A model generated the notes under the pieces. That model made no database searches. It worked only from the letters and a program-made list of their open reading frames with translations, and was not told the origin of the DNA. A stretch of DNA of 64,000 nt from Salinicola corii. Its GTDB lineage: Bacteria > Pseudomonadota > Gammaproteobacteria > Pseudomonadales > Halomonadaceae. Shown here in pieces: positions 1 through 64,000 of this stretch. The DNA is taken from positions 62,001 through 126,000 of the forward strand of contig NZ_VTPX01000008.1 in the NCBI RefSeq assembly GCF_008298015.1, given 5' to 3'. Both the position numbers and the translations under genes were made by a program. Every line of letters begins with the position of its first letter. Positions within the stretch are counted from its first letter, which is position 1.

Positions 1-1
1 G

Positions 2-805
2 ACACCCGCCAGCGAGATCGCGTCGACGTTGAAACTGCTGACCTGCAACCTGCAGGTCGGCATCCATACCTCGGCCTATCATCACTACTTCACCCGGAGC
101 TGGCAGCACCTGCTGCCCCACCCCAAGCGCAGCTCGCGGCTGGATATCGTCGCCAGCACCCTGTCGGCCTACGATATCGTCGGCCTACAGGAGGTCGATG
201 GGGGCAGTTTTCGATCCAATCATGTCAATCAGGTCGAGTATCTCGCCCATCGCTCGGCGTTCGATTTTCATTTTCAGCAGCTCAACCGCAACCTCGGTCG
301 CGTCGCCCAGCACAGCAACGGGCTGCTATCGCGCCTGACGCCCAACCAGGTGGATGAACACCGCCTGCCCGGCATGCGCGGGCGCGGCGCGATTCACGCC
401 CGCTACGGCGAAGGGCCGGATGCGCTGCACGTCTTCGTCGCACACCTGGCACTCAGCCAGCGCGGGCGCTGGCGTCAGCTCGACTACCTGGGCGAGATCG
501 TCGAGCCGCTGCACCATGTGGTGGTCATGGGCGATCTCAACTGCACGCCGGAACAACTGCTGGCGCACCCCCGGTTCTGCAAGGCCCTGGATCTCAACCC
601 GCTCAAGCCGCAGCTCAGCTACCCGGCCTGGCAGCCCCGCCGCGCGCTGGACCATATCCTGCTCTCCGCGTCGCTGAAGGCCGAGCAGCCGCGCGTGCTG
701 GAGGCGATGTTCTCGGATCATCTCCCCATCGCCGTGGACATCCATCTGCCAGTCAGTTGTCGTCGCAGCATCGGCCTCGCCAGCGATCGTGGCACCGACA
801 CCTGA
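2..805 (+). CDS. Endonuclease/exonuclease/phosphatase family protein (5' truncated by window edge)
   Basis: The protein has the EEP (DNase I-like) fold signatures in order: an LLTCNLQVG first strand, GLQEVDGG carrying the metal-binding Glu, MGDLNCTP with the catalytic Asp/Asn pair, and the terminal SDHLPIAVDI with the catalytic Asp-His. Members hydrolyse phosphodiester bonds in nucleic acids or small phosphoesters; the substrate here is unknown. The frame is open from base 2. The only start-like codon near the edge is a TTG at 29, and relatives I recall carry extra N-terminal residues, so the true start probably lies outside the window. It converges on nuoN and shares its terminator. Confidence 0.8.
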   Translation, partial: TPASEIASTLKLLTCNLQVGIHTSAYHHYFTRSWQHLLPHPKRSSRLDIVASTLSAYDIVGLQEVDGGSFRSNHVNQVEYLAHRSAFDFHFQQLNRNLGRVAQHSNGLLSRLTPNQVDEHRLPGMRGRGAIHARYGEGPDALHVFVAHLALSQRGRWRQLDYLGEIVEPLHHVVVMGDLNCTPEQLLAHPRFCKALDLNPLKPQLSYPAWQPRRALDHILLSASLKAEQPRVLEAMFSDHLPIAVDIHLPVSCRRSIGLASDRGTDT

Positions 806-835
806 CCCGGGATGGCGGGATGGTGGAATAGCAAG

Positions 836-863
836 AAAAAGCGCCCTGTCGCGGGCGCTTTTT
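836..863. terminator. Bidirectional Rho-independent terminator
   Basis: A GCGCCC/GGGCGC stem is flanked by five A on the left and five T on the right, so it has a T-tract on either strand. It sits between the convergent nuclease-family gene and nuoN and should end both transcripts. Confidence 0.85.
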
Positions 864-900
864 CGTACGGTGATGCAGGACGCTCGACGGCTGGCGGCCG

Positions 901-2370
901 TCACCCCGCGACCCAATTGACCCAATTGATCATCGGGGTCGGGTAGAGTCCCAGCAGGATCACCAGTGTGGCGACGCCCAGCACCACCATGCCGCCGGCG
1001 CGCTCGGCCCAGTCGTGGGTCGCGTCGCGGCGCTGCATGCCGGGCTCGTGCAGGAACAGGGTCACCATCACCCGCAGGTAGTAGTAGAGCCCGATGGCAC
1101 TGCCGACCACCACGCTGCCCACCAGCCACCAGCGGTGCGCCTCGACACCGACGGCGATGATATAGAACTTGCCGATGAAGCCGGCCGTGAACGGGATCCC
1201 CGCCAGCGATAGCATCGACACCGTCATCACCGCGGTGAGATAGGGCCGACGCCAGAACAGGCCCCGATAATGGTGCAGCGGGCTCGCATCCGCCGTACCG
1301 CCGGTGGCGACGTAGGGGCTGGAGACCAGGGTGACGACGCCGAAGGCGCCGAGCGTGGTGAGGACATAGGTGACCAGGTAGATGCCGACGGTCTCGACCG
1401 CCAGGCCCTGGTTGACCACCAGCGCCACCAGCAGATAGCCGAAATGGGCGATCGACGAATAGCCCAGCAGGCGCTTGAGATCGTTCTGGGTCAGCGCCAG
1501 CAGGTTACCCACCAGCATGGTGATCACGGCGATGAAGCCGAGCAGGTCGTGCCACCAGTTCTCGTGGAAGGCCAGCGTCGACTGGAACAGCCGCAGCAGC
1601 ACCAGGAACACCGCCACCTTGCTGGCGGTAGCCAGAAACGTCGTCGCCGGCCCGGGGCCACCCTGATAGACGTCCGGGGTCCACAAGTGAAAGGGCACGA
1701 TGGAGAGCTTGAACGCCAGCCCCACCAATAGCAGGCCGGCCCCGGCCAGCAGCCAGGGGTCGCTGCCACGAGTCGAGAGCGCCGCCCCCAGCTCGGCGAA
1801 GTCCAGCGTGCCGGTCACCGCGTAGAGCAGCGCCATGCCGAACAGCAGGAACGCCGTCGCCGCCGCCGACAGCACCATGTACTTGATGCCGCTCTCCAGC
1901 GCGCCGCGGTCCCGGAAGGTATAGGCAAGCATCCCGAACAGCGGCATCGACAACAGCTCGATACCGAAGAACAGTGTCGTCATGTGACGCGCCGAGACCA
2001 GCACCAGGCCACCCGCGGCGGCGCTCGTCAGCAGCAGGTAGAACTCGTCCCGCGGCCCCTCGTAGCCTTCCAGATAGTGGTGAGCCAGGGTGACGCAGGC
2101 CAGCGTCGACATCAGCACCAGCACGCCGCCGAAGCGGGAGAGATCGTCGACCACCAGTACCGAAGTGACGTCCACCGTGCCCAGCGTCCAGCCGAACAGC
2201 AGCGCCAGCAGCGCCGCGTTGAGACCGACGGCGGTGAGAATGGCGCTCAAGGTGTGATTGCGCTTCCAGGCGATCGAGAGCATCACCACGATCACGGTCA
2301 GGCAGACCAGGATCAGCGGGGATATGGCGAGCAGGGCCATCATGGCACCTTGATTGACGACATCGCTCAT
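901..2370 (-). CDS. nuoN: NADH-quinone oxidoreductase subunit N
   Basis: This is the last gene of the complex I operon: 489 aa, a multi-spanning antiporter-like proton-channel subunit of the membrane arm (about 14 helices expected for the family). Family features visible are a conserved Glu in FGIELLSMP, the KLSIVPFHLWTPDVYQG loop with the broken-helix Lys, and LKRLLGYSSIAHFGY. Its ATG overlaps the nuoM stop by 4 bp (ATGA), implying translational coupling. A bidirectional terminator follows. It couples quinone reduction to proton translocation together with NuoL and NuoM. Length matches the family. Confidence 0.96.
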   Translation of the reverse strand: MSDVVNQGAMMALLAISPLILVCLTVIVVMLSIAWKRNHTLSAILTAVGLNAALLALLFGWTLGTVDVTSVLVVDDLSRFGGVLVLMSTLACVTLAHHYLEGYEGPRDEFYLLLTSAAAGGLVLVSARHMTTLFFGIELLSMPLFGMLAYTFRDRGALESGIKYMVLSAAATAFLLFGMALLYAVTGTLDFAELGAALSTRGSDPWLLAGAGLLLVGLAFKLSIVPFHLWTPDVYQGGPGPATTFLATASKVAVFLVLLRLFQSTLAFHENWWHDLLGFIAVITMLVGNLLALTQNDLKRLLGYSSIAHFGYLLVALVVNQGLAVETVGIYLVTYVLTTLGAFGVVTLVSSPYVATGGTADASPLHHYRGLFWRRPYLTAVMTVSMLSLAGIPFTAGFIGKFYIIAVGVEAHRWWLVGSVVVGSAIGLYYYLRVMVTLFLHEPGMQRRDATHDWAERAGGMVVLGVATLVILLGLYPTPMINWVNWVAG

Positions 2371-3893
2371 TGGGCACCTCCCGTCATCGCTGCGGCTTGC
2401 TGAACGCTCTGCTGTACCACCTGCATGGCGCTGGCAGAGGTATCCAGCAGCGGTTGGGGGTAGATACCGAAGAACACCACCAGCGCGACGATGCCAAACA
2501 GCAGTATCGTCTCGCGCCGGTCGAGGCCGGCCAGCGGCGTCTCCTCCGCCGGCGGCCCGTAGTAGACCCGTTGCATGATGAACAGCGAGTAGACGGCGGC
2601 CAGGATCAGGCCGGCGCTGGCGATGACCACGATCCAGGGCGCCACGCCGAAGGCACCGAACATCACCATGAACTCACCGACGAAATTGGCGGTACCGGGC
2701 AGCCCCAGCGAGGCCGCCACGAACACCAGTGCGAAGCCCGGCAGGCCGCGGATACGCCCCCACAGGCCGCCCATCTGGCGCATGTCGCGGGTGTGCAGTC
2801 GCTCGTAGAGCTGTCCGGAGAGGATGAACAGCCCGGCGGCGGAGAACGCGTGCGCCACCATCAGCGCCACCACGCCCTGCAGCGCCAGTTCGGTACCGGC
2901 ATAGATACCGATCAAGACGAAGCCCATGTGCGAGATACTGGTATAGGCGATCAGCCGTTTCAGGTCCTGCTGGCCGCAGGCCAGGATCGCCCCGTAGAAG
3001 ATACCGATCAGGCCCAGCGTCATCGCCACCGGCGCGAAGGCCTGGGAGGCTTCCGGAAACAGCGGCAGCGCGAAGCGCAGCATGCCGTAGGCCGCCGTCT
3101 TGAGCAGAATGCCGGCGAGGTCGACGCTACCGGCGGTGGGCGCCTGGGCGTGGGCATCCGGCAGCCAGCCGTGCAGCGGCACCACCGGCAACTTGACCGC
3201 GAAGGCGACGAAGAAGCCGAGCATCAACCACCAGGCCGTGGTCTCCGACAGCGGCGTGTTCAACAGATCCGCGTAGGCGAAGGTGTATTCGCCAGTCGCC
3301 CCGTGATGGGCGAACACCAGACCCAGGATGGCGATCAGCATCAAAAGGCCACTGGCCTGGGTGTAGATGAAGAACTTGGTCGCGGCACCGATGCGCGAAC
3401 TGCCCTGGGAGCCGCTGTGCCCCCACAGCGCGATCAGGAAGTACATCGGCACCAGCATCATTTCCCAGAACAGGAAGAACAGGAACAGGTCGATGGCGAG
3501 AAAGACCCCGACCACCCCGCCCAGGATCCACAGCAGGTTGAGGTGGAAGAATCCGACCCGACGCACGATCTCCTTCCAGGAACAGACCACCGCCATGGCA
3601 CCGAGCAGGCCGGTCAACGCGATCATCAGCAGCGACAGGCCGTCGATCGCCAGATGCAGCTGAATGCCGAAGCGCGGGATCCAGTCCGCCTGCCACTCCA
3701 GCGTCCAGGCGCTGGCGGCGCCCTCCGCCGGCAGCTGAAAGTCGCTGCTGACCCAGAGCCCCAGCACCATCAGCAATTCCAGCAGCATGGTGCCCAGTGC
3801 GATCCAGCGAGGCGCCTGGTCGCCAAAGCGTTCCGCCTGCCAGCACAGCAGGCCGCCAATGAAGGGGATCAGTATCAGCCAGACCAGAGTCAT
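2367..3893 (-). CDS. nuoM: NADH-quinone oxidoreductase subunit M
   Basis: A 508-aa antiporter-like membrane subunit of complex I. Characteristic segments are FLFFLFWEMMLVPMYFLIALWG with the essential channel Glu, VKLPVVPLHGWLPDAHAQAP with the broken-helix Lys, and LKRLIAYTSISHMGFVLIG. It pumps protons in the distal membrane arm between NuoL and NuoN. It starts with ATG, ends in a 4-bp overlap with nuoN, and lies 93 bp downstream of nuoL, the widest gap among the L-M-N genes. The sequence is full length with no sign of damage. Confidence 0.96.
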   Translation of the reverse strand: MTLVWLILIPFIGGLLCWQAERFGDQAPRWIALGTMLLELLMVLGLWVSSDFQLPAEGAASAWTLEWQADWIPRFGIQLHLAIDGLSLLMIALTGLLGAMAVVCSWKEIVRRVGFFHLNLLWILGGVVGVFLAIDLFLFFLFWEMMLVPMYFLIALWGHSGSQGSSRIGAATKFFIYTQASGLLMLIAILGLVFAHHGATGEYTFAYADLLNTPLSETTAWWLMLGFFVAFAVKLPVVPLHGWLPDAHAQAPTAGSVDLAGILLKTAAYGMLRFALPLFPEASQAFAPVAMTLGLIGIFYGAILACGQQDLKRLIAYTSISHMGFVLIGIYAGTELALQGVVALMVAHAFSAAGLFILSGQLYERLHTRDMRQMGGLWGRIRGLPGFALVFVAASLGLPGTANFVGEFMVMFGAFGVAPWIVVIASAGLILAAVYSLFIMQRVYYGPPAEETPLAGLDRRETILLFGIVALVVFFGIYPQPLLDTSASAMQVVQQSVQQAAAMTGGAQ

Positions 3894-3986
3894 GAATCAG
3901 CCATCCGCGATAGAGTGAATTCCGTTGGCGCCCGAACAAGGGTCGTCGGGGCCTCGACGCCGCTTACCGTATCTGCGCTCATCCCG

Positions 3987-5852
3987 TCAGCCCACCAGCA
4001 GGAAGACGAGCAGCAGCGTCGCCCCCAGCACCATCGATACGGCGTAGTGACGCATCAGGCCCGTCTGCGTCGTTCGCAGCCCCTGATGAGAAGCCCGTGC
4101 CAGCCACGGCAGGATATTGCACAGCGAGTTGATCCAGTCGCCCCGGTTGACCCTGACCACGCCCTGGTAGGGACGCACGAACAGCCAGTCGTAGAGCGTG
4201 TCGAAACCCCAGGCGTTGTGCCAGAACGTCCACAGCCGGGCGCCGCGCGGGTCCGCCATGCCACGGCGAATCAGATCGCGCCGGCGCTTGAACAGCCAAC
4301 CCGCGAACAGCACGCCACCGACGGCCACGATCATGGCGGTGAATTCGAGGATATGGACCGCCATGCCCTCGGCGACCGGACCGGGCGGTAGCACTTCGTC
4401 CAGCGGCGGGGTCAACTGCGCGCCGACGGCCGTCGACATCACGATCAGCACCACCAGCGGCGTGCCATGCACCAGCCCCTTGCCGGCATGGGCGCTGCGG
4501 GCGTTGTCGCTCTTGGGCTTACCGTGGAAGGTGCCGAGAATCAGCCGCACGGTATAGATCGAGGTCAGCAGCGCGCCGAACAGCCCGGCGAGCATCAGCA
4601 CGCCATGACCGGAAGCGAGTGCCGAGACCAGGATGGCGTCCTTGCTGTAGAAACCCGCCGTGACCAGTGGCAGTGCGGCCAGCGCCGCCCCGCCGACGAT
4701 GAAACCCGCGTAGGTCAGCGGCAGCTTGCGCCACAGCCCGCCAAGACGGCGCATGTCCTGTTCGTGATGGGTACAGATGATCACCGAACCGGCGGAGAGG
4801 AACAGCAGCGCCTTGAAGAAGGCGTGGATCATCAGGTGGAAGATTGCCGCATCGAACGCGCCGACGCCCAGCGCCAGGAACATGTAGCCGATCTGGCTCA
4901 TGGTCGAGTAGGCCAGCACTCGCTTGATGTCAGTCTGCGCCAGCGCTGCGAAGCCTGCCACCAGCAGCGTCAGCGCACCGACCACACCGACCAGCAGAAG
5001 GACGTCCGGTGCCATCAGGAAGATGCCGTTCATCCGTGCGATCAGGTAGACACCCGCCGTGACCATGGTCGCCGCGTGAATCAGTGCCGACACCGGCGTG
5101 GGGCCGGCCATGGCGTCCGCCAGCCAGGTATGCAGCGGCAGCTGCGCCGACTTGCCCACCGCGCCACCGAGCAGCATCAGCGCCGTGAGCTGCGGCATCA
5201 ATCCGCCCTGGCTCCAAATCTCGGGCGCCCGCGCCAGCAGAGTCTGCAGATTGAGCGACCCCAGTTGGTCGTAGAGCAGGAACATGCCAATGGCGAGGAA
5301 GACATCGCCGGTGCGGGTAATGATGAACGCCTTGAACGCCGCCCAGCCGTTGGCGGGGGTGCGATAGTAGTAACCGATCAGCAGGTAGCTGCAGAGACCC
5401 ACTCCTTCCCAGCCGAAGTAGAGCAGCAGCAGATTGTCCCCCAGCACTAGCAGGATCATGCTGAATACGAACAGGTTCATGTGGCAGAAGAAGCGGGTCA
5501 CGCCGTCCTCGCCACGCATGTACCAGGCCGCGAACAGATGGATGAAGAAACCGACGCCGGTAATCACGCCGAGCAGGGTCAGCGATAGGCCATCCAGCAT
5601 CAGCCCCACGGTCGGCCGGAAATCGCCCACCGTGACCCAGTGCCACAGGGTCAAGGTCTGGGCCGACTTGCCCTGGTCGTAGAACTCGATCCCGACCCAC
5701 AGAGTACACAGCGCCGCCAGGCCGATGGAGGCCACCCCGATGGTGGCGCTGGCCCGTTCGGAGAGACGCCCGAACGACAGCGCCAGGATCAGCGAACCCA
5801 ATAGCGGAAAGACAAACGTGAGTATCAGCAAGACATCGTGAAAAGTAGTCAT
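3987..5852 (-). CDS. nuoL: NADH-quinone oxidoreductase subunit L
   Basis: A 621-aa, the largest antiporter-like subunit, at the distal tip of the complex I membrane arm. Visible motifs are [19 protein letters not shown] with the channel Glu, [16 protein letters not shown], and [17 protein letters not shown]. The C-terminal part includes a segment that in known structures forms the long lateral helix bracing NuoM and NuoN. Its ATG overlaps the nuoK stop by 4 bp. Length is as usual for gammaproteobacterial NuoL. Confidence 0.96.
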
Positions 5853-6157
5853 CCGCGCAACCTGCTAGCCGCATCGATATCGAGAGTCTTGAAGCGGCGG
5901 TAGAGCTGCATCAGCAGCGCCAGCCCCACGCTCGCCTCGGCCGCTGCCAGGGTGATGATCATCAGGAACATGACCTGACCGTCGGCCTGCTGCCAGTGGG
6001 TGCCACCGACAATGAACGCCAGCCCGGCGGCGTTCATCATGATCTCCAGACTCATCAACACGAACAGCATGTTGCGCCGCGTCATCAGCCCCGCCAGCCC
6101 CAGTACGAACAGGATCGCCGCCAGCCACAGGCCATGCTCCACCGGAATGCCCGTCAT
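5849..6157 (-). CDS. nuoK: NADH-quinone oxidoreductase subunit K
   Basis: A 102-aa, three-helix membrane subunit of complex I. It contains the conserved channel glutamates in [15 protein letters not shown] and [12 protein letters not shown], which form the fourth proton pathway with NuoJ and NuoA. Its ATG overlaps the nuoJ stop (ATGA), and its own stop overlaps the nuoL start, so J-K-L are translationally coupled. Size matches the family. Confidence 0.95.
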
Positions 6158-6774
6158 GCCTTGCCCTCCTGCGTATCGCGACTCTCCTCGCGGGTGTGGA
6201 TCGATGTCTCGCCTGACGCCACGGCGGAAGCCTGTTCGTTCAGCTCGCGCTGGCGCTCGCGGGCGAGATCGGCTTCATCGTGCGCTTCACTGCGACCCAG
6301 GTGAGACGCCGCCACCAACGCCGCCAGCAGCAGCATCGCCGCCAGTTCGACGATGACCAGGTAGGGTCCGAACAGCGACATGCCCACCATCTTGGCCGTC
6401 AACGTCTCGCCGCTGATACTGCCGTCGTAGTCGCCGCTGGCCAGCGTCACGACCATCACGATCAACAGCACCGCCGTCAGTATCGCCGGACCCATCCACG
6501 CCCTGGGCTGGAGCCAGGCCCGCTCCTGTTCCACCGCCGACTCGCCGAGGTTGAGCATCATCACCACGAACACGAACAGCACCATGATCGCACCGGCGTA
6601 GACAATGATCTCCAGCGCACCGGCAAACGGTGCGCCGAGGGCGAAGAACACCATCGCCACCGCGATCAGCGACACGATCAGATACAGCAGCGCGTGGACC
6701 GGATGGGTGCCGGTCACCACGCGAAGGGTGGCGAGAATCGCGACCAGGCCACTCAAGTAAAACGCGATTTGCAT
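6154..6774 (-). CDS. nuoJ: NADH-quinone oxidoreductase subunit J
   Basis: A 206-aa membrane subunit with five predicted helices, including [19 protein letters not shown], the segment containing the pi-bulge helix that rearranges during turnover. I chose the ATG at 6774 because GGGGAG lies just upstream and the protein then starts [10 protein letters not shown] as in homologues; the reading frame extends 24 codons further upstream without family similarity. The C-terminus is charged and hydrophilic ([15 protein letters not shown]). It sits between nuoI and nuoK. Confidence 0.94.
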
Positions 6775-6846
6775 GCTTCTCTCTCCCCCAGCAAACGGCT
6801 CCTGGCCGCTACCGCCTTCTCGACGATACCGGCTGACGTTTCCCAC

Positions 6847-7395
6847 TCACGGCATCAGCGACTTGACGTCGATCGGCTCGGCCTCGTTCTGCGCCTCGCC
6901 CTTGTCCTTGCCGGCAATCGACAGGCCGGCCACGCGATAGAAGTTGGTGTTGTGATCCTTGCCCGGGCCATCGATCAGCAGGTCCTGCTTCTCGTAGACG
7001 AGCTCCTGGCGTCGGAATTCGCTCATCTCGAAATCCGGCGTCAACTGGATCGCCGAGGTCGGGCACGCCTCCTCGCACATCCCGCAGAAAATACAGCGCG
7101 AGAAATTGATGCGGAAGAACTCCGGATACCAGCGGCCATCCTCCTTCTCCCCCTTCTGCAACGAGATGCACGCCACCGGACAGGCCACGGCGCACAGGTT
7201 GCAGGCAACGCAGCGCTCCTCGCCGTCCGGGTCGCGGGTCAGCACGATGCGGCCGCGATAGCGCGGCGGCAGGTAGACCTGCTCTTCCGGGTACTGCAGC
7301 GTCTCGCGCTTGCGCCAGGCGTGCGAAAACACCATCCACAGCGTGCGCAGTTGCGTGCCGGTGCCGGATACGATCTTCCGGATCTGACTCAGCAT
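6847..7395 (-). CDS. nuoI: NADH-quinone oxidoreductase subunit I (2x[4Fe-4S])
   Basis: A 182-aa peripheral-arm subunit carrying the two tetranuclear clusters N6a and N6b. Ligands are C62-C65-C68 with C72, and C101-C104-C107 with C111, in two ferredoxin repeats ([12 protein letters not shown] and [12 protein letters not shown]). It passes electrons from NuoG toward cluster N2 in NuoB. A GGGAGAG ribosome site precedes the ATG. It lies between nuoH and nuoJ. Confidence 0.96.
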
Positions 7396-7407
7396 GGTCG
7401 CTCTCCC

Positions 7408-8391
7408 TTACACGCCCGGGTCGATGAGCAGAATCATCGCCCCGGTGATCAATAGATTGACGAGTGTCAGCGGCAGACACACCTTCCAGCCGAAGCTCAT
7501 CACCTTGTCGTAGCGCGGCCGCGGCAACGCCGCGCGCAGCAGCACGAACAGGATGACGAAGAACACCGTCTTGAGCAGGAACCAGACGATTGGCGGCAGC
7601 AGCGGCCCGTGCCAGCCACCGAAGAACAGCGTCACCAGTAGCGCCGAGATCAACACGATGCCGATATACTCGCCAACGAAGAACATGCCCCATTTCATCC
7701 CGGAGTATTCGATGTGGTAGCCGTCGGCCAACTCTTGCTCGGCCTCGGGCTGATCGAACGGATGGCGGTGGGTCACCGCGATACCGGCGATGACGAAGGT
7801 GCAGAAGCCGAAAAACTGCGGCACGATGAACCAGACGTTCTCCTGCGCATTGACGATATCGCGCATGTTGAACGAGCCGGTCATGGCGACGATGCCCATC
7901 ACCGCCAGGCCCATGAAGACCTCGTAGGAGAGCGTCTGGGCGGAGGCACGCAATGCGCCGAGCAGCGCATACTTGTTGCCGCTGGCCCAGCCCGCGAACA
8001 GCACCGCATAGACATTGATGCCCGCCATGGCGAAGAAGAACAGGATGCCGATGTTGAGATCCGCCACCCCCCAGCCGGGCGTGATCGGGATCACCATGAA
8101 CGACAGCAGCAGCGAGGCCATGGCGATCGCCGGCGCCAGCACGAAGAAGGTCCGGTCGGCGAACGGCGGGATCCAGTCCTCCTTGAAGAAGATCTTGAGC
8201 ATGTCCGCCGCGATCTGCAAAAGCCCGAACGGACCGACCCGGTTGGGGCCGTAGCGGTCCTGCCACAGCGCCAGCAGGCGCCGCTCGATCATGCTCAACA
8301 GCGCCCCGGAAACGACCACGGCCAGCAGAATGACCACGGCCTGAACCATGGCGATCAACGTCGCCTCGACTTGCGGCGTCCACCAATTCAT
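7408..8391 (-). CDS. nuoH: NADH-quinone oxidoreductase subunit H
   Basis: A 327-aa membrane subunit that anchors the peripheral arm and helps form the quinone chamber (eight helices in the family). Hallmarks are [21 protein letters not shown] near the N-terminus and the acidic loop around [24 protein letters not shown]. The ATG overlaps the nuoG stop by 4 bp. It is full length and ordinary. Confidence 0.96.
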
Positions 8392-11162
8392 GGGCGCGCC
8401 TCCCCGGCCGGCGCCTGGCTATCGTGATCCGCTTTCGCGACCGCTCCCCAGCGCACGGCAGCTGGCGTCAATCCTCCGGTGACTTCCTGGATCGAACCAG
8501 CGGGCAGACCGACGACACCTGGCGGCAGACCGGCGCTGAGTCTCGCCGGCAGCCTGAAGCGAGTGCCATCGACAGCGATCGAGACCGCATCGCCGGCGCC
8601 GATACCCAGCTCCGCGGCGTCGGTCTGGTTGAGCGCGACCTGCGGCGGCGTCATGCGCTCGCGGATCGGTTCGGCCCGGCGCGACATGTCGTCGCCGCCG
8701 AACAGCTGGGGCAGATCGATCACCTGCCACTCACCCTCGCGCGGCTTGAATGCCGCGGGAATCTCGGTGTAGTAGTCGCCACCGGCGGCTGCCGCCGTGA
8801 ACAGCCGCTTGCCCGGATCGCCGGCGCGAAGATGGCCGCCGACCTCGTCCTGGAACTTGTTCCAGGCCTGCGGGGAGTTCCAGCCCGGCGCCCAGGCGAA
8901 GGCAACCTCTCGGCGCGGCTCCCGATAGCCGGCATAACCCTCCATCGAGAACGCGAACGGGGTGTCGAGATCCATCGGCGCGCGCGGCTCGTTGACGTCA
9001 AGATCGGCACGCATCGCGGTGCGGCCGCTGTAGCGGTGGGGTTCACGGGCCAGTTTCAGGCCGTGGATACGGAACATCGCCTCCGGCGTGTTCTGATGCA
9101 GCGGCGCCAGGGCGGGGGCATCCTCGGCGACGGCCTGGGTCAGGTCGTCGAGCAGGATGGTCTCCACCGGCTGGCGCTCCAGCGTGGCGTGAAGCGCATG
9201 CAGCCAGCGCCAGCTCTCGCGAATCCGGGTATCCGGGCGCATATAGCTAGGATCGAAGACCTGATAGAACCGCTGCGCGCGGCCTTCTAGGCTGACCAGG
9301 GTGCCGTCACTCTCGGCGAACGTGCCCGCAGGCAAGCCGATGTTGGCGCGCTCCCAGGTCGGCGTGCGCTGGTGATCGACCACGACGATCGCCGCGGCCC
9401 ACCCGAGCGCGCTGTCCACGCGTGGCGCCGGCAGCCGGGTATAGAGGTCGTTCTCCAGGATCACCACACCGTCGGCGTCGCCCGTTTCCAGCCGTTCCAG
9501 CGCCCAATCGAGGGATTCGCCGCCCAGCAACCCGAGACCGACGCTATTGGCCTCGCGGCGAACGAGGGTCAGGCCGGCGTCCGAACGCTGGCGCCGGCCG
9601 AGCGCCCGAGCGATGTTGCCGGCCGCTTCCAGAATCGCCATCGATCCCAGTGACTCGCCGGCAATGACCAGCGGCTTCTTCGCCGCCAGCAGGGCATCGG
9701 CGATGCGTTCGACCAACCGTGACATTGCCGCGTCGAGGCCGTCGACGGCCGGCGCGGTGGAATCCAGGGCATGAGCCACGGCGAACCCGAGCCGGGCGAT
9801 ATCGTCGGGCGCGAGTCGCTCGGCGTGAGCGGCGATTCCATCGAGCTTGGTGACATCGGGCGTGGCCAGGAACAGCGGATGGCCGGCGTCCTGGGCGATG
9901 GTCTTCACCGCCTCGGCGTTCCATTCGGGGATGCCGCGCTCGGCGCCCAGCTCCGCGCCCTTGCCGCGCACCGCCTGACGCACCGACAACGCGACACGGG
10001 CGGCGCTCTGGATGAGGTCTTCGCCGAGCACCAGGATCGCGTCGCACTGCTCGATCTCGCACAGGCTCGGCGTGGCCAGCCCCGCCTCTCGGTTGAGCGC
10101 TTCCATCCGTCGGATCCGCGCCAGTTCTCCGGCCTCGATACCGGTGGAGAAGTTGGCCGCACCGACCAACTGACGCAGGCGATGGTTGCTCTCCAAGCTG
10201 GCCCGGGGCGAGCCGATGCCGATGATCCGCCTGGCGCCACGCAGGCGATCCGCGGCAAGATCGAGTGCTTCATCGACTTCCATCGTACGCGCCTCACCAT
10301 CGATCTCCCGGCATTCGGGGCGCGTCGGCCGATCCTTGCGGTTGACGTAGCCGTAGCCGAACCGGCCGCGGTCGCAGAGGAAGTAGCCGTTGACGTCGCC
10401 GTTGTAGCGATTCTCGATCCGGCGAATGTCGCCGTAGCGCTCGCCGGGACTGATGTTGCAGCCGCTGGCGCACTGGTGGCAGACGCTCGGCGCGAACTGC
10501 AGGTCCCACTTGCGGGTGTAGTGATCGGAGTGGGTCTGGTCGGTGAATACGCCGGTCGGGCAGACCTCGGTCAGGTTGCCGGAGAACTCGCTCTCCAGGG
10601 TGCCGTCGGTGACGCGACCGAAGTAGACGTTGTCATGGGCGCCGAAGGCACCCAGGTCCTCGCCACCGGCGTAATCCTGGTAGAACCGCGTACAGCGATA
10701 GCAGGTGATGCAGCGGTTCATCTCGTGGGCGATGAACGGCCCCAGGTTCTGGTTGCGATGGGTGCGCTTGCGGAAACGGTAACGGCGTCGGTCGTGACCG
10801 GTCATCACCGTCATATCCTGCAGATGGCAGTGGCCGCCTTCCTCGCAGACCGGGCAGTCGTGGGGATGGTTGACCATCAGGAACTCGATCACCGTCTCGC
10901 GGAAGGCCTTGGCCTCCTCGTCGGCGATGGAGATGTAGGCGTCGTCCTTGACCGGGGCCATGCACGACATCACCAGCATGCCGCGGTCATCGTCGGCGTC
11001 CTTGTACTGCTTCACCGCGCACTGGCGGCACGCGCCGACGCTGCCCATCGCCGGATGCCAGCAGAAATAGGGAATATCCAGTCCCAGCGAAAGGCAGGCG
11101 TGGAGCAGGTTGTCGCTGTCTTCGACTTCGTAGTCGTTGCCGTCGACGTGAATAGTGGCCAT
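8388..11162 (-). CDS. nuoG: NADH-quinone oxidoreductase subunit G
   Basis: A 924-aa iron-sulfur subunit of the NADH module. The N-terminal ferredoxin domain shows the [2Fe-2S] ligands in YFCWHP and GACRQC, a His-Cys [4Fe-4S] site in [11 protein letters not shown], and a further cluster in CITCYRC. The following domain retains CHQCASGC and a downstream Cys in [10 protein letters not shown], the ligands of the off-path cluster N7 found only in some bacteria. The remainder is a molybdopterin-oxidoreductase-like domain that lacks cofactor function in complex I. The C-terminal half is the most divergent part, as usual. Confidence 0.95.
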
Positions 11163-11177
11163 GGCGTCGAACTCCTC

Positions 11178-12518
11178 CTACACGCTGCCGACCGGGATCG
11201 GGTCCGCGTGCGCCTCACCCTTGGGTCGGGTGATGCCGCGCTCGAACTCGTCACGGAAATAGTGGATCGCGGATGCCAGCGGCATCGCCGCCCCCGGCGC
11301 ATGCGCGCAGAAGGTCTTGCCCGGCCCCAGGTCGCGGGCCATCTGCTCCAGCAGCTCGATATCGCCGGCCTCGCCCTCGCCGGCCTCCAGCGCCCGCAGC
11401 AGCTTGACGCTCCAGGGCAGGCCGTCGCGGCACGGCGTACACCAGCCGCAGGACTCGCGGGAGAAGAACTCCTCGAGGTTGCGGGTCAGCGAGACCATGC
11501 TCTGATTGTCGGCGACCACGGTCAGCAGCCCCGTTCCCATGCGGCTGCCGGTCTTGCCGATGGTGTCGAAATCGAGCGCCAGCTCGAGATGTTCGGGCAG
11601 CAGGAAGCCGGTACTGCCGCCGCCGGGCAGCCAGCTCTTGAGGGTCAGGCCGTCACGCATGCCGCCAGCGAGCTCGAGGATCCGATTGCCGGTGGTGCCC
11701 ATCGGCAGTTCCCACAGCCCGGGATTGTTGACCTTGCCGGACACGCCGTAGAGCTTGGTGCCGCCGTCGCTGCTGAGATCGCCGGAGAGCGCCTGGAACC
11801 AGTCGGCACCGTGATTGACGATACCCGGCACGTTGCACAGCGTCTCGACGTTGTTGACCACCGTCGGCAGCCCCCAGGCGCCGGACTGACCGGGAAACGG
11901 CGGTTTGGCGCGAGGATTGGCGCGCTTGCCCTCGAGGGAGTTGATCAACGCGGTCTCTTCGCCGCAGATATAGCGACCGGCACCGGTGTGCAGGGCGATA
12001 TCGAAGTCCCAGCCGCTACCGCGCACGTCCGCACCCAGCCAGCCATCGGCCCGGGCGTCGGCCAGGGCACGCTGGATCGCGGCGGCAGCCAGATGGTACT
12101 CGCCGCGCAGGAAGATGTAGCCCTGTTTGGCACGGTTGGCGATACCGGCCAGGATCATGCCCTCGATCAGCAGGTGCGGCTGCTGCTCCATCAGCAGGCG
12201 ATCCTTGAACGTGCCCGGCTCCATCTCGTCGGCGTTGCAGACGATGTAACCGCGGGGGACGCCCTCGCCCTTCATGGTCAGGCTCCACTTGAACCCGGCG
12301 GAGAACCCGGCGCCGCCACGGCCGCGAAGATTGGCGCTCTTCACTTCCTCGGTCAGCGACTCGTAGGTGTGCTGCTCGAGCGCCTTGGTGACCGCGGCGT
12401 AGCCTTGCGTGTCGAGATACTCCTCGAGCAGCACCGGCGACTGATCGTCGTGCAGGCGCCAGGTCAGCGGATGGGTCTCGGCGCGGCGTTCGCCGGCGGA
12501 TTGCAGAATGCGGCTCAT
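11178..12518 (-). CDS. nuoF: NADH-quinone oxidoreductase subunit F (FMN/NADH site)
   Basis: A 446-aa subunit that oxidises NADH. It shows the FMN/NADH glycine motif [13 protein letters not shown], the second nucleotide motif [19 protein letters not shown], and the cluster N3 ligands in [12 protein letters not shown] with a downstream Cys in KTFCAHAPG. The ATG at 12518 has a strong GGGAGG site. A 12-codon open frame starting at 12553 bridges nuoE and nuoF with ATGA overlaps at both ends and contains this ribosome site (listed separately). Confidence 0.96.
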
Positions 12519-12553
12519 GACTCGCCCTCCCGCATCAGGTTCTTGAACGTCAT
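12515..12553 (-). other. 12-codon relay ORF between nuoE and nuoF
   Basis: Read on the minus strand it encodes [12 protein letters not shown] and a stop. Its ATG overlaps the nuoE TGA (ATGA), and its own TGA overlaps the nuoF ATG (ATGA). This would let ribosomes pass from nuoE to nuoF without a gap. It could be a functional coupling device or simply a chance open frame in a 31-bp spacer; the peptide itself need not matter. Confidence 0.3.
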
Positions 12554-13062
12554 GCGTACGCCTCCAGCAGCCGGGGGATCTCGCCCGGGGTCACCGGGCC
12601 GTGCAGATCCTCGCCGATCAGAATCGTGGGCCCGCGATCGCAGGCACCGAGACAGCACACCGGCAGCAGGGTGAAGCGGCCGTCTGCGGTGGTCTGCCCC
12701 ATCTGGATACCGAGATGTTCGGTGAAGGCGTCACGCAGTTCCTCGTAATCGGTCAGGAAGCAGGAACTGCTGTCGCAGATCAGGATAACGTGGCGGCCGA
12801 CCGGCTGGCGGAAAATCAGGCTGTAGAATGTCGCCACGCCCTCGACGTCGGCCACGCGAATGCCCAGCGTTTCGGCGATCGCCGGGATCGCGCCATCCGG
12901 CACGTGACCGTGGCGCTTCTGCACGATCTTCAACGCCTCGATGCATGCCGCCTGCGGATAGGGATAGTGCCCCCGCTCCTCGAGGATCATTTCGCGGTCG
13001 GCGGGATCGAGGGCAAAACCGTCGCTGGCAATGGTCGTTCCAATAGTCGCGGTAGTAGTCAT
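12550..13062 (-). CDS. nuoE: NADH-quinone oxidoreductase subunit E ([2Fe-2S])
   Basis: A 170-aa thioredoxin-fold subunit carrying cluster N1a. Ligands are C96 and C101 (CDSSSC) and C137 and C141 (CLGAC), the C-x4-C and C-x3-C spacing of the family. It partners NuoF and NuoG in the NADH-dehydrogenase module. I chose the ATG at 13062, 10 bp after the nuoCD stop with GAGGC upstream; a start 24 bp further up would overlap nuoCD. Confidence 0.95.
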
Positions 13063-13072
13063 GATGGCTGCC

Positions 13073-14875
13073 TCATCGGTCCACATCGGCCATGACGAAG
13101 TCGATGCTGCCCAGGTGCGCGATCAGATCCGGCACGAACCCCCCGCGCATGACGGCGGGGATCTGCTGTAGATGCGGAAAGCTGGGCGTGCGAATGCGCG
13201 TCCGGTAGCTCATGGTGCTGCCGTCGCTGGTCAGGTAGTAGCTGTTGATGCCCTTGGTCGCCTCGATCATCTGCATCGATTCGGCGGCCGGCAGCACCGG
13301 CCCCCACGAGACCTGCAGGAAGTGGGTGATCAAAGTCTCGATGTGCTGCAGCATCTTCTCCCGCGGCGGCGGCGTGGTCAGCGGATGGTCGGCCTTGTAG
13401 TCGCCCGCCGGCATGTGATCGATGCACTGCTGGAGAATGCGCACGCTCTGGCGCATCTCCTCGATCCGCAGCATGCCGCGATCGAAAGCGTCGCCGTTGA
13501 CGGCGGTAGGCACCTCGAAATCGAAATTTTCGTAGCCGGAGTAGGGGCGCTTCTTGCGCAGGTCGAAATCGAGCCCAGTGGCGCGCAGGTTGGGGCCGGT
13601 GACGCCCCAGTCGAGCGCCTGCTGGGTATCGAAAGCGGCGACGAAGCGGGTGCGATCGCGCACGATGGCGTTGTCCATCATCGCCTTCTCGTACTCGGCC
13701 AGGCGTTTGGGCATCCAGTCGACGAAGCCCTGCACCAGCTTGTCCCAGCCCTTGGGTAGATCGTGGGCGGTGCCGCCGATGCGATACCATGCCGGATGCA
13801 TGCGGAAGCCGGTGATCGCCTCGATCACCTCGTAGGCCTTCTGGCGATCGGTGAAGGTGAAGAACACCGGCGTCATCGCACCCAGATCCTGCAGATAGGT
13901 CCCCAGGAACAGCAGATGGCTGTTGATACGGAACATCTCCGCCATCATCACCCGGATCGTCTTGGCGCGATCGGTGACCGTGATCCCGGCCAGCTTCTCC
14001 ACCGCCAGCACGTAGGGCAGGTTGTTCATCACCCCACCGGTGTAGTCGATACGATCGGTATAGGGGATGAAACTGTGCCAGGACTGACGCTCGGCCATCT
14101 TCTCGGCGCCGCGGTGGTGATAGCCGATGTCCGGCACGCAGTCGACCACCTCCTCGCCATCGAGCTGCAGCACGATGCGAAACGCGCCATGGGCCGAGGG
14201 GTGGTTGGGCCCGAGGTTCAGGAACATGAACTCGGTCTCTTCCCCTTCGCGCTTCATCCCCCAGGCCGCGGGATCGAAGCGCAGCGCTTCCTGCTCGACC
14301 TCCTGGCCCTTGACCGTCAGGGTGTAGGGGTCGAACTCGGTGGCGCGGGCGGAGTAATCCTTGCGCAGCGGGTGACCGGTCCAGGTCGGTGGCATCATGA
14401 TCCGGGTCAGATGCGGATGTCCGGCAAAATCGATGCCGAACAGATCGAACACTTCACGCTCGTACCAGTTGGCATTGACGAAGATATCGCTGATCGAGGG
14501 CAACGACAGATCACGCTCGTGCAGCGCGACCTTGATCATCAGATCGGCGTTCCGCTCGACCGACAGCAGCTGGTAGAAGACGGTGAAATCGGACGGCGGT
14601 AGCCCCCGGCGATGGGTTCGCAGGCGCTCGTCGACGGCGCTCAAGTCGAACAGCATCGAAAACGGACCGGTCACGCGCCGCAGAAAGCCGAGCACGTCCC
14701 GTAGTTGCTCACGGGCGACCCAGATGACCGGCATGGCGGTCAGCGTCGTCTGTGGCGTGAAGGCGGCCTCGCCGAACTGGCGCGCCAGTTCGGCCACGAC
14801 GTCGGGCTGACCGGCGGCATGGGTGGCGCTAAAGGTGGTCGCGCTCTCGTTTTGAGAATCATCGGCTGCAGTCAT
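13073..14875 (-). CDS. nuoCD: NADH-quinone oxidoreductase fused subunit C/D
   Basis: A 600-aa fusion. The NuoC (30-kDa-type) part occupies roughly residues 1-190, with [20 protein letters not shown] near its end. The NuoD (49-kDa-type) part follows and starts with [18 protein letters not shown], containing the conserved His of the quinone pocket. The fusion is typical of enterobacteria, pseudomonads and halomonads, whereas many other bacteria keep two genes. It links the peripheral arm to the quinone site. The ATG at 14875 is preferred over an upstream TTG at 14902. Confidence 0.96.
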
Positions 14876-14958
14876 GGCTGGCGGCCCCCGGTGCAGAATC
14901 AATGGTCGAAAATGACCACAAGGATCAATGGCAGGAACGATCGACGTGGGCGATCGGG

Positions 14959-15636
14959 CTAGATGCCATCGGGGGTGCGCAGCTCCTTGACCGCGATGCG
15001 CCGGTCGCGGTGCTTTTCACGCTGCGACGGCATCTCGGCACGATAGACGCCCTGGTCTCCGACCACCCAGGAGAGCGGGCGACGCTCTTCCTGGATCGAG
15101 TCCTGCAGGAGCTGGAGACCTTGAAGAAACGCCTCGGGGCGCGGCGGGCAGCCGGGCACGTAGACATCCACAGGCAAGAACTTGTCGACGCCCTGAACCA
15201 CCGAGTAGATGTCGTACATGCCGCCGGAGTTGGCGCACGATCCCATCGAGATGACCCACTTGGGCTCGAGCATCTGGTCGTAGAGCTGCTGGATGACGGG
15301 CGCCATCTTGATGAAGCAGGTGCCGGCGATGACCATGAAGTCGGCCTGCCGGGGCGAGGCGCGGATGACCTCGGCCCCGAAACGGGCGACATCATGGGGC
15401 GCTGTGAATGCCGTGGTCATTTCCACGTAGCAGCAGGAGAGCCCGAAATTGTAGGGCCACAACGAATTCTTGCGCCCCCAGTTGACGGCCGAATGGAGCA
15501 CGTCCTCGAGCTTGCCCATGAATACGTTGCGATGAACCTGCTGCTTCATCGGATCATCGACGATCTCACGCTCGCCAAGTGGGTAACGATCAGCCGCGGA
15601 ATCGCCTCCCTCCGCACGGGTCAGGGTGTACTGCAT
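14959..15636 (-). CDS. nuoB: NADH-quinone oxidoreductase subunit B (cluster N2)
   Basis: A 225-aa subunit holding the terminal [4Fe-4S] cluster N2, which reduces quinone. The ligands are visible: the adjacent pair C68-C69 (GLSCCYVEM), C134 (GSCANSGG) and C163 (VPGCPPRPE). The N-terminus is extended by about 30 residues before the conserved core. I chose the ATG at 15636 with GAGGC upstream; a TTG lies five codons earlier. An 83-bp gap separates it from nuoCD. Confidence 0.95.
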
Positions 15637-15770
15637 AGTGGGCCTCAACAAACCTGATAGAAAAACGGTCGAGGAAGCGCAGGTCGGTCACGGATGCCTG
15701 GCTCCCATCGTTATAATCTTGGCGATCGCCATGGCGACCTTGCCTGCCGGGCTCGGCGCGACGGACGTTG

Positions 15771-16226
15771 TCAGCGTGCATGACGCTCGACTCCCGGCAC
15801 GGCGGCCAGCTCGCGCGCTCTCGAGGCGTCTTCGCGCCCTCTCTTGCGCGGCGCCCAGTCGAGCGCACCGACGCGAGCGTCGTAGACGAGTCCGGCCAGC
15901 AGGATGAGGATGAAAACTGTCGCTGCCGCGAATCCCGTCCAGCCCACCTCGCGCACGGAGACGGCCCAGCCGAACAGGTAGACGGCTTCGATGTCGAAAA
16001 TGACGAACAGCATGGCAACGAGATAGAACTTGACCGAGAACCGCTGGCGCGCAGTGCCGGCGCCAACGATGCCGGATTCGAACGGGAGGGACTTGCTGCG
16101 GCCATGACTGCGGCCACCGAGCAGGCTGGCAGCGCCGATCATCAATCCACAGAGTGCAACGACGGCCACCACGAACAGCCCGGTAGCCCAGTAGCTGGCA
16201 ATCCATGCGGAGACCGGATCGGACAT
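15771..16226 (-). CDS. nuoA: NADH-quinone oxidoreductase subunit A
   Basis: The first gene of the 13-gene complex I operon encodes 151 aa with three membrane helices. The conserved loop [23 protein letters not shown] precedes helix two, which contains the [12 protein letters not shown] motif with its Asp and Glu. The C-terminal tail of about 30 charged residues is longer than in E. coli. A 134-bp gap separates it from nuoB, and a candidate promoter lies about 75-100 bp upstream. Confidence 0.94.
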
Positions 16227-16299
16227 GCCTTCCCTCGCAGACGTGATGGAACCTGAACTCGGCGATATCGAACCAGACTGACAGGTTCGTAAGTTTACG

Positions 16300-16327
16300 A
16301 GTTTACACGATGACGACTTGGTAACAA
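16300..16327 (-). promoter_or_regulatory. Candidate sigma-70 promoter of the nuo operon
   Basis: On the minus strand TTGTTA (16327-16322) and TAAACT (16305-16300) are separated by 16 bp, about 75 bp upstream of nuoA. Each matches four of six consensus bases, so this is a plausible but unproven operon promoter. Confidence 0.35.
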
Positions 16328-16420
16328 GCCTGCTAATTAGTCCTATTGCACCCCGCCGACAAATCTGGCGGGCCGGGATCAGGCGGCCGTCTTCGTCACT
16401 CTATCCTTTATCGGCGTCAT

Positions 16421-16438
16421 TGCCATTGGGCAATGGCA
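16421..16438. promoter_or_regulatory. Perfect 8-bp inverted repeat upstream of thiD
   Basis: TGCCATTG and CAATGGCA are separated by GG, 50 bp before the thiD start. It may be an operator or a small hairpin in the thiD leader. No TPP riboswitch elements are visible here. Confidence 0.3.
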
Positions 16439-16487
16439 GCATCTTGTCTTAGGCTAGACGCTTTCCTGCCGCTTGCAATGTCCAGCC

Positions 16488-17309
16488 ATGGTTTCTCATT
16501 CGACTCCCAATGCCTTGACGATCGCCGGATCCGATCCGTCCGGTGGCGCCGGGCTGCAGGCCGATATCAAGACGTTCTCGGCGCTCGGCGTCTATGCCAC
16601 CAATGTGATTACCGCCGTGATCGCGCAGAACACGCGAGGCGTGGTGGCGGTGGAGCCGGTATCGGTGGCGCTGATCCGCACCCAACTGGACAACCTGCTC
16701 GACGACGTCGAGATCGATGCGGTCAAGATCGGCATGGTTGCCAGCCGCGACGTGGCGCAGACGATCGCCGAGGCGCTGACGCGGCGCCGGCCGCGCTGGA
16801 TCGTGCTCGACCCGGTGATGGTCGCCAAGAGCGGCGACAGGCTGGTGGACGATGAGGGGCTGCGCGCCGTGCGCGATATCCTGGTCCCCCTGGCCGACAT
16901 CATCACGCCCAACCTGCCGGAAGCCGCCGCACTGCTCGGCACGGACACACCCCGCAGCCTCTCCGCCATGGAAGCGATGGTCGGCGATCTCGCCGCGCTC
17001 GGAGCGCCTTACGGCTTATTGAAGGGCGGCCACCTACCGCTGGAGCGTTGTCCGGACCTGTTATGGATGCCCGATGGCACCCGATGGCTGGACGCCCCGC
17101 GCCTGTCGACGCGCAATCTTCATGGTGCCGGTTGCGCGCTCTCCTCGGCGATCGCGGCCCAGCTGGCGCACCTCCCGCCAGCCCGCCCCGACGTCGAGGC
17201 GGCCATCGACGCCGCCAAGCAGTGGCTGCATCAGGCGCTCACGGCAAGCGAACGCCTGAACGTGGGTCAAGGCAAGGGGCCGCCGCACCATTTTCATGCC
17301 TGGTGGTGA
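16488..17309 (+). CDS. thiD: Hydroxymethylpyrimidine/phosphomethylpyrimidine kinase
   Basis: A 273-aa ribokinase-fold enzyme that phosphorylates HMP and HMP-P in the pyrimidine branch of thiamine synthesis. It shows the N-terminal TIAGSDPSGGAGLQADIKT signature, VKIGMV, LDPVMVAKSG, the TPNLPEA segment, and the C-terminal GAGCALSSAI anion-hole/catalytic region. The ATG at 16488 places the signature about 10 residues in, as in homologues. It stands alone here, divergent from nuoA; the other thiamine genes in the window are thiS-thiG near 31 kb. Confidence 0.92.
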   Translation: MVSHSTPNALTIAGSDPSGGAGLQADIKTFSALGVYATNVITAVIAQNTRGVVAVEPVSVALIRTQLDNLLDDVEIDAVKIGMVASRDVAQTIAEALTRRRPRWIVLDPVMVAKSGDRLVDDEGLRAVRDILVPLADIITPNLPEAAALLGTDTPRSLSAMEAMVGDLAALGAPYGLLKGGHLPLERCPDLLWMPDGTRWLDAPRLSTRNLHGAGCALSSAIAAQLAHLPPARPDVEAAIDAAKQWLHQALTASERLNVGQGKGPPHHFHAWW

Positions 17310-17450
17310 TGTCTTCCACGCCTGGCGGTGATGTCGGATTCGGGTCACCTGGCGACCCGGTGGCCGTCGCCGGGCACGACCGGCAGATAGCGGCTAACGT
17401 GGTACAGTGAATCGGCGCGATCACGGGAGGCCACCATCGCGTCACGCGAT

Positions 17451-17477
17451 TTGACACTCCGTGCTTCCTGTTATCTT
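17451..17477 (+). promoter_or_regulatory. Candidate dctP promoter
   Basis: A perfect -35 TTGACA (17451-17456) is followed after 15 bp by TATCTT. The spacing is short and the -10 weak, but the element lies 55 bp upstream of dctP in an otherwise empty leader. Confidence 0.35.
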
Positions 17478-17531
17478 CTGAAACGGTATTGAAAGAACGA
17501 TTAAATACAACGACCTACTAGAGGTATCCGT

Positions 17532-18575
17532 ATGCAGACGCGACATATCGCCACCGGCATTCTGGCCCTGAGCATGATGGGCAGCGCTTCGATCGCCCTC
17601 GCCGACACCTGGCGATTCGGCCTCGAAGAAACGGAAGGCAGCGTGCAGTACGAATACGCACAGGCTTTCAAGCAGCTCATCGAAAAGAAGAGCGACGGTG
17701 ACATCACAGTGCAGATCCTGCCCTATGGCGTCTGGGGCTCGAGCTACTCGACGCTCTACGACGCCATCCAGAACGGCTCCATCCCGCTCTCCTTCGGCTC
17801 GGGCTTCCTCGGCGGCACGGTGCCCGAGAGCCAGCTGATGAGTCTCAACTACGTCATGCCCAACGACCAGTTGGAAGCGACCGAGATCCTCAACTCCGAC
17901 GCCTTCATGAAGAGCGATGCCTGGCAGCAGTCCTTCCGCACACGCGGGCTGGTCCCGCTGGCGGCACTGCCCGAAGGCTACCAGGTGTGGACCGCCAACA
18001 AGGCCATCCATACCCCGGCAGACATGCAAGGGCTGCAGATCCGGGTCATGGACAACAGCCTGCTGCGCGCGACCTATCAGGCCTACGGCGCCTCGCCCAT
18101 CACCATCGCTTACGGCGAGCTCTACAGCGCCCTGCAGCAAGGCCAGGCCGAGGGCAATATCCAGCCTGTCTGGGCCCACGAGAACATGGGCTTCTACGAA
18201 GTTCAGGACTACATGATCTTCGCCGAGCAGTCGCAGTTCATCGCCAACCTGATCGCCAACGAAGATTGGTACGACGGTCTCTCCGACGACCAGCGCCAGT
18301 TGCTCGACACCACCATCCACGAGATGGTCAAGAAAGGTGACGAGATTCAGAAGCAGCTCAACCAGGATCGCCTGAAAACCATCGAAGAGAAGAGTGACAT
18401 CAAGATCATTCATCTCGATCAGGCGCAGCGCGACGAGTTCCGCAAGCTCGCCAAGCCGATCCGCGACGACTTCGTCAACCTGGTCGGCGAGCGTGGCGGC
18501 AAGGCACTGGACATTCTGCTCGAGCAGGAAAAAGCCCGCGGCGACAAGTCGGACGGCGACAGCCAGAGCAGCTGA
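17532..18575 (+). CDS. dctP: TRAP transporter substrate-binding protein DctP
   Basis: A 347-aa periplasmic binding protein with a signal peptide ending near residue 24 (ASIALA). The TRAP signature region is clear: PADMQGLQIRVMDNS with the conserved substrate-carboxylate Arg, followed by the YGELYSALQQGQAEGNIQP segment. It delivers a carboxylate-type solute to the DctQ/DctM membrane pair. An AGAGGT ribosome site precedes the ATG. It is followed at once by a strong terminator and then by a group IIC intron. The presumed membrane partners lie on the opposite strand, converging, rather than in one operon as is usual. Confidence 0.92.
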   Translation: MQTRHIATGILALSMMGSASIALADTWRFGLEETEGSVQYEYAQAFKQLIEKKSDGDITVQILPYGVWGSSYSTLYDAIQNGSIPLSFGSGFLGGTVPESQLMSLNYVMPNDQLEATEILNSDAFMKSDAWQQSFRTRGLVPLAALPEGYQVWTANKAIHTPADMQGLQIRVMDNSLLRATYQAYGASPITIAYGELYSALQQGQAEGNIQPVWAHENMGFYEVQDYMIFAEQSQFIANLIANEDWYDGLSDDQRQLLDTTIHEMVKKGDEIQKQLNQDRLKTIEEKSDIKIIHLDQAQRDEFRKLAKPIRDDFVNLVGERGGKALDILLEQEKARGDKSDGDSQSS

Positions 18576-18605
18576 CCGCTCGCACCAACTACCCAAGACC
18601 CGAAG

Positions 18606-18640
18606 CGCCCCGCCAGCGTCATGCTGGCGGGGCGTTTTTC
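18606..18640 (+). terminator. Rho-independent terminator of dctP, intron target site
   Basis: A perfect 12-bp stem (18606-18617 with 18623-18634) with a 5-nt loop is followed by TTTTTC. It ends dctP. The group IIC intron begins four bases later, the insertion preference known for this intron class. Confidence 0.93.
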
Positions 18641-18643
18641 ATG

Positions 18644-19312
18644 GTGCGCCAGGCATGGCGTGCAGCGCCGACTAGGCGCTATCCGGTCCGCCGTGGTGGT
18701 TGGCTGGATGACTTGGGGGTGAAAGTCCCCTACGGACCCTGATAGCGGGAACCGTTAGCTGAACAGCAAGGGTGTCCGCCGCGAGGCGGAATCTGAAGGA
18801 AGCTGTAGGCAAACTCCTGGCCCGACGAACAGGAACCGCATATGAGGCAGCCACATCTGGGCGAGAGGGCCATGAAACTCGAAGCCCAATAGCTATCCAG
18901 AAGATGTGGAAGTAGATGCGGCGGGTAGATGGGAGGAAGGCCGCGCGTCTTACCCTGGGAGGCCTGTTCGCCTGCCACTGGCTACCGACACCGTGAGGTA
19001 TCGGGATGGGGGAACAGGAGTCAGCAGAGGCCATAGTAGGCTCTCTAACCTAGAGCTGAAGGGCTGAACCTGTCACGAGTGGATAGTTGACCGCTCTCTA
19101 CTGTGTACGAGCAGAAGCCTCCCCGGAGGGCTCTCGATAACTGTATGGCGGGCCGGAAGCCCAAAGACTGTCGAAGCGCTCAGAGCACATAGGCGGGCGA
19201 ATTCAGCGGAACGAAGCTCAGCCCAATAATGGGAGACAGGAACCGCCGTATACGGAACCGTACGTACGGTGGTGTGAGAGGACGGGGGAGGCGACTCCCC
19301 CTCCTACTCGAT
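18644..19312 (+). mobile_element. ORF-less group IIC intron (669 nt)
   Basis: The element starts GTGCGCCAGGCATGG and ends CCTCCTACTCGAT. From memory this matches the ends of the Oceanobacillus iheyensis group IIC intron, and the interior shares its domain I-III strings (GGGTGTCCGCCGCGAGGCGG, GAATCTGAAGGAAGC, CATATGAGGCAG, TCTTACCCTGGGAGG, AGTCAGCAGAGGCCATAGTA, GAAGGGCTGAAC). Domain V and a domain VI with a bulged A follow. Where a reverse transcriptase/maturase gene normally sits, between about 19071 and 19240, only some 170 nt without a reading frame remain. The ribozyme core looks intact, so splicing would depend on intrinsic activity or a maturase in trans. It lies directly behind the dctP terminator. 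Confidence 0.88.
19241..19312 (+). ncRNA. Group II intron domains V and VI
   Basis: Domain V folds from CCGCCGTATACG and CGTACGTACGGTGG around a GAAC tetraloop. It contains the CGC catalytic triad at 19244-19246 and the two-base AC bulge at 19262-19263. Compared with O. iheyensis as I recall it, the loop-closing pair is swapped G-C for C-G, a compensatory change. Domain VI is a 7-bp GGGGGAG/CTCCCCC stem with a GCGA loop and a likely branch-point A at 19306, six bases before the 3' end. Confidence 0.88.
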
Positions 19313-19377
19313 CCATCTCGTCTAGCTGTCCGTCAGGGGGATCGCCGGGCGCGGCCCCCCTTGGCTACCTAGGTGCT

Positions 19378-20661
19378 CTAATCGCCGCCCAGAGACGGCA
19401 GCAGCAGCGAGATTTCAGGGAAGGCGATCAGGATCAGCGTCGCCAGCAGCAGGATGGCGATGAACGGCGGAGTGCCGCGGATCACGTCGATGTAGGGGCG
19501 CCGGAACACCGCGATGGCGGTGAAGATATCGCAGCCGAAGGGTGGCGTCGCCGAGCCGATCGCCGCCTGCAGGGTGACGATCACGCCGACATGGATCGGA
19601 TCGAGCCCGGCGGACTGCACCAGCGGCTTGAAGATCGGCACCAGGATCAGGATCACCACGATCGGGTCGACGAACATGCAGCCGACGAAGAACGCCGCCG
19701 CGATCAGCGACAGCGCCAGGAACTGATTGTCACCGATCGAGTCGATCAGCGGCCCGAGGATCTGGTTCGGCACCCCGGCGGTCGCCAACGCCTGGGAAAA
19801 GGCGGCGCCGATCGCCACCAGGATGAATACTACCGCGGTGATCAGACCAGTAGAGAGGGCAATGCTGCCGAGATCACGAATCGACACCTGGCGATAGATC
19901 ACCACCTCCAGCAGCAGCGCATAGGCCACCGCCACCGCCGATGCCTCGACCGCGCTGAAGAAGCCACCGTAGATGCCGCCCACCACCAGCAGCGGGAAGC
20001 CCATGGGCAGCACCACCCGCTTCAGCGCCCGGGCACGCTCGCCCCAGCTCGCCCTGGGCTCGGGGTCGATGCCCTTGACTCGCGAATCGATCCAGCAGTA
20101 GATCGCGAACAACACCAGGATCAACAGCCCCGGCAGAATGCCGGCGAGGAACAGATCGCCGATCGAGGTCTGCATCGCCACACCGTAGATGATGAAGCCG
20201 ATACTCGGCGGGATCAGCAGCGCGATGTCGCTGGCGTTGATGATCAGCGCCAGGGTGAAGTCGTCCGAGTAGCCCTTTTTCAACAAGCGCGGACGCATCG
20301 GCCCGCCCATCGCCACCACCGTCGCCTGGGTCGAGCCGGAGACCGCACCGAACAGCGCACAGGAGGCCGCGGTGGTGATCGGCAGCCCGCCGCGCAGATG
20401 CCGGGTAAAGGCATCGACCACGTCGAGCAGGCGATTGGCGGTATGCCCCTTGGTCAGGATATCCGCGGCGAAGATGAACATCGGCACCGCCGCCAGCACC
20501 CAGCTGCCGACCCCGCTGATCATCCAACTGACCGCCTGATCGGGGCCGAAGAACGTCATGCCGGTGAACATCATGTAAAGCGTACCGGCCGCCAGTGGCA
20601 CCATCATGGGAAAACCCAGCAGGAGCAGCACCAGCATGATCAAGCCCAATCCCATCAGCAT
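19378..20661 (-). CDS. dctM: TRAP transporter large permease DctM
   Basis: A 427-aa membrane protein of the ion-transporter superfamily with about 12 helices. Typical segments are LLLLGFPMMVPLAAG near the start, GGLPITTAASCALFGAVSGSTQATV, and NASDIALLIPPSIGFIIYG. It uses a sodium gradient to import the solute delivered by DctP. I chose the ATG at 20661 because AGAAGG lies 9 bp upstream; another ATG at 20670 abuts that site too closely. A 187-bp spacer separates it from dctQ, longer than usual for this pair. Confidence 0.9.
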   Translation of the reverse strand: MLMGLGLIMLVLLLLGFPMMVPLAAGTLYMMFTGMTFFGPDQAVSWMISGVGSWVLAAVPMFIFAADILTKGHTANRLLDVVDAFTRHLRGGLPITTAASCALFGAVSGSTQATVVAMGGPMRPRLLKKGYSDDFTLALIINASDIALLIPPSIGFIIYGVAMQTSIGDLFLAGILPGLLILVLFAIYCWIDSRVKGIDPEPRASWGERARALKRVVLPMGFPLLVVGGIYGGFFSAVEASAVAVAYALLLEVVIYRQVSIRDLGSIALSTGLITAVVFILVAIGAAFSQALATAGVPNQILGPLIDSIGDNQFLALSLIAAAFFVGCMFVDPIVVILILVPIFKPLVQSAGLDPIHVGVIVTLQAAIGSATPPFGCDIFTAIAVFRRPYIDVIRGTPPFIAILLLATLILIAFPEISLLLPSLGGD

Positions 20662-20848
20662 GAGAGGCATCCTTCTTCGATTGTCGTTATTGGCACGGTC
20701 GGTATTGGCGTGGTTTTCATTGGCACCGTCATCGTCGGCGTCGCGGCCCGAACGGGGAGCGGGCGCGAGCCGACGCCAAGCAGCGTGACCTGCGCGATTA
20801 CCGTCGGGGCCGTCAGCCGTCGGATGATGCGGCCCTGCCCTGCCTCCT

Positions 20849-21469
20849 TCACGGCTGGGTGTCGGCGGCGCGTTCGGCGGCCGCGTCGTCCAGCACGCTC
20901 TCGTCGTAGCCCTCGCGCTCGGTGAGCGAGCGCCACACGCCGGGGCTGATCATGTTGCGCAGTGCGGTGAGCACATATTGGATACCCGCCAGTACGAAGC
21001 CGATCGGTAGCGCGGTATAGACCATCCAGAAGGGAATGTGCAGCGCCGCGCTGGTTCGACCGCGATCGTGCAGCGCCACCACATACTCGAAGGACTTGAA
21101 GCAGAAGTAGAACATCAACAGCGCCGTACCCAGCGAGATCACGATCAGCAGCGCCTTGCGCGCGCGACCCTCAAGCTGATCATAGATCGCGGACATGCTG
21201 ATATGGCGGGCGTGACGGGCGGCGTAGCTCACCCCGACGAAGGTGATCACCACGATCAGCATCTCGGTGATCTCGTAGGTGCCGGCGATGCCCTGGCTGA
21301 AAAGCAGGTTGCCAACCACATGGGCACTCATCAGTAGCGCCATGGCCAGAATGCAGCCGCCGATCACCACACGTTCGAGCAGCCCCAGCAGCCGGTCTAA
21401 CGCCAGCAGGGCCCCGAGAAACCCGCCACGAGAGCGCTGCTCGTCACGCTTGGCAGAAGTCGAGTTCAT
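20849..21469 (-). CDS. dctQ: TRAP transporter small permease DctQ
   Basis: A 206-aa protein with four predicted membrane helices and the DctQ pattern: YEITEMLIVVITFVGVSYAARHARHISMSAIYDQL, then a hydrophobic pair ending IPFWMVYTALPIGFVLAGIQY. It bridges DctM and the binding protein. The ATG at 21469 has AAGGA eight bases upstream; the frame extends 14 codons further without support. The C-terminal 30 residues are acidic. It is transcribed with dctM toward the intron and dctP. Confidence 0.88.
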   Translation of the reverse strand: MNSTSAKRDEQRSRGGFLGALLALDRLLGLLERVVIGGCILAMALLMSAHVVGNLLFSQGIAGTYEITEMLIVVITFVGVSYAARHARHISMSAIYDQLEGRARKALLIVISLGTALLMFYFCFKSFEYVVALHDRGRTSAALHIPFWMVYTALPIGFVLAGIQYVLTALRNMISPGVWRSLTEREGYDESVLDDAAAERAADTQP

Positions 21470-21754
21470 GACGTTGTCCTTATTATCAAGGTGAGTCGTT
21501 GTCCGCGCCACCGCCTACGTACCCTCCGCCGGCGCTGCCCTCCGGAGACCTCGCCGGCGCGAGCAGCGCGGCGCCATGACTGCGGGGCGCTTACCCAAGG
21601 TTAGCGCGTAAAGCCCGGTGTCTGCCACGTAACAGCGTGTCTTGCCTCGTTCGGAGAGCGGTTCGGGCTCATCATGTGCACGACCTGCCGCTGGTGCCAA
21701 GCAGTGCTAAGCTTAGGGCTCGTTCAGCGACCCCTGATGGAGCCCCGGCCTACC

Positions 21755-22192
21755 ATGCGAGCCCTGATTCAACGCGTCACCCACGCCAGCGTGGCGGTCG
21801 ACGGCGAACGCGTCAGCGCGATCGACCACGGGTTGCTGGCCCTCGTCGGGGTCGCAGCGACCGACGATCGCGCCCATGCCGATCGCCTGCTGCACAAGCT
21901 GCTGCACTACCGCGTGTTCGCCGACGAGGACGGACGCATGAACTGCAACCTCCAGCAAATCGATGGAGGATTGCTGCTGGTGTCCCAGTTCACGCTGGTG
22001 GCAGCGACCGACAAAGGGCTGCGCCCGAGCTTCTCCAGTGCCGCCCCGCCGGCACATGGTCAGGCGATGTACGACTACTTGGTAACGCAGGCCAATCGAG
22101 CGTGGCCGCGGGTAGAGACTGGTCGATTCGGTGCCGACATGCAGGTAACGCTGACCAATGACGGCCCGGTGACATTCATGCTGGAGACATAG
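21755..22192 (+). CDS. dtd: D-aminoacyl-tRNA deacylase
   Basis: A 145-aa enzyme that hydrolyses D-amino acids (and glycine) from mischarged tRNAs. Both active-site motifs are present: SQFTL at residues 77-81 and the Gly-cisPro motif in NDGPVTF at 135-141. The ATG at 21755 gives the canonical MRALIQRVTHASV start. Immediately after its stop lies a remnant of a short-chain dehydrogenase gene. Confidence 0.94.
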   Translation: MRALIQRVTHASVAVDGERVSAIDHGLLALVGVAATDDRAHADRLLHKLLHYRVFADEDGRMNCNLQQIDGGLLLVSQFTLVAATDKGLRPSFSSAAPPAHGQAMYDYLVTQANRAWPRVETGRFGADMQVTLTNDGPVTFMLET

Positions 22193-22193
22193 A

Positions 22194-22274
22194 AGCGACA
22201 AGGCGGAGTTCATTACCGGCCAGCACATCAGCGTCGATGGAGGAATAACCAAGCAGATGATTGACGCGGAATAA
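22194..22274 (+). pseudogene. 3' remnant of a short-chain dehydrogenase/reductase gene
   Basis: Starting two bases after the dtd stop, one frame reads SDKAEFITGQHISVDGG, then ITKQMIDAE and a stop. The FITGQ-x-x-x-VDGG string is the near-universal C-terminal signature of classical SDR enzymes, and the short tail after it is also typical. No upstream part of the enzyme is present, so this is a deletion relic rather than a gene. Confidence 0.7.
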
Positions 22275-22392
22275 GGTGGAAGCCGGGATGCCACTGCAGG
22301 CATCACCACGAGCGCGCGATATTTAATTTCAACGCTGGTTTTTCTTCCAGCTTCCAGGCGCGTAGCGCCGCTCTTCCGGTTTACGGCTCAAG

Positions 22393-22623
22393 TTAAGCCT
22401 TCGGATGCCAGTTGCCGTCGTCGCCCTTCGCGTACTTCGCTTCGACGGCCTTCCAGGCCACGGCGTGGGCGACCTCTTCGCGGGAGCTGTCGCCGCGCCG
22501 ATCCTCGGGGTTCTTGTACTCTTCCCAGGCGTCGTTGAACGCTTCCTTGTAGATCGTGCGGGCATGCGGCGGCAGCACCTTGCGCGCGCTGTCGGGGATA
22601 TCGTCACGGGAATCGTAAGGCAT
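22393..22623 (-). CDS. chaB: ChaB family protein
   Basis: A 76-aa small protein with the ChaB fold pattern: an N-terminal DIPDSARKVLPPHARTIYKEAFNDAWEEY, a Ser/Arg-rich linker, and VAHAVAWKAVEAKYAKGDDGNW. ChaB was named as a putative regulator of the cation antiporter ChaA in E. coli, but its role is poorly established, and no chaA lies nearby. It starts with ATG and lies downstream of the ABC-F gene on the same strand. Confidence 0.85.
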   Translation of the reverse strand: MPYDSRDDIPDSARKVLPPHARTIYKEAFNDAWEEYKNPEDRRGDSSREEVAHAVAWKAVEAKYAKGDDGNWHPKA

Positions 22624-22689
22624 GGACTCTCTCCTTGAGTGCGACGTTCCTTCTCAGTGTAGACGCTCGGGACAGGCGTCAAGAACGGC

Positions 22690-24618
22690 TCAGGATTCCG
22701 CCTGTATCAGTTCCGTCTCCAGCGCTTCCAGCGCCTCTTCCGCCGCCATCCATTCACTCTCGAGCCGCTCCACCTCGGCCTGACGCTCACCCTGCTCGCG
22801 CACCAACTGCGTCAGTTCGTCCTTGCGCCCGGCATCGTAGATGTCCGGGTCGGCCAGACGCGCATCCAGCGCCGACAGCACCGCCTGCGCCTTCTCGAGC
22901 TTTTTCTCCGCCGCATCGCGCTGCTTGCGCAGCGGTTTCATATGCTCGCGCCGTTCGGCGGCCGCCCGTCGCGCCGCCTTGCGATCGCCGCCATCCATCG
23001 TCCCTTTCTCCTGCCGCGCGTCCTGCTTCAGGTCGCGCCGCAACTCCGCCTCGCGAGACTTGAGCCACTGATGGTAGTCGTCGAGATCGCCATCGAAAGG
23101 CTCGACTCGGCCTTCGGCGACACGCCAGAAGGTATCGACGCTGGCCCGCAGCAGGTGGCGATCGTGGGAGACGATGATCACGGCGCCTTCGTACTCCGCC
23201 AGCGCCTCGGCCAGAGCCTCGCGCATGTCGAGATCGAGATGGTTGGTCGGCTCGTCCAGCAGCAGCAGATTGGGCTTTTCCCACGCCACCAACGACAGCG
23301 CCAGACGCGCCTTCTCGCCGCCAGAGAAGCGCGAGACGTCACCGAACACGTCGTCGCCGCGGAAACCGAAACCGCCCAGGAAGTTGCGTATCGAAAGATC
23401 GCTTGCCGTCGGCGAGAGCCGCTGCACATGCATGAATGGCGTGGCGGTTACGTCCAGGTGCTCCAGTTGATGCTGCGCGTAATAACCCACCACCAGATTC
23501 TCGCCGGGGACACGGGTACCGGCGAGCGGCGGCAGGTCGCCGATCAGGGTCTTGATCAGCGTCGACTTGCCCGCCCCATTGGGGCCGAGCAGCCCGATGC
23601 GCTCGCCGGGCAGGATCGATACCTTCACCTCCTCGAGAATCTGGCGATCAGGGTAGCCCAGGATGGCATGGTCCAGCGCCAGCAGCGGCGTCGAGGTCTT
23701 GTCCGCGCAGGGCAGTCGAAACCGGAACGGAGAATCGGCGCGGGCGGCGGCGATGTTTTCCATCCGCTCGAGCATTTTCAGGCGGCTCTGGGCCTGGCGC
23801 GCCTTGGTCGCCTTGGCCCGGAAGCGCTCGACGAAGCTCTCGATCTCGGCGCGTCGGGCCTGCTGTTTCTCGAACGCCGCCTGCTGCTGCACCAACCGCT
23901 CGGCACGGGCGCGCTCGAAGGCGCTGTAGTGGCCGCGATAGAGCATCAGTTGCGCCTGGTCGATATGCAGGATGTGATCGCAGACCGCGTCGAGAAAATC
24001 GCGGTCGTGGGAGATCAGCATCAGCGTGCCGGGGTAACGCGTCAGCCACTGCTCGAGCCATAGCAGCGCATCCAGGTCCAGGTGGTTGGTCGGCTCGTCG
24101 AGCAGCAGAATCTCGGAGGGCGTGAACAGCGTCCGGGCCAGGCCGACGCGCATTCGCCAGCCACCGGAGAATGCCGCCAGCGGGCGATAGAGATCCTCCT
24201 GCGCGAATCCCAGACCGGCCAGCAGCTGCTCGGCCCGGGACCGGGCGGTATAGCCGTCGAGGGCCTCGATCTGACCATGCAGCGACGCCTCGCGCTGCAC
24301 GTCGCCACTGGCCTGGGCCTCGGCCAGCGCCGCTTCCGTCTCGCGCAGGGCCACGTCGCCGTCGAGCACGAACTCCACCAGCGGCCGCTCGATGGCCGAG
24401 ACCTCCTGATCCATATGGGCGATGCGTTTGCCACCGGCAATCTCGACGCTGCCGGCATCCGCGCCCAGCTTCCCCCGGATCAGTGCGAACAGGCTCGATT
24501 TGCCGGCGCCGTTGGCACCGACGATGCCGACCTTCTGGCCCTCGTGCAGCACCAGATCGGCACCCTCGAACAGCCGTCGGGTGCCGCGTTGCAGGGCGAG
24601 TTGGCGAAATGCGATCAT
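22690..24618 (-). CDS. ABC-F family ATPase, YheS type
   Basis: A 642-aa soluble protein with two tandem ATPase domains and no membrane domain. The first has GANGAGKSS at 34-42, FSGGWRMR and LLLDEPTNHLDLDAL. The second has GPNGAGKST, FSGGEKARL and LLLDEPTNHLDLDMR. A charged linker lies between, and a C-terminal coiled-coil extends from about residue 530 (Lys/Glu/Arg-rich). ABC-F proteins act on ribosomes as translation factors; length and coiled-coil tail fit YheS best. It is divergent from the TIGR02444 gene, an arrangement also found in pseudomonads. Confidence 0.9.
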   Translation of the reverse strand: MIAFRQLALQRGTRRLFEGADLVLHEGQKVGIVGANGAGKSSLFALIRGKLGADAGSVEIAGGKRIAHMDQEVSAIERPLVEFVLDGDVALRETEAALAEAQASGDVQREASLHGQIEALDGYTARSRAEQLLAGLGFAQEDLYRPLAAFSGGWRMRVGLARTLFTPSEILLLDEPTNHLDLDALLWLEQWLTRYPGTLMLISHDRDFLDAVCDHILHIDQAQLMLYRGHYSAFERARAERLVQQQAAFEKQQARRAEIESFVERFRAKATKARQAQSRLKMLERMENIAAARADSPFRFRLPCADKTSTPLLALDHAILGYPDRQILEEVKVSILPGERIGLLGPNGAGKSTLIKTLIGDLPPLAGTRVPGENLVVGYYAQHQLEHLDVTATPFMHVQRLSPTASDLSIRNFLGGFGFRGDDVFGDVSRFSGGEKARLALSLVAWEKPNLLLLDEPTNHLDLDMREALAEALAEYEGAVIIVSHDRHLLRASVDTFWRVAEGRVEPFDGDLDDYHQWLKSREAELRRDLKQDARQEKGTMDGGDRKAARRAAAERREHMKPLRKQRDAAEKKLEKAQAVLSALDARLADPDIYDAGRKDELTQLVREQGERQAEVERLESEWMAAEEALEALETELIQAES

Positions 24619-24685
24619 GCCGGGCTCCAGGGCGCGTCGAATGGGCGCTCATTCTACCAGCCATCCGCCACCGGTATGGAGTGCC

Positions 24686-25198
24686 ATGCCCGTCGACGAT
24701 CTATCCGATTCGCTCTGGGCCTACGCCCTGGACCGCTACGCCCGCCCCGGCGTCGAAGCCGAATGCCTGAGGCTTCAGGACGATCATGGCTGGGATGTCT
24801 GCGAACTGCTGTGGGTCGCCTGGCTGAGCGAACGCCATCTACGCCCAGACCCCGCAGCCGACCAGGCCCTGGCCGCGGCGAGGCGCTGGCAACAGGAAAT
24901 GACCGTGCCGCTGCGCAGTCGCCGCCGGGCGCTGAAAGCCGAAGTGTCGCGCCACCACCGACTGGAGCCGCTGCGCCAGACCCTCAAGCAGGCGGAACTG
25001 CAGGCCGAGCGCGAAATGCTGGCGCGGCTCGCCGCCTTGCCCGCCCTCGACGCCACGACGGCCGCGGCCCTCGAACAGGCGCTGGACAGTTGTCGGATGC
25101 TGCGCGAGGTGCCCTCCGAGGATTACCCGCCGTTACGTCGTCTGCTGGCGCGCTGGATAATCGATGCCCCGGATGCGGAACCAAAACCCACCTGTTAG
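24686..25198 (+). CDS. TIGR02444 family protein
   Basis: A 170-aa soluble, mostly helical protein of unknown function. It begins DDLSDSLWAYALDRYARPGVEAECLRLQDDHGWDVCELLWVAWL, the family pattern of a W-x-YA-x-x-x-Y-x-x-x-GV start followed by LQ...G-x-DV...LL. The middle is Arg/Glu-rich (TVPLRSRRRALK). It is divergent from the ABC-F gene with 67 bp between, close to the arrangement in Pseudomonas as I recall it. I assign no function. Confidence 0.75.
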   Translation: MPVDDLSDSLWAYALDRYARPGVEAECLRLQDDHGWDVCELLWVAWLSERHLRPDPAADQALAAARRWQQEMTVPLRSRRRALKAEVSRHHRLEPLRQTLKQAELQAEREMLARLAALPALDATTAAALEQALDSCRMLREVPSEDYPPLRRLLARWIIDAPDAEPKPTC

Positions 25199-25284
25199 AG
25201 TCACATCACGACCACCCACCGGTGTTTGAGGCTTCTTTCGCACACTGGCCAGCATCGGTTTCAATCCTGACCCAAGGAGTTTGC

Positions 25285-26034
25285 ATGAAACGTTTGGTAA
25301 CCGCCGTCGCCCTCGGCAGCGTCATGACACTGCCGCTAACGGCTCTCGCCCAGGACAAGGTCGATCTCGGCAATGATCAGGCGAAACTCAGCTATAGCAT
25401 CGGCGCCACACTCGGTCAGGGCCTGTCCAAGGACATCAAGGATCTCGATGTCGACGCGTTCGCGGCGGCGGTCAAGGATGTCTATGGCGATGACGATTTG
25501 CAGATGAGCCAGGACGAGATCAGCACCACGCTGACCCAGTATCAACAGAAGAAGGTGGCCGAACAGAAGGCCGAGCAGAAGAAAGTTGCCGACGAGAACC
25601 GCAAGAAGAGCGAAGCCTTCCTCGCGGAAAACGCCAAGAAAGATGGCGTCAAGACCACCGATTCCGGCTTGCAATACGAAGTTCTCGAGTCCGGTGACGG
25701 CGAATCCCCAAGCGCCGACGATACCGTCCGCGTCAACTACGAGGGCACCCTGCCGGACGGTACCGTCTTCGACAGCTCCTACAAGCGCGGCGAGCCGATC
25801 TCGTTCAAGGTCGACCAGGTCATCCCGGGCTGGCAGGAAGCGCTGACGATGATGCATGTCGGCGATACCTGGGAAATCACCGTCCCCTCCGACCTGGCGT
25901 ACGGTCCGGCCGGCACCGGTGGCCCCATCGGCCCCAACCAGGCGCTGCAGTTCAAGGTCGAACTCCTCGCCATCAACCCCGATGATGCGGACAGTGACAG
26001 CAGCAGCGATGACGGCGACGACAGCGGCAACTAA
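25285..26034 (+). CDS. FKBP-type peptidyl-prolyl cis-trans isomerase (Mip/FkpA-like)
   Basis: A 249-aa exported isomerase. The signal peptide ends near residue 22 (TALA). An N-terminal dimerisation helix region (LSYSIGATLGQGLSKD) is followed by a long Lys/Glu/Gln coiled stretch. The FKBP domain spans about 120-233: VRVNYEGTLPDGTVFDSSY, IPGWQEALTMM, IPSDLAYG-like VPSDLAYGP, and a final VELLAI. The last 17 residues are almost all Asp and Ser, an acidic tail of the kind seen in halophiles. AAGGAG precedes the ATG. Confidence 0.92.
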   Translation: MKRLVTAVALGSVMTLPLTALAQDKVDLGNDQAKLSYSIGATLGQGLSKDIKDLDVDAFAAAVKDVYGDDDLQMSQDEISTTLTQYQQKKVAEQKAEQKKVADENRKKSEAFLAENAKKDGVKTTDSGLQYEVLESGDGESPSADDTVRVNYEGTLPDGTVFDSSYKRGEPISFKVDQVIPGWQEALTMMHVGDTWEITVPSDLAYGPAGTGGPIGPNQALQFKVELLAINPDDADSDSSSDDGDDSGN

Positions 26035-26072
26035 ACGCTGACTCAGTGGCCCTCAGTCACTGCCTCTTCCGA

Positions 26073-26100
26073 CGCCGGTCAGGTTGACGCCTGACCGGCG
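26073..26100. terminator. Hairpin terminator between FKBP gene and convergent membrane-protein gene
   Basis: CGCCGGTCAGG pairs perfectly with CCTGACCGGCG around a 6-nt loop. The T-tract is poor (CCTGCGTTT), so efficiency is uncertain, but it lies exactly between two convergent genes. Confidence 0.55.
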
Positions 26101-26107
26101 CCTGCGT

Positions 26108-26644
26108 TTACAGACAGCGCTTATCTTTCCGACCCACCGTTGCGGCCCCCAGATCATGACCGTCGAAATCGAACCAGCTCCCTTTCAGACCATGATCGCT
26201 GAGCACGACCACCTGGGCCCGCCAGGCGTCCACATGCGCGCTGCAGAGTCCCAGATGCCCCTGTCCGACGAACAGCCCATCCCCTTTCGACTGCAACGCG
26301 AGACGGCGTGACCGCACGTTCATGTCGCGGCCAATGAACTGGACTGTTACCGACTGCGGCGAGCGGCCCTGGACGCGAACCTCGAACGTCAGCGTGTCGG
26401 CCTCGTCATGCGCCTCCTGCAGCGCGAACGCCACGGACGAGTCTATCCCCAGGTTGGCGTGGCACCCACCTTCCAGCAATACACAGCCCTGCGCCGGCGG
26501 ATACCAGGTCACGTCACGGGTCGACTCTCGCAGATAGTAGTAATCGAGCAAGTACCAGAGCGCGATGACGATCGTCATCAAGGTGACCCCGATCAGCAGA
26601 TTGAGCATGCGAGGTCGAGTAGTTTCCTCTTCATAGGCAGCCAT
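26108..26644 (-). CDS. Uncharacterised single-pass membrane protein
   Basis: A 178-aa protein that I do not recognise. A short charged N-terminus is followed by one hydrophobic helix at about 14-37 (LNLLIGVTLMTIVIALWYLL). The rest is soluble, probably periplasmic, and has four Cys (in QGCVLLEGGCHA, LCSAH and RCL), which could form disulfides. FixH-like or copper-protein roles were considered, but no motif supports them. It converges on the FKBP gene and is divergent from the AEC transporter. Confidence 0.7.
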   Translation of the reverse strand: MAAYEEETTRPRMLNLLIGVTLMTIVIALWYLLDYYYLRESTRDVTWYPPAQGCVLLEGGCHANLGIDSSVAFALQEAHDEADTLTFEVRVQGRSPQSVTVQFIGRDMNVRSRRLALQSKGDGLFVGQGHLGLCSAHVDAWRAQVVVLSDHGLKGSWFDFDGHDLGAATVGRKDKRCL

Positions 26645-26736
26645 GGACTTTCAGAGACTCCAAGCGTTGGGCATTAGTCGATAGACTAGCCGGCACCGGC
26701 GCTATACATCATCAAGGCGCTCGACAAGGATGACAC

Positions 26737-27657
26737 ATGAGCGACATCGTGAACGCCCTGGGCCCGCTATTTCTGTTGATTTTACTCGGTGCGGCGCTGG
26801 GCTGGGCACGTTTTCCCGGCGGCGATTTCTGGCCATGGCTCGAACGCCTCATCTACTATCTGCTGTTCCCGGCCATGCTGGTGGCGACACTGGCGACCGC
26901 CGACGTCAGCCAGGTGCCGGTCATTCGGCTCGGAATGACGCTCCTCGGCACCATGACGCTGATGGGTCTGGGGCTTTGGCTGATTCGGCATCGCCTCCAG
27001 CTGGCGCCGGCCGCCTTCACTTCCGCCTTCCAGGGCGTGGTGCGTTTCAACACCTATGTCGGTGTCGCCGGTGCCACGGCTCTGCACGGTGCGGCCGGCA
27101 CCACGGTAGCGGCCGTCGCCGTCGCGCTGATGGTACCCGCGGCCAACATCCTCTGCGTGCTGGCGTTCATCGCCTCCGGCACGCTGGGTAGCGCCAGCCT
27201 GGGTAGTAGCGCCATGGCGTTACTGCGTAATCCGTTGATTCTCGCCTGCCTGCTGGGCATCGCCTTGAATCTCGGCGGCATCGGCCTGCCCGGCTGGAGC
27301 TTCGAGGCCATCGGCCTGCTCGGCAATGCCGCGCTGCCGCTGGGGCTGGTGGCGGTAGGCGTTGCCCTGCGGCCTCAGGCGCTCTGGCACAGCGGCAAGG
27401 CATTCTGGCTATCGAGCGGGCTCAAGCTGATCGTCACGCCGCTGATCGTGGTGGCACTAGCCTGGACCGTCGGTCTTCATGGCGCGGATCGCGACGTGGC
27501 ACTGCTGTTCGCCGCGCTGCCGACCGCCACCTCCGCCTACATTCTGGCCCGTCAGTTGGGCGGCGACGCCGAACTGATGGCCGCCATGATCACCGGTCAG
27601 ACGCTACTGGCGATGGCGACCCTGCCGTTGCTGTTGCACGCCGTCGGTGTGAGTTGA
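26737..27657 (+). CDS. AEC (auxin efflux carrier) family transporter
   Basis: A 306-aa inner-membrane protein with about ten helices and an internally repeated layout. The first half begins with a LGPLFLLILLGAALGW helix, then LIYYLLFPAML (the N-terminal AEC signature). The second half has the helix AALPTATSAYILARQLGGDAELMA, the usual near-C-terminal motif. The family exports organic acids or similar solutes; the substrate here is unknown. The Fur-linked sRNA begins about 70 bp after its stop. Confidence 0.85.
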   Translation: MSDIVNALGPLFLLILLGAALGWARFPGGDFWPWLERLIYYLLFPAMLVATLATADVSQVPVIRLGMTLLGTMTLMGLGLWLIRHRLQLAPAAFTSAFQGVVRFNTYVGVAGATALHGAAGTTVAAVAVALMVPAANILCVLAFIASGTLGSASLGSSAMALLRNPLILACLLGIALNLGGIGLPGWSFEAIGLLGNAALPLGLVAVGVALRPQALWHSGKAFWLSSGLKLIVTPLIVVALAWTVGLHGADRDVALLFAALPTATSAYILARQLGGDAELMAAMITGQTLLAMATLPLLLHAVGVS

Positions 27658-27696
27658 TGCGTGCAAATAAAAAAGATTCTCGTTACGCTTGCAATC

Positions 27697-27715
27697 ACAA
27701 ATGAGAATGATTAAC
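27697..27715 (+). promoter_or_regulatory. Fur box at the sRNA promoter
   Basis: ACAAATGAGAATGATTAAC matches the 19-bp Fur consensus at 13 positions by my count. It lies between a possible -35 TTGCAA (27689-27694) and a weak -10 (27712-27717), where bound Fe-Fur would block transcription of the downstream sRNA. Confidence 0.7.
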
Positions 27716-27721
27716 CTTTCT

Positions 27722-27840
27722 CTCGTGGCGTCGCCAAACGCCACTGACCACAGCAGCGAATGTCAGGTTCCTGCCATGGTTATCTCCTCATCAAGCTAGT
27801 CACGGTCCTTAGTGCCGCCCCGCCAGGGGCGGCTTTTTTT
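27722..27840 (+). ncRNA. prrF: PrrF-like iron-responsive small RNA
   Basis: Downstream of the Fur box lies a roughly 119-nt non-coding segment. It begins with a 5' hairpin (GTGGCG/CGCCAC, 27725-27744), continues with a mostly unpaired middle, and ends in a perfect 8-bp terminator stem with seven T. The middle carries TTATCTCCTCATCA, GCTA and TCACGGT in that order (27780-27807), which from memory is the conserved antisense core of Pseudomonas PrrF1/F2. TCTCCTCAT can pair with Shine-Dalgarno regions. The expected role is Fur-relieved repression of iron-using proteins during iron starvation. Only one copy is seen, unlike the tandem pair in P. aeruginosa. The start site is inferred. Confidence 0.75.
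27814..27840 (+). terminator. Rho-independent terminator of the PrrF-like sRNA
   Basis: GCCGCCCC and GGGGCGGC pair perfectly around GCCA, followed by seven T. It abuts the stop codon of the convergent LysR gene. Confidence 0.92.
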
Positions 27841-28775
27841 CATGCTCGCGGCCGCTGTCCGGTATCGCGTCCACTCAAGGCGTCCCGCTGCCAGGGCCCG
27901 CGACCGTGCAATCGCTCCCGGAGCAACTGGGCCAGTGCCTCGACGGCGGGTTGCGACGCGACATCGATCGCCTGGGCGAAGTGCAGTCGGGCGACACATC
28001 GCCGGATCGGCGGCAGACCGTCACTCTCGTCCAGCGCTCGCATCGCCGTGGTGACCCGTTCGCGATCGAGCACACCGATCGCCATTCCAGTCTCGATGGC
28101 CTTCTCCACCGCGTGGATGCTGGTGCTGGTGAAGACGGTTCGCCACGGTCGCTGGATCGAATCGAGCCCCTCGATCGCCAGATGACGATAGGGACACTGC
28201 TCGGGATGGACCGCCAGCGGTACCACCGCCTCCCGGTGAATGGCGCCCTGAATCGGCCCCGCCCATACCGGCGTGGGATGCCATAGCGTTTCGCCGCCCT
28301 CCAGCCCCGTGGCATGGTCGAGCACGATGGCCAGGTCGAGTTGGCGCTTCCTGAGTGCCCGCGCCAGTCGACCGCTGGTATCGGTGTTGACGTCCAGCAG
28401 AATGCCCGGATAGCACGCCATGAACTGCGGAAGGGTGTCATCGAGCAGCTCGCGGGCATAGTCCTCGGGGATTCCCAGTCGAACGCGGCCACTCAGGCGC
28501 TCGCCGCTGAACCGGCTGACCAGAGTGTCGTGAACGCGTAGCAGTTCGCGGGCTTCGCGCAACAGCACTTCACCACTCGGGGTCAGCGATACGCCTCTCG
28601 ACCCACGCTCGAGCAGCCGCACGTCCAGCTCGGTCTCCAACCGTTTCATCTGCATGCTGATGGCGCTCAACGTGCGGTGGCGGATCTCCGCCGTCGCCGC
28701 CAGCGAACCCGTTTGGGCAACCACCTGGAATGTGCGCAGCAGTTCGAGATCGAGCGTGGAGCTGGCTTCAATCAT
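27840..28775 (-). CDS. LysR family transcriptional regulator
   Basis: A 311-aa regulator. The N-terminal winged helix-turn-helix is at about 9-66 (LELLRTFQVVAQTGSLAATAEI, then SAISMQMKRLETELDVRLLER), followed by an effector domain beginning VRLGIPEDYARELL. I chose the ATG at 28775, which puts the HTH at the usual place; the frame stays open far upstream, but that part overlaps the divergent EamA gene. It is divergent from that exporter, with a 91-bp shared region, and is its likely regulator. Confidence 0.88.
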   Translation of the reverse strand: MIEASSTLDLELLRTFQVVAQTGSLAATAEIRHRTLSAISMQMKRLETELDVRLLERGSRGVSLTPSGEVLLREARELLRVHDTLVSRFSGERLSGRVRLGIPEDYARELLDDTLPQFMACYPGILLDVNTDTSGRLARALRKRQLDLAIVLDHATGLEGGETLWHPTPVWAGPIQGAIHREAVVPLAVHPEQCPYRHLAIEGLDSIQRPWRTVFTSTSIHAVEKAIETGMAIGVLDRERVTTAMRALDESDGLPPIRRCVARLHFAQAIDVASQPAVEALAQLLRERLHGRGPWQRDALSGRDTGQRPRA

Positions 28776-28866
28776 ATTGAATCCCGATCGATTTTTATTC
28801 GATTCATTGAACCCGCAAGAGCGCGCAGACTCAAGCCACTTCGACGACACCGGCAAGGGGCTTGGC

Positions 28867-29766
28867 ATGTGCAATCTATCGCTGAACGTGATGTTGATGA
28901 CGGGGTTCGTGATCTGCTGGAGCTCGGGGTTCATCGGTAGTCGTCTGGCGGACGAGGCACCGATATCGGCGATGGACATGTTCGCCTGGCGCTTCATCGC
29001 CGCGACGCTGATCGCGTCACTGTGGTGGGCGCTGAGCCGCCAGCGCGGTGTCACGCCGACTGGCTGGTTGCGCGAGATGGGGGTCGGCGCGCTCACCATG
29101 GGTGGCTATCTGCTTGGCGTTGTGCTGGCCATCGGAGAAGGCGTCAGCGCCGGTGCCACTGCCTTGATCACCGCCCAACAGCCGCTGCTGGCAGCCGCGA
29201 TCACCACGCTCTGGCTGCGCGAACAGCTCCCCTGGGTCGCCTGGCTAGGCCTCGGTATCGCGGCGACCGGCGTCGCCTTGTGCATCGCAGGAGATTGGCA
29301 AGGGGCCGGCAGCGCGAGCGGCTGGGCCTATGCACTTCCACTGCTGGCGGTGATCAGCGTGACACTCGGTAGCATACTCGCCGCCCGGCGTCCGTCGGGC
29401 CTCGACATGCCGGCCACCCTGACGGCTCAGCTTGCCGCGGCGAGCCTGATCTTTCTGATCGCGGCACTCGGCGACGGACAGCTCGAGCGCCCTGGCAGCG
29501 AATTGATGACCTGGCAGACGCTGGGCTGGCTGATCGTGCTATCGAGCTTCGGCGGGTACGGCTTCTTTACCGCCTGCCTGCGTCGAGTCGGCGTCAACGC
29601 CGTGTCGAGCGCGATCTACATCACGCCACCGGTCACGCTGGCCTGGAGCGCATGGATGTTCGGCGAGAGCGTGGACACGCTCCAGCTCGGTGGCATGGCC
29701 CTGGCGCTGCTGGGCGTGGCGATCGCGCTGATCGCCCAGCACCGTTTCGGCACATTGGAGGCCTAG
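28867..29766 (+). CDS. EamA/DMT family transporter
   Basis: A 299-aa inner-membrane protein with ten predicted helices in two EamA repeats. The first repeat contains ICWSSGFIGSRLADEAPISAM, the second YGFFTACLRRVGVNAVSSAIYITPPVTL followed by a conserved GE (FGESVD). DMT proteins of this type usually export metabolites or amino acids. AAGGGG precedes the ATG at 28867. It is divergent from the LysR gene. Confidence 0.88.
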   Translation: MCNLSLNVMLMTGFVICWSSGFIGSRLADEAPISAMDMFAWRFIAATLIASLWWALSRQRGVTPTGWLREMGVGALTMGGYLLGVVLAIGEGVSAGATALITAQQPLLAAAITTLWLREQLPWVAWLGLGIAATGVALCIAGDWQGAGSASGWAYALPLLAVISVTLGSILAARRPSGLDMPATLTAQLAAASLIFLIAALGDGQLERPGSELMTWQTLGWLIVLSSFGGYGFFTACLRRVGVNAVSSAIYITPPVTLAWSAWMFGESVDTLQLGGMALALLGVAIALIAQHRFGTLEA

Positions 29767-29802
29767 CCCATCGAGGCGTCACCACGAGGGACGCCGGCGC
29801 GA

Positions 29803-30540
29803 TCAATCGCGGCGATAGATGAGATCCCAGACGCCATGCCCCAGGCGCTCGCCGCGCTGTTCGAACTTGGTCAGCGGGCGGAAGTCCGGGCGCTCAACGA
29901 ACGGTGCCGTTGCGACCGGCGCGGTATTGATGAAGCCCGGCGCCTCGGCCATCACCTCCGCCATGAATTCGGCGTAGCCCTGCCAGTCGGTCGCCATGTG
30001 CAGCTTGCCGCCCGGTTCGAGGCGGGAACGCACCAGCTCGACGAACGGCAACTGCACGATACGCCGCTTATGATGTTTCTTCTTGGGCCACGGGTCGGGG
30101 AAGAAGAGCTGCAGCGTGTCGATGCTCGCTTCCGGCAGGCAGTCCGCCAGCACGGCCAGCGCATCCTCGCGATAGACCCGCAGGTTGGTGAGCCCGCGCT
30201 TGTCCGCTTCGTCGAGCAGCTTGCCCACGCCGGGTGCGTGGACTTCGATACCGATGAAATCGGTCTCGGGATGGCGTTCCGCCTGTTCGACCAGCGACTT
30301 GCCCATGCCAAAACCGATCTCCACCACGCACGGGGCCTGGCGGCCAAACAACTGCTCGAGGTCCTGGCGGCCATCGGCCAGCGTCAACCCCCACTTGGGC
30401 CATGCGTCTTTCAAGCCGCGCTCCTGCGCCGCCGTCATGCGACCGGCACGCAGCACATAGCTTTTGATGCCACGGCGCGCGGGTATCTCGGGCGCACCGG
30501 CGGCGGGGGGTTCGGTATAAGGGGGCTTCTTGTCAGTCAT
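29803..30540 (-). CDS. trmB: tRNA (guanine-N7-)-methyltransferase
   Basis: A 245-aa SAM-dependent enzyme forming m7G46 in tRNA variable loops. It shows the SAM motif [24 protein letters not shown], and the family-specific [17 protein letters not shown] containing the catalytic Asp. It is the last gene of a thiS-thiG-trmB set, the same order as in pseudomonads. Confidence 0.95.
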
Positions 30541-30641
30541 CCAGTGGGGTCAGCAGGCAAGTGAGGGGAAATGGCCGCCGGCTGGCGGCGGCCCTGTGTC
30601 GATCGACGCACAAGTCGACCGATGGGTCAGCTGAGGACAGC

Positions 30642-31439
30642 TCAGCCGTTGATCCGCCCGGCAAACGGCGAGGATGGGCTGGCGCTCGGGCGGCGCGGCA
30701 TGCGCTCGGCGAGAAACGCTTCGCGCCCGGCCTCGATCGCCTTGCGCATCGCGTTCGCCATCATCACCGGATGCCTGGCGTGGGCGATGGCGGAGTTCAT
30801 CAGTACGCCATCGCAGCCCATCTCCATCGCCAGCGCCGCATCGGACGCCGTGCCGATGCCCGCATCGACCAGTACCGGCACCTCAGCGTGCTCGAGGATG
30901 ATCGCCAGTGTCGCCGGATTGAGCAGGCCATTGCCGGAACCGATCAGCGAACCCAGCGGCATCACCGCACAGCAGCCACGCCGCTCCAGCTCCTTGGCTA
31001 CGATCGGGTCGTCGCTGGTGTAGACCATGACGTCGAAGCCGTCGTTGACGAGAGTCTCAGCGGCGGCGAGCGTCTCGACCACATTGGGATAGAGCGTCTT
31101 CTCGTCGCCCAGCACTTCCAACTTGACCAGGTTATGGCCGTCGAGCAGCTCACGGGCAAGTCGGCAGGTGCGCACGGCATCCTTGGCGGTATAGCAGCCG
31201 GCGGTATTGGGCAGCAGCGTATAGCGTGACGGCGGAATGGCGTCGAGCAGATTGGGCTCGTCCGGATTCTGGCCCAGGTTGGTCCGCCGAACCGCGAACG
31301 TCACCACGTCGGCAGCGCTGGCCTCGATCGCCGCGGCGGTCTCGTCAAAGTCGCGATATTTGCCAGTGCCGACCAACAGACGAGACGCAAAGCGACGTCC
31401 GGCCACGGTCAGCGGAGTGTCCTGGATCAACTGGGACAT
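30642..31439 (-). CDS. thiG: Thiazole synthase
   Basis: A 265-aa TIM-barrel enzyme that builds the thiazole phosphate moiety of thiamine from DXP, dehydroglycine and ThiS-thiocarboxylate. The Schiff-base lysine lies in [10 protein letters not shown] (K106), and phosphate-binding segments appear as [11 protein letters not shown] and [12 protein letters not shown]. It lies 33 bp downstream of thiS, its sulfur-carrier partner, on the same strand. DXP comes from dxs, whose C-terminus is at the right edge of this window. Confidence 0.95.
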
Positions 31440-31472
31440 GGGTGACTCTCCTGGTCATGGAACCGATGACAA

Positions 31473-31673
31473 TTAGCCACCGCCGATGGCATGCACGATC
31501 TCCACGCTGTCGCCGTCATTCAGGCGCGTCTGCGCGTGCAGACTGCGTGGCACGATCTCCTCGTTGACCTCGATGGCGATGCGCCGCCCTGCCAGGCCGA
31601 GCGACTCGACCAGTTGAGCCAGCGTCTGCTCGCCGTCGAGCTGACTGGGCTCACCGTTGAGCTGAATCTGCAT
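31473..31673 (-). CDS. thiS: Sulfur carrier protein ThiS
   Basis: A 66-aa ubiquitin-fold protein ending in the essential Gly-Gly (HAIGGG), which is adenylated and thiocarboxylated to deliver sulfur to ThiG. I chose the ATG at 31673, with GGGAGG upstream, giving MQIQLNGEPSQL. It heads the thiS-thiG-trmB operon. The 86-bp upstream gap holds no TPP riboswitch that I can see. Confidence 0.93.
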   Translation of the reverse strand: MQIQLNGEPSQLDGEQTLAQLVESLGLAGRRIAIEVNEEIVPRSLHAQTRLNDGDSVEIVHAIGGG

Positions 31674-31759
31674 GGCGGCCTCCCTAAAGCAGATTTCGAG
31701 GAGCCGCATTGTAGCGCCTCAGAGAGAATCAGGCATCCCGGCCAGGCGCCGCAAAGAAC

Positions 31760-33238
31760 TCATACGGTGCTTTCGCGTGCAGGCCAGACATCGGCATCGA
31801 CCTGCTCGGGACGCTTTAGCACGCCCTTGGGATCGAAGATCGGCTCGCGTACGCCATCCTTGCGCTGGCGCTCGTAATCCTTGAGCACGCGCAGGGCGAC
31901 AGGGCACAGCAGCAGAATGGCGACGAGGTTGGTCGTGGCCATCAAGCCCATAGCGAGATCAGCGAAGTCCCATACGAACTGCAGCTGCGCCACGGAACCG
32001 ATCATCACCATCGCCAGGACGGCAATACGTAGCACCGACACGGCAGCCTTGCTGCGGCTCCGGAACAGATATTCGATATTGATCTGCGAGTAGGAGAAGT
32101 TGGCAATGATCGAGGTGAAGGCAAACAGAAAGATGGCGATCGCGATGAAGATCTCGCCGAAGCTGCCGAGGTGATCGACCATCGCATCCTGGGTCAGCTG
32201 AATACCGACGATATCCTGCCCCGGAGAGCTGGTCATCAGACGTTCATAGACGCCGGAGAGCAGAATCACCACCGCGGTGCAGCTGCAGATCACCAGGGTA
32301 TCGATGAATACACCGAAGGATTGCACTAGCCCCTGCGCCGCCGGGTGCTTGACGTCGGCCTGTGCGGCGGCATTCGGTGCCGAGCCCATGCCCGCCTCGT
32401 TGGAAAACAGGCCGCGCTTGATGCCATTTTCCATCGCGATCTTGATGGTGTAACCCACCGCACCGCCGACGGCAGGACCGTAGCCGAAGGCGCTCTTCAC
32501 GATCAGCTCCAGCATGGCGGGCACTTCGCTGATATTCACCATCAGTACGTACAGCGCCACCAGGAAGTAACCGATGGCCATGATCGGCACGATCTTCTCG
32601 GCGGTGCGCGCCACGGACTTGAGCCCACCGTAGATGACCAGCCCTGTAATGATCACCAGCACGACGCCGGTCACCCAGTTGGGAATCGAGAACGCTTGGG
32701 AAAGGCCCTGCGCGATGGTATTGGACTGCGCGCCATTAAAGGCCAGACCGTAGGCGATCAGCAGGAAGGTCGCGAACAGCACGCTCATCCAGCGCTGCCC
32801 CAGCGCCCGTTCGATGTAGTACGCCGGACCGCCGCGGAAGACGCCATCCTCGTTGCGCTTCTTGTAAGTCTGGGCCAGGGTCGACTCAATGAACGAGGTG
32901 GCAAAGCCGACCAGCGCCGTCATCCACATCCAGAAGATCGCCCCGGGGCCACCGACCCATAGCGCGATGGCCACGCCTGCGAGGTTTCCGGTACCGACCC
33001 TGGCCGCCAGAGAGGTCGCAAAGGCCTGAAAGCCGCTGACGCCACTTCCGGCTCCCCGGCTGTTGAAGGTGACTCGCGCCATGTGACCGAACAGCCGGAA
33101 CTGCATGAAGCGCGTGAGCACGGTAAACAGGAGTCCGGCACCCAGCAGCAGATACAGGAGAATGTAAGTCCAGACAAAATCGCTGACCGGAGTCATGACG
33201 GCATAGACCGCGTCGTGAAGCGTGTTGATGAATTCCAT
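31760..33238 (-). CDS. Sodium:alanine/glycine symporter (AGCS family)
   Basis: A 492-aa membrane transporter with about 11 helices, importing alanine or glycine with sodium. Family signatures are GSGVSGFQAFATSLAARVGTGNLAGVA near residue 65-90, FWMWMTALVGFATSFIESTLAQ, and NEAGMGSAPNAAAQADVKHP. The first 40 residues form an extra helix, as usual. The gene is monocistronic, and a region with two strong palindromes lies behind its start. No glycine riboswitch is visible in the 109-bp leader. Confidence 0.93.
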   Translation of the reverse strand: MEFINTLHDAVYAVMTPVSDFVWTYILLYLLLGAGLLFTVLTRFMQFRLFGHMARVTFNSRGAGSGVSGFQAFATSLAARVGTGNLAGVAIALWVGGPGAIFWMWMTALVGFATSFIESTLAQTYKKRNEDGVFRGGPAYYIERALGQRWMSVLFATFLLIAYGLAFNGAQSNTIAQGLSQAFSIPNWVTGVVLVIITGLVIYGGLKSVARTAEKIVPIMAIGYFLVALYVLMVNISEVPAMLELIVKSAFGYGPAVGGAVGYTIKIAMENGIKRGLFSNEAGMGSAPNAAAQADVKHPAAQGLVQSFGVFIDTLVICSCTAVVILLSGVYERLMTSSPGQDIVGIQLTQDAMVDHLGSFGEIFIAIAIFLFAFTSIIANFSYSQINIEYLFRSRSKAAVSVLRIAVLAMVMIGSVAQLQFVWDFADLAMGLMATTNLVAILLLCPVALRVLKDYERQRKDGVREPIFDPKGVLKRPEQVDADVWPARESTV

Positions 33239-33320
33239 TTCGGAAGTCCTTATGGGTAACGATGACGTCGCAAGCGCTGGCAGGCGGCTGCCGAGGCGGT
33301 TTTTTACGCGCTAGACTGGC

Positions 33321-33346
33321 GGGCGTCAATTCCGCGGCTGACGCCC
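33321..33346. repeat. 8-bp inverted repeat upstream of the AGCS symporter gene
   Basis: GGGCGTCA and TGACGCCC are separated by 10 bases. It lies two bases from the larger palindrome that follows. It may be an operator of the symporter gene or part of the same extragenic element. Confidence 0.5.
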
Positions 33347-33347
33347 C

Positions 33348-33403
33348 TAGGGCTTGTTGACACTATGCGCCGCGAGCCGCGTGAATAGTGTCAACAGGCC
33401 CTA
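33348..33403. repeat. 56-bp extragenic palindrome with 19-nt arms
   Basis: TAGGGCTTGTTGACACTAT is mirrored by ATAGTGTCAACAGGCCCTA with one G-T mismatch, around an 18-nt GC-rich centre. It looks like two insertion-sequence terminal repeats with nothing between, that is a minimal MITE or REP-type element. There is no T-tract, so it is not an obvious terminator. Confidence 0.7.
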
Positions 33404-33432
33404 AAGCATAGCCGCCATCAAGGAGTCGCAAC

Positions 33433-33813
33433 ATGCACCAAAAGTGGGCCTGGAGTTTCGCTGCCCTGAGCGGGTTCGTTCTTGTGGCGGCCGGTGCCTT
33501 CGGCGCCCATGCGCTGGCCAACACACTCTCTCCGCGCGATCTCGAAGTCTTTCATACCGCCGTGCGCTACCAGGCCTGGCACACCCTGGCCGTCATGACC
33601 GTGCTCGCCTGGCATGGGCAACGCGCCCTGCGGGGGCAGATGCTCGCCGTCGGGCTTTGGTTTGCGGGGATGGTGCTGTTCAGCGGCTCGCTCTACTGCC
33701 TGGTGCTCGGTGGCATACGGCCGCTGGGGATCGTCACGCCCTTCGGCGGTCTGCTGTTGATGGCGGGCTGGCTGGTGTTGGCGTGGAGCGCCTGGCGTCA
33801 GCGGCCGGCATAG
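33433..33813 (+). CDS. DUF423 family membrane protein (YgdD-like)
   Basis: A 126-aa inner-membrane protein with four predicted helices. The family pattern is clear: GAFGAHALAN, then VRYQAWHTLAV and FSGSLYCLVL...PFGGLLLMAGW. Its function is unknown in all bacteria I know of. AAGGAG precedes the ATG by 9 bases. It is followed by 190 bp that include a thioesterase gene fragment. Confidence 0.88.
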   Translation: MHQKWAWSFAALSGFVLVAAGAFGAHALANTLSPRDLEVFHTAVRYQAWHTLAVMTVLAWHGQRALRGQMLAVGLWFAGMVLFSGSLYCLVLGGIRPLGIVTPFGGLLLMAGWLVLAWSAWRQRPA

Positions 33814-33901
33814 ATCGAAAAAGAGATACGAGAAAAGAGAATCGATGCTGGAGCGCGCCTGGGCAGGGCTCTACGAATGGCCTTGGCAATAGCGCCAGCG
33901 A

Positions 33902-33979
33902 TCAATTGTCCCGATTCGGCAGCACATACGTTGTCTTTATCAGAGCGACGGGCTCGTCGTCGCCAGAGGATAACAAGAA
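33902..33979 (-). pseudogene. 3' fragment of a PaaI-like thioesterase gene
   Basis: On the minus strand, one frame ends SSGDDEPVALIKTTYVLPN, then RDN and a stop. The intact thioesterase at 36305-36721 ends STGDNEPVALVTATYVLPD, then RDD. The similarity holds at DNA level over roughly 75 bp, including the stop region, and then breaks. An in-frame stop bounds the fragment upstream. It is a decayed copy on the far side of the LysR/MFS pair. Confidence 0.7.
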
Positions 33980-34003
33980 TCAATATGGTGGCATCGACCA
34001 AGA

Positions 34004-34921
34004 CTACGTTGTGAGCGTCGATGTTGGACCTGTCATCGGAGGGAGAGCGAATTGCCGACCGACCCAGTCGATGACGCGCCAGCAGGCCTCCGAATGCGCG
34101 GATTGGTCATTGAAGACCACCTCATAGATAGCGCCGGTAGGATAGTGAGCTCCCAGCGGCGCGGACAGGCGCCCCGATGTCAGCAGGGCGTTGGCCAGCG
34201 GCGTACGCCCTATGGCCACGGCATAACCCTGCGCCGCCGCCTCCAGCGTCAGGGTGGAATCGGCCAATCGCTCGGTCCGCGCGGAAAGTGCGACCGGCTC
34301 ATCCAGAGTGCGCTGCCAGAGAGACCATTCTTCATAATGAGCGTCGTTGATGAGGCGCCGCATTTCCCTCAGTGCCGACGGCTGCGTTCGCAGCCTCTCG
34401 GCCAGCGACGGGGCGCAGACCGGAAAGGCATACTCCGGCAACGTCAGCATGGCCTGCTCGCAGGAGCGGCCATCGGCGCGATAGCGGATCGCCAGATCGA
34501 TACCGTCGCGGCGTAAATCCAGCGTCCGATTGGTCGTGACCAAGCGCAGTTCGACCTCCGGCAACGCCTGCTCGAAAGCCGTGATGGCTGGCACCAGCCA
34601 CAGCGTCGCGAGCACCGGTGGCAACGTCAGCACGACATGGTGGGTTAGCGGCTCGGCAACGAATTCCGTCGTTGCCTGGTCAATGTGTTGAAACGGCTCG
34701 CGCAGCCGGCTCACATAGCGCAGTGCCAGCGGAGTCAGCTCGATGCCGCGTCCTTTACGTTCCAGCAGTGTCCGCCCCAAACGTCGCTCCAGGTCCTTGA
34801 GCAGGTGACTGACAGCCGATTCCGAGCGGCCGATGTGTCGTGCGGCTGCGCGGATGCTGCCACGATCGGCCACGGCGACCAAGACATGCAGGGCATGATA
34901 GGGAAGTGTGCTTCGCGTCAT
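34004..34921 (-). CDS. LysR family transcriptional regulator (GcvA-like)
   Basis: A 305-aa regulator with an N-terminal HTH (ALHVLVAVADRGSIRAAARHIG, then SAVSHLLKDLERRLGRTLLER) and an effector domain with LDLRRDGIDLAIRYRADG, a string typical of the GcvA/AmpR-like branch. It is divergent from the MFS transporter with about 103 bp between, and so is its likely regulator. Together they form a two-gene module flanked by an intact thioesterase gene and a decayed copy of its 3' end, which suggests insertion or recombination. Confidence 0.88.
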   Translation of the reverse strand: MTRSTLPYHALHVLVAVADRGSIRAAARHIGRSESAVSHLLKDLERRLGRTLLERKGRGIELTPLALRYVSRLREPFQHIDQATTEFVAEPLTHHVVLTLPPVLATLWLVPAITAFEQALPEVELRLVTTNRTLDLRRDGIDLAIRYRADGRSCEQAMLTLPEYAFPVCAPSLAERLRTQPSALREMRRLINDAHYEEWSLWQRTLDEPVALSARTERLADSTLTLEAAAQGYAVAIGRTPLANALLTSGRLSAPLGAHYPTGAIYEVVFNDQSAHSEACWRVIDWVGRQFALPPMTGPTSTLTT

Positions 34922-35024
34922 TTCAACACCTGAAAAAACTGCAGGTTTTGACGTCGTATTACGCGATCGTCGCTGCGAGCCCCGGCGACTACTATGTCAG
35001 CAAATTCCAACAGCGGCGAGCCTC

Positions 35025-36242
35025 GTGAAAACCTGCGACAATCACATCTCTGGCAAAGCCCGTATCTTGCTGGTCTTTACTCCCTTCATGCTGGCCTACC
35101 TGATCTCGGAGCTCTATCGCAACGTCAATGGCGTGATCGCGCCGGCACTGCGCCAGAACCTTAATATCGGTCCCGAGCAGTTGGGACTTCTCTCCAGCGT
35201 CTTTCTGTTGGCACTGGCGCTGGTGCAGATCCCGGCAGGCCTGCTGCTGGATCGTTGTGGCTCGCGCCGAACCGTCGCTTCCTTCATGGTCGTGGCAGCA
35301 CTAGGCGCCTGGCTGTTCACCCTTCCGGACTACCGGGCCGCCCTAGCCGGGCGGCTGCTGATGGGGGTGGGGCTGGGCGCCTGCTGGGCGGGCGCGTACC
35401 GGGCCAATGTGTTGTGGTGGCCCGCCGAGCGGCTGGCGCTGGCGAATGGTGCGCTGCTGGGTCTGTCAGGATTGGGTGCGCTACTGGCCACCCTGCCCAC
35501 CGAGATGCTGCTTCAGATGCTCGATTGGCAAACGCTCTTCCAAGCGCTGGCGGCTGTTACGCTGCTACTGGCTTTATTGATCTGGACAGTGGTGCCTACC
35601 CATCCCAGCGAGCGCGAGGCCGGTGGGGCTTCCTTGGACGGGCTAATGGCGGTGATGCGCCACCCCCTGTTCATGCGACTCTGGCCGATGACATTGCTGT
35701 GCGAAGGTAGTTGGCTGGCCTGGCAAGGGCTCTGGGCGGGCGGCTGGATGCGCGAGGTCGTCGGGTTGAGCGAGAGAGTCACTGCCCTCTACCTGCTGGG
35801 ATTGGCGACAGCCATCGTCGTAGGCCAACTGTTACTCAGTGCGATCACCGACCGCTTGCTTCAGCGTGGCGTGCCGTTGATTCGACCGATGAGAATCATG
35901 TCGATCGGTTTCGTGGCGGTGCAGGGCATGATCGTCTGGCTACCGCTGCCTGGAATCAATCTGCTGTGGATCGCATTCGGGCTGCTCACCGTCGGCCCTA
36001 TTCTCACCTACGCCTGGCTCGCTGCCGAATTACCGTCACATCTCTCCGGACGACTGATCAGCCTGCTCAATATGGCCGCAACCTTGGGCGGATTTATGCT
36101 CCAGTACGCCGTGGGTTGGATGATAGAACTCTGGCCGCCAACGAACGGGCACTATCCGGACGCCGCTTGGCGCTGGACCTTTTCGCTGGTGATCGCCCTC
36201 CAAATACTCGCCGTGGGACGCCTATGGCGTCTACCACATTGA
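35025..36242 (+). CDS. MFS transporter
   Basis: A 405-aa protein with about 12 helices. The loop 2-3 motif appears as LLLDRCGSRRTV, and helices 1-2 carry ISELYRNVNGVIAPAL, a pattern found in MFS proteins annotated as sugar-phosphate or organic-anion carriers. The substrate is unknown. I chose the GTG at 35025 (VKTCDNHISG) with a weak GGCGAG upstream, as it gives a normal N-terminus; the frame remains open upstream into the LysR gene. Lower GC than its neighbours is possible but was not measured. Confidence 0.8.
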   Translation: MKTCDNHISGKARILLVFTPFMLAYLISELYRNVNGVIAPALRQNLNIGPEQLGLLSSVFLLALALVQIPAGLLLDRCGSRRTVASFMVVAALGAWLFTLPDYRAALAGRLLMGVGLGACWAGAYRANVLWWPAERLALANGALLGLSGLGALLATLPTEMLLQMLDWQTLFQALAAVTLLLALLIWTVVPTHPSEREAGGASLDGLMAVMRHPLFMRLWPMTLLCEGSWLAWQGLWAGGWMREVVGLSERVTALYLLGLATAIVVGQLLLSAITDRLLQRGVPLIRPMRIMSIGFVAVQGMIVWLPLPGINLLWIAFGLLTVGPILTYAWLAAELPSHLSGRLISLLNMAATLGGFMLQYAVGWMIELWPPTNGHYPDAAWRWTFSLVIALQILAVGRLWRLPH

Positions 36243-36304
36243 GTTCTCCAAAGATTGGGCATGAGAATAAACAGGCGTGTTCACCGTAACCGAGAGGCCC
36301 TCGA

Positions 36305-36721
36305 TCAATCGTCGCGATCCGGCAGCACGTAGGTCGCGGTGACCAGCGCCACGGGCTCGTTGTCGCCGGTGGAAAAGAGCTGCACCTCGCCTACCGCCAA
36401 CCGCTGGCCGAGCTTGAGAATGCGCGCGTTGGCGATCAGGTCCCGGTCGCCGCGGGCGCGGCGCAGGAAGTGGCAGTTGAGGCTGCTGGTCACCGCCATC
36501 GCTTCCGGCCCGATCTGGGCCAGGACCGCCACGTAGAGACAGACATCGGCAAGGTTCACCATCGACGGGCCGGAGACACAGGCGCCTGGGCGCAGGTGCT
36601 CGTCCTCGATCGCCAGGCTCATGGTCGCCCGCATATGATCGACGGCTTCGATGGTGCCCTGACGCTGGGGAAAGACATCATCGAGGAAATCCTCGATTTC
36701 GGCGGCGGTCATCACGGTCAT
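36305..36721 (-). CDS. PaaI family hotdog-fold thioesterase
   Basis: A 138-aa acyl-CoA thioesterase-like protein. It shows a hotdog core: RPGACVSGPSMVNLADVCLYVAVLAQIG (the helix with the catalytic acidic residue), VTSSLNCHFLRRARGDRDLIANARI, and a last strand ALVTATYVLP. The ATG at 36721 has GGGAG upstream; another Met lies three codons later. A partial copy of its 3' end lies at 33902-33979. The natural substrate is unknown. Confidence 0.85.
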   Translation of the reverse strand: MTVMTAAEIEDFLDDVFPQRQGTIEAVDHMRATMSLAIEDEHLRPGACVSGPSMVNLADVCLYVAVLAQIGPEAMAVTSSLNCHFLRRARGDRDLIANARILKLGQRLAVGEVQLFSTGDNEPVALVTATYVLPDRDD

Positions 36722-36829
36722 CGGGCTCTCCCTGGATGGCTGTTCGACGGGTGGCGCAGCATCGACGGGAACAACGGCGCCGCCGTCAAGATAGCGCAAG
36801 CCACCGTGAAGTCACAGAGGAAAGAGGCT

Positions 36830-36863
36830 GAGCGCCACTTGCCCAGCAAAGCAAGCGGCGCTC
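36830..36863 (-). terminator. Hairpin after glcB
   Basis: GAGCGCCACTTGC pairs with GCAAGCGGCGCTC (one mismatch) around an 8-nt loop, 16 bp past the glcB stop. The minus-strand sequence after it is pyrimidine-rich but has no clean T run. Confidence 0.55.
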
Positions 36864-36878
36864 TTGGTTCTTATCTCT

Positions 36879-39059
36879 TCAGCCCTTCGCCTTGTCCACG
36901 GCGCGCCAGTGATGCAGCAACGGTTCGGTGTAGCCGGAAGGCTGCTCGCGGCCCTTGAAGATCAGGTCCGACGCCGCCTGGAAGGCCGTGGAGTCCGCCA
37001 GATGCGATGTCATCGGCGTATAGCCGGGATCGTCGGCATTCTGCCCGTCCACCACCTTGGCCATGCGCTCCAATGTCTCGCGCACCTGCGCCTCGTCGAC
37101 GATGCCGTGGTGCAGCCAGTTGGCGATGTGCTGGCTGGAGATGCGCAGCGTCGCGCGGTCCTCCATCAGGCCGACATCGTGGATGTCCGGCACCTTGGAG
37201 CACCCCACCCCGTGTTCGACCCAGCGCACCACGTAGCCGAGAATGCCCTGGCAGTTGTTGTCGAGTTCCTGCTGGATCTCGTCGGCTCCCCAGGCCGCCT
37301 CGGGGTCGACCGGCACGGTCAGCAGATCGTCGAGAAGATCCACCTCTCCCTGATCCTCCAGTTCGCGCTGAATCGCTCCCACGTCGATCTGGTGATAGTG
37401 AAGCGCATGCAGCACCGCCGCGGTCGGCGACGGCACCCAGGCGGTATTGGCACCCGCCTTGGGATGGCCCACTTTCTGCTCCAGCATCGCCGCCATCAGG
37501 TCCGGCATCGCCCACATGCCCTTGCCGATCTGGGCCCGGCCCCGCAGTCCGCAGGCCAGCCCGATCTGGACGTTGCTGCGCTCATAGGCGCCGATCCACT
37601 TGCTGCCCTTCATGTCGCCCTTGCGCAGCATCGGCCCCGCGTTCATGGCGGTATGCATCTCGTCGCCAGTACGGTCGAGAAAGCCGGTATTGATGAAGGC
37701 GACGCGCGAGGCTGCCGCATCGATGCAGGCCTTGAGATTGACCGAGGTCCGACGCTCCTCGTCCATGATGCCCATCTTCAGCGTAGTCGCCGGCAGCCCG
37801 AGCAGCTGTTCGACGCGACCGAACAGCTCGTCGGCAAACGCCACCTCCTTCGGCCCGTGCATCTTGGGCTTGACGATATAAAACGATCCGGCACGCGAGT
37901 TGCCTCGTTCCCGTTTCAGGTCGTGCAAACCAATCAGCGAGGTCATTACCGCATCCAGTATGCCCTCGGGGATCTCGTTACCCTCGTCGTCGAGAATGGC
38001 CGGCGTGGTCATCAGATGGCCCACATTGCGCACGAACATCAGCGAGCGGCCAGGCAGGGTCAGGGAGCCACCATCCGGCAAGGTGTAGTCGCGATCCGGG
38101 TTGAGTCGCCGCGTGATGGTCTTGCCGCCCTTGTCGAACCGCTCCTCGAGATCACCCTTCATCAGGCCGAGCCAGTTGCGATAGACCAGTATCTTGTCTT
38201 CGGCGTCGACGGCCGCCACCGAATCCTCGCAATCCATGATCGTGGTTACCGCCGCCTCGACCAGCAGATCCTTGACGTGTGCCGGGTCGGTCTTGCCGAT
38301 CGAGTGCTCCGCGTCGATCTGGATCTCGAGGTGCAGACCATGGTTGGAGAGCAGAATCGCCTCGGGCGATGACGCTTCGCCCCGGAAGCCGACGAACTGA
38401 CCCGGATTCTTCAGGCCGGTATCGCGCCCGCCCTCGAGGGTCACCGACAGCCGGCCATCGCGAATGGCATAGCCGACCGCCTCCCGATGCGAACCGGTAG
38501 CCAACGGCACGGCCATGTCGAGCACGTTGCGGGCGTAGGCGATCACCTTGGCGCCGCGCTTGGGGTTGTAGGCGTTGCCCTTCTCGGCGCCATCCGCCTC
38601 GCTGATCACGTCGGTGCCGTAGAGCGCATCGTAGAGGCTCCCCCAGCGAGCGTTGGCGGCATTGAGCGCGTAGCGGGCGTTGTTGACCGGTACCACCAGC
38701 TGCGGCCCGGCCTGCCGCGCGATCTCGTCATCCACGTTGGTGGTGGTGGCCTGGACCTTCGCGGGGGCATCGACCAGATAGCCGATCTTCTCGAGGAAGG
38801 CGCGATAGGCCGCCATATCCTCGATCTCGCCGGGATTGTCGCGATGCCACTGATCGAGTTCGGCCTGCAGGCGATCGCGTTCGGCCAGCAACGCCCGATT
38901 GCGGGGCGCCAGGTCGTGAATCAGCGCGTCGAAGCCGGCCCAGAAGGCGTCGACCTCGATATCGGTGCCCGGCAGGACCTCGTCGACAATGAAGCGATCG
39001 AGCGCTGTCGCTACCCGCAATCGGTGATGAGTGGTACGTTTCGTCGTGTCGGATATCAT
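36879..39059 (-). CDS. glcB: Malate synthase G
   Basis: A 726-aa enzyme condensing glyoxylate with acetyl-CoA to malate, in the glyoxylate shunt and glycolate use. Isoform G is shown by its length and by segments such as [47 protein letters not shown] and [18 protein letters not shown]. The ATG at 39059 has GGAGG six bases upstream; a GTG lies 24 bp earlier. The gene is monocistronic, with a hairpin after it and an IclR-like operator about 80 bp upstream of its start. Confidence 0.95.
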
Positions 39060-39138
39060 GTTCGCCTCCAGATCGGTAGTCACTCAGGTTACGGCCGCCG
39101 TCTCATTCTCGCCGCCACCGTACCCACCAGACCGTTTG

Positions 39139-39162
39139 TGGAAAATATTTCCATAAATTATA
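39139..39162 (-). promoter_or_regulatory. glcB promoter -10 with IclR-like operator
   Basis: On the minus strand a perfect -10 TATAAT (39162-39157) is followed by the palindrome TGGAAATATTTTCCA (39153-39139), which sits over the expected start site. The palindrome differs at one specified position from the E. coli IclR consensus TGGAAATNATTTCCA as I recall it. No convincing -35 is visible. Confidence 0.55.
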
Positions 39163-39308
39163 CGACATCATAATCGGCCTCCCGGATGTTGTCTCCCTCG
39201 ACCTTCGTCACCCTCCGCATCTCGAGCTATCGATCGCCTGCCTCCTGCACCGCGTCATGGTCTCGGTAGCGCACGACGAGTAGCATAGGTGGATCAGGAG
39301 ACACGTAC

Positions 39309-40304
39309 ATGCTCGACTTTTCGCCATTGAAGGCTGTTGGCCCGCTTCATCACATCAAAACGCTTTCCGATTCGCCACTGGCCGACTATCTCGACCACTA
39401 CCGGCTGTCGGCGCTTCTGAACAACAACGAGAACCTGGAGCTCCATGCCGGTTTTCTTTGGGCCGAAGGAGAGCAAGGCAGAACGTTCGAACTCTGGGCT
39501 CAGGTCTGGGCTCCCCCCTCGCCTCGGGGGACAATCTTCGTAGTCCACGGCTACTTCGATCATCTCGGTCTCTACGGCCACCTGCTCGAACGCCTGCTGG
39601 TACTTGGCTGGCAGGTGGTGATGTGGGATCTGCCCGGTCATGGACTCTCCAGCGGTGCCCGCGCGACCATCGATGACTTCACCGATTACGTGAAATGCTT
39701 CAATGACGTCGAACGCCAGATAGCGGAGCGACATCTGGCGCCGGGGCCGTGGCTGGCAATCGGCCAGAGCACTGGCGCATCGATCGTGGCCACCGACGCC
39801 CTGGCTCGCGGCGACCAGGCGCCGTGGCAAGGGCTGGTGATGCTGGCACCTCTGGTCCGCCCTTGGGGCTGGAATCAGTCCCGCTGGCTACACCGCATCG
39901 CCAGCCCTTTCGTGGATACCATCCCCCGAAAGTATCGCGCCAACACTACCAATCTCGATTTCGCCGACTTTCTGCGTCTGCACGACCCCCTGCAGGACGA
40001 CCATCTGGCTTTGACCTGGGTCACTGCCATGCGCCGTTGGATGCCGACTCTGCTCAAGCGGCCACCCAGCGAGCTGCCGGTGCTGATTCTACAGGGTGAG
40101 CAGGATCTGACCGTCGATTGGAGCTGGAATCTCAAGGCGCTCCGAAGGAAGTTCCCCCGCGCCCAGATCGTGCGTCATCCAGATGCCCGTCACCATCTGG
40201 TCAACGAGGCGGAACCGATTCGTCGGGTGCTGTTCGAGGCGCTCGACGATTTCCTGACGCGCTTCGCCGCGACGCATCCTCCCGGCCCGTTGTCCGCCCC
40301 ATGA
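39309..40304 (+). CDS. Alpha/beta hydrolase (monoacylglycerol lipase-like)
   Basis: A 331-aa serine hydrolase. FVVHGYFDH supplies the oxyanion-hole HG, GQSTGAS the nucleophile elbow with its Ser, and an Asp (EQDLTVD) and a His (PDARHHLVNEA) complete the triad. WDLPGHGLSSG is the strand-4 motif of the hydrolase_4 (serine aminopeptidase S33) group. No signal peptide is seen. Its stop overlaps the start of the following lipoprotein gene (ATGA), so the two are translationally coupled. The substrate is unknown. Confidence 0.88.
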   Translation: MLDFSPLKAVGPLHHIKTLSDSPLADYLDHYRLSALLNNNENLELHAGFLWAEGEQGRTFELWAQVWAPPSPRGTIFVVHGYFDHLGLYGHLLERLLVLGWQVVMWDLPGHGLSSGARATIDDFTDYVKCFNDVERQIAERHLAPGPWLAIGQSTGASIVATDALARGDQAPWQGLVMLAPLVRPWGWNQSRWLHRIASPFVDTIPRKYRANTTNLDFADFLRLHDPLQDDHLALTWVTAMRRWMPTLLKRPPSELPVLILQGEQDLTVDWSWNLKALRRKFPRAQIVRHPDARHHLVNEAEPIRRVLFEALDDFLTRFAATHPPGPLSAP

Positions 40305-40798
40305 AGTTGCTGCTCATCGGGCTCGTATTGCTCACACTGGGCGGATGCGCCGGCATCAGCCAGTCGCCGCCGGATGCCCGCGAAGCATTGAAGGGCTTGG
40401 CCGCCAATGCCGCTCGGGGATTGCTGGCATCCCCGCCCTGGCCCGCGGAGAACACACCGGCAGTCACGATTCTGCTACGCCCCGCGGAAGTCGCCGAAAC
40501 GCTCCCGATCACGCCGAATGCGCTGAACGAGGCGTTGGGCCGAGCGCTGCTGAGCAACGAGGATGCCCCCCATGTCCTGGACTGGGCGCCTGCCTCGATG
40601 TCGGCGCATGCCGACGGACAATGGCTGCTCCAGGCCAAGCTGACGGCCGACTCGCCTCCGCTGCGATTGAGCGACCGGACCTTGCAGCCCTATCTGCTGC
40701 AGTTCGATCTCTCCCAGCCTGGCGGTGAGCACTGGCAGTGGCACGCCAGTGGCGCGCTCGACCCCGATGCCTTGCCTAAGACCACCGAGTCCCCCTGA
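40301..40798 (+). CDS. Small putative lipoprotein
   Basis: A 165-aa protein. A short signal peptide ends in the lipobox LTLGGC (Cys 16), after which it would be lipidated. Positions +2 and +3 are Ala and Gly, compatible with sorting to the outer membrane. The body reads like a penicillin-binding-protein-activator/LpoB-type fold: ALLSNEDAPHVLDWAPASMS, and a C-terminal YLLQFDLSQPGGEHWQWHAS. That comparison is tentative. It overlaps the hydrolase stop by 4 bp and lies 24 bp before the aminotransferase gene. Confidence 0.75.
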   Translation: MKLLLIGLVLLTLGGCAGISQSPPDAREALKGLAANAARGLLASPPWPAENTPAVTILLRPAEVAETLPITPNALNEALGRALLSNEDAPHVLDWAPASMSAHADGQWLLQAKLTADSPPLRLSDRTLQPYLLQFDLSQPGGEHWQWHASGALDPDALPKTTESP

Positions 40799-40822
40799 TT
40801 TCCACGTCCGAGAGAGAGATTC

Positions 40823-41935
40823 ATGTCACGCTTTGCTCGCCACCTCGGCAATCAAGATGGCCCCCACAATCCGTTCCCCGGGTTGCAGGCGCTGGAGCGC
40901 AGGCTCGGGCATGCCCTGCCTCACCGTATCGGCTCCAACGAAGGACTCGACATGCCGCACCGGGCACTGACGGCCCGATTCGGAAAGGATGTCGCCGACC
41001 TCGCCCGCACCTACGGCGACGCCGAGGCGTGGCAGGTTCGTCAGCGATTGGCCGAGAGCCTGGGCTTATCGATGGAAGCGCTACTGGTGGATGCAGGCGC
41101 GGACAGCCTGATGGCGCTGGCGCTACGCGCCCTGTGCGAGCCGGGCGACACCGTGGTTACCAGCGCCGGCACCTATCCCACCTGGAGCTACTTCGTGCAC
41201 GGACACGGTTGCCGCCAGGTGGAAGTCGCGTACGCCAGTTGCGCCGACCTGCTGGCGCCGGATCTCGGTGCCCTGGCGGCCAAAGCCAATCGCGAGAACG
41301 CCCGCGTCGTCTATCTCGCCAACCCCGACAATCCCAGCGGCCACCTCCACAGCGACGCCGACGTGCTGGCGCTGCGCGACAGCCTCCCCGACGGCTGCAC
41401 GCTGGTCCTTGACGAGGCCTACCATGATTTCCGCGACGATGCGTGGTCGTCAGCGGACAATGTGGTCTGGTCAGGGGTGATTCGTCTACGCACCTTTTCG
41501 AAGGCCCATGGTCTCGCAGGCCTGCGTGTGGGCTACGCCATCGCCACGCCGGAAGTCCACACCATGCTGATGAAGGTGAGGATTCACTACGCCGTCTCGT
41601 CACTGGCGTTGGCGGCCGCGGAGACGGTGCTCACACACCCCGACGAGACCCGGGAGCACGTGACCGCGGTGGTAAACCGACGCGAGGCCCTGAGCGAATG
41701 GCTGCGAGAACGCGGCGCCGACGTGCTGCCCAGCACGACCAATTTCGTGGCGCTGCGACTGGACGACGCCGAACGCGCCACGTCGATCCATCGGCAACTG
41801 CTGGCGGAAGGCACCCTGATCCATCGCCCGGCGCACCCAGCGCTGGGCCATGTGCTGCGCATCAGCGCGCTCGACGATGCGCTGGTGCCGGGCAGACTCG
41901 AGACGTTGGCGTCGGCACTGCGGGACGGGGGGTGA
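40823..41935 (+). CDS. PLP-dependent aminotransferase, class I/II (HisC-like)
   Basis: A 370-aa fold-type I aminotransferase. It shows YLANPDNPSG (Asn and Pro of the cofactor loop), LVLDEAYHDF with the PLP-nitrogen Asp 197, and TFSKAHGLAGLRVGYA with the Schiff-base Lys 227. A C-terminal Arg in HVLRIS would bind the substrate carboxylate. The sequence resembles histidinol-phosphate aminotransferases, but there are no his genes nearby, so the substrate is open. It is the third gene of a possible hydrolase-lipoprotein-aminotransferase operon and converges on comM. Confidence 0.88.
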   Translation: MSRFARHLGNQDGPHNPFPGLQALERRLGHALPHRIGSNEGLDMPHRALTARFGKDVADLARTYGDAEAWQVRQRLAESLGLSMEALLVDAGADSLMALALRALCEPGDTVVTSAGTYPTWSYFVHGHGCRQVEVAYASCADLLAPDLGALAAKANRENARVVYLANPDNPSGHLHSDADVLALRDSLPDGCTLVLDEAYHDFRDDAWSSADNVVWSGVIRLRTFSKAHGLAGLRVGYAIATPEVHTMLMKVRIHYAVSSLALAAAETVLTHPDETREHVTAVVNRREALSEWLRERGADVLPSTTNFVALRLDDAERATSIHRQLLAEGTLIHRPAHPALGHVLRISALDDALVPGRLETLASALRDGG

Positions 41936-41947
41936 GTCGCCCCCGAT

Positions 41948-43468
41948 TCAGGCCTGCATGGGATCATTGGTCTTCAGCATGCGATCCAGTTGACGGTAGC
42001 CGATCGCCTCCATCAACTGCGCCTTGTCGACTCGCGCTTCACTACCGAGGTCGGCCAGCGTCAACGCCACCCGTAGCACACGGTGATAGGCCCGTGCGGA
42101 GAGGTTGAGGCGATCCAGCACGCTGGCGAACCATTGACGCTCATCCGAGGACAAGGCGCAGGCGGCCTCCAGCTCGGGGCCTGGCAAATGGGCGTTGAGA
42201 TATCCCCGCGCCTGCTGGCGGCGGCGGGCGGAGAGAACCCGTTCCCTCACGCTGGCCGATGCTTCCCCCGGCGTCCGGTCGGTGAGCTGCGTGGCCGGCA
42301 GCGCCGGCACTTCGACCTGCAGGTCGATACGGTCCAGCAGCGGCCCGGACAATCGCGACTGGTAGCGCTGGATCTGCGCGGGGCTGCAGTGGCAGCGCTG
42401 ACGCGGATCGCCGAGATGGCCGCAGGGGCAGGGATTCATGGCGGCGACCAGTTGGAAGCGGGCCGGGAAGCGGCGCTGGTGATTGGCCCGGGAGATCAGG
42501 ATCTGCGCCGATTCCATCGGCTCGCGCAGCACTTCCAGCACGTGGCGGTCGAACTCCGGCAGCTCGTCCAGAAACAGCACGCCCTGGTGCGCGAGCGAGA
42601 TCTCGCCGGGCCGCGGCCGCGAGCCGCCGCCCACCAACGCCACGCTGCTCGACGTGTGGTGAGGATTGCGAAACGGCCGCTGTCCCCAGCGTTCCATGAT
42701 CGGCAGTCCGCAGACCGACCTCACCGCCGCCACCTCGAGCGATTCATCTTGTGTCAGTGGCGGCAGAATGCCCGCCAGCCGACTGGCCAGCATGGTCTTG
42801 CCGGTGCCTGGCGGCCCCGCCAGCAGCAGATTGTGGCCACCCGCCGCCGCGACCTCCAGCGCCCGGCGCGCCTGGTGCTGCCCTTTGACATCCGCCATGT
42901 CCGGTTGGGGGAGCTCCGCGTTGACGGGCGCGCCAAATTGGTGCGCAACGAGTTTCTCGCGACCGAGCAGATGGCTCACCACCTCGAGAAGATGCCCCGC
43001 CGCGAACACTTCGACGCCATCGGCCAGCGCGGCTTCGTCGGCATTGGCGAGCGGGACGATGAGACCGCGGCCCGCCCGCCGTGCGGCCAGTGCGGTCGGC
43101 AGTACGCCGGTGACCGGCCGCAACGCGCCATCCAGCGCCAGTTCGCCGACGACTTCGAGCTGCCCGGCCGCCTCGACGGGAACCTGGCCGGATGCCATCA
43201 GGATGCCCAGGGCGATGGGGAGATCGAAGCGGCCGCCGTCCTTGGGCAGGTCGGCAGGCGCCAGGTTGAGCGTGATGCGACGCGAGGGAAACTCGAAACC
43301 GGCGTTGATGAGCGCGCTGCGAACCCGTTCGCGACTCTCCTTGACCGCCGTTTCCGGAAGGCCCACCAGCGTCAATCCCGGCAGACCGTTACTGAGGTGA
43401 ACCTCGATCAGCACTTCGGGGGCCTCGAGTCCGAGGCTGGCGCGGGCGCGCACGATGGCAAGCGTCAT
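41948..43468 (-). CDS. comM: YifB/ComM family AAA+ ATPase (Mg-chelatase-like)
   Basis: A 506-aa hexameric helicase-type protein that in transformable bacteria promotes branch migration during integration of incoming DNA. The N-terminal Lon-protease-like domain is inactive (VHLSNGLPGLTLVGLPETAVKESRERVRSA). The AAA+ core has GPPGTGKT, LFLDELPEF, and four Cys in CPCGHLGDPRQRCHC; a C-terminal Mg-chelatase domain follows. The ATG at 43468 has GGGAG upstream. It converges on the aminotransferase gene with 12 bp between. Confidence 0.93.
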   Translation of the reverse strand: MTLAIVRARASLGLEAPEVLIEVHLSNGLPGLTLVGLPETAVKESRERVRSALINAGFEFPSRRITLNLAPADLPKDGGRFDLPIALGILMASGQVPVEAAGQLEVVGELALDGALRPVTGVLPTALAARRAGRGLIVPLANADEAALADGVEVFAAGHLLEVVSHLLGREKLVAHQFGAPVNAELPQPDMADVKGQHQARRALEVAAAGGHNLLLAGPPGTGKTMLASRLAGILPPLTQDESLEVAAVRSVCGLPIMERWGQRPFRNPHHTSSSVALVGGGSRPRPGEISLAHQGVLFLDELPEFDRHVLEVLREPMESAQILISRANHQRRFPARFQLVAAMNPCPCGHLGDPRQRCHCSPAQIQRYQSRLSGPLLDRIDLQVEVPALPATQLTDRTPGEASASVRERVLSARRRQQARGYLNAHLPGPELEAACALSSDERQWFASVLDRLNLSARAYHRVLRVALTLADLGSEARVDKAQLMEAIGYRQLDRMLKTNDPMQA

Positions 43469-43639
43469 GTCGTCTCCCAGGTCGGCACCTGGGCAGTCGC
43501 CCCAGGCCGGGGGATGCCGGCGCGACATCCCTTGCAGCCCTACAACTACATAATGTTACGTGATATCGCAACTCGAGCGGTGCCGACAATCGGACCGCCC
43601 AGCGACGAACTGAACCGGGAGCCTCCGATCCTGCCGCGA

Positions 43640-43966
43640 TCAGGGCCGGGTTCCGTGGGCGCTGCCATCGGTATCATCGACGGGCGGCGTCTTGGGCTCG
43701 ACCCGGGGCTGGGCCGCCTGCTCGCTCTGCAGCGTATTCTCCAGCGCCGCGACCTGCTCCTCCAGCGCCTCGACGCGTTCCCGCGTGCGCTGGAGTACTT
43801 CCATCATGATGTCGAAATCCTCCCGGGAAACGATCTCCATACGCTCCATGGCGCCCCGCAATACGCCCTGCATGTTGCGCTGAATATCACCGGGTGCCTG
43901 AGAGGCACCATGAAGCTTGTCACCCAACTGCTTGGTCAGACGCTCGAACCGATCCTGTGCCGACAT
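43640..43966 (-). CDS. ubiK: Ubiquinone biosynthesis accessory factor UbiK
   Basis: A 108-aa protein of the former BMFP/YqiC family. An amphipathic N-terminus (LTKQLGDKLHGA) is followed by a coiled-coil trimerisation segment (FDIMMEVLQRTRERVEALEEQVAALENTL). It binds the Ubi complex partner UbiJ and lipids to help coenzyme Q synthesis. AAGGAG lies upstream of the ATG. It is divergent from glnK, as its counterpart is in several gammaproteobacteria, and is followed by comM on the same strand. Confidence 0.9.
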   Translation of the reverse strand: MSAQDRFERLTKQLGDKLHGASQAPGDIQRNMQGVLRGAMERMEIVSREDFDIMMEVLQRTRERVEALEEQVAALENTLQSEQAAQPRVEPKTPPVDDTDGSAHGTRP

Positions 43967-44041
43967 GAAACTGTCTCCTTGATTTCCCGATGTCTTCGGT
44001 GACCTGTCACTCAAGTCTACGCAAACTCCCGGCTTTACGCC

Positions 44042-44058
44042 TGCGCACAAAAGGTGCA
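44042..44058. promoter_or_regulatory. NtrC-type enhancer box 1 (glnK-amtB)
   Basis: TGCGCACAAAAGGTGCA resembles the NtrC site TGCACCA-N3-TGGTGCA: the right half is nearly intact, the left half weaker. Its centre is 32 bp from box 2, the spacing of the glnA enhancer pair. Confidence 0.55.
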
Positions 44059-44073
44059 ACCGAAAAACCGGGC

Positions 44074-44090
44074 TGCATGGTTCTGGTGCA
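44074..44090. promoter_or_regulatory. NtrC-type enhancer box 2 (glnK-amtB)
   Basis: TGCATGGTTCTGGTGCA matches the NtrC consensus at 11 of 14 specified positions by my count, with a perfect right half TGGTGCA. It lies about 90-100 bp upstream of the sigma-54 promoter. Confidence 0.6.
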
Positions 44091-44110
44091 ATCGATAGCA
44101 TCAGTCGTGA

Positions 44111-44572
<462 letters not shown>

Positions 44573-44597
44573 CGGCGCGGAACGAGGAGACAAAAGA

Positions 44598-45848
44598 ATG
44601 AATGATCAAGTAGTCCAACTTTCCTACGCACTCGACACCTTCTACTTCCTGGTGACGGGCGCTCTGGTGATGTGGATGGCGGCCGGATTCGCCATGCTCG
44701 AGGCGGGGCTGGTCCGCGCCAAGAACACCACCGAAATCCTGACCAAGAACGTTGTCCTCTACGCCATTGCCTGCACCATGTACCTGCTGGTCGGCTATCA
44801 CATCATGTACTCCAGCGAGAGCGGCGGCTTTTTGCCCAACCTCGGCTTCCTGATCGGCGCGGAGAACAACGTCGACGACGTGATGTCCAGTGGCGGCGAT
44901 GTCTACTATTCCGCTCGCTCCGACTTCTTCTTCCAGGTCGTCTTCGTCGCCACGGCGATGTCGATCGTCTCCGGCGCCGTCGCCGAGCGCATGAAACTGT
45001 GGGCATTCATGCTCTTCGCCGTCGTCATGACCGGCTTTATCTACCCGATTCAGGGCTACTGGAAATGGGGTGGCGGCTTCCTCGACGCGGCCGGTTTCCA
45101 GGATTTCGCCGGCTCCGGCGTCGTCCACCTGTGTGGTGCCACGGCCGCATTCGCCGGTGTGTTGCTGCTGGGCGCGCGCAAGGGCAAGTACGGCAAGAAC
45201 GGCGCTATCTACGCGATCCCGGGCTCCAACCTGCCGCTGGCCACGCTGGGCACCTTCATTCTGTGGCTGGGCTGGTTCGGTTTCAACGGCGGTTCGGAGT
45301 TGATGGTTTCCAATGTCGATGAGGCCAATGCCGTCGCTCAGGTCTTCGTCAACACCAACGCGGCCGCTGCCGGCGGTGTCATCGCCGCGATCATCCTGGC
45401 CAAGCTGTGGTTCCGCAAGGCAGACCTGACCATGGCGCTCAATGGCGCGCTGGCCGGCCTGGTCGCCATCACCGCAGAACCGCTGGCCCCCACCGCCCTC
45501 GCCGCAACGCTGATCGGTGCCGTCGGTGGTCTGCTGGTGGTCATCGCCATCGTGACGCTCGACAAGGTGAAGATCGACGATCCGGTCGGCGCCATCTCGG
45601 TCCACGGTGTCGTCGGCATCTGGGGCCTGATCGCCGTACCGCTCTCCAACGGCGATGCCACGTTCGGTGCTCAGTTGCTGGGTATCGTGACCATCTTCGC
45701 CTGGACCTTCATCGCCAGCCTGGTGGTGTGGGGAATCATCAAGGCAGTGATGGGTATCCGAGTCTCCGAGGAAGAAGAATATGAAGGTGTCGATATCGCG
45801 GAATGCGGTATGGAAGCCTATCCTGAATTCAACGTCGGCAAGAAGTGA
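44598..45848 (+). CDS. amtB: Ammonium transporter
   Basis: A 416-aa trimeric channel with 11 expected helices. The twin pore histidines lie in GSGVVHLCGA and SVHGVVGIWG, and the Amt signature region is DFAGSGVVHL. Unlike E. coli AmtB there is no obvious cleaved signal peptide; the protein begins directly with the helix LDTFYFLVTGALVMWM. The cytoplasmic C-terminal tail (GIRVSEEEEYEGVDIAE), which contacts GlnK, is present. It is flanked on both sides by glnK copies and followed by a strong terminator. Confidence 0.95.
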   Translation: MNDQVVQLSYALDTFYFLVTGALVMWMAAGFAMLEAGLVRAKNTTEILTKNVVLYAIACTMYLLVGYHIMYSSESGGFLPNLGFLIGAENNVDDVMSSGGDVYYSARSDFFFQVVFVATAMSIVSGAVAERMKLWAFMLFAVVMTGFIYPIQGYWKWGGGFLDAAGFQDFAGSGVVHLCGATAAFAGVLLLGARKGKYGKNGAIYAIPGSNLPLATLGTFILWLGWFGFNGGSELMVSNVDEANAVAQVFVNTNAAAAGGVIAAIILAKLWFRKADLTMALNGALAGLVAITAEPLAPTALAATLIGAVGGLLVVIAIVTLDKVKIDDPVGAISVHGVVGIWGLIAVPLSNGDATFGAQLLGIVTIFAWTFIASLVVWGIIKAVMGIRVSEEEEYEGVDIAECGMEAYPEFNVGKK

Positions 45849-45881
45849 GCCGACACACCGAGTGAGCTGGCGTGCTCCCCT

Positions 45882-45905
45882 GGCCCCCTTCGGGGGGCCT
45901 TTTTT
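45882..45905 (+). terminator. Rho-independent terminator of glnK-amtB
   Basis: GGCCCCC pairs with GGGGGCC around a TTCG-type loop and is followed by a run of T. It separates amtB from the second glnK, which must therefore have its own promoter. Confidence 0.88.
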
Positions 45906-45979
45906 AATTCCCGCGACCGGCGGTGTATGCTTAAACTACTTAGTCGTCGAGCATTCGTAACGGCCACCCGAAGAGTTAA

Positions 45980-46357
<378 letters not shown>

Positions 46358-46383
46358 GTTCCAAGCTCGTGTGCAGCACCATC

Positions 46384-46423
46384 GATAAAGCCCTCGTCGA
46401 CTATGGTCGGCGAGGGCTTTATC
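46384..46423 (+). terminator. Terminator after the second glnK
   Basis: GATAAAGCCCTCG pairs perfectly with CGAGGGCTTTATC, and the inner TCGAC/GTCGG extends the stem to about 18 bp with a TATG loop. The stem itself contains the T-rich end. Confidence 0.75.
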
Positions 46424-46555
46424 GTGCACGTTAAAACGTAGGCGAGCGATGGTCAGGCTAGGCAAAAACCGGCGAATAGACGGAGTTTACAGGGTGTAAA
46501 TGAGCATTATGAGCCGATTTTTAACACCGCCTGACCGAGCGCAGCCACGTTTTGT

Positions 46556-47332
46556 TCACTTCTCGACGAAGGCCCGCTCGATGACATAGTCGCCCGGCTC
46601 GCCCATGCGCGGCGAGATGGAGAACCCGAGTTCGTCGAGCAGCCCGCTGGTCTCTTCGAGCATCGCAGGGCTGCCGCAGATCATGGCCCGGTCCTGCTTC
46701 GGATCCAGCGGCGGCAGGCCGGTATCCTCAACCAGCTTGCCGCTGCGGATGTGATCGGTCAGACGACCCATGGTGTGGAACTCCTCGCGGGTCACCGTCG
46801 GATAGTAGACCAGCTTGTCGCGAATCTCGTCGCCCAGGTACTCGTGTGCCGGCAGCTCCTTGGAGATGAAGTCGGCATAGGCCAGTTCGCTGACGGTGCG
46901 CACGCCGTGGATCAACACCACCTTCTCGTAGCGCTCGTAGACCTCGGGATCCTGGATCAGGCTCATGAACGGCGCCAGACCGGTGCCGGTGGAGAGCATG
47001 TAGAGGTTTCGCCCCGGCAGCAAATCGTCGCAGACCAGCGTGCCCGTGGGCTTGCGGCTGACCATGACCTGGTCGCCGACCTTGAGATGCTGCAGGCGCG
47101 ACGTCAGCGGGCCATCCTGCACCTTGATGCTGAAGAATTCGAGATGGTCCTCGTAGTTGGGGCTGGCGACGGAGTAGGCCCGGACCAGAGGTTTGCCATT
47201 CACTTCCAGACCGATCATCACGAACTGTCCGTTCTTGAAGCGCAGACTACGCTCGCGCGTGGTACGGAAGCTGAACAGGGTGTCGTTCCAGTGATGAACG
47301 CTCAGGACTTCTTCCAGCGCAAACTTGCTCAT
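46556..47332 (-). CDS. fpr: Ferredoxin--NADP(+) reductase
   Basis: A 258-aa flavoenzyme exchanging electrons between NADPH and ferredoxin or flavodoxin. FAD-binding RAYSVASP, NADP-binding GTGLAPFMSL, and the C-terminal FVEK are present; the VEK ending is typical of the Azotobacter/Pseudomonas bacterial FPR group. I chose the ATG at 47332, which removes 49 unrelated upstream codons. It is divergent from a FinR-like LysR regulator, with a palindrome between, as in Pseudomonas putida where FinR induces fpr under superoxide stress. Confidence 0.93.
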   Translation of the reverse strand: MSKFALEEVLSVHHWNDTLFSFRTTRERSLRFKNGQFVMIGLEVNGKPLVRAYSVASPNYEDHLEFFSIKVQDGPLTSRLQHLKVGDQVMVSRKPTGTLVCDDLLPGRNLYMLSTGTGLAPFMSLIQDPEVYERYEKVVLIHGVRTVSELAYADFISKELPAHEYLGDEIRDKLVYYPTVTREEFHTMGRLTDHIRSGKLVEDTGLPPLDPKQDRAMICGSPAMLEETSGLLDELGFSISPRMGEPGDYVIERAFVEK

Positions 47333-47412
47333 GACCAGCTCCTTGCGATGACGATAATCGATAATAGCTAAAAGGCATAAACGAGATGCCGAGTAGATGT
47401 GCGAACTATAAA

Positions 47413-47431
47413 AACAGAATGGTATTCTGTT
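47413..47431. promoter_or_regulatory. Palindromic operator between fpr and finR
   Basis: AACAGAAT and ATTCTGTT are perfect inverted 8-bp arms around GGT, in the AT-rich divergent intergenic region. It is the natural candidate for the FinR binding site. Confidence 0.6.
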
Positions 47432-47484
47432 AAGTGGATTGTTTGGATAACCTATATCCACAAAATCGATAAAGGGCATTGCCC

Positions 47485-48411
47485 ATGCGCTACACCCTAC
47501 GGCAACTCGAGGTTTTCGTCGCGATTGCCCAGCATCAGAGCGTATCTCGCGCCGCGCAGACGCTCTCGATGTCGCAGTCGGCGACGAGTACCGCTCTGGC
47601 GGAACTGGAGAGACAGTTCGACTGCCAGTTGCTGGATCGGCTCGGCAAGCGGCTCAAGCTGAATGCGCTGGGCTTTCAGTTGCTGCCCAAGGCGGTCGCG
47701 CTGCTGGACCGCGGCGAGGAGATCGAGGAGCTGCTGCAGGGCCAGAGCGGCATCAGTTCCCTGGAAGTAGGGGCGACGCTGACGATCGGCAATTACCTGG
47801 CGACACTGCTGATCAGCGACTTCATGCAGCGCTATCCGGAAAGCCGGGTCCGGCTGCACGTCCGCAACACCGCCTCCATCGTCGAGCGCATCGCGCTCCA
47901 CGAGCTGGATCTGGGCCTGATCGAGGGCGACTGCCAGCACGACGACATCATTATACAACCCTGGATCGAAGACGATTTGACCGTGTTCTGCTCGCCGCGC
48001 CACTCACTGGCCCAGGCAGGCAGCGCCGATGTCGAGCGGCTGCTGCGCGAAGCGTGGATCATGCGCGAGGTAGGTTCCGGTACGCGCCGGACGCTGGAAC
48101 ATGCCATGCGCCATCGTCGGGGACGCTTCAATATCTTGCTCGAACTGGAGCACACAGAGGGGATCAAGCGTGCCGTGGAATCAGGCCTCGGTATCGGCTG
48201 CGTCTCCCGCCTGGCGTTGAGGGATGCCTTTCGCCGCGGCAGCCTGGTGCCGATCGCGACACCGGAGCTGGATCTCACCCGACGCTTCGCCTTCATCTGG
48301 CACCGCCAGAAGTACCTGACGACCGGCATGCGCGAGTTCCTGCGCCTGTGCCGCGAGATGACCGCCGGCATCCAGCGTAGCGACGAGATCGATCTGCCGA
48401 CGATCCCCTGA
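47485..48411 (+). CDS. finR: LysR family regulator, FinR-like
   Basis: A 308-aa regulator. HTH at about 3-60 (LRQLEVFVAIAQHQSVSRAAQTL, then SATSTALAELERQFDCQLLDR), then an effector domain starting LEVGATLTIGNYLATLLI, similar to the CysB/CbbR-like branch. The ATG at 47485 is preferred over a TTG two codons earlier. Its position opposite fpr, and the overall sequence, fit FinR, the activator of fpr in pseudomonads. The name rests mainly on this synteny. Confidence 0.8.
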   Translation: MRYTLRQLEVFVAIAQHQSVSRAAQTLSMSQSATSTALAELERQFDCQLLDRLGKRLKLNALGFQLLPKAVALLDRGEEIEELLQGQSGISSLEVGATLTIGNYLATLLISDFMQRYPESRVRLHVRNTASIVERIALHELDLGLIEGDCQHDDIIIQPWIEDDLTVFCSPRHSLAQAGSADVERLLREAWIMREVGSGTRRTLEHAMRHRRGRFNILLELEHTEGIKRAVESGLGIGCVSRLALRDAFRRGSLVPIATPELDLTRRFAFIWHRQKYLTTGMREFLRLCREMTAGIQRSDEIDLPTIP

Positions 48412-48439
48412 AAGGGTCATCGTCGGCATCCGTCGAGGG

Positions 48440-48856
48440 TCAGTCGAGCTTGCCGGCGATCTCCTCCTCGCTGGCTTTCGAGAGGTCCTTGTCGAGCGTC
48501 TGGATCACGCAGTCGAGCGTCGGCTTGTCGAGCTTGTCGCGCAACTGGCCCAGGAACTGTGGTGCGGCGATCAACACGAACTTGTCGGCCTTTCCCTGCG
48601 TCCTTGCGTTGCGCAGATAGCCAGCGACCTCCTTGGCGAAAAACATCGCCTGTTTCTCCGACGTGGCGTCGTCGTTGCCGGTCTGGCGCTGACTGGCCCC
48701 GGAGGTGGCCGAACCCTCGCCTCCCGTACGCAGGTCTCCCGTATGCATCCGGGATTCCGGATGCGTCAGCGTTTCGATTTCACGCAGTACTCGCGCCTCT
48801 CGGGCGAAGACACGGGCGCGCGATGCATCGGCGGCGACGACGAATATCTTGTCCAT
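48440..48856 (-). CDS. Host attachment family protein (PF10116-type)
   Basis: A 138-aa soluble protein. It begins KIFVVAADASRARVFA and has a central low-complexity Gly/Ser/Gln linker, then MFFAKEVAGYLRNARTQGKADKFVLIAAPQFLGQLRDKL, the pattern of proteins annotated as required for attachment to host cells. The fold resembles eRF1/baeRF-type domains; the true role is unclear, and the family is common in free-living bacteria. The ATG at 48856 is preferred over an upstream in-frame start. Confidence 0.82.
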   Translation of the reverse strand: MDKIFVVAADASRARVFAREARVLREIETLTHPESRMHTGDLRTGGEGSATSGASQRQTGNDDATSEKQAMFFAKEVAGYLRNARTQGKADKFVLIAAPQFLGQLRDKLDKPTLDCVIQTLDKDLSKASEEEIAGKLD

Positions 48857-48939
48857 GATCACTCTCCCCTGTTCCGTGGATCGCGATCCCAGCTTGGTAG
48901 AGATTCCTTCATCGCTCAACCTTCATGCCTATACAGAGA

Positions 48940-48971
48940 CGACTTCGCCCCGCAGGTGCGGGGCGAAGTCG
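48940..48971 (-). terminator. Perfect 14-bp hairpin after the ridA gene
   Basis: CGACTTCGCCCCGC and GCGGGGCGAAGTCG pair perfectly around AGGT, 21 bp downstream of the ridA-family stop. The T-tract is weak, but the strength and position suggest the end of the aap-ridA transcript. Confidence 0.65.
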
Positions 48972-48992
48972 CATGGACCGAACTTCGGTCGA

Positions 48993-49385
48993 TCATTCCG
49001 CAGGTGGGACCCAGGCGATCATGTCCACCTCGACATCGGCACCGCCGGCCAGGCCGGTGACGCCAACACAGGTGCGCGTCGGCAACGGGTCCTCGAAGTA
49101 GCTGGCGTAGACGCCGTTCACCTCCTCGAAGTGCCCCATGTTGGTGATAAAGACGCGGCTCTGGACCACATGCTCGAAGCCGCTGCCCACGGCCTCCAAC
49201 ACGATCGCCAGGTTCTGCATCACCCGGTGCGTCTGCTCGGTGAACGTCCCCAGCAGCATCTCGTTGGTCTCCGGCACGGTCGGCATCTGGCCGGTGATGA
49301 AGACCAGATCGCCGACCCTGCAGGCGTGGGAGAACGGCGCGATTGGCTGCGGCGCGCCATTGACGAAGAGCTTTTCGATACCCAT
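48993..49385 (-). CDS. RidA family protein
   Basis: A 130-aa trimeric-fold protein of the YjgF/YER057c/UK114 family. Members hydrolyse reactive enamine/imine intermediates from amino-acid metabolism. The core reads LVFITGQMPTVP, then VVQSRVFITNMGHFEEVNGVYASYF and [23 protein letters not shown]; the Arg in PTRTCVGV is the carboxylate-binding residue in active RidA. It lies 12 bp after aapP and seems to be part of the aap operon, linking amino-acid import to removal of toxic by-products. Confidence 0.9.
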   Translation of the reverse strand: MGIEKLFVNGAPQPIAPFSHACRVGDLVFITGQMPTVPETNEMLLGTFTEQTHRVMQNLAIVLEAVGSGFEHVVQSRVFITNMGHFEEVNGVYASYFEDPLPTRTCVGVTGLAGGADVEVDMIAWVPPAE

Positions 49386-49397
49386 TTCCAAGTGCCC

Positions 49398-50177
49398 TCA
49401 GTGGCCCAGGATCTGGCTGAGAAACAGCTGCGTACGGTCCGAGCGCGGATTGTTGAAAAACTCGGTCGGCGGCGCCTCCTCGATGATCTGGCCCTGGTCC
49501 ATGAAGATCACCCGGTCGGCAACGGTCTTGGCAAAGCCCATTTCGTGGGTCACGCAGAGCATGGTCATCCCCTCGTGGGCCAGCTCGATCATGACGTCGA
49601 GCACCTCCTTGATCATCTCCGGATCGAGTGCCGACGTCGGTTCGTCGAACAGCATCACCTCGGGACGCATGCAGAGAGCCCGGGCGATCGCCACGCGCTG
49701 CTGCTGGCCACCCGAAAGCTGGCCGGGATACTTCAGCGCCTGATCGGCGATCTGGACGCGCTCGAGATACTCCATGGCGCTCTTTTCCGCCTCGGCACGG
49801 GGCTTCTTCTGCACCCAGATCTGGGACAGGCAGCAGTTTTCGAGCACCGTCAGGTGCGGAAACAGGTTGAAGTGCTGGAAGACCATGCCGACATTGCGGC
49901 GAATCTGCTCGATCCGCTTGACGTCGTTGGTCATCGGCACGCCGTTGACCACGATCGAGCCCTGCTGATGCTCTTCCAGATGATTGATGCAACGGATCAT
50001 CGTCGACTTGCCCGAGCCCGAGGGGCCACAGATGACGATGCGCTCGCCCCGGGTCACGGTCAGGTTGATGTCGCGCAGTACGTGGAAGTTGCCGTACCAC
50101 TTGTTGAGATGATCGATTTCGATCATCGGTCCGTCGCTGCCGGGTGCGGTTGTTTCAGTCGCTGTCGCTTCGCTCAT
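49398..50177 (-). CDS. aapP: Amino-acid ABC transporter ATP-binding protein
   Basis: A 259-aa ATPase energising the importer. Walker [11 protein letters not shown]-loop [16 protein letters not shown], signature [15 protein letters not shown], Walker [14 protein letters not shown] and the switch His in CVTHEMGFA are all present. The first 17 residues are a hydrophilic extension. It is the fourth gene of aapJQMP, which in rhizobia imports a broad range of L-amino acids (glutamate/glutamine type). Confidence 0.93.
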
Positions 50178-50241
50178 GGCAATGATTTCCTGATGACGCT
50201 CTTGTTGTATGTGGGCACGAGTGTCGGAAGTCCTGTCGCGC

Positions 50242-51354
50242 TCACCGTTTATGTCCGGTATTGAGACGACGCTCGATGTACTGGCTATAGCGGGACATGC
50301 TGAAACAGAAGATCCAGAAAACCGCTGCCGCGAACACGTAGCCCTCGGTGGAGAAACCGAGCCAGTTGGAGTCGGTCAGGCCGGCGCGAATGATCGCCAG
50401 CAGATCGAACAGGCCGATGATCAGCACCAGCGAGGTGTCCTTGAACAGCGCGATGAAGGTGTTGACGATCCCCGGGATGACCAGCTTGAGCGCCTGCGGC
50501 AGAATGATCAGCCCCATGCGTTGCCAATAGCTCAACCCCAGGGCCTGACCCGCCTCGTTCTGCCCCTTGCCGATCGCCTGCAGTCCGCTGCGGATCACCT
50601 CCGCCATGTAGGCGCTCCAGAAGAACATGATCCCGATCAGCGCCCGCAACAACTTGTCGAAATCCAGTTCGCCCGGCACGAACAGCGGCAGCATGACCGA
50701 GGCCATGAACAGGACCGTGATTAGCGGTACCCCCCGCCAGAACTCGATGAAGATCACGCAGACACCCTTGACGAAGGGCATCTTCGAGCGCCGCCCCAGT
50801 GCCAGGATGATACCCAGCGGCAGCGAGCCAACGATGCCCACCACGGCGATCGTCAGCGTCAGCATCAGCCCGCCCCAGGCACGAGTTGGCACATATTCGA
50901 GTCCGAACGAGCCCCCCACCAGCAGGAAGAAGGCGATGATCGGGAACACGACCAGCGTGAACAGCGCGACCCACTTCTTGCGTGGCATTCGGGGGACCGC
51001 CAGCCAGGCCACCAGAATCGCCAGCAGCGCGAAGACGATATCGACTCGCCAGCGCGCCGCTTCGGGGTAGAAGCCATAGACGATGGACTCGAAGCGAGCC
51101 GAGATGAATACCCAGCAGGCACCCTCGCCGGTACAGGCCTCGCGGGCGGTGCCGATCCAGTCGGCGTCGATCACCGCCCATTCCAGGAACGGCCAGACCA
51201 GTCGCGCCAGCAGCAGGATGACCACGATCGAGACGATGCTGTTGATCGGGCCGTTGAACAGATTGGCCCGGAACCAGCCGAGCACGCCCCGGCTCTGGTC
51301 GGGTGCCTCGCGCGCCTCGATCATTTGGGTGCGGAAGGTAGAGTCAGTCGTCAT
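50242..51354 (-). CDS. aapM: Amino-acid ABC transporter permease AapM
   Basis: A 370-aa HisM/GlnP-family permease. A long N-terminal part with about three helices precedes the conserved five-helix core, which holds the EAA loop [26 protein letters not shown] that contacts the ATPase. The next segment is [16 protein letters not shown]. Length matches AapM rather than short permeases. Its ATG follows the aapQ stop with one base between, implying coupling. Confidence 0.92.
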
Positions 51355-51355
51355 C

Positions 51356-52546
51356 TCAACGCTCCTTCAGCAGCGTGCGCGCATTGTAGAGGTTCATCAG
51401 GAACGACACCGTCAGGCTGATGACCAGATAGACCGCCATGGTCATGGCGATGATCTCGATCGCCTGCCCCGTCTGGTTGAGCGTGGTACCGGCAAAGACG
51501 GCCACCAGATCCGGATAACCGATGGCCGTGGCCAGCGAGGAGTTCTTGATCAGATTGAGATACTGGCTGGTCATCTGCGGAACGATGACCCGCATCGCCT
51601 GCGGAATGACGATCTTGCGCAGGGTGATAGCCTCCGGCAGGCTCAGCGAGCGCGCGGCTTCGGTCTGGCCGTGGGAGACCGACAGAATGCCCGAGCGCAC
51701 GATCTCGGCGATGAAGGCAGCCGTGTAGATCGACAGCGCCAGCCACAGCGCCAGCAGCTCCGGCAGGATGTTGATGCCGCCGCGGAAGTTGAAGCCGGTC
51801 ATTTCCGGTATTACCCACTCCAGCGGCAACCCCGTGGCAAGGAACACGATCAACGGCAGACCGATGATGATGGCTGTGCCGATCCAGTAGACCGGCAGCG
51901 CCTGGCCGGTATTCGCCTGACGCCGCTTGGCAAACAGCCCGAACAGGATCGCGGCGGCGATGGCGATCAACAGCGCCCACGGCGTCGCGGAGAAGCCCTC
52001 GAGCGGTTGCGGATCCGGCATCACCATGCCGCGCACGTTGAAGAAGAAGGCATCGAACAGCGACAGGCTCTGTCGCGGCGATGGCAGCGCCCGCAGCACG
52101 GCGTAGTACCAGAACAGGATCTGGACCAGCAGTGGGATATTGCGGAAAGCCTCGACGTAGATCGTCGCCAGACGCGCCAATAGCCAGTTGGGCGACAGGC
52201 GAGCGATACCGACCAGGAAGCCGATGATCGTCGCCGCCACGATCCCCAGTGCCGATACCAGCAGCGTGTTGAGCAGGCCAATGACGAACGTTTTGCCGTA
52301 GGTGCTATCGCTGGTGTACTCGATCAGTGTCTGCGGAATCGCGAAGCCGGCTCGACCTTCGAGAAAGCCGAAACCCGTATGAATGCCGCGGGCTTCGAGG
52401 TTGACCAGCGTGTTGTGGACCAGATAACCGACGAAAAACGCCAGGGCCAGAAACAGCACAGCCTGAACGATCAGAGCGCGGATGGCGGGATTTCGCCACA
52501 GGGGGCCCCGCCCCCGTCGCGGCAGGGTAGTGGATGGACGCAGCAT
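51356..52546 (-). CDS. aapQ: Amino-acid ABC transporter permease AapQ
   Basis: A 396-aa permease, partner of AapM. The family-typical large insertion lies between helices 2 and 4. The EAA loop reads FIAEIVRSGILSVSHGQTEAARSLSL, and KNSSLATAIGYPDLV follows, both canonical. It forms the transmembrane channel with AapM. A hairpin separates it from aapJ, so it is likely expressed below the level of the binding protein. Confidence 0.93.
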   Translation of the reverse strand: MLRPSTTLPRRGRGPLWRNPAIRALIVQAVLFLALAFFVGYLVHNTLVNLEARGIHTGFGFLEGRAGFAIPQTLIEYTSDSTYGKTFVIGLLNTLLVSALGIVAATIIGFLVGIARLSPNWLLARLATIYVEAFRNIPLLVQILFWYYAVLRALPSPRQSLSLFDAFFFNVRGMVMPDPQPLEGFSATPWALLIAIAAAILFGLFAKRRQANTGQALPVYWIGTAIIIGLPLIVFLATGLPLEWVIPEMTGFNFRGGINILPELLALWLALSIYTAAFIAEIVRSGILSVSHGQTEAARSLSLPEAITLRKIVIPQAMRVIVPQMTSQYLNLIKNSSLATAIGYPDLVAVFAGTTLNQTGQAIEIIAMTMAVYLVISLTVSFLMNLYNARTLLKER

Positions 52547-52574
52547 GAGTTGTCTCTACTCGAGCGTTGAGAGG

Positions 52575-52611
52575 CACCGCGCCCCGGTGCTCAGACCAAA
52601 GGGGCGCGGTG
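52575..52611 (-). terminator. Intercistronic hairpin between aapJ and aapQ
   Basis: CACCGCGCCCC pairs perfectly with GGGGCGCGGTG around 15 nt, about 20 bp after the aapJ stop. There is no T-tract, so it likely stabilises the aapJ message or attenuates read-through, as is common after binding-protein genes. Confidence 0.6.
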
Positions 52612-52631
52612 TCGAGAGGACGGTTTGACGC

Positions 52632-53660
52632 TCAGCGAACCGGCGGGGCGTACTGGATACCGCCCTCGGTCCAAAGCGCGTTGATGCCGCGCTCGAGCTC
52701 CATCGGGGAATCCATGCCGACGGTACGCTCGAAGACTTCGCCGTAGTTACCCACCATCTTGACGATGTTGTAGGCCCAGTCGTTGCTGATGCCCATCTGC
52801 TCACCAAAGTTGCCGTCCTTGCCCAGCAGACGTGCCACGTCCGGGTTCGGCGGGTTGTCGCGCATCTCGTCGACGTTTTCGCTGGTCACGCCGAGCTCTT
52901 CGGCATCCAGCATGGCGAATAGGCTCCACTTGACGATGTTGAACCACTGATCGTCGCCCTGGCGCACGACCGGACCCAGCGGCTCCTTGGAGATACGCTC
53001 GGGCAGGATCACCACGCCTTCCGGGTCAGCGAGCTGCAGACGCAACGCCGCCAGCTGCGAGGAGTCGGAGGTCAGCACGTCGCAGCGGCCACTGTCGAAA
53101 CCCTGAGCGGACTGATCGGAAGTGTCGAACGCGACCTGCTGGAACTGCATGTCATGGGACTTGAAGTAGTCGGCCAGGTTCAACTCGGTGGTCGTGCCAG
53201 ACTGGACGCAGACGGACGCTCCATCGAGCTCGGTGGCACTCTTGACGCCCAGGTCCTTGCGGACCAGGAAGCCCTGACCGTCATAGAAATTGACGCCAGT
53301 GAAGTTCAGCCCCAGGGAGTTGTCGCGCGTGGCGGTCCAGGTGGTGTTGCGGGACAGCACGTCGACTTCGCCGGACTGCAGGGCGGTGAAGCGCTCCTTG
53401 GCGGTGAGCGGAGAGAACACCACCTTTTCCGGATCGCCGAGAACGGCAGCGGCAACGGCGCGGCAGACCTCGACATCGATGCCGGTCCACTTGCCATTTT
53501 CATCGGGTGAGGAGAAGCCGGTCAGACCCGTGCTGACGCCACAGGTGAATTCGCCGCTGCTTTTGACATCATCCAAAGTGGCAGCCTGAGCAGGGGTCAC
53601 GGCAGCCGCGGCAAGCAGGGCGGCTGGCAGTACGATCAGGCTTTTGTTGTTGTGGCGCAT
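52632..53660 (-). CDS. aapJ: Amino-acid ABC transporter substrate-binding protein AapJ
   Basis: A 342-aa periplasmic protein. The signal peptide ends near residue 26 (TPAQA). The family-3 solute-binding signature appears as GVSTGLTGFSSPDENGKWTG, then VEVCRAVAAAVLGD. The rest includes LTAKERFTALQSGEVDVLSRNTTWT and SGTTTELNLADYF, matching AapJ/BztA-type proteins that bind glutamate, glutamine and related amino acids. It heads the operon behind a sigma-54 promoter and a perfect NtrC box. Confidence 0.94.
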   Translation of the reverse strand: MRHNNKSLIVLPAALLAAAAVTPAQAATLDDVKSSGEFTCGVSTGLTGFSSPDENGKWTGIDVEVCRAVAAAVLGDPEKVVFSPLTAKERFTALQSGEVDVLSRNTTWTATRDNSLGLNFTGVNFYDGQGFLVRKDLGVKSATELDGASVCVQSGTTTELNLADYFKSHDMQFQQVAFDTSDQSAQGFDSGRCDVLTSDSSQLAALRLQLADPEGVVILPERISKEPLGPVVRQGDDQWFNIVKWSLFAMLDAEELGVTSENVDEMRDNPPNPDVARLLGKDGNFGEQMGISNDWAYNIVKMVGNYGEVFERTVGMDSPMELERGINALWTEGGIQYAPPVR

Positions 53661-53720
53661 ATGGAATCAACTCCCTCGCGTTATCATTTGAGTGCATGCC
53701 GGAACATGCCAGATGAAATT

Positions 53721-53736
53721 AGCAAAGTTCGTTCCA
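53721..53736 (-). promoter_or_regulatory. Sigma-54 promoter of aapJQMP
   Basis: On the minus strand TGGAACGAACTTTGCT has GG-N10-GC, a -24 element one base off TGGCACG, and a perfect TTGCT at -12. It lies about 60 bp upstream of aapJ. Confidence 0.7.
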
Positions 53737-53875
53737 CTTTCGCGCCAAGGGCCGTAAAACCCTGTTTCAACGCTATCCTAGCACAGCCGCCCACGAGTGC
53801 ATCGAGTCCGCCCGGCATCGGGAGCCGACGAAACGACAACAAATTGTTTCAAAACAGTGCTTAAATAACACAGCC

Positions 53876-53890
53876 GCACCATGATGGTGC
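53876..53890. promoter_or_regulatory. Perfect NtrC box upstream of aapJ
   Basis: GCACCATGATGGTGC fits the NtrC core GCACCA-N3-TGGTGC at every specified base. It lies about 150 bp upstream of the sigma-54 element, a normal enhancer distance. Confidence 0.75.
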
Positions 53891-53948
53891 TCGCTCCCGG
53901 GAGCTTCCGAAGCGGATGGCCGTCAAGGCATCGCGAGGCTATCTTCGA

Positions 53949-54317
53949 CTATCGTTGAATTCCGCGATCGCGTCGGCGCCACATCCCGATCATGGACAGT
54001 GCCAACAGGGCGACGCTGGCCCCGAGCGAGTTGGCGAGGATATCGCCCCAGTCGCCGCCTTGACGTCCCGGCACCCACAACTGCAGGTATTCGACGACGA
54101 CGCTGAACGCGACCGCCACCAGCCAGGCCAGGAGCCAGCGGCATCCCGCGACACGCAGCCCGGTCGCCAGGCCGGCGTAGGCGATGAAGTGATTGAACTT
54201 GTCCCAGGGCAGGTGCTGCGGCAAATCCGCCGCGGGACTCAAGCTCCCCCAGGCGATCCCGGCGGCCCAGACCAGCGTCAGCAGCGCCGCGGCGGAGCGC
54301 CGGAGACGCGGCGGCAT
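53949..54317 (-). CDS. VanZ-like family membrane protein
   Basis: A 122-aa protein with about four helices. The VanZ-like pattern is clear: WDKFNHFIAYAGLA in the middle and VEYLQLWVPGRQGGDWGDILANSLGA near the end. The role of these small proteins is unknown; the name does not imply teicoplanin resistance. The ATG at 54317 has GTGGGG upstream. A GTG at 54356 overlapping the previous stop (GTGA) is an alternative start adding 13 residues. It is the third gene of a hemE-DCC-vanZ series. Confidence 0.8.
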   Translation of the reverse strand: MPPRLRRSAAALLTLVWAAGIAWGSLSPAADLPQHLPWDKFNHFIAYAGLATGLRVAGCRWLLAWLVAVAFSVVVEYLQLWVPGRQGGDWGDILANSLGASVALLALSMIGMWRRRDRGIQR

Positions 54318-54352
54318 GCTCTTGCCCCACCCGCGGCGGCGTCGGATTTCGC

Positions 54353-54847
54353 TCACGGCTCGTCCGCCAGTTCGGCAGGCAATCCACAGCGATGACAGAG
54401 TCCAGCGGGCAGACGATCCACCCAGCGAGGGTGATCCTCGAGGCGCGGAGCACCCAACGGGGAGAGCCGATGCCGGTGATCGCCAATGAAACGGTAGCCC
54501 CCATCGCGCAGGGGACGTGGGATCCAGCGCAGCCACTCGAGCTGCCGCCAACCACCCCGCAACCGGGTAGCCAGACGCCAGGCCGCGTCGCTGTTGCGAC
54601 TGGGCTCACCGTCGACGAAATACCAGATGCTGTCGGATCGATCGAAGTCGATCCGGAAATGCTCGCCGAGCCGACGCGAGACCATCCCCTTCAGTCCAGC
54701 GATGCGCAGCCGGCTATCCGGACGCTCGTGGGCCAGCAGCCAGCGTACCGAGCGCCGGCAGAACGGGCAGTCGGCATCGAACAGCAACAGGCCGTCCCCG
54801 GCCTCGCCGCCGACGGACTCAACGATGGTAGGCGGGGCTGAGCTCAT
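54353..54847 (-). CDS. DCC family thiol-disulfide oxidoreductase-like protein
   Basis: A 164-aa soluble protein of the DUF393/DCC family. It begins with [19 protein letters not shown], containing the D-x-x-C-P-x-C redox motif that names the family. Later segments ([22 protein letters not shown]) follow the family layout, and a C-terminal Cys pair lies in CHRCGLP. I chose the ATG at 54847, which overlaps the hemE 3' end by 29 bp. The substrate is unknown. Confidence 0.82.
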
Positions 54848-55934
54848 GCAGGGCGTCCATGAACGCGGTGACGTGATCCGGATCGGTGAACTGGCTGATG
54901 CCGTGTCCCAGGTTGAAGACGTGGCCTTCGCCCGGACCGAAGCTCTCGAGGATGCGGGCGACCTCCTCGCGGATCCGCAACGGCGGCGCGAACAGCACGT
55001 TGGGGTCGAGATTGCCCTGCAACGCCACACGGTTGCCGACGCGCCGGCGGGCGTCGCTAAGTTCGGTGGTCCAGTCCAGGCCCACCGCGTCACAGCCGCT
55101 GTCGGCGATCGACTCAAGCCACTGCCCGCCGTTCTTGGTGAACAGGATCACCGGCACGCGGCGGCCGTCGTGCTCCCGGATCAGGCCATCGACGATGCGC
55201 TGCATGTAGGCCAGGGAGAATTCGCGATACGCGGGCGTCGACAGGGCGCCCCCCCAGGTATCGAAGATCTGCACCACCTGGGCACCGGCGCGGATCTGGG
55301 CATTGAGATAGTCGGTCACTGCCGTGGCCAGTACGCCCAGCAAAGCATGGAGCGTGTCGGGATCGCCGTAGAGCATCGCCTTGAGATGGCGGAAATCCTT
55401 GCTGGAGCCGCCTTCGACCATGTAGGTCGCCAGCGTCCAGGGACTGCCGGAGAAGCCGATCAGCGGTACGCGGCCGTTGAGCTCGCGACGGATCGTGGCG
55501 ACGGCGTTCATCACGTAGTCGAGATCGCGCTCGGCCGACGGCGCGCTCAGGGCAGCCACGTCGGCAGCGGAGCGCACCGTCTTGCGGAACTTGGGCCCTT
55601 CGCCGGTCTCGAAATAGAGCCCGAGCCCCATGGCGTCCGGGATGGTCAGGATATCCGAGAACAGAATCGCCGCGTCCAGCGGATAACGTTCGAGAGGCTG
55701 GAGCGTCACTTCGCAGGCCAGCTCGGTGTTGCGACACAGATCCATGAAACTGCCGGCGTGGGCCCGGGTCTGGCGATACTCCGGCAGGTAGCGGCCCGCC
55801 TGTCGCATCATCCAGACCGGCGTGCGGTCCACCGGTTGGCGGGCCAGCGCCCGCAGCAGGCGGTCGTTATGCAGCGCAGGCGGCTGGACATCGTCGGAAA
55901 GCGCCTGCGACGGGAGATCACGGGACAGAGTCAT
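54819..55934 (-). CDS. hemE: Uroporphyrinogen decarboxylase
   Basis: A 371-aa TIM-barrel enzyme converting uroporphyrinogen III to coproporphyrinogen III in haem synthesis. The signature [18 protein letters not shown] lies near residue 37, [17 protein letters not shown] holds the catalytic Asp, and [13 protein letters not shown] and FNLGHGISQ are also present. The N-terminus is about 15 residues longer than in E. coli. It heads a short operon with the DCC and VanZ-like genes and is divergent from ribA. Confidence 0.95.
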
Positions 55935-55989
55935 GACGGCCTTTTGCGTTCGAGATTTGCCGGCATTGTAACGGATCGGCCGCCAGGCC

Positions 55990-55998
55990 TGTTATAAT
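55990..55998 (+). promoter_or_regulatory. Extended -10 promoter of ribA
   Basis: TGTTATAAT is a perfect extended -10 element (TG-N-TATAAT) 74 bp upstream of the ribA start; no clear -35 is seen. No FMN riboswitch is visible between it and ribA. Confidence 0.6.
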
Positions 55999-56071
55999 GC
56001 CGCCCTTTTTAATTGCCCGGCGCTCCCGGCCGGCATTCGACGCCGGAGCCCCTCCCAATCGCGAGGTCATC

Positions 56072-56707
56072 GTGACGATCCGCTTCATCGCCGCATCGCA
56101 ACTACCCACCCCCTGGGCGACGTTCATGCTGCACGGCTTCCAGGAAGAGGCCACCGGCAAGGAGCACGTCGTGCTCACCCTTGGCGACGTCACCACGCCG
56201 ACACCGGTCCTTGCGCGGGTGCACTCCGAATGCCTGACCGGCGACGCCCTGTTCTCGATGCGCTGCGACTGCGGCTATCAGCTCCAGGAAGCGCTCAAGC
56301 GGATCGCCGACGAGGGGCGTGGCGCCCTGCTCTATCTGCGCCAGGAAGGCCGCGGTATCGGCCTGCTCAACAAGATCCGTGCCTATGCGCTGCAGGACGA
56401 TGGTGCCGACACCGTCGAAGCCAACGAGCGCCTGGGTTTCGGTGCCGACCAGCGCCGCTACGATATCTGCGTGCCGATGCTGGAACACCTTGGCATCCGG
56501 TCGCTGCGGCTGATGACCAACAACCCGCGCAAGGTCGAGGCGCTGAGCCAGGATGGCGTCGAGATCCACGAACGCCTGCCGATCACCACCGGTCGCAATC
56601 CGTTCAACGAGCACTACCTGACCACCAAGGTCGGCAAGCTCGATCACATGATGGATCTCGACGATTTCACGCCCGCCAGCGACGTGGATATCGAACGCGA
56701 CGCCTGA
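56072..56707 (+). CDS. ribA: GTP cyclohydrolase II
   Basis: A 211-aa zinc enzyme opening GTP at the first step of riboflavin synthesis. Zinc ligands C54, C65 and C67 ([16 protein letters not shown]) fall at the same residue numbers as in E. coli when the GTG at 56072 is the start. GAGG lies five bases upstream. [20 protein letters not shown] and [11 protein letters not shown] complete the active site. It is not fused to RibB. The gene is divergent from hemE. Confidence 0.94.
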
Positions 56708-56868
56708 GCGACCGACCCCTCGCTGCCGGACTTCTATCGGCGTCACATCGGCGTCATCATGGCCGCACAGACTGAACCCCGATGTCTCGATTCAGTCACA
56801 GAAGACAGCTTTCCGAATTCTGCCGCCGTGGCGGCGGCCGCCTCGATTGCAGTGAGGTTTCGAAAATC

Positions 56869-57555
56869 ATGTCAGACCTGCCGCCAGAACCCTCCAGTCA
56901 CCCTGAATCCGGCGAGTTCACCCGCCTCGAGGAGTGGCTGCACAGCATCAGCCACGGCATCGGCGCGGCACTGAGTCTCGTCGGCATGATCGTGTTGATC
57001 GTGCTCGCCAGCATCGCCGCCCACGTCGACCCCTGGAAGATCGTCAGCGTCTCGCTCTACGGCAGTTGCCTGCTGCTGCTCTACACCGCCTCGACCCTCT
57101 ATCACGGCTTTCGCGGCCAGCGCCTGAAGCGCGTCTTCCAGGCCTTCGATCACTGCGCCATCTACCTGCTGATCGCCGGCACCTACACGCCATTCCTGCT
57201 GGTCAACCTGCGCGGGCCGATGGGCTGGGCGCTGTTCGCCGTCATCTGGAGCCTGGCGCTCGGCGGTATCGCGCTGCGTCTGATCTGGCCCCATCGGTTC
57301 GGCATACTGCGCGTGTTCATCTACCTGATCATGGGCTGGCTGATCCTGATCGCCTCCGACAGCCTCACCGCACAGCTATCCCCCACCGGCCTCGCCCTGC
57401 TGGTGGCTGGCGGCATCACCTACACCTTGGGCGTGATCTTCTACGCCATCCGAGCGATTCCGTTCCATCACGCAATCTGGCACCTGTTCGTGATCGGCGG
57501 CAGCGTCTGTCACTTCCTGGCCGTCTACACCGCGGTGCTGCCGTTCGAGACCTGA
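56869..57555 (+). CDS. Hemolysin III family protein (PAQR/YqfA-like)
   Basis: A 228-aa membrane protein with seven predicted helices. It has the conserved HSISHGIGAALSLVG, ASTLYHGF, FQAFDHCAIYLLIAGTYTPF and a final FHHAIWHLFVIGGSVCHF; the Ser, His and Asp residues are the zinc-hydrolase-like set of the PAQR superfamily. The name is historical and toxin activity is not implied. The ATG at 56869 has GAGG about 11 bases upstream. It converges on soxR with 15 bp between. Confidence 0.88.
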   Translation: MSDLPPEPSSHPESGEFTRLEEWLHSISHGIGAALSLVGMIVLIVLASIAAHVDPWKIVSVSLYGSCLLLLYTASTLYHGFRGQRLKRVFQAFDHCAIYLLIAGTYTPFLLVNLRGPMGWALFAVIWSLALGGIALRLIWPHRFGILRVFIYLIMGWLILIASDSLTAQLSPTGLALLVAGGITYTLGVIFYAIRAIPFHHAIWHLFVIGGSVCHFLAVYTAVLPFET

Positions 57556-57570
57556 GCCCGGTTGCCGGCG

Positions 57571-58044
57571 TTATCGCTCCAACCGCTGCGCCCCCTCGCC
57601 GTCGCCGCCCAGCACGTCGCCCGGGTTGCGCAACGGACACTGCGACAGCGACAGGCAGCCGCAGCCGATGCAGCCGTCGAGCTGGTCACGCAGTTGGGTG
57701 AGATGGGCGATGCGCGTATCCAGCGCCACCCGCCAGCGTTGCGACAACCGCCGCCAGTCCGCCGCCGTCGGCGTGCGCGAGTCGGGCAGCGCCGCCAGTG
57801 CTTCGCGGATCTCCGTCAGCGGTACCCCGGTGCGCTGGGCGATCTTGATCACGGCCACACGGCGCAATACGTCCCGGGTGTAACGCCGCTGATTACCGGC
57901 ATTGCGCCAGCTTTGGATCAGCCCCTTGGTTTCGTAGAAGTGCAGCGTCGATACCGCCACGCCGCTGCGCCGGGCGACATCGCCGACGCTCAAAGCCTGT
58001 TTGGTGGCGGAGAGCGATCCACTCCGCGGCATCTTCGTCGTCAT
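57571..58044 (-). CDS. soxR: Redox-sensitive transcriptional activator SoxR
   Basis: A 157-aa MerR-family regulator. The N-terminal HTH reads [26 protein letters not shown]. The [2Fe-2S] ligands C125, C128, C130 and C136 ([12 protein letters not shown]) have the exact SoxR spacing. It responds to redox-cycling compounds. A near-perfect SoxR box lies 14 bp upstream of its start, inside a plus-strand promoter facing away from soxR. No soxS gene is seen, as expected outside the enterics. Confidence 0.94.
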
Positions 58045-58053
58045 GCTCCACGC

Positions 58054-58084
58054 TTGACCTCAAGTTTGCTTTAGGAATTAGAGT
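58054..58084 (+). promoter_or_regulatory. SoxR-controlled promoter with SoxR box
   Basis: CCTCAAGTTTGCTTTAGG (58058-58075) matches the SoxR palindrome CCTCAAGTTAACTTGAGG at 15 of 18 positions. It sits between a -35 TTGACC and a -10 TAGAGT with 19 bp between them, the overlong spacer typical of MerR-family targets. Transcription would run rightward, away from soxR. Confidence 0.75.
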
Positions 58085-58120
58085 GCAGAAATTCCCATAT
58101 CCCCGCAAGAGATCGACGCC

Positions 58121-58252
58121 ATGCCATCCGACACCTTTGATCCAAGCCCGAGCAGCACTCGACCGCCGACGAGCGCCGACAGCCGCCGAGGTCCTCCCGC
58201 GTCCGGCGGCCGTCCCGTCCGCGGCTGGCGCCAATCGATGACTCCGGGATAA
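58121..58252 (+). CDS. Candidate 43-aa proline-rich small protein under SoxR control
   Basis: This is the first open frame after the SoxR-type promoter, about 37 bp from its -10. It starts with ATG and encodes a Pro/Ser/Arg-rich peptide beginning MPSDTFDPSPSS and ending RGWRQSMTPG. An AAGAGA nine bases upstream could be a weak ribosome site. I recognise no family. It could be a real small protein, a leader peptide, or chance coding within the 5' leader of the ABC exporter that starts at 58332. Confidence 0.35.
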   Translation: MPSDTFDPSPSSTRPPTSADSRRGPPASGGRPVRGWRQSMTPG

Positions 58253-58331
58253 CCGAACCGGCGTACAATCACGGCTTTACCGCCGCACCCGAGCGACTGA
58301 TCGCCAGCGCCCGCGTGTCGTCGCCCCGATC

Positions 58332-60215
58332 ATGCAACAAGACCCCAGGATTGCCATGTTTCGCTGGTTCGAAAACCGCCTCGATCCCTTTCCGCCGCAG
58401 GAGCCCCAGCGCCCACCCGAGACTCTGGTCGCCTTCTGCCTCCACTACACCCGCGGTGCCTGGCCGTACCTGCTGACGGCGACGGCGCTGATGGCACTGA
58501 TCGCCGGCATCGAAGTGTGGATGTTCGGCTTTCTCGGCAACATCGTCGACTGGCTCGCCGCCCAGGATCGCGAAACGTTCCTCGCCAACCAGGGCTGGAA
58601 ACTGGCCGGCATGGCCTTCGTCGTACTGATCCTGCTGCCCGGCCTGGTGTGGCTGCACTCGCTGTTCCAGCAGCAGACGATGATGGGCAACTTCCCCATG
58701 CGCATCCGCTGGCAGGCGCATCGCTACCTGCTGCGCCAGTCGATGCATTTCTATCAGGACGAGTTCGCCGGACGCATCGCCACCAAGGTGATGCAGACCT
58801 CGCTGGCCGTGCGCGAATGCGTGATCAAGCTGTTCGACGTGCTCAACTACGTCAGCGTCTATTTCCTGGGCACGCTGCTGCTGGTGGGCAATGCCGACTG
58901 GCGTCTGGCAATGCCGCTGGTGGTGTGGCTGGCCGGCTACCTGGTGCTGCTGCGAGTGTTCGTGCCGATCATGGGCCGGGTGTCGAAATCACAGGCCGAC
59001 GCCCGTTCGCGCATGACGGGGCGCATCGTCGACAGCTACAGCAACATCCAGACCGTCAAGCTGTTCTCCCACGCCCAGCGGGAGGCCTCGTTCGCCAAGG
59101 AAGGGATGCACGGCTTCCTGGTCACCGTCTATCGCCAGATGCGACTGGTGACAGGGCTCTACGGGATGCTCTACCTGCTCAACGCGCTACTGCTGTTCAG
59201 CGTCGGCTGGCTATCCATCGCGCTGTGGCTGGGGGAAGCGATCAGCGTGGGCGCCGTCGCCGTGGCGCTGGGACTGGTGATGCGCCTGTGGGGCATGTCG
59301 CAGTGGATCATGTGGGAAGTTTCAGGCCTGTTCGAGAACATCGGCACGGTACAGGACGGCATGGCGACACTGTCGCTGCCGCGCCAGATCGAGGACGCGC
59401 CTGATGCCAGGCCGCTCGCCATCGATCGCGGCGAGATCGCGTTCGACCATATCCGCTTCCACTACGGCAAGGGCGGCGGCGTGATCGACGACCTGTCGCT
59501 GACCATCCGGCCCGGCGAGAAGATCGGCCTGATCGGTCCGAGCGGCGCCGGCAAGTCGACCCTGGTCAACCTGCTGTTGCGCTTCTACGAGCTGGAAGGC
59601 GGAGCGATCCGCATCGACGGCCAGAACATCGCTGACGTGACCCAGGAGAGCCTGCGCGCCAAGATCGGCATGGTTACCCAGGACACCTCGCTGCTGCACC
59701 GTTCGGTGCGCGACAACCTGCTCTACGGCCGCCCCGACGCCACCGACGAGATGGCATGGCAGGCGGCGAAGCAGGCCCATGTCTCGGACTTCATCGAGTC
59801 GCTGCGCGACGTCCATGGTCGCGAGGGCTTCGAGGCCCATGTCGGCGAGCGCGGGGTCAAGCTCTCCGGCGGCCAGCGACAGCGTCTCGCCATCGCCCGG
59901 GTGATGCTCAAGGATGCGCCGATCCTGATCCTCGACGAAGCCACCTCGGCGCTGGACTCCGATGTCGAGGCGGCGATCCAGGAGAACCTCGACCAGTTGA
60001 TGCAGGGCAAGACGGTGATCGCCATCGCGCATCGCCTCTCCACCATTGCGGCGATGGACCGGCTCGTCGTCATGGAGCGCGGGCGTATCGTCGAACAGGG
60101 CAGCCATGCCGAATTGATTCGCCAGAACGGTCTCTACGCGCGGCTGTGGCGGCGTCAGTCGGGCGGCTTCCTGGAAGCGGAGGCCTCACCGCCATCGACC
60201 CAGGAGATTCGCTGA
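58332..60215 (+). CDS. ABC exporter, fused permease and ATPase
   Basis: A 627-aa half-transporter. Six helices occupy roughly residues 40-345, followed by an ATPase with GPSGAGKST, VTQDTSLLHRSVRDNLLYGRP, LSGGQRQRLAIARVML, ILDEATSALDSD and a switch His in IAHRLSTIA. Such proteins export drugs or lipids as homodimers; the substrate here is unknown. It lies 79 bp downstream of the small ORF behind the SoxR promoter and could be part of a SoxR-induced export response. Its 3' end overlaps the convergent DUF421 gene by 61 bp. Confidence 0.92.
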   Translation: MQQDPRIAMFRWFENRLDPFPPQEPQRPPETLVAFCLHYTRGAWPYLLTATALMALIAGIEVWMFGFLGNIVDWLAAQDRETFLANQGWKLAGMAFVVLILLPGLVWLHSLFQQQTMMGNFPMRIRWQAHRYLLRQSMHFYQDEFAGRIATKVMQTSLAVRECVIKLFDVLNYVSVYFLGTLLLVGNADWRLAMPLVVWLAGYLVLLRVFVPIMGRVSKSQADARSRMTGRIVDSYSNIQTVKLFSHAQREASFAKEGMHGFLVTVYRQMRLVTGLYGMLYLLNALLLFSVGWLSIALWLGEAISVGAVAVALGLVMRLWGMSQWIMWEVSGLFENIGTVQDGMATLSLPRQIEDAPDARPLAIDRGEIAFDHIRFHYGKGGGVIDDLSLTIRPGEKIGLIGPSGAGKSTLVNLLLRFYELEGGAIRIDGQNIADVTQESLRAKIGMVTQDTSLLHRSVRDNLLYGRPDATDEMAWQAAKQAHVSDFIESLRDVHGREGFEAHVGERGVKLSGGQRQRLAIARVMLKDAPILILDEATSALDSDVEAAIQENLDQLMQGKTVIAIAHRLSTIAAMDRLVVMERGRIVEQGSHAELIRQNGLYARLWRRQSGGFLEAEASPPSTQEIR

Positions 60216-60754
60216 GCCGAGCGCCGCGGCGGATACCCGGGTTGCGGCCAGCCCCGGGAAGACGGCAGACCCGCCACCCCCTGTAGCGCCGAGTCGCTGC
60301 GGCCGGCGTCCGGGATCACGCTGAAAGTGCCGTCGGTCTCCAGCACCACGGCATGGACGCCCTCGACGTCGGCGATACCGCTCTCGCGGATGGCCGCGCG
60401 CACCTCGGCTTCGACGACACGCTCCCGGCTCATGGTCGCCTGCTGAAAACGCCCCTGGAAAAGCAGCAGCGTCGGTTGCGACTTGACCAGGTTCTTGATC
60501 GCGCGGAAGCGCACCGAGGTGAACGTGATCGCGAACTGCAGCACGACGATCAGCAGGAAGGCGGTGAGGCTTTGCGCCAGCGACACCTGCGTGGACACCA
60601 GTGCCGTCGACAGCGTCGACCCCAGCGCGATGGTCACCACGAAATCGAAGGCATTCCATTTCGACAACGTACGCTTGCCGGAGAGCCGAATGATGGCGAT
60701 AAGGACCAGATAGCTGATGACGCCGACGACGATGGTGTATAGGACAGGCGGCAT
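60155..60754 (-). CDS. DUF421 (YetF-like) membrane protein
   Basis: A 199-aa protein. Three N-terminal helices include RLSGKRTLSKWNAFDFVVTIALGSTLSTAL, the diagnostic DUF421 segment. A cytoplasmic domain follows with LVKSQPTLLLFQGRF and VEAEVRAAIRESGIADVEGVHAVVLETDGTFSVI. YetF-type proteins function in spore-formers, but the role in proteobacteria is unknown. The last 20 codons lie antisense to the 3' end of the ABC exporter and look unconserved, so the C-terminus may be extended by drift of the stop. Confidence 0.85.
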   Translation of the reverse strand: MPPVLYTIVVGVISYLVLIAIIRLSGKRTLSKWNAFDFVVTIALGSTLSTALVSTQVSLAQSLTAFLLIVVLQFAITFTSVRFRAIKNLVKSQPTLLLFQGRFQQATMSRERVVEAEVRAAIRESGIADVEGVHAVVLETDGTFSVIPDAGRSDSALQGVAGLPSSRGWPQPGYPPRRSAQRISWVDGGEASASRKPPD

Positions 60755-60864
60755 GAACGAACCCCGTGAACGCGTGAGCAGCGACCTGTCAGCCTAGGCG
60801 GCATGCGCCGATGCCGCCAACCGCGACCTTCCGCTTGCGACGCGGGGCTTCGGTCAAGAGTTCT

Positions 60865-61194
60865 TCAACTCACCAGTTTCAGACCCACCACCGCCGAGAC
60901 GATCATCCCCACGAAGGCGAGTCGCAGCGGACGCCGCGATTCGCCCCACAGCAGCATGCCCATCAGCGTGCTGCCGAGGGTGCCGATCCCGGTGAAGATG
61001 GCGTAGGCCACGCCCATGTCGATGGAGCGCATCGCGATCGACAGCAGGCCCAGCGAGCTGCCGAAACCGACGACGAGCAGCAGCAGGCCGTGCAGGCGCT
61101 GGCCGCGATTGAGGCGGTCGAAGCCGGCGACGCCGACGATTTCGAAAGCGCCCGAGACCAGCAGCGCGATCCAGTGCAGTGTGGTCGGTTCCAT
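60865..61194 (-). CDS. SMR family transporter, second subunit
   Basis: A 109-aa, four-helix small multidrug-resistance protein. The essential membrane Glu is in LLVSGAFEIVGVAGF, and the SMR ending GMLLWGESRRPLRLAFVGMIVSAVVGLKL is present. Its ATG overlaps the stop of the partner SMR gene (ATGA), the classic layout of a heteromeric SMR pair. Guanidinium or quaternary-amine export is the usual role of such pairs. A TetR regulator is divergent from the pair. Confidence 0.88.
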   Translation of the reverse strand: MEPTTLHWIALLVSGAFEIVGVAGFDRLNRGQRLHGLLLLVVGFGSSLGLLSIAMRSIDMGVAYAIFTGIGTLGSTLMGMLLWGESRRPLRLAFVGMIVSAVVGLKLVS

Positions 61195-61511
61195 CAGTCG
61201 CTCACCCGTTGCAATCCGATCACGCCAGCCAGCAACAGCGCGATGAAGGCCAATACCGGCCAGTGAAACGCCACCCCGAACAACAGCCAGTCGGCGACGG
61301 CCGTGCCCGCCGCGCCCAGGCCGACGAAGACCGTATAGACGGTGCTGGTGGGCATGTAGCGCACCGCCCGCGAAGCGAGCCACAGGCTGGTGACCGCCAG
61401 CATGACGGTAAGCACCCAGTCAGGCACGCTTTCGGCATGCTTCAGGCCGGCTGCCCAGCCGACCTCGGCCAGGCCGGCCAGCGGCAGGATGATCCATTGC
61501 GGTCGCATCAT
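61194..61511 (-). CDS. SMR family transporter, first subunit
   Basis: A 105-aa, four-helix small multidrug-resistance protein. The charged residue is in LAGLAEVGWAAGLKHAE, and STVYTVFVGLGAAGTAVADWLLFG is the YAIWTGLGAA-type segment. I chose the ATG at 61511; an adjacent ATG at 61508 and a GTG upstream are alternatives, and no good ribosome site is visible. It is coupled to the second SMR gene by a 4-bp overlap and shares an operator-bearing intergenic region with the TetR gene. Confidence 0.85.
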   Translation of the reverse strand: MMRPQWIILPLAGLAEVGWAAGLKHAESVPDWVLTVMLAVTSLWLASRAVRYMPTSTVYTVFVGLGAAGTAVADWLLFGVAFHWPVLAFIALLLAGVIGLQRVSD

Positions 61512-61539
61512 GACTTGCACCACTCGGCAAAGAATGACT

Positions 61540-61557
61540 AACTAACGGTCGTTAGTT
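61540..61557. promoter_or_regulatory. TetR-type operator between the SMR pair and tetR
   Basis: AACTAACG and CGTTAGTT are perfect 8-bp inverted arms around GT, centrally placed in the 104-bp divergent region. This is the expected binding site of the adjacent TetR protein for both promoters. Confidence 0.75.
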
Positions 61558-61615
61558 TATTTCGCCCTACCAAACTTGGCAAGCTACGCCCTCAATCACA
61601 CTGGAAGACGACCTC

Positions 61616-62200
61616 TTGAACACCCGCGACCGCCTCAAGCAGATCGGCCTCTCGCTATTCGCCCGCCACGGCTACGAAGCCACGACGCTGGCGCAGATCG
61701 CCTCCGCAGCGGGCATCAAGAAGCCCTCGATCTACAATCACTTCGACAGCAAGGCAGCGCTGTTCCTGGAGCTGTCCCGCGATGCCGACGACGACATGAT
61801 CGCGCTGATCGACGCCAGCCTGGCCGAGATGGCGGACGCCCCGTTCGAGCAGCGGCTGCGACACCTGCTGCAGCAGTGCGCCACGTTCGCCTATCGCGAG
61901 CATCAGGGTGTTTTCTACAAGCGCTTTCTGCTGTTTCCTCCCCACGATCTCGTCGCCGAGGCCGAGGCGATTACCGAACAGGGCGAGTCACGAATCGATC
62001 GGCGCCTGCTCGCCTTCGTCCAGGCCGGGCACCGAGCCGGCGCCCTGCGCGAGACGCTGGCCGACGATCACTTCATCGCCGCCTTCTACTGCATCATCGA
62101 CGGGCTGCTGTCGGAAACCTTCATGTACGAAAGGCCGGAACTGGAACGCCGGTTCGAAGGCGTCTGGTCGGTATTCTGGACGGGCGTGAAGGCAGGCTGA
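61616..62200 (+). CDS. TetR/AcrR family transcriptional regulator
   Basis: A 194-aa repressor. The N-terminal HTH reads LFARHGYEATTLAQIASAAGIKKPSIYNHFDSKAALF at about 15-50. The ligand domain ends FYCIIDGLLSETFMYE. The start is a TTG at 61616 with TGGAAG upstream; no ATG is available and the HTH begins right after it. It is divergent from the SMR pair and almost certainly controls it through the palindrome between them. Confidence 0.88.
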   Translation: MNTRDRLKQIGLSLFARHGYEATTLAQIASAAGIKKPSIYNHFDSKAALFLELSRDADDDMIALIDASLAEMADAPFEQRLRHLLQQCATFAYREHQGVFYKRFLLFPPHDLVAEAEAITEQGESRIDRRLLAFVQAGHRAGALRETLADDHFIAAFYCIIDGLLSETFMYERPELERRFEGVWSVFWTGVKAG

Positions 62201-62845
62201 TCAGCCTTCGTCGGGCTTGCGATAAGCCTGATAGCAGTGCTGGTTGCGCTCGAGGGCGATCAACGAGTGGGTGTCGAGGCCGGGAATATCGGCAATTTCC
62301 ATTCCATCCAGCGCGGCGATGGTGTCGGGCGGGCAGTTGTTTCGCGGCGATATATCGTTCCACCCCAGCAGGAACAGGCCGCCGGGCTTGAGGCAGGTCG
62401 TCGCGCCGGCAAAAGCGGCTTCCACCGCGTCGGGCTCGTCCAGCCCCCACCCCAGCACACCGTTGCAGATAACCGCATCGAGGCTGTTTGCCGCGACATG
62501 CTCGGTGATGTTGGTCATGTTGGCCACGATATGCGGGTCACCGCCGAAAGCCGCCTTGGCAGGATCGATCTCCATCGTCATGACACGCTTGCGCGGCAGC
62601 AGCCCAGGATAGTGGCGGGTATACCAGGCACACCCGACGAGCAGCAGCGACTCCACCGCCGGATCGCGGTTGAGCGCAGGCAACACCACGTCCTCGAGCA
62701 GTCGTCGGTCGCCGTAGCGGTAACGCAGTATCCATCCACTCTTGTCGATCGTACCCAGCATTCGGGCGGCGGTGCGGTAGAGATCGGCCTTCGCTGGCAT
62801 CCAGTCACGTCCTTGTCGTGGCAGTCTCGGCGTTCGAATCTCCAT
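62201..62845 (-). CDS. Class I SAM-dependent methyltransferase-like protein
   Basis: A 214-aa protein. VESLLLVGCAWYTRHYPG occupies the motif I position, MTMEIDP supplies the acidic residue after strand 2, and LDAVICNGVLGWGLDEPD with LKPGGLFLLGWND match motifs II-III of methyltransferase_11-type enzymes. Motif I lacks the usual G-x-G-x-G, having GCAWYT instead, so SAM binding is less sure. The substrate is unknown. It starts with ATG at 62845 and converges on the TetR gene, the two lying back to back without overlap. Confidence 0.72.
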   Translation of the reverse strand: MEIRTPRLPRQGRDWMPAKADLYRTAARMLGTIDKSGWILRYRYGDRRLLEDVVLPALNRDPAVESLLLVGCAWYTRHYPGLLPRKRVMTMEIDPAKAAFGGDPHIVANMTNITEHVAANSLDAVICNGVLGWGLDEPDAVEAAFAGATTCLKPGGLFLLGWNDISPRNNCPPDTIAALDGMEIADIPGLDTHSLIALERNQHCYQAYRKPDEG

Positions 62846-62900
62846 CTAAGCGTGTTAACTGCCACGAGACAATAGCGACCGATATCGTCTCGAGACAGCG

Positions 62901-63677
62901 TCAGCCTGCGCGCTGCTCCCGTGTCTTCTTGATCAGATCGTAGGCGTTGCTGATCTCGCTGGTGCGCTCCTTGGCCATCTCGCGCATGCTCTCGGGCAGC
63001 CCTTTGCCGGCCAGCTTGTCGGGATGATTCTCGCTCATCAGCTTGCGATAGGCGCGCTTGAGCTCGGCGTCGGAGGCGTCCTCGGAGACGCCCAGCACGC
63101 GATAGGCGTCTTCCAGCGACTGACCGCTGCTCGCTCCGCCGGCTCCCTGATGGGCGCCGCCGCGCAACATCGCTTCGATCTGCTGGATCTCGGCTTCGGA
63201 GAAGCCAAGACCTCTAGCCACGCGAAGCAACATGTCATGCTCGGCGGGATGCATCTGGCCGTCGGCGGCGATCGCCGCCAGTTGCACCTGCAGGAACACC
63301 TGCAGCAGCGCGCGCTGGCCGCCGGTAACGCGTCGGACCGTTTCCACCTCGGCGTCGAGGTCGAACTCCGGCGACTTGCCGCGATTGAATGCTGACTTGG
63401 CCCGCTCGCGCATCTCCCCGCTCAGATTGAGGCGATCGAACAGCATCTCCGCCGTGCGGATCTCGTCTTGAGTGATATGGCCGTCGACCTTGCACACGCA
63501 GCCCATCACCGCGAAGGTCGACTCCAGGAACTGGTGCTGGATATTGACCACGCGCCCCACCAGCGAGTTGCGCAGTTTCCGGCTGATCCACCAGCCGATG
63601 GCGGCACCGATCAGAAGGCCCGGCAATTTGCCGAAGAGATAGCCGATGGCGGCGCCGATCAGAATGGCAATTGACAT
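62901..63677 (-). CDS. djlA: Co-chaperone DjlA
   Basis: A 258-aa membrane-anchored J-protein. One N-terminal glycine-rich helix (LIGAAIGYLFGKLPGLLIGAAIGWW) is followed by a TerB-like domain at about 48-175 (FAVMGCVCKVDGHITQDEI) and a C-terminal J domain with HPD in MSENHPDKL that stimulates DnaK. The TM, TerB-like and J-domain order is diagnostic. It lies 10 bp downstream of dxs on the same strand. Confidence 0.93.
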   Translation of the reverse strand: MSIAILIGAAIGYLFGKLPGLLIGAAIGWWISRKLRNSLVGRVVNIQHQFLESTFAVMGCVCKVDGHITQDEIRTAEMLFDRLNLSGEMRERAKSAFNRGKSPEFDLDAEVETVRRVTGGQRALLQVFLQVQLAAIAADGQMHPAEHDMLLRVARGLGFSEAEIQQIEAMLRGGAHQGAGGASSGQSLEDAYRVLGVSEDASDAELKRAYRKLMSENHPDKLAGKGLPESMREMAKERTSEISNAYDLIKKTREQRAG

Positions 63678-63687
63678 GAAAGTCCTA

Positions 63688-63999
63688 TCAGTCGTTGTTG
63701 GTGTTCAAGCGTTGACGGATGGCGGCCTCGATCCCCGGGGCGTCCAGGCCGCAATCGCGCAGTAGCTCGGCGGGCTTGCCATGTTCGACGAAGGCATCGG
63801 GAATCCCCAGGTTGAGCACCTGGGCCTCGACGCCTTCCGCTGCCAGTAGTTCGTTGACGCCGCTACCCGCGCCGCCGGCCACCACGTTTTCCTCCAGCGT
63901 CACCAGCAGATCGTGATTCCGTGCGACCGCCACGATCGCCTCCCGGTCCAGCGGCTTCACCGAGCGCATGTTGAGGTGCGTCGCATCGAGCTGCTCGGC
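63688..63999 (-). CDS. dxs: 1-deoxy-D-xylulose-5-phosphate synthase, C-terminal part
   Basis: The last 103 residues of Dxs, cut by the window edge. The frame runs unbroken to base 63999 and includes [65 protein letters not shown] and a final AIRQRL, all typical of the transketolase C-terminal domain of Dxs. The enzyme makes DXP for isoprenoids, thiamine and pyridoxal. A Met inside this stretch is not a start. Confidence 0.93.
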
Positions 64000-64000
64000 G

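Follow-up and report, generated by a model that had tools for sequence, protein, structure and literature searches.

Introduction

PrrF small RNAs have been described in Pseudomonas (available text of PMC2851614 and PMC4211561), and ArrF of Azotobacter vinelandii is, in the accessible portion of PMC2851614, an iron-repressed PrrF homologue. Does a halomonad, Salinicola corii, carry a native iron-sparing RNA of this kind? The question is raised by a short interval within a 64-kb stretch of its genome (hereafter, the window), for which inspection of the letters alone had proposed a single-copy, ORF-free, Fur-controlled homologue of PrrF (the original prediction). We came across no account of a PrrF native to halomonads in the mostly open-access literature searched on PrrF, halomonads and iron sRNAs; an earlier description is possible.

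Architecture of the predicted small-RNA gene

Positions 27689-27840 of the window read as a complete small-RNA gene, with a promoter, a Fur-like box, two hairpins, a core and a terminator (Table 1). All the elements that the original prediction had placed in this interval, namely the Fur box, the 5' hairpin, the core segments and a terminator with seven T, are indeed present.

Table 1. Features of the predicted small-RNA locus (window coordinates)
Feature	Position	Strand	Description and basis
Promoter	27689..27717	+	-35 TTGCAA at 27689-27694 and -10 TAACCT at 27712-27717; aligns to the RF00444 promoter region
Fur box (predicted)	27702..27716	+	TGAGAATGATTAACC; between -35 and -10; 3 mismatches to the 7-1-7 consensus
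sRNA (predicted)	27722..27842	+	Span matched by model R1; about 115-120 nt; 5' end approximate
5' hairpin H1	27725..27744	+	GTGGCGT ... ACGCCAC; fold and covariation
Second hairpin H2	27745..27782	+	Conserved AUGUCAGG inside; fold and alignment
Seed segment	27783..27793	+	UCUCCUCAUCA; exposed; invariant in 32/32; predicted pairing with the acnB translation start region
Second core segment	27795..27807	+	GCUAGUCACGGUC; invariant in 32/32; predicted pairing with the sdhC start CCGUGAAUAG
Intrinsic terminator	27814..27840	+	8 G-C pairs, 4-nt loop, seven T

The -35 and -10 hexamers are spaced by 17 bp; a simple sigma-70 scan did not call this TTGCAA/TAACCT pair. The Fur box was scored against TGATAATNATTATCA, which we take to be the 7-1-7 Fur consensus. 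The window holds two such Fur-like sites against 0.34 expected, a number reached in 3 of 100 shuffles, which makes the box a borderline prediction from window statistics alone, and a search with a 19-bp Fur consensus returned no match with three mismatches or fewer. Conservation was more informative than these counts: a Fur-like box with at most three mismatches occurs in 48 of 72 orthologous halomonad promoters, as compared with 14 of 5000 random genome 80-mers and 21 of 2160 shuffled promoters, and ten of the 72 have a weaker box with 5 or 6 mismatches. This promoter set comprises 72 of 77 loci, after leaving out L034, L035 and L044 (variant core) and L317 and L320 (second copy at the edge). 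By the 7-1-7 consensus, the predicted Fur site thus overlaps the promoter, as in a PrrF-like iron-sparing sRNA gene. In three loci of Cobetia and Halotalea type (L331, L332 and L370), a Fur-like palindrome was seen 5' of the -35 hexamer and not between -35 and -10.

The predicted RNA folds with a z-score of -4.88, and 0 of 200 shuffles equalled its stability. Within H1, 5 of 7 pairs show changes on both sides and 96.2% of cells are paired; covariation was counted for this hairpin alone, since H2 has indels. As in PrrF-like iron-sparing sRNAs, the RNA has its own intrinsic terminator, made of a stem at 27814-27833 and the T stretch at 27834-27840. The claim that two core segments stand unpaired proved partly correct. 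It holds for UCUCCUCAUC (27783-27792), with predicted unpaired probabilities of 0.9-1.0. The three bases UUA at the start of the originally proposed segment are, however, mostly paired in the predicted fold, and UAGUCA (27797-27802) reaches just 0.2-0.5. The PrrF core, that is, UCUCCUCAUCA plus UCACGG, is accordingly unpaired in its first segment and partly unpaired in its second. Over 72 loci, the 12 nt ending directly 5' of GCUAG, which contain the seed, have a mean unpaired probability of 0.78, and the 5' part one of 0.31. In the alignment of 32 halomonad transcripts the core UCUCCUCAUCA(A/U)GCUAGUCACGGUC is invariant except for the one A/U position, and it is the most conserved part of the predicted sRNA.

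The interval had further been described as devoid of an ORF. A mechanical ORF (27760-28185) does cross the core and the terminator, with no in-frame stop before the terminator in the window. Among the 32 aligned relatives, the ATG and the frame up to the core are kept in 24 and lost in 8, the ATGTCA start being missing in 4 and the frame shifted in 4 of the other 28. This loss indicates that the ORF is not conserved across the family, and a conserved small ORF through the core was rejected on these counts, albeit not cleanly.

Homology to PrrF below the Rfam cut-off

A permissive scan with the Rfam PrrF model (RF00444) matched the locus over model positions 1-150 of 150 with 54.4 bits and an E-value of 1e-8, the next best family reaching 0.15. 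The covariance-model check set by the original prediction is thereby answered with a full-length match, and the proposed halomonad homologue is borne out by this end-to-end alignment together with the conserved core in relatives. Homology of the locus to PrrF is clear on these comparisons. The score, however, falls short of the curated gathering score of 90 bits, and an Rfam scan of the whole window at the gathering threshold did not report the sRNA, so that standard annotation misses the gene. We therefore regard the sRNA as a homologue outside the curated family and not as a filed member of it. That such a gene would easily be missed had been anticipated correctly: 0 of 201 Halomonadaceae genomes pass the RF00444 cut-off, which excludes homologues in most of the sampled halomonad genomes.

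The predicted RNA shares with PrrF1 and PrrF2 of P. aeruginosa (RF00444) a Fur-box promoter, a 5' hairpin, an exposed core UAUCUCCUCAUCA-GCUA-UCACGG and a terminator, and a length of about 115 nt is given for these RNAs in the available text of PMC2851614, as predicted here. The two differ in the sequences of H1 and H2 and in the core, which reads AAGCUAGUC in S. corii and GGCUAAUC in P. aeruginosa PrrF. Relative to the typical core of family f21, which is by inference the Pseudomonadaceae, two positions differ, and the 54 bits of the S. corii locus contrast with 127-163 bits for the best copy per f21 genome. Moreover, P. aeruginosa carries its two copies as a tandem pair, along with the read-through RNA PrrH, whereas a single copy was found in this genome. 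The likeness to ArrF of A. vinelandii is drawn from its description. RyhB (Enterobacterales), NrrF (Neisseria; likened by description) and BrrF (Burkholderia) work alike, as iron-starvation sRNAs that lower iron-enzyme mRNAs; the accessible part of PMC4211561 states that PrrF is without sequence homology to E. coli RyhB, and that of PMC7377471 that BrrF is without a Fur box directly upstream.

Distribution across Halomonadaceae and beyond

Searched with RF00444, all 18 Salinicola genomes yielded one match each of 45-58 bits, and two of the 18 gave an extra weak match (21-22 bits) in sequences without the core; at the loose threshold of this search, 5 of 14 control genomes also match. The same model at E <=1 found 144 of 201 Halomonadaceae genomes, as compared with 2 of 14 controls. 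We then used a model, R1, built from 32 halomonad transcripts that include this sRNA. At E <=0.01, R1 matched 198 of the 201 genomes (166 of 169 among those not used in building it), which, with the near-invariant core, agrees with the conservation in relatives that the original prediction demanded. G034, G088 and G137 gave no R1 match, and some matches in genus g3 are weak (E 1e-4 to 4e-3). Over 464 kb of the S. corii genome, R1 returned the window copy alone, at 129 bits for a sequence that belongs to its own 32. The claim of a single copy therefore stands for this genome and fails for the family, in which some genomes hold two or more copies; given this and its presence in 198 of 201 genomes, the sRNA is not an isolated case.

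In the order, RF00444 at E <=0.01 matched 62 of 390 genomes (controls, 0 of 14) and gave no match in the other 328. Seventeen of the 62 lie above the cut-off, all of them in f21; 11 belong to Halomonadaceae and 34 to 11 further families, whose weakest matches, near E 0.01, are possibly due to chance. A class-wide draw of 369 genomes, 364 of which lie outside the order by kinship order, returned three matches with RF00444, all within the order among the matches listed. An exact-core scan of named genomes recovered 72 stretches, seven of them with two matches, and all carry the titles of Halomonadaceae genera or of the family except 'Gammaproteobacteria bacterium MFB021'. In another family of the order, one locus (L076, genome G449) displayed five tandem PrrF-like copies. 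Searches of plasmid and phage collections for a mobile origin of the sRNA locus gave no match.

Candidate targets within Salinicola

The start region of acnB has GATGAGG just 5' of its GTG start in 17 of 18 Salinicola genomes, a site that overlaps the Shine-Dalgarno sequence, itself conserved in any case. At the sdhC start, all 18 genomes have CCGTGAATAG, which would pair with the second core segment but for one mismatch; the site lies over start and coding sequence that is itself conserved. Pairing energies were computed with RNAduplex over long stretches, where controls did as well in 14 of 51 cases for acnB, 22 of 51 for sdhC and 35 of 51 for sodB, and shuffled cores in 37, 98 and 178 of 500, respectively. 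These long-range duplexes did not discriminate and were replaced by 14-nt windows. With the latter, the number of control start regions of this genome that pair as well, out of 374 (mechanical ORF starts, some surely spurious), was 3 for msrB, 19 for sdhC, 105 for acnB and 263 for sodB. Pairing energies alone thus modestly favour msrB and sdhC, and do not favour acnB and sodB at all.

Two candidates were set aside. Energies do not support sodB, which pairs better with the reversed core than with the core; the match at its start codon, around AUGGC, lacks specificity. The second, msrB, is also acted on by RyhB in E. coli and is a strong candidate in this genome; the full site, GATGAGGAGA, a long match to the seed, is nevertheless found in just 6 of 18 Salinicola genomes (L203 and relatives, L187-L204), which makes msrB species-specific at best. 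The anti-seed pattern occurs 286 times genome-wide against 114 for the reversed pattern, but this count was left out of the argument, since purine-rich codons and Shine-Dalgarno sequences may account for the excess. Of the targets originally suggested, sodB is therefore not upheld. Energies are weak for acnB as well, but its site changes together with the seed, as detailed below, and this, along with the sdhC site in all 18 genomes, leaves acnB and sdhC as the best-supported targets on comparative evidence.

Co-change of the seed and its predicted acnB site

In the loci examined from two halomonad genera, g10 and g20, the seed is rewritten to CUCUCAUUG, CCUCAUUG and variants in place of CUCAUCAAG, while the second core segment is unchanged. 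The acnB start of g10 carries an AG insertion in all five genomes examined, resulting in AUGAGAGGG, which is complementary to the new seed. This insertion is found in 5 of 14 genomes with a CAUU seed against 0 of 30 with a CAUC seed; similarly, acnB reads AATGAG in 7 of the 14 g10/g20 genomes, whose seed has CAUU, against 0 of the 30 with CAUC.

We compared pairing of each core with the acnB of its own genome against shuffled combinations, using shuffles that ignore relatedness. For 26 non-Salinicola genomes, the mean helix was 8.65 with the own genome and 7.56 (sd 0.24) when shuffled, with 0 of 5000 shuffles as good; by duplex energy, 1 of 5000 did as well. These 26 were the acnB starts used from 30 genomes, leaving out G031 (unmatched at the threshold), G026 and G061 (partial matches) and G048 (start unplaceable). 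With all 44 genomes, and shuffles of the same kind, 0 of 5000 were as good either for helix length or for energy. Cores of g10 fit g10 acnB best by both measures. Those of g20 favour their own acnB by helix length (8.0 versus 6.9 for other genera), but not by energy, where their own acnB yields -13.2, other genera -13.6 and g10 acnB, the best, -16.2; this energy result counts against the co-change reading. There are further exceptions, in that the site is lost in G023, G007 and G018 have one mismatch, and G160 and G200 combine a g10-type seed with an acnB lacking the insertion. The acnB tree, partly unresolved, puts the G-to-A change at only some three points; G027 combines the old seed with GAT despite its position inside a clade with the change.

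Despite the g20 energies, the co-change is still the strongest evidence here for a direct pairing of the sRNA with acnB, as judged by comparison of genomes. It is a naturally occurring example of joint change in an sRNA seed and a target site, and renders the rewiring of sRNA regulons directly testable.

By eye, 18 of 19 g10/g20 loci (L317-L321, L323-L330, L334 and L373-L376) have UGAUGAG, mostly as UUGAUGAG, in the loop of the 5' hairpin, the exception being L322 with GGATGAG. The motif is complementary to the older seed, resembles the acnB site and is absent from all 32 aligned halomonad transcripts; it is possible that it acts as an internal target mimic. A broader scenario, which we put forward tentatively and with some doubt, would make PrrF an old, order-wide iron-sparing RNA that went unseen because the model is tuned to Pseudomonas, with a seed that evolves stepwise with acnB, as followed in the two genera, and a loop UUGAUGAG that could keep the seed closed off until displaced by a competing mRNA.

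Proposed function and alternative explanations

We consider the locus, with a probability of roughly 0.85, to be a Fur-repressed gene for a PrrF-homologous iron-sparing sRNA that would pair with acnB and probably with sdhC. We infer its transcription, Fur binding, Hfq dependence and repressive action as follows. When iron is plentiful, iron-loaded Fur would occupy its site inside the promoter, between the two hexamers, and block transcription. Once iron runs short, the cell would make an RNA of about 118 nt, its ends presumably protected by the hairpins and the terminator, and the exposed core UCUCCUCAUCAAGCUAGUCACGGUC would pair, probably with Hfq, to the ribosome-binding regions of iron-enzyme mRNAs. 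Pairing with acnB would proceed through CCUCAUC and that with sdhC probably through GCUAGUCACGG; the resulting block of translation would spare iron.

A Fur-controlled sRNA of PrrF descent might nonetheless have another main job in halomonads, be it with different targets or through titration of a protein; acnB and sdhC would then be minor targets or not targets at all. Such a role would explain why single-genome pairing energies are unremarkable for acnB and sodB and why msrB pairs better, though with a full site in a third of the Salinicola genomes. Nevertheless, acnB sites change along with the seed, and no part of the RNA is as conserved as the core, which fits these mRNAs; both points make a different main job unlikely. 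Much less probable is that the stretch belongs to an adjacent gene, as its leader or 3' UTR, and is not a free-standing sRNA. The locus is flanked by an AEC-type transporter gene (PF03547) upstream, past whose end it begins after 32 bp, and by a LysR-type regulator gene downstream, and the AEC cluster adjoins the sRNA in 23 of 37 compared sequences from several genera (mechanical ORFs, at most two per side). This neighbour was, however, not found by the same count in the compared Kushneria, Larsenimonas, Cobetia, Halotalea, Carnimonas and Phytohalomonas sequences; the locus has a conserved promoter, Fur-like box and terminator of its own, and tandem copies, for instance at L336 and L370, each come with promoter and terminator.

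Convergence of an unrelated RNA on a PrrF-like seed, as with RyhB-class RNAs elsewhere, is the least probable of the alternatives. C/U-rich anti-Shine-Dalgarno seeds could, we reason, arise readily, and the available portion of PMC7377471 describes BrrF of Burkholderia as functionally analogous yet unlike the known Fur-regulated sRNAs in sequence. Yet here the promoter, hairpins, 25-nt core and terminator are similar and stand in the same order, and the matches of the class-wide draw are, among those listed, confined to one order, with graded scores and intermediate sequences. Common descent with PrrF and an iron-sparing function remain the preferred reading of the locus.

Some halomonads are industrial chassis, and halomonads gain with this sRNA a probable iron-sparing regulator of their own. 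For gene knock-down, Halomonas bluephagenesis has been equipped with P. aeruginosa PrrF1-2 and its cognate Hfq (accessible parts of PMC12164125 and PMC13414033), and a similarly built native RNA might disturb this tool or take its place. In the available text of a cheese review that names Halomonas (PMC12096840), RyhB-like systems of cheese-ripening microbes are considered understudied.

Elsewhere in the window, where no reverse-transcriptase gene was seen by eye among ORFs of at least 200 aa at 18700-21500, three successive Rfam group II intron matches lie within about 540 bases of the + strand (18775-19312).
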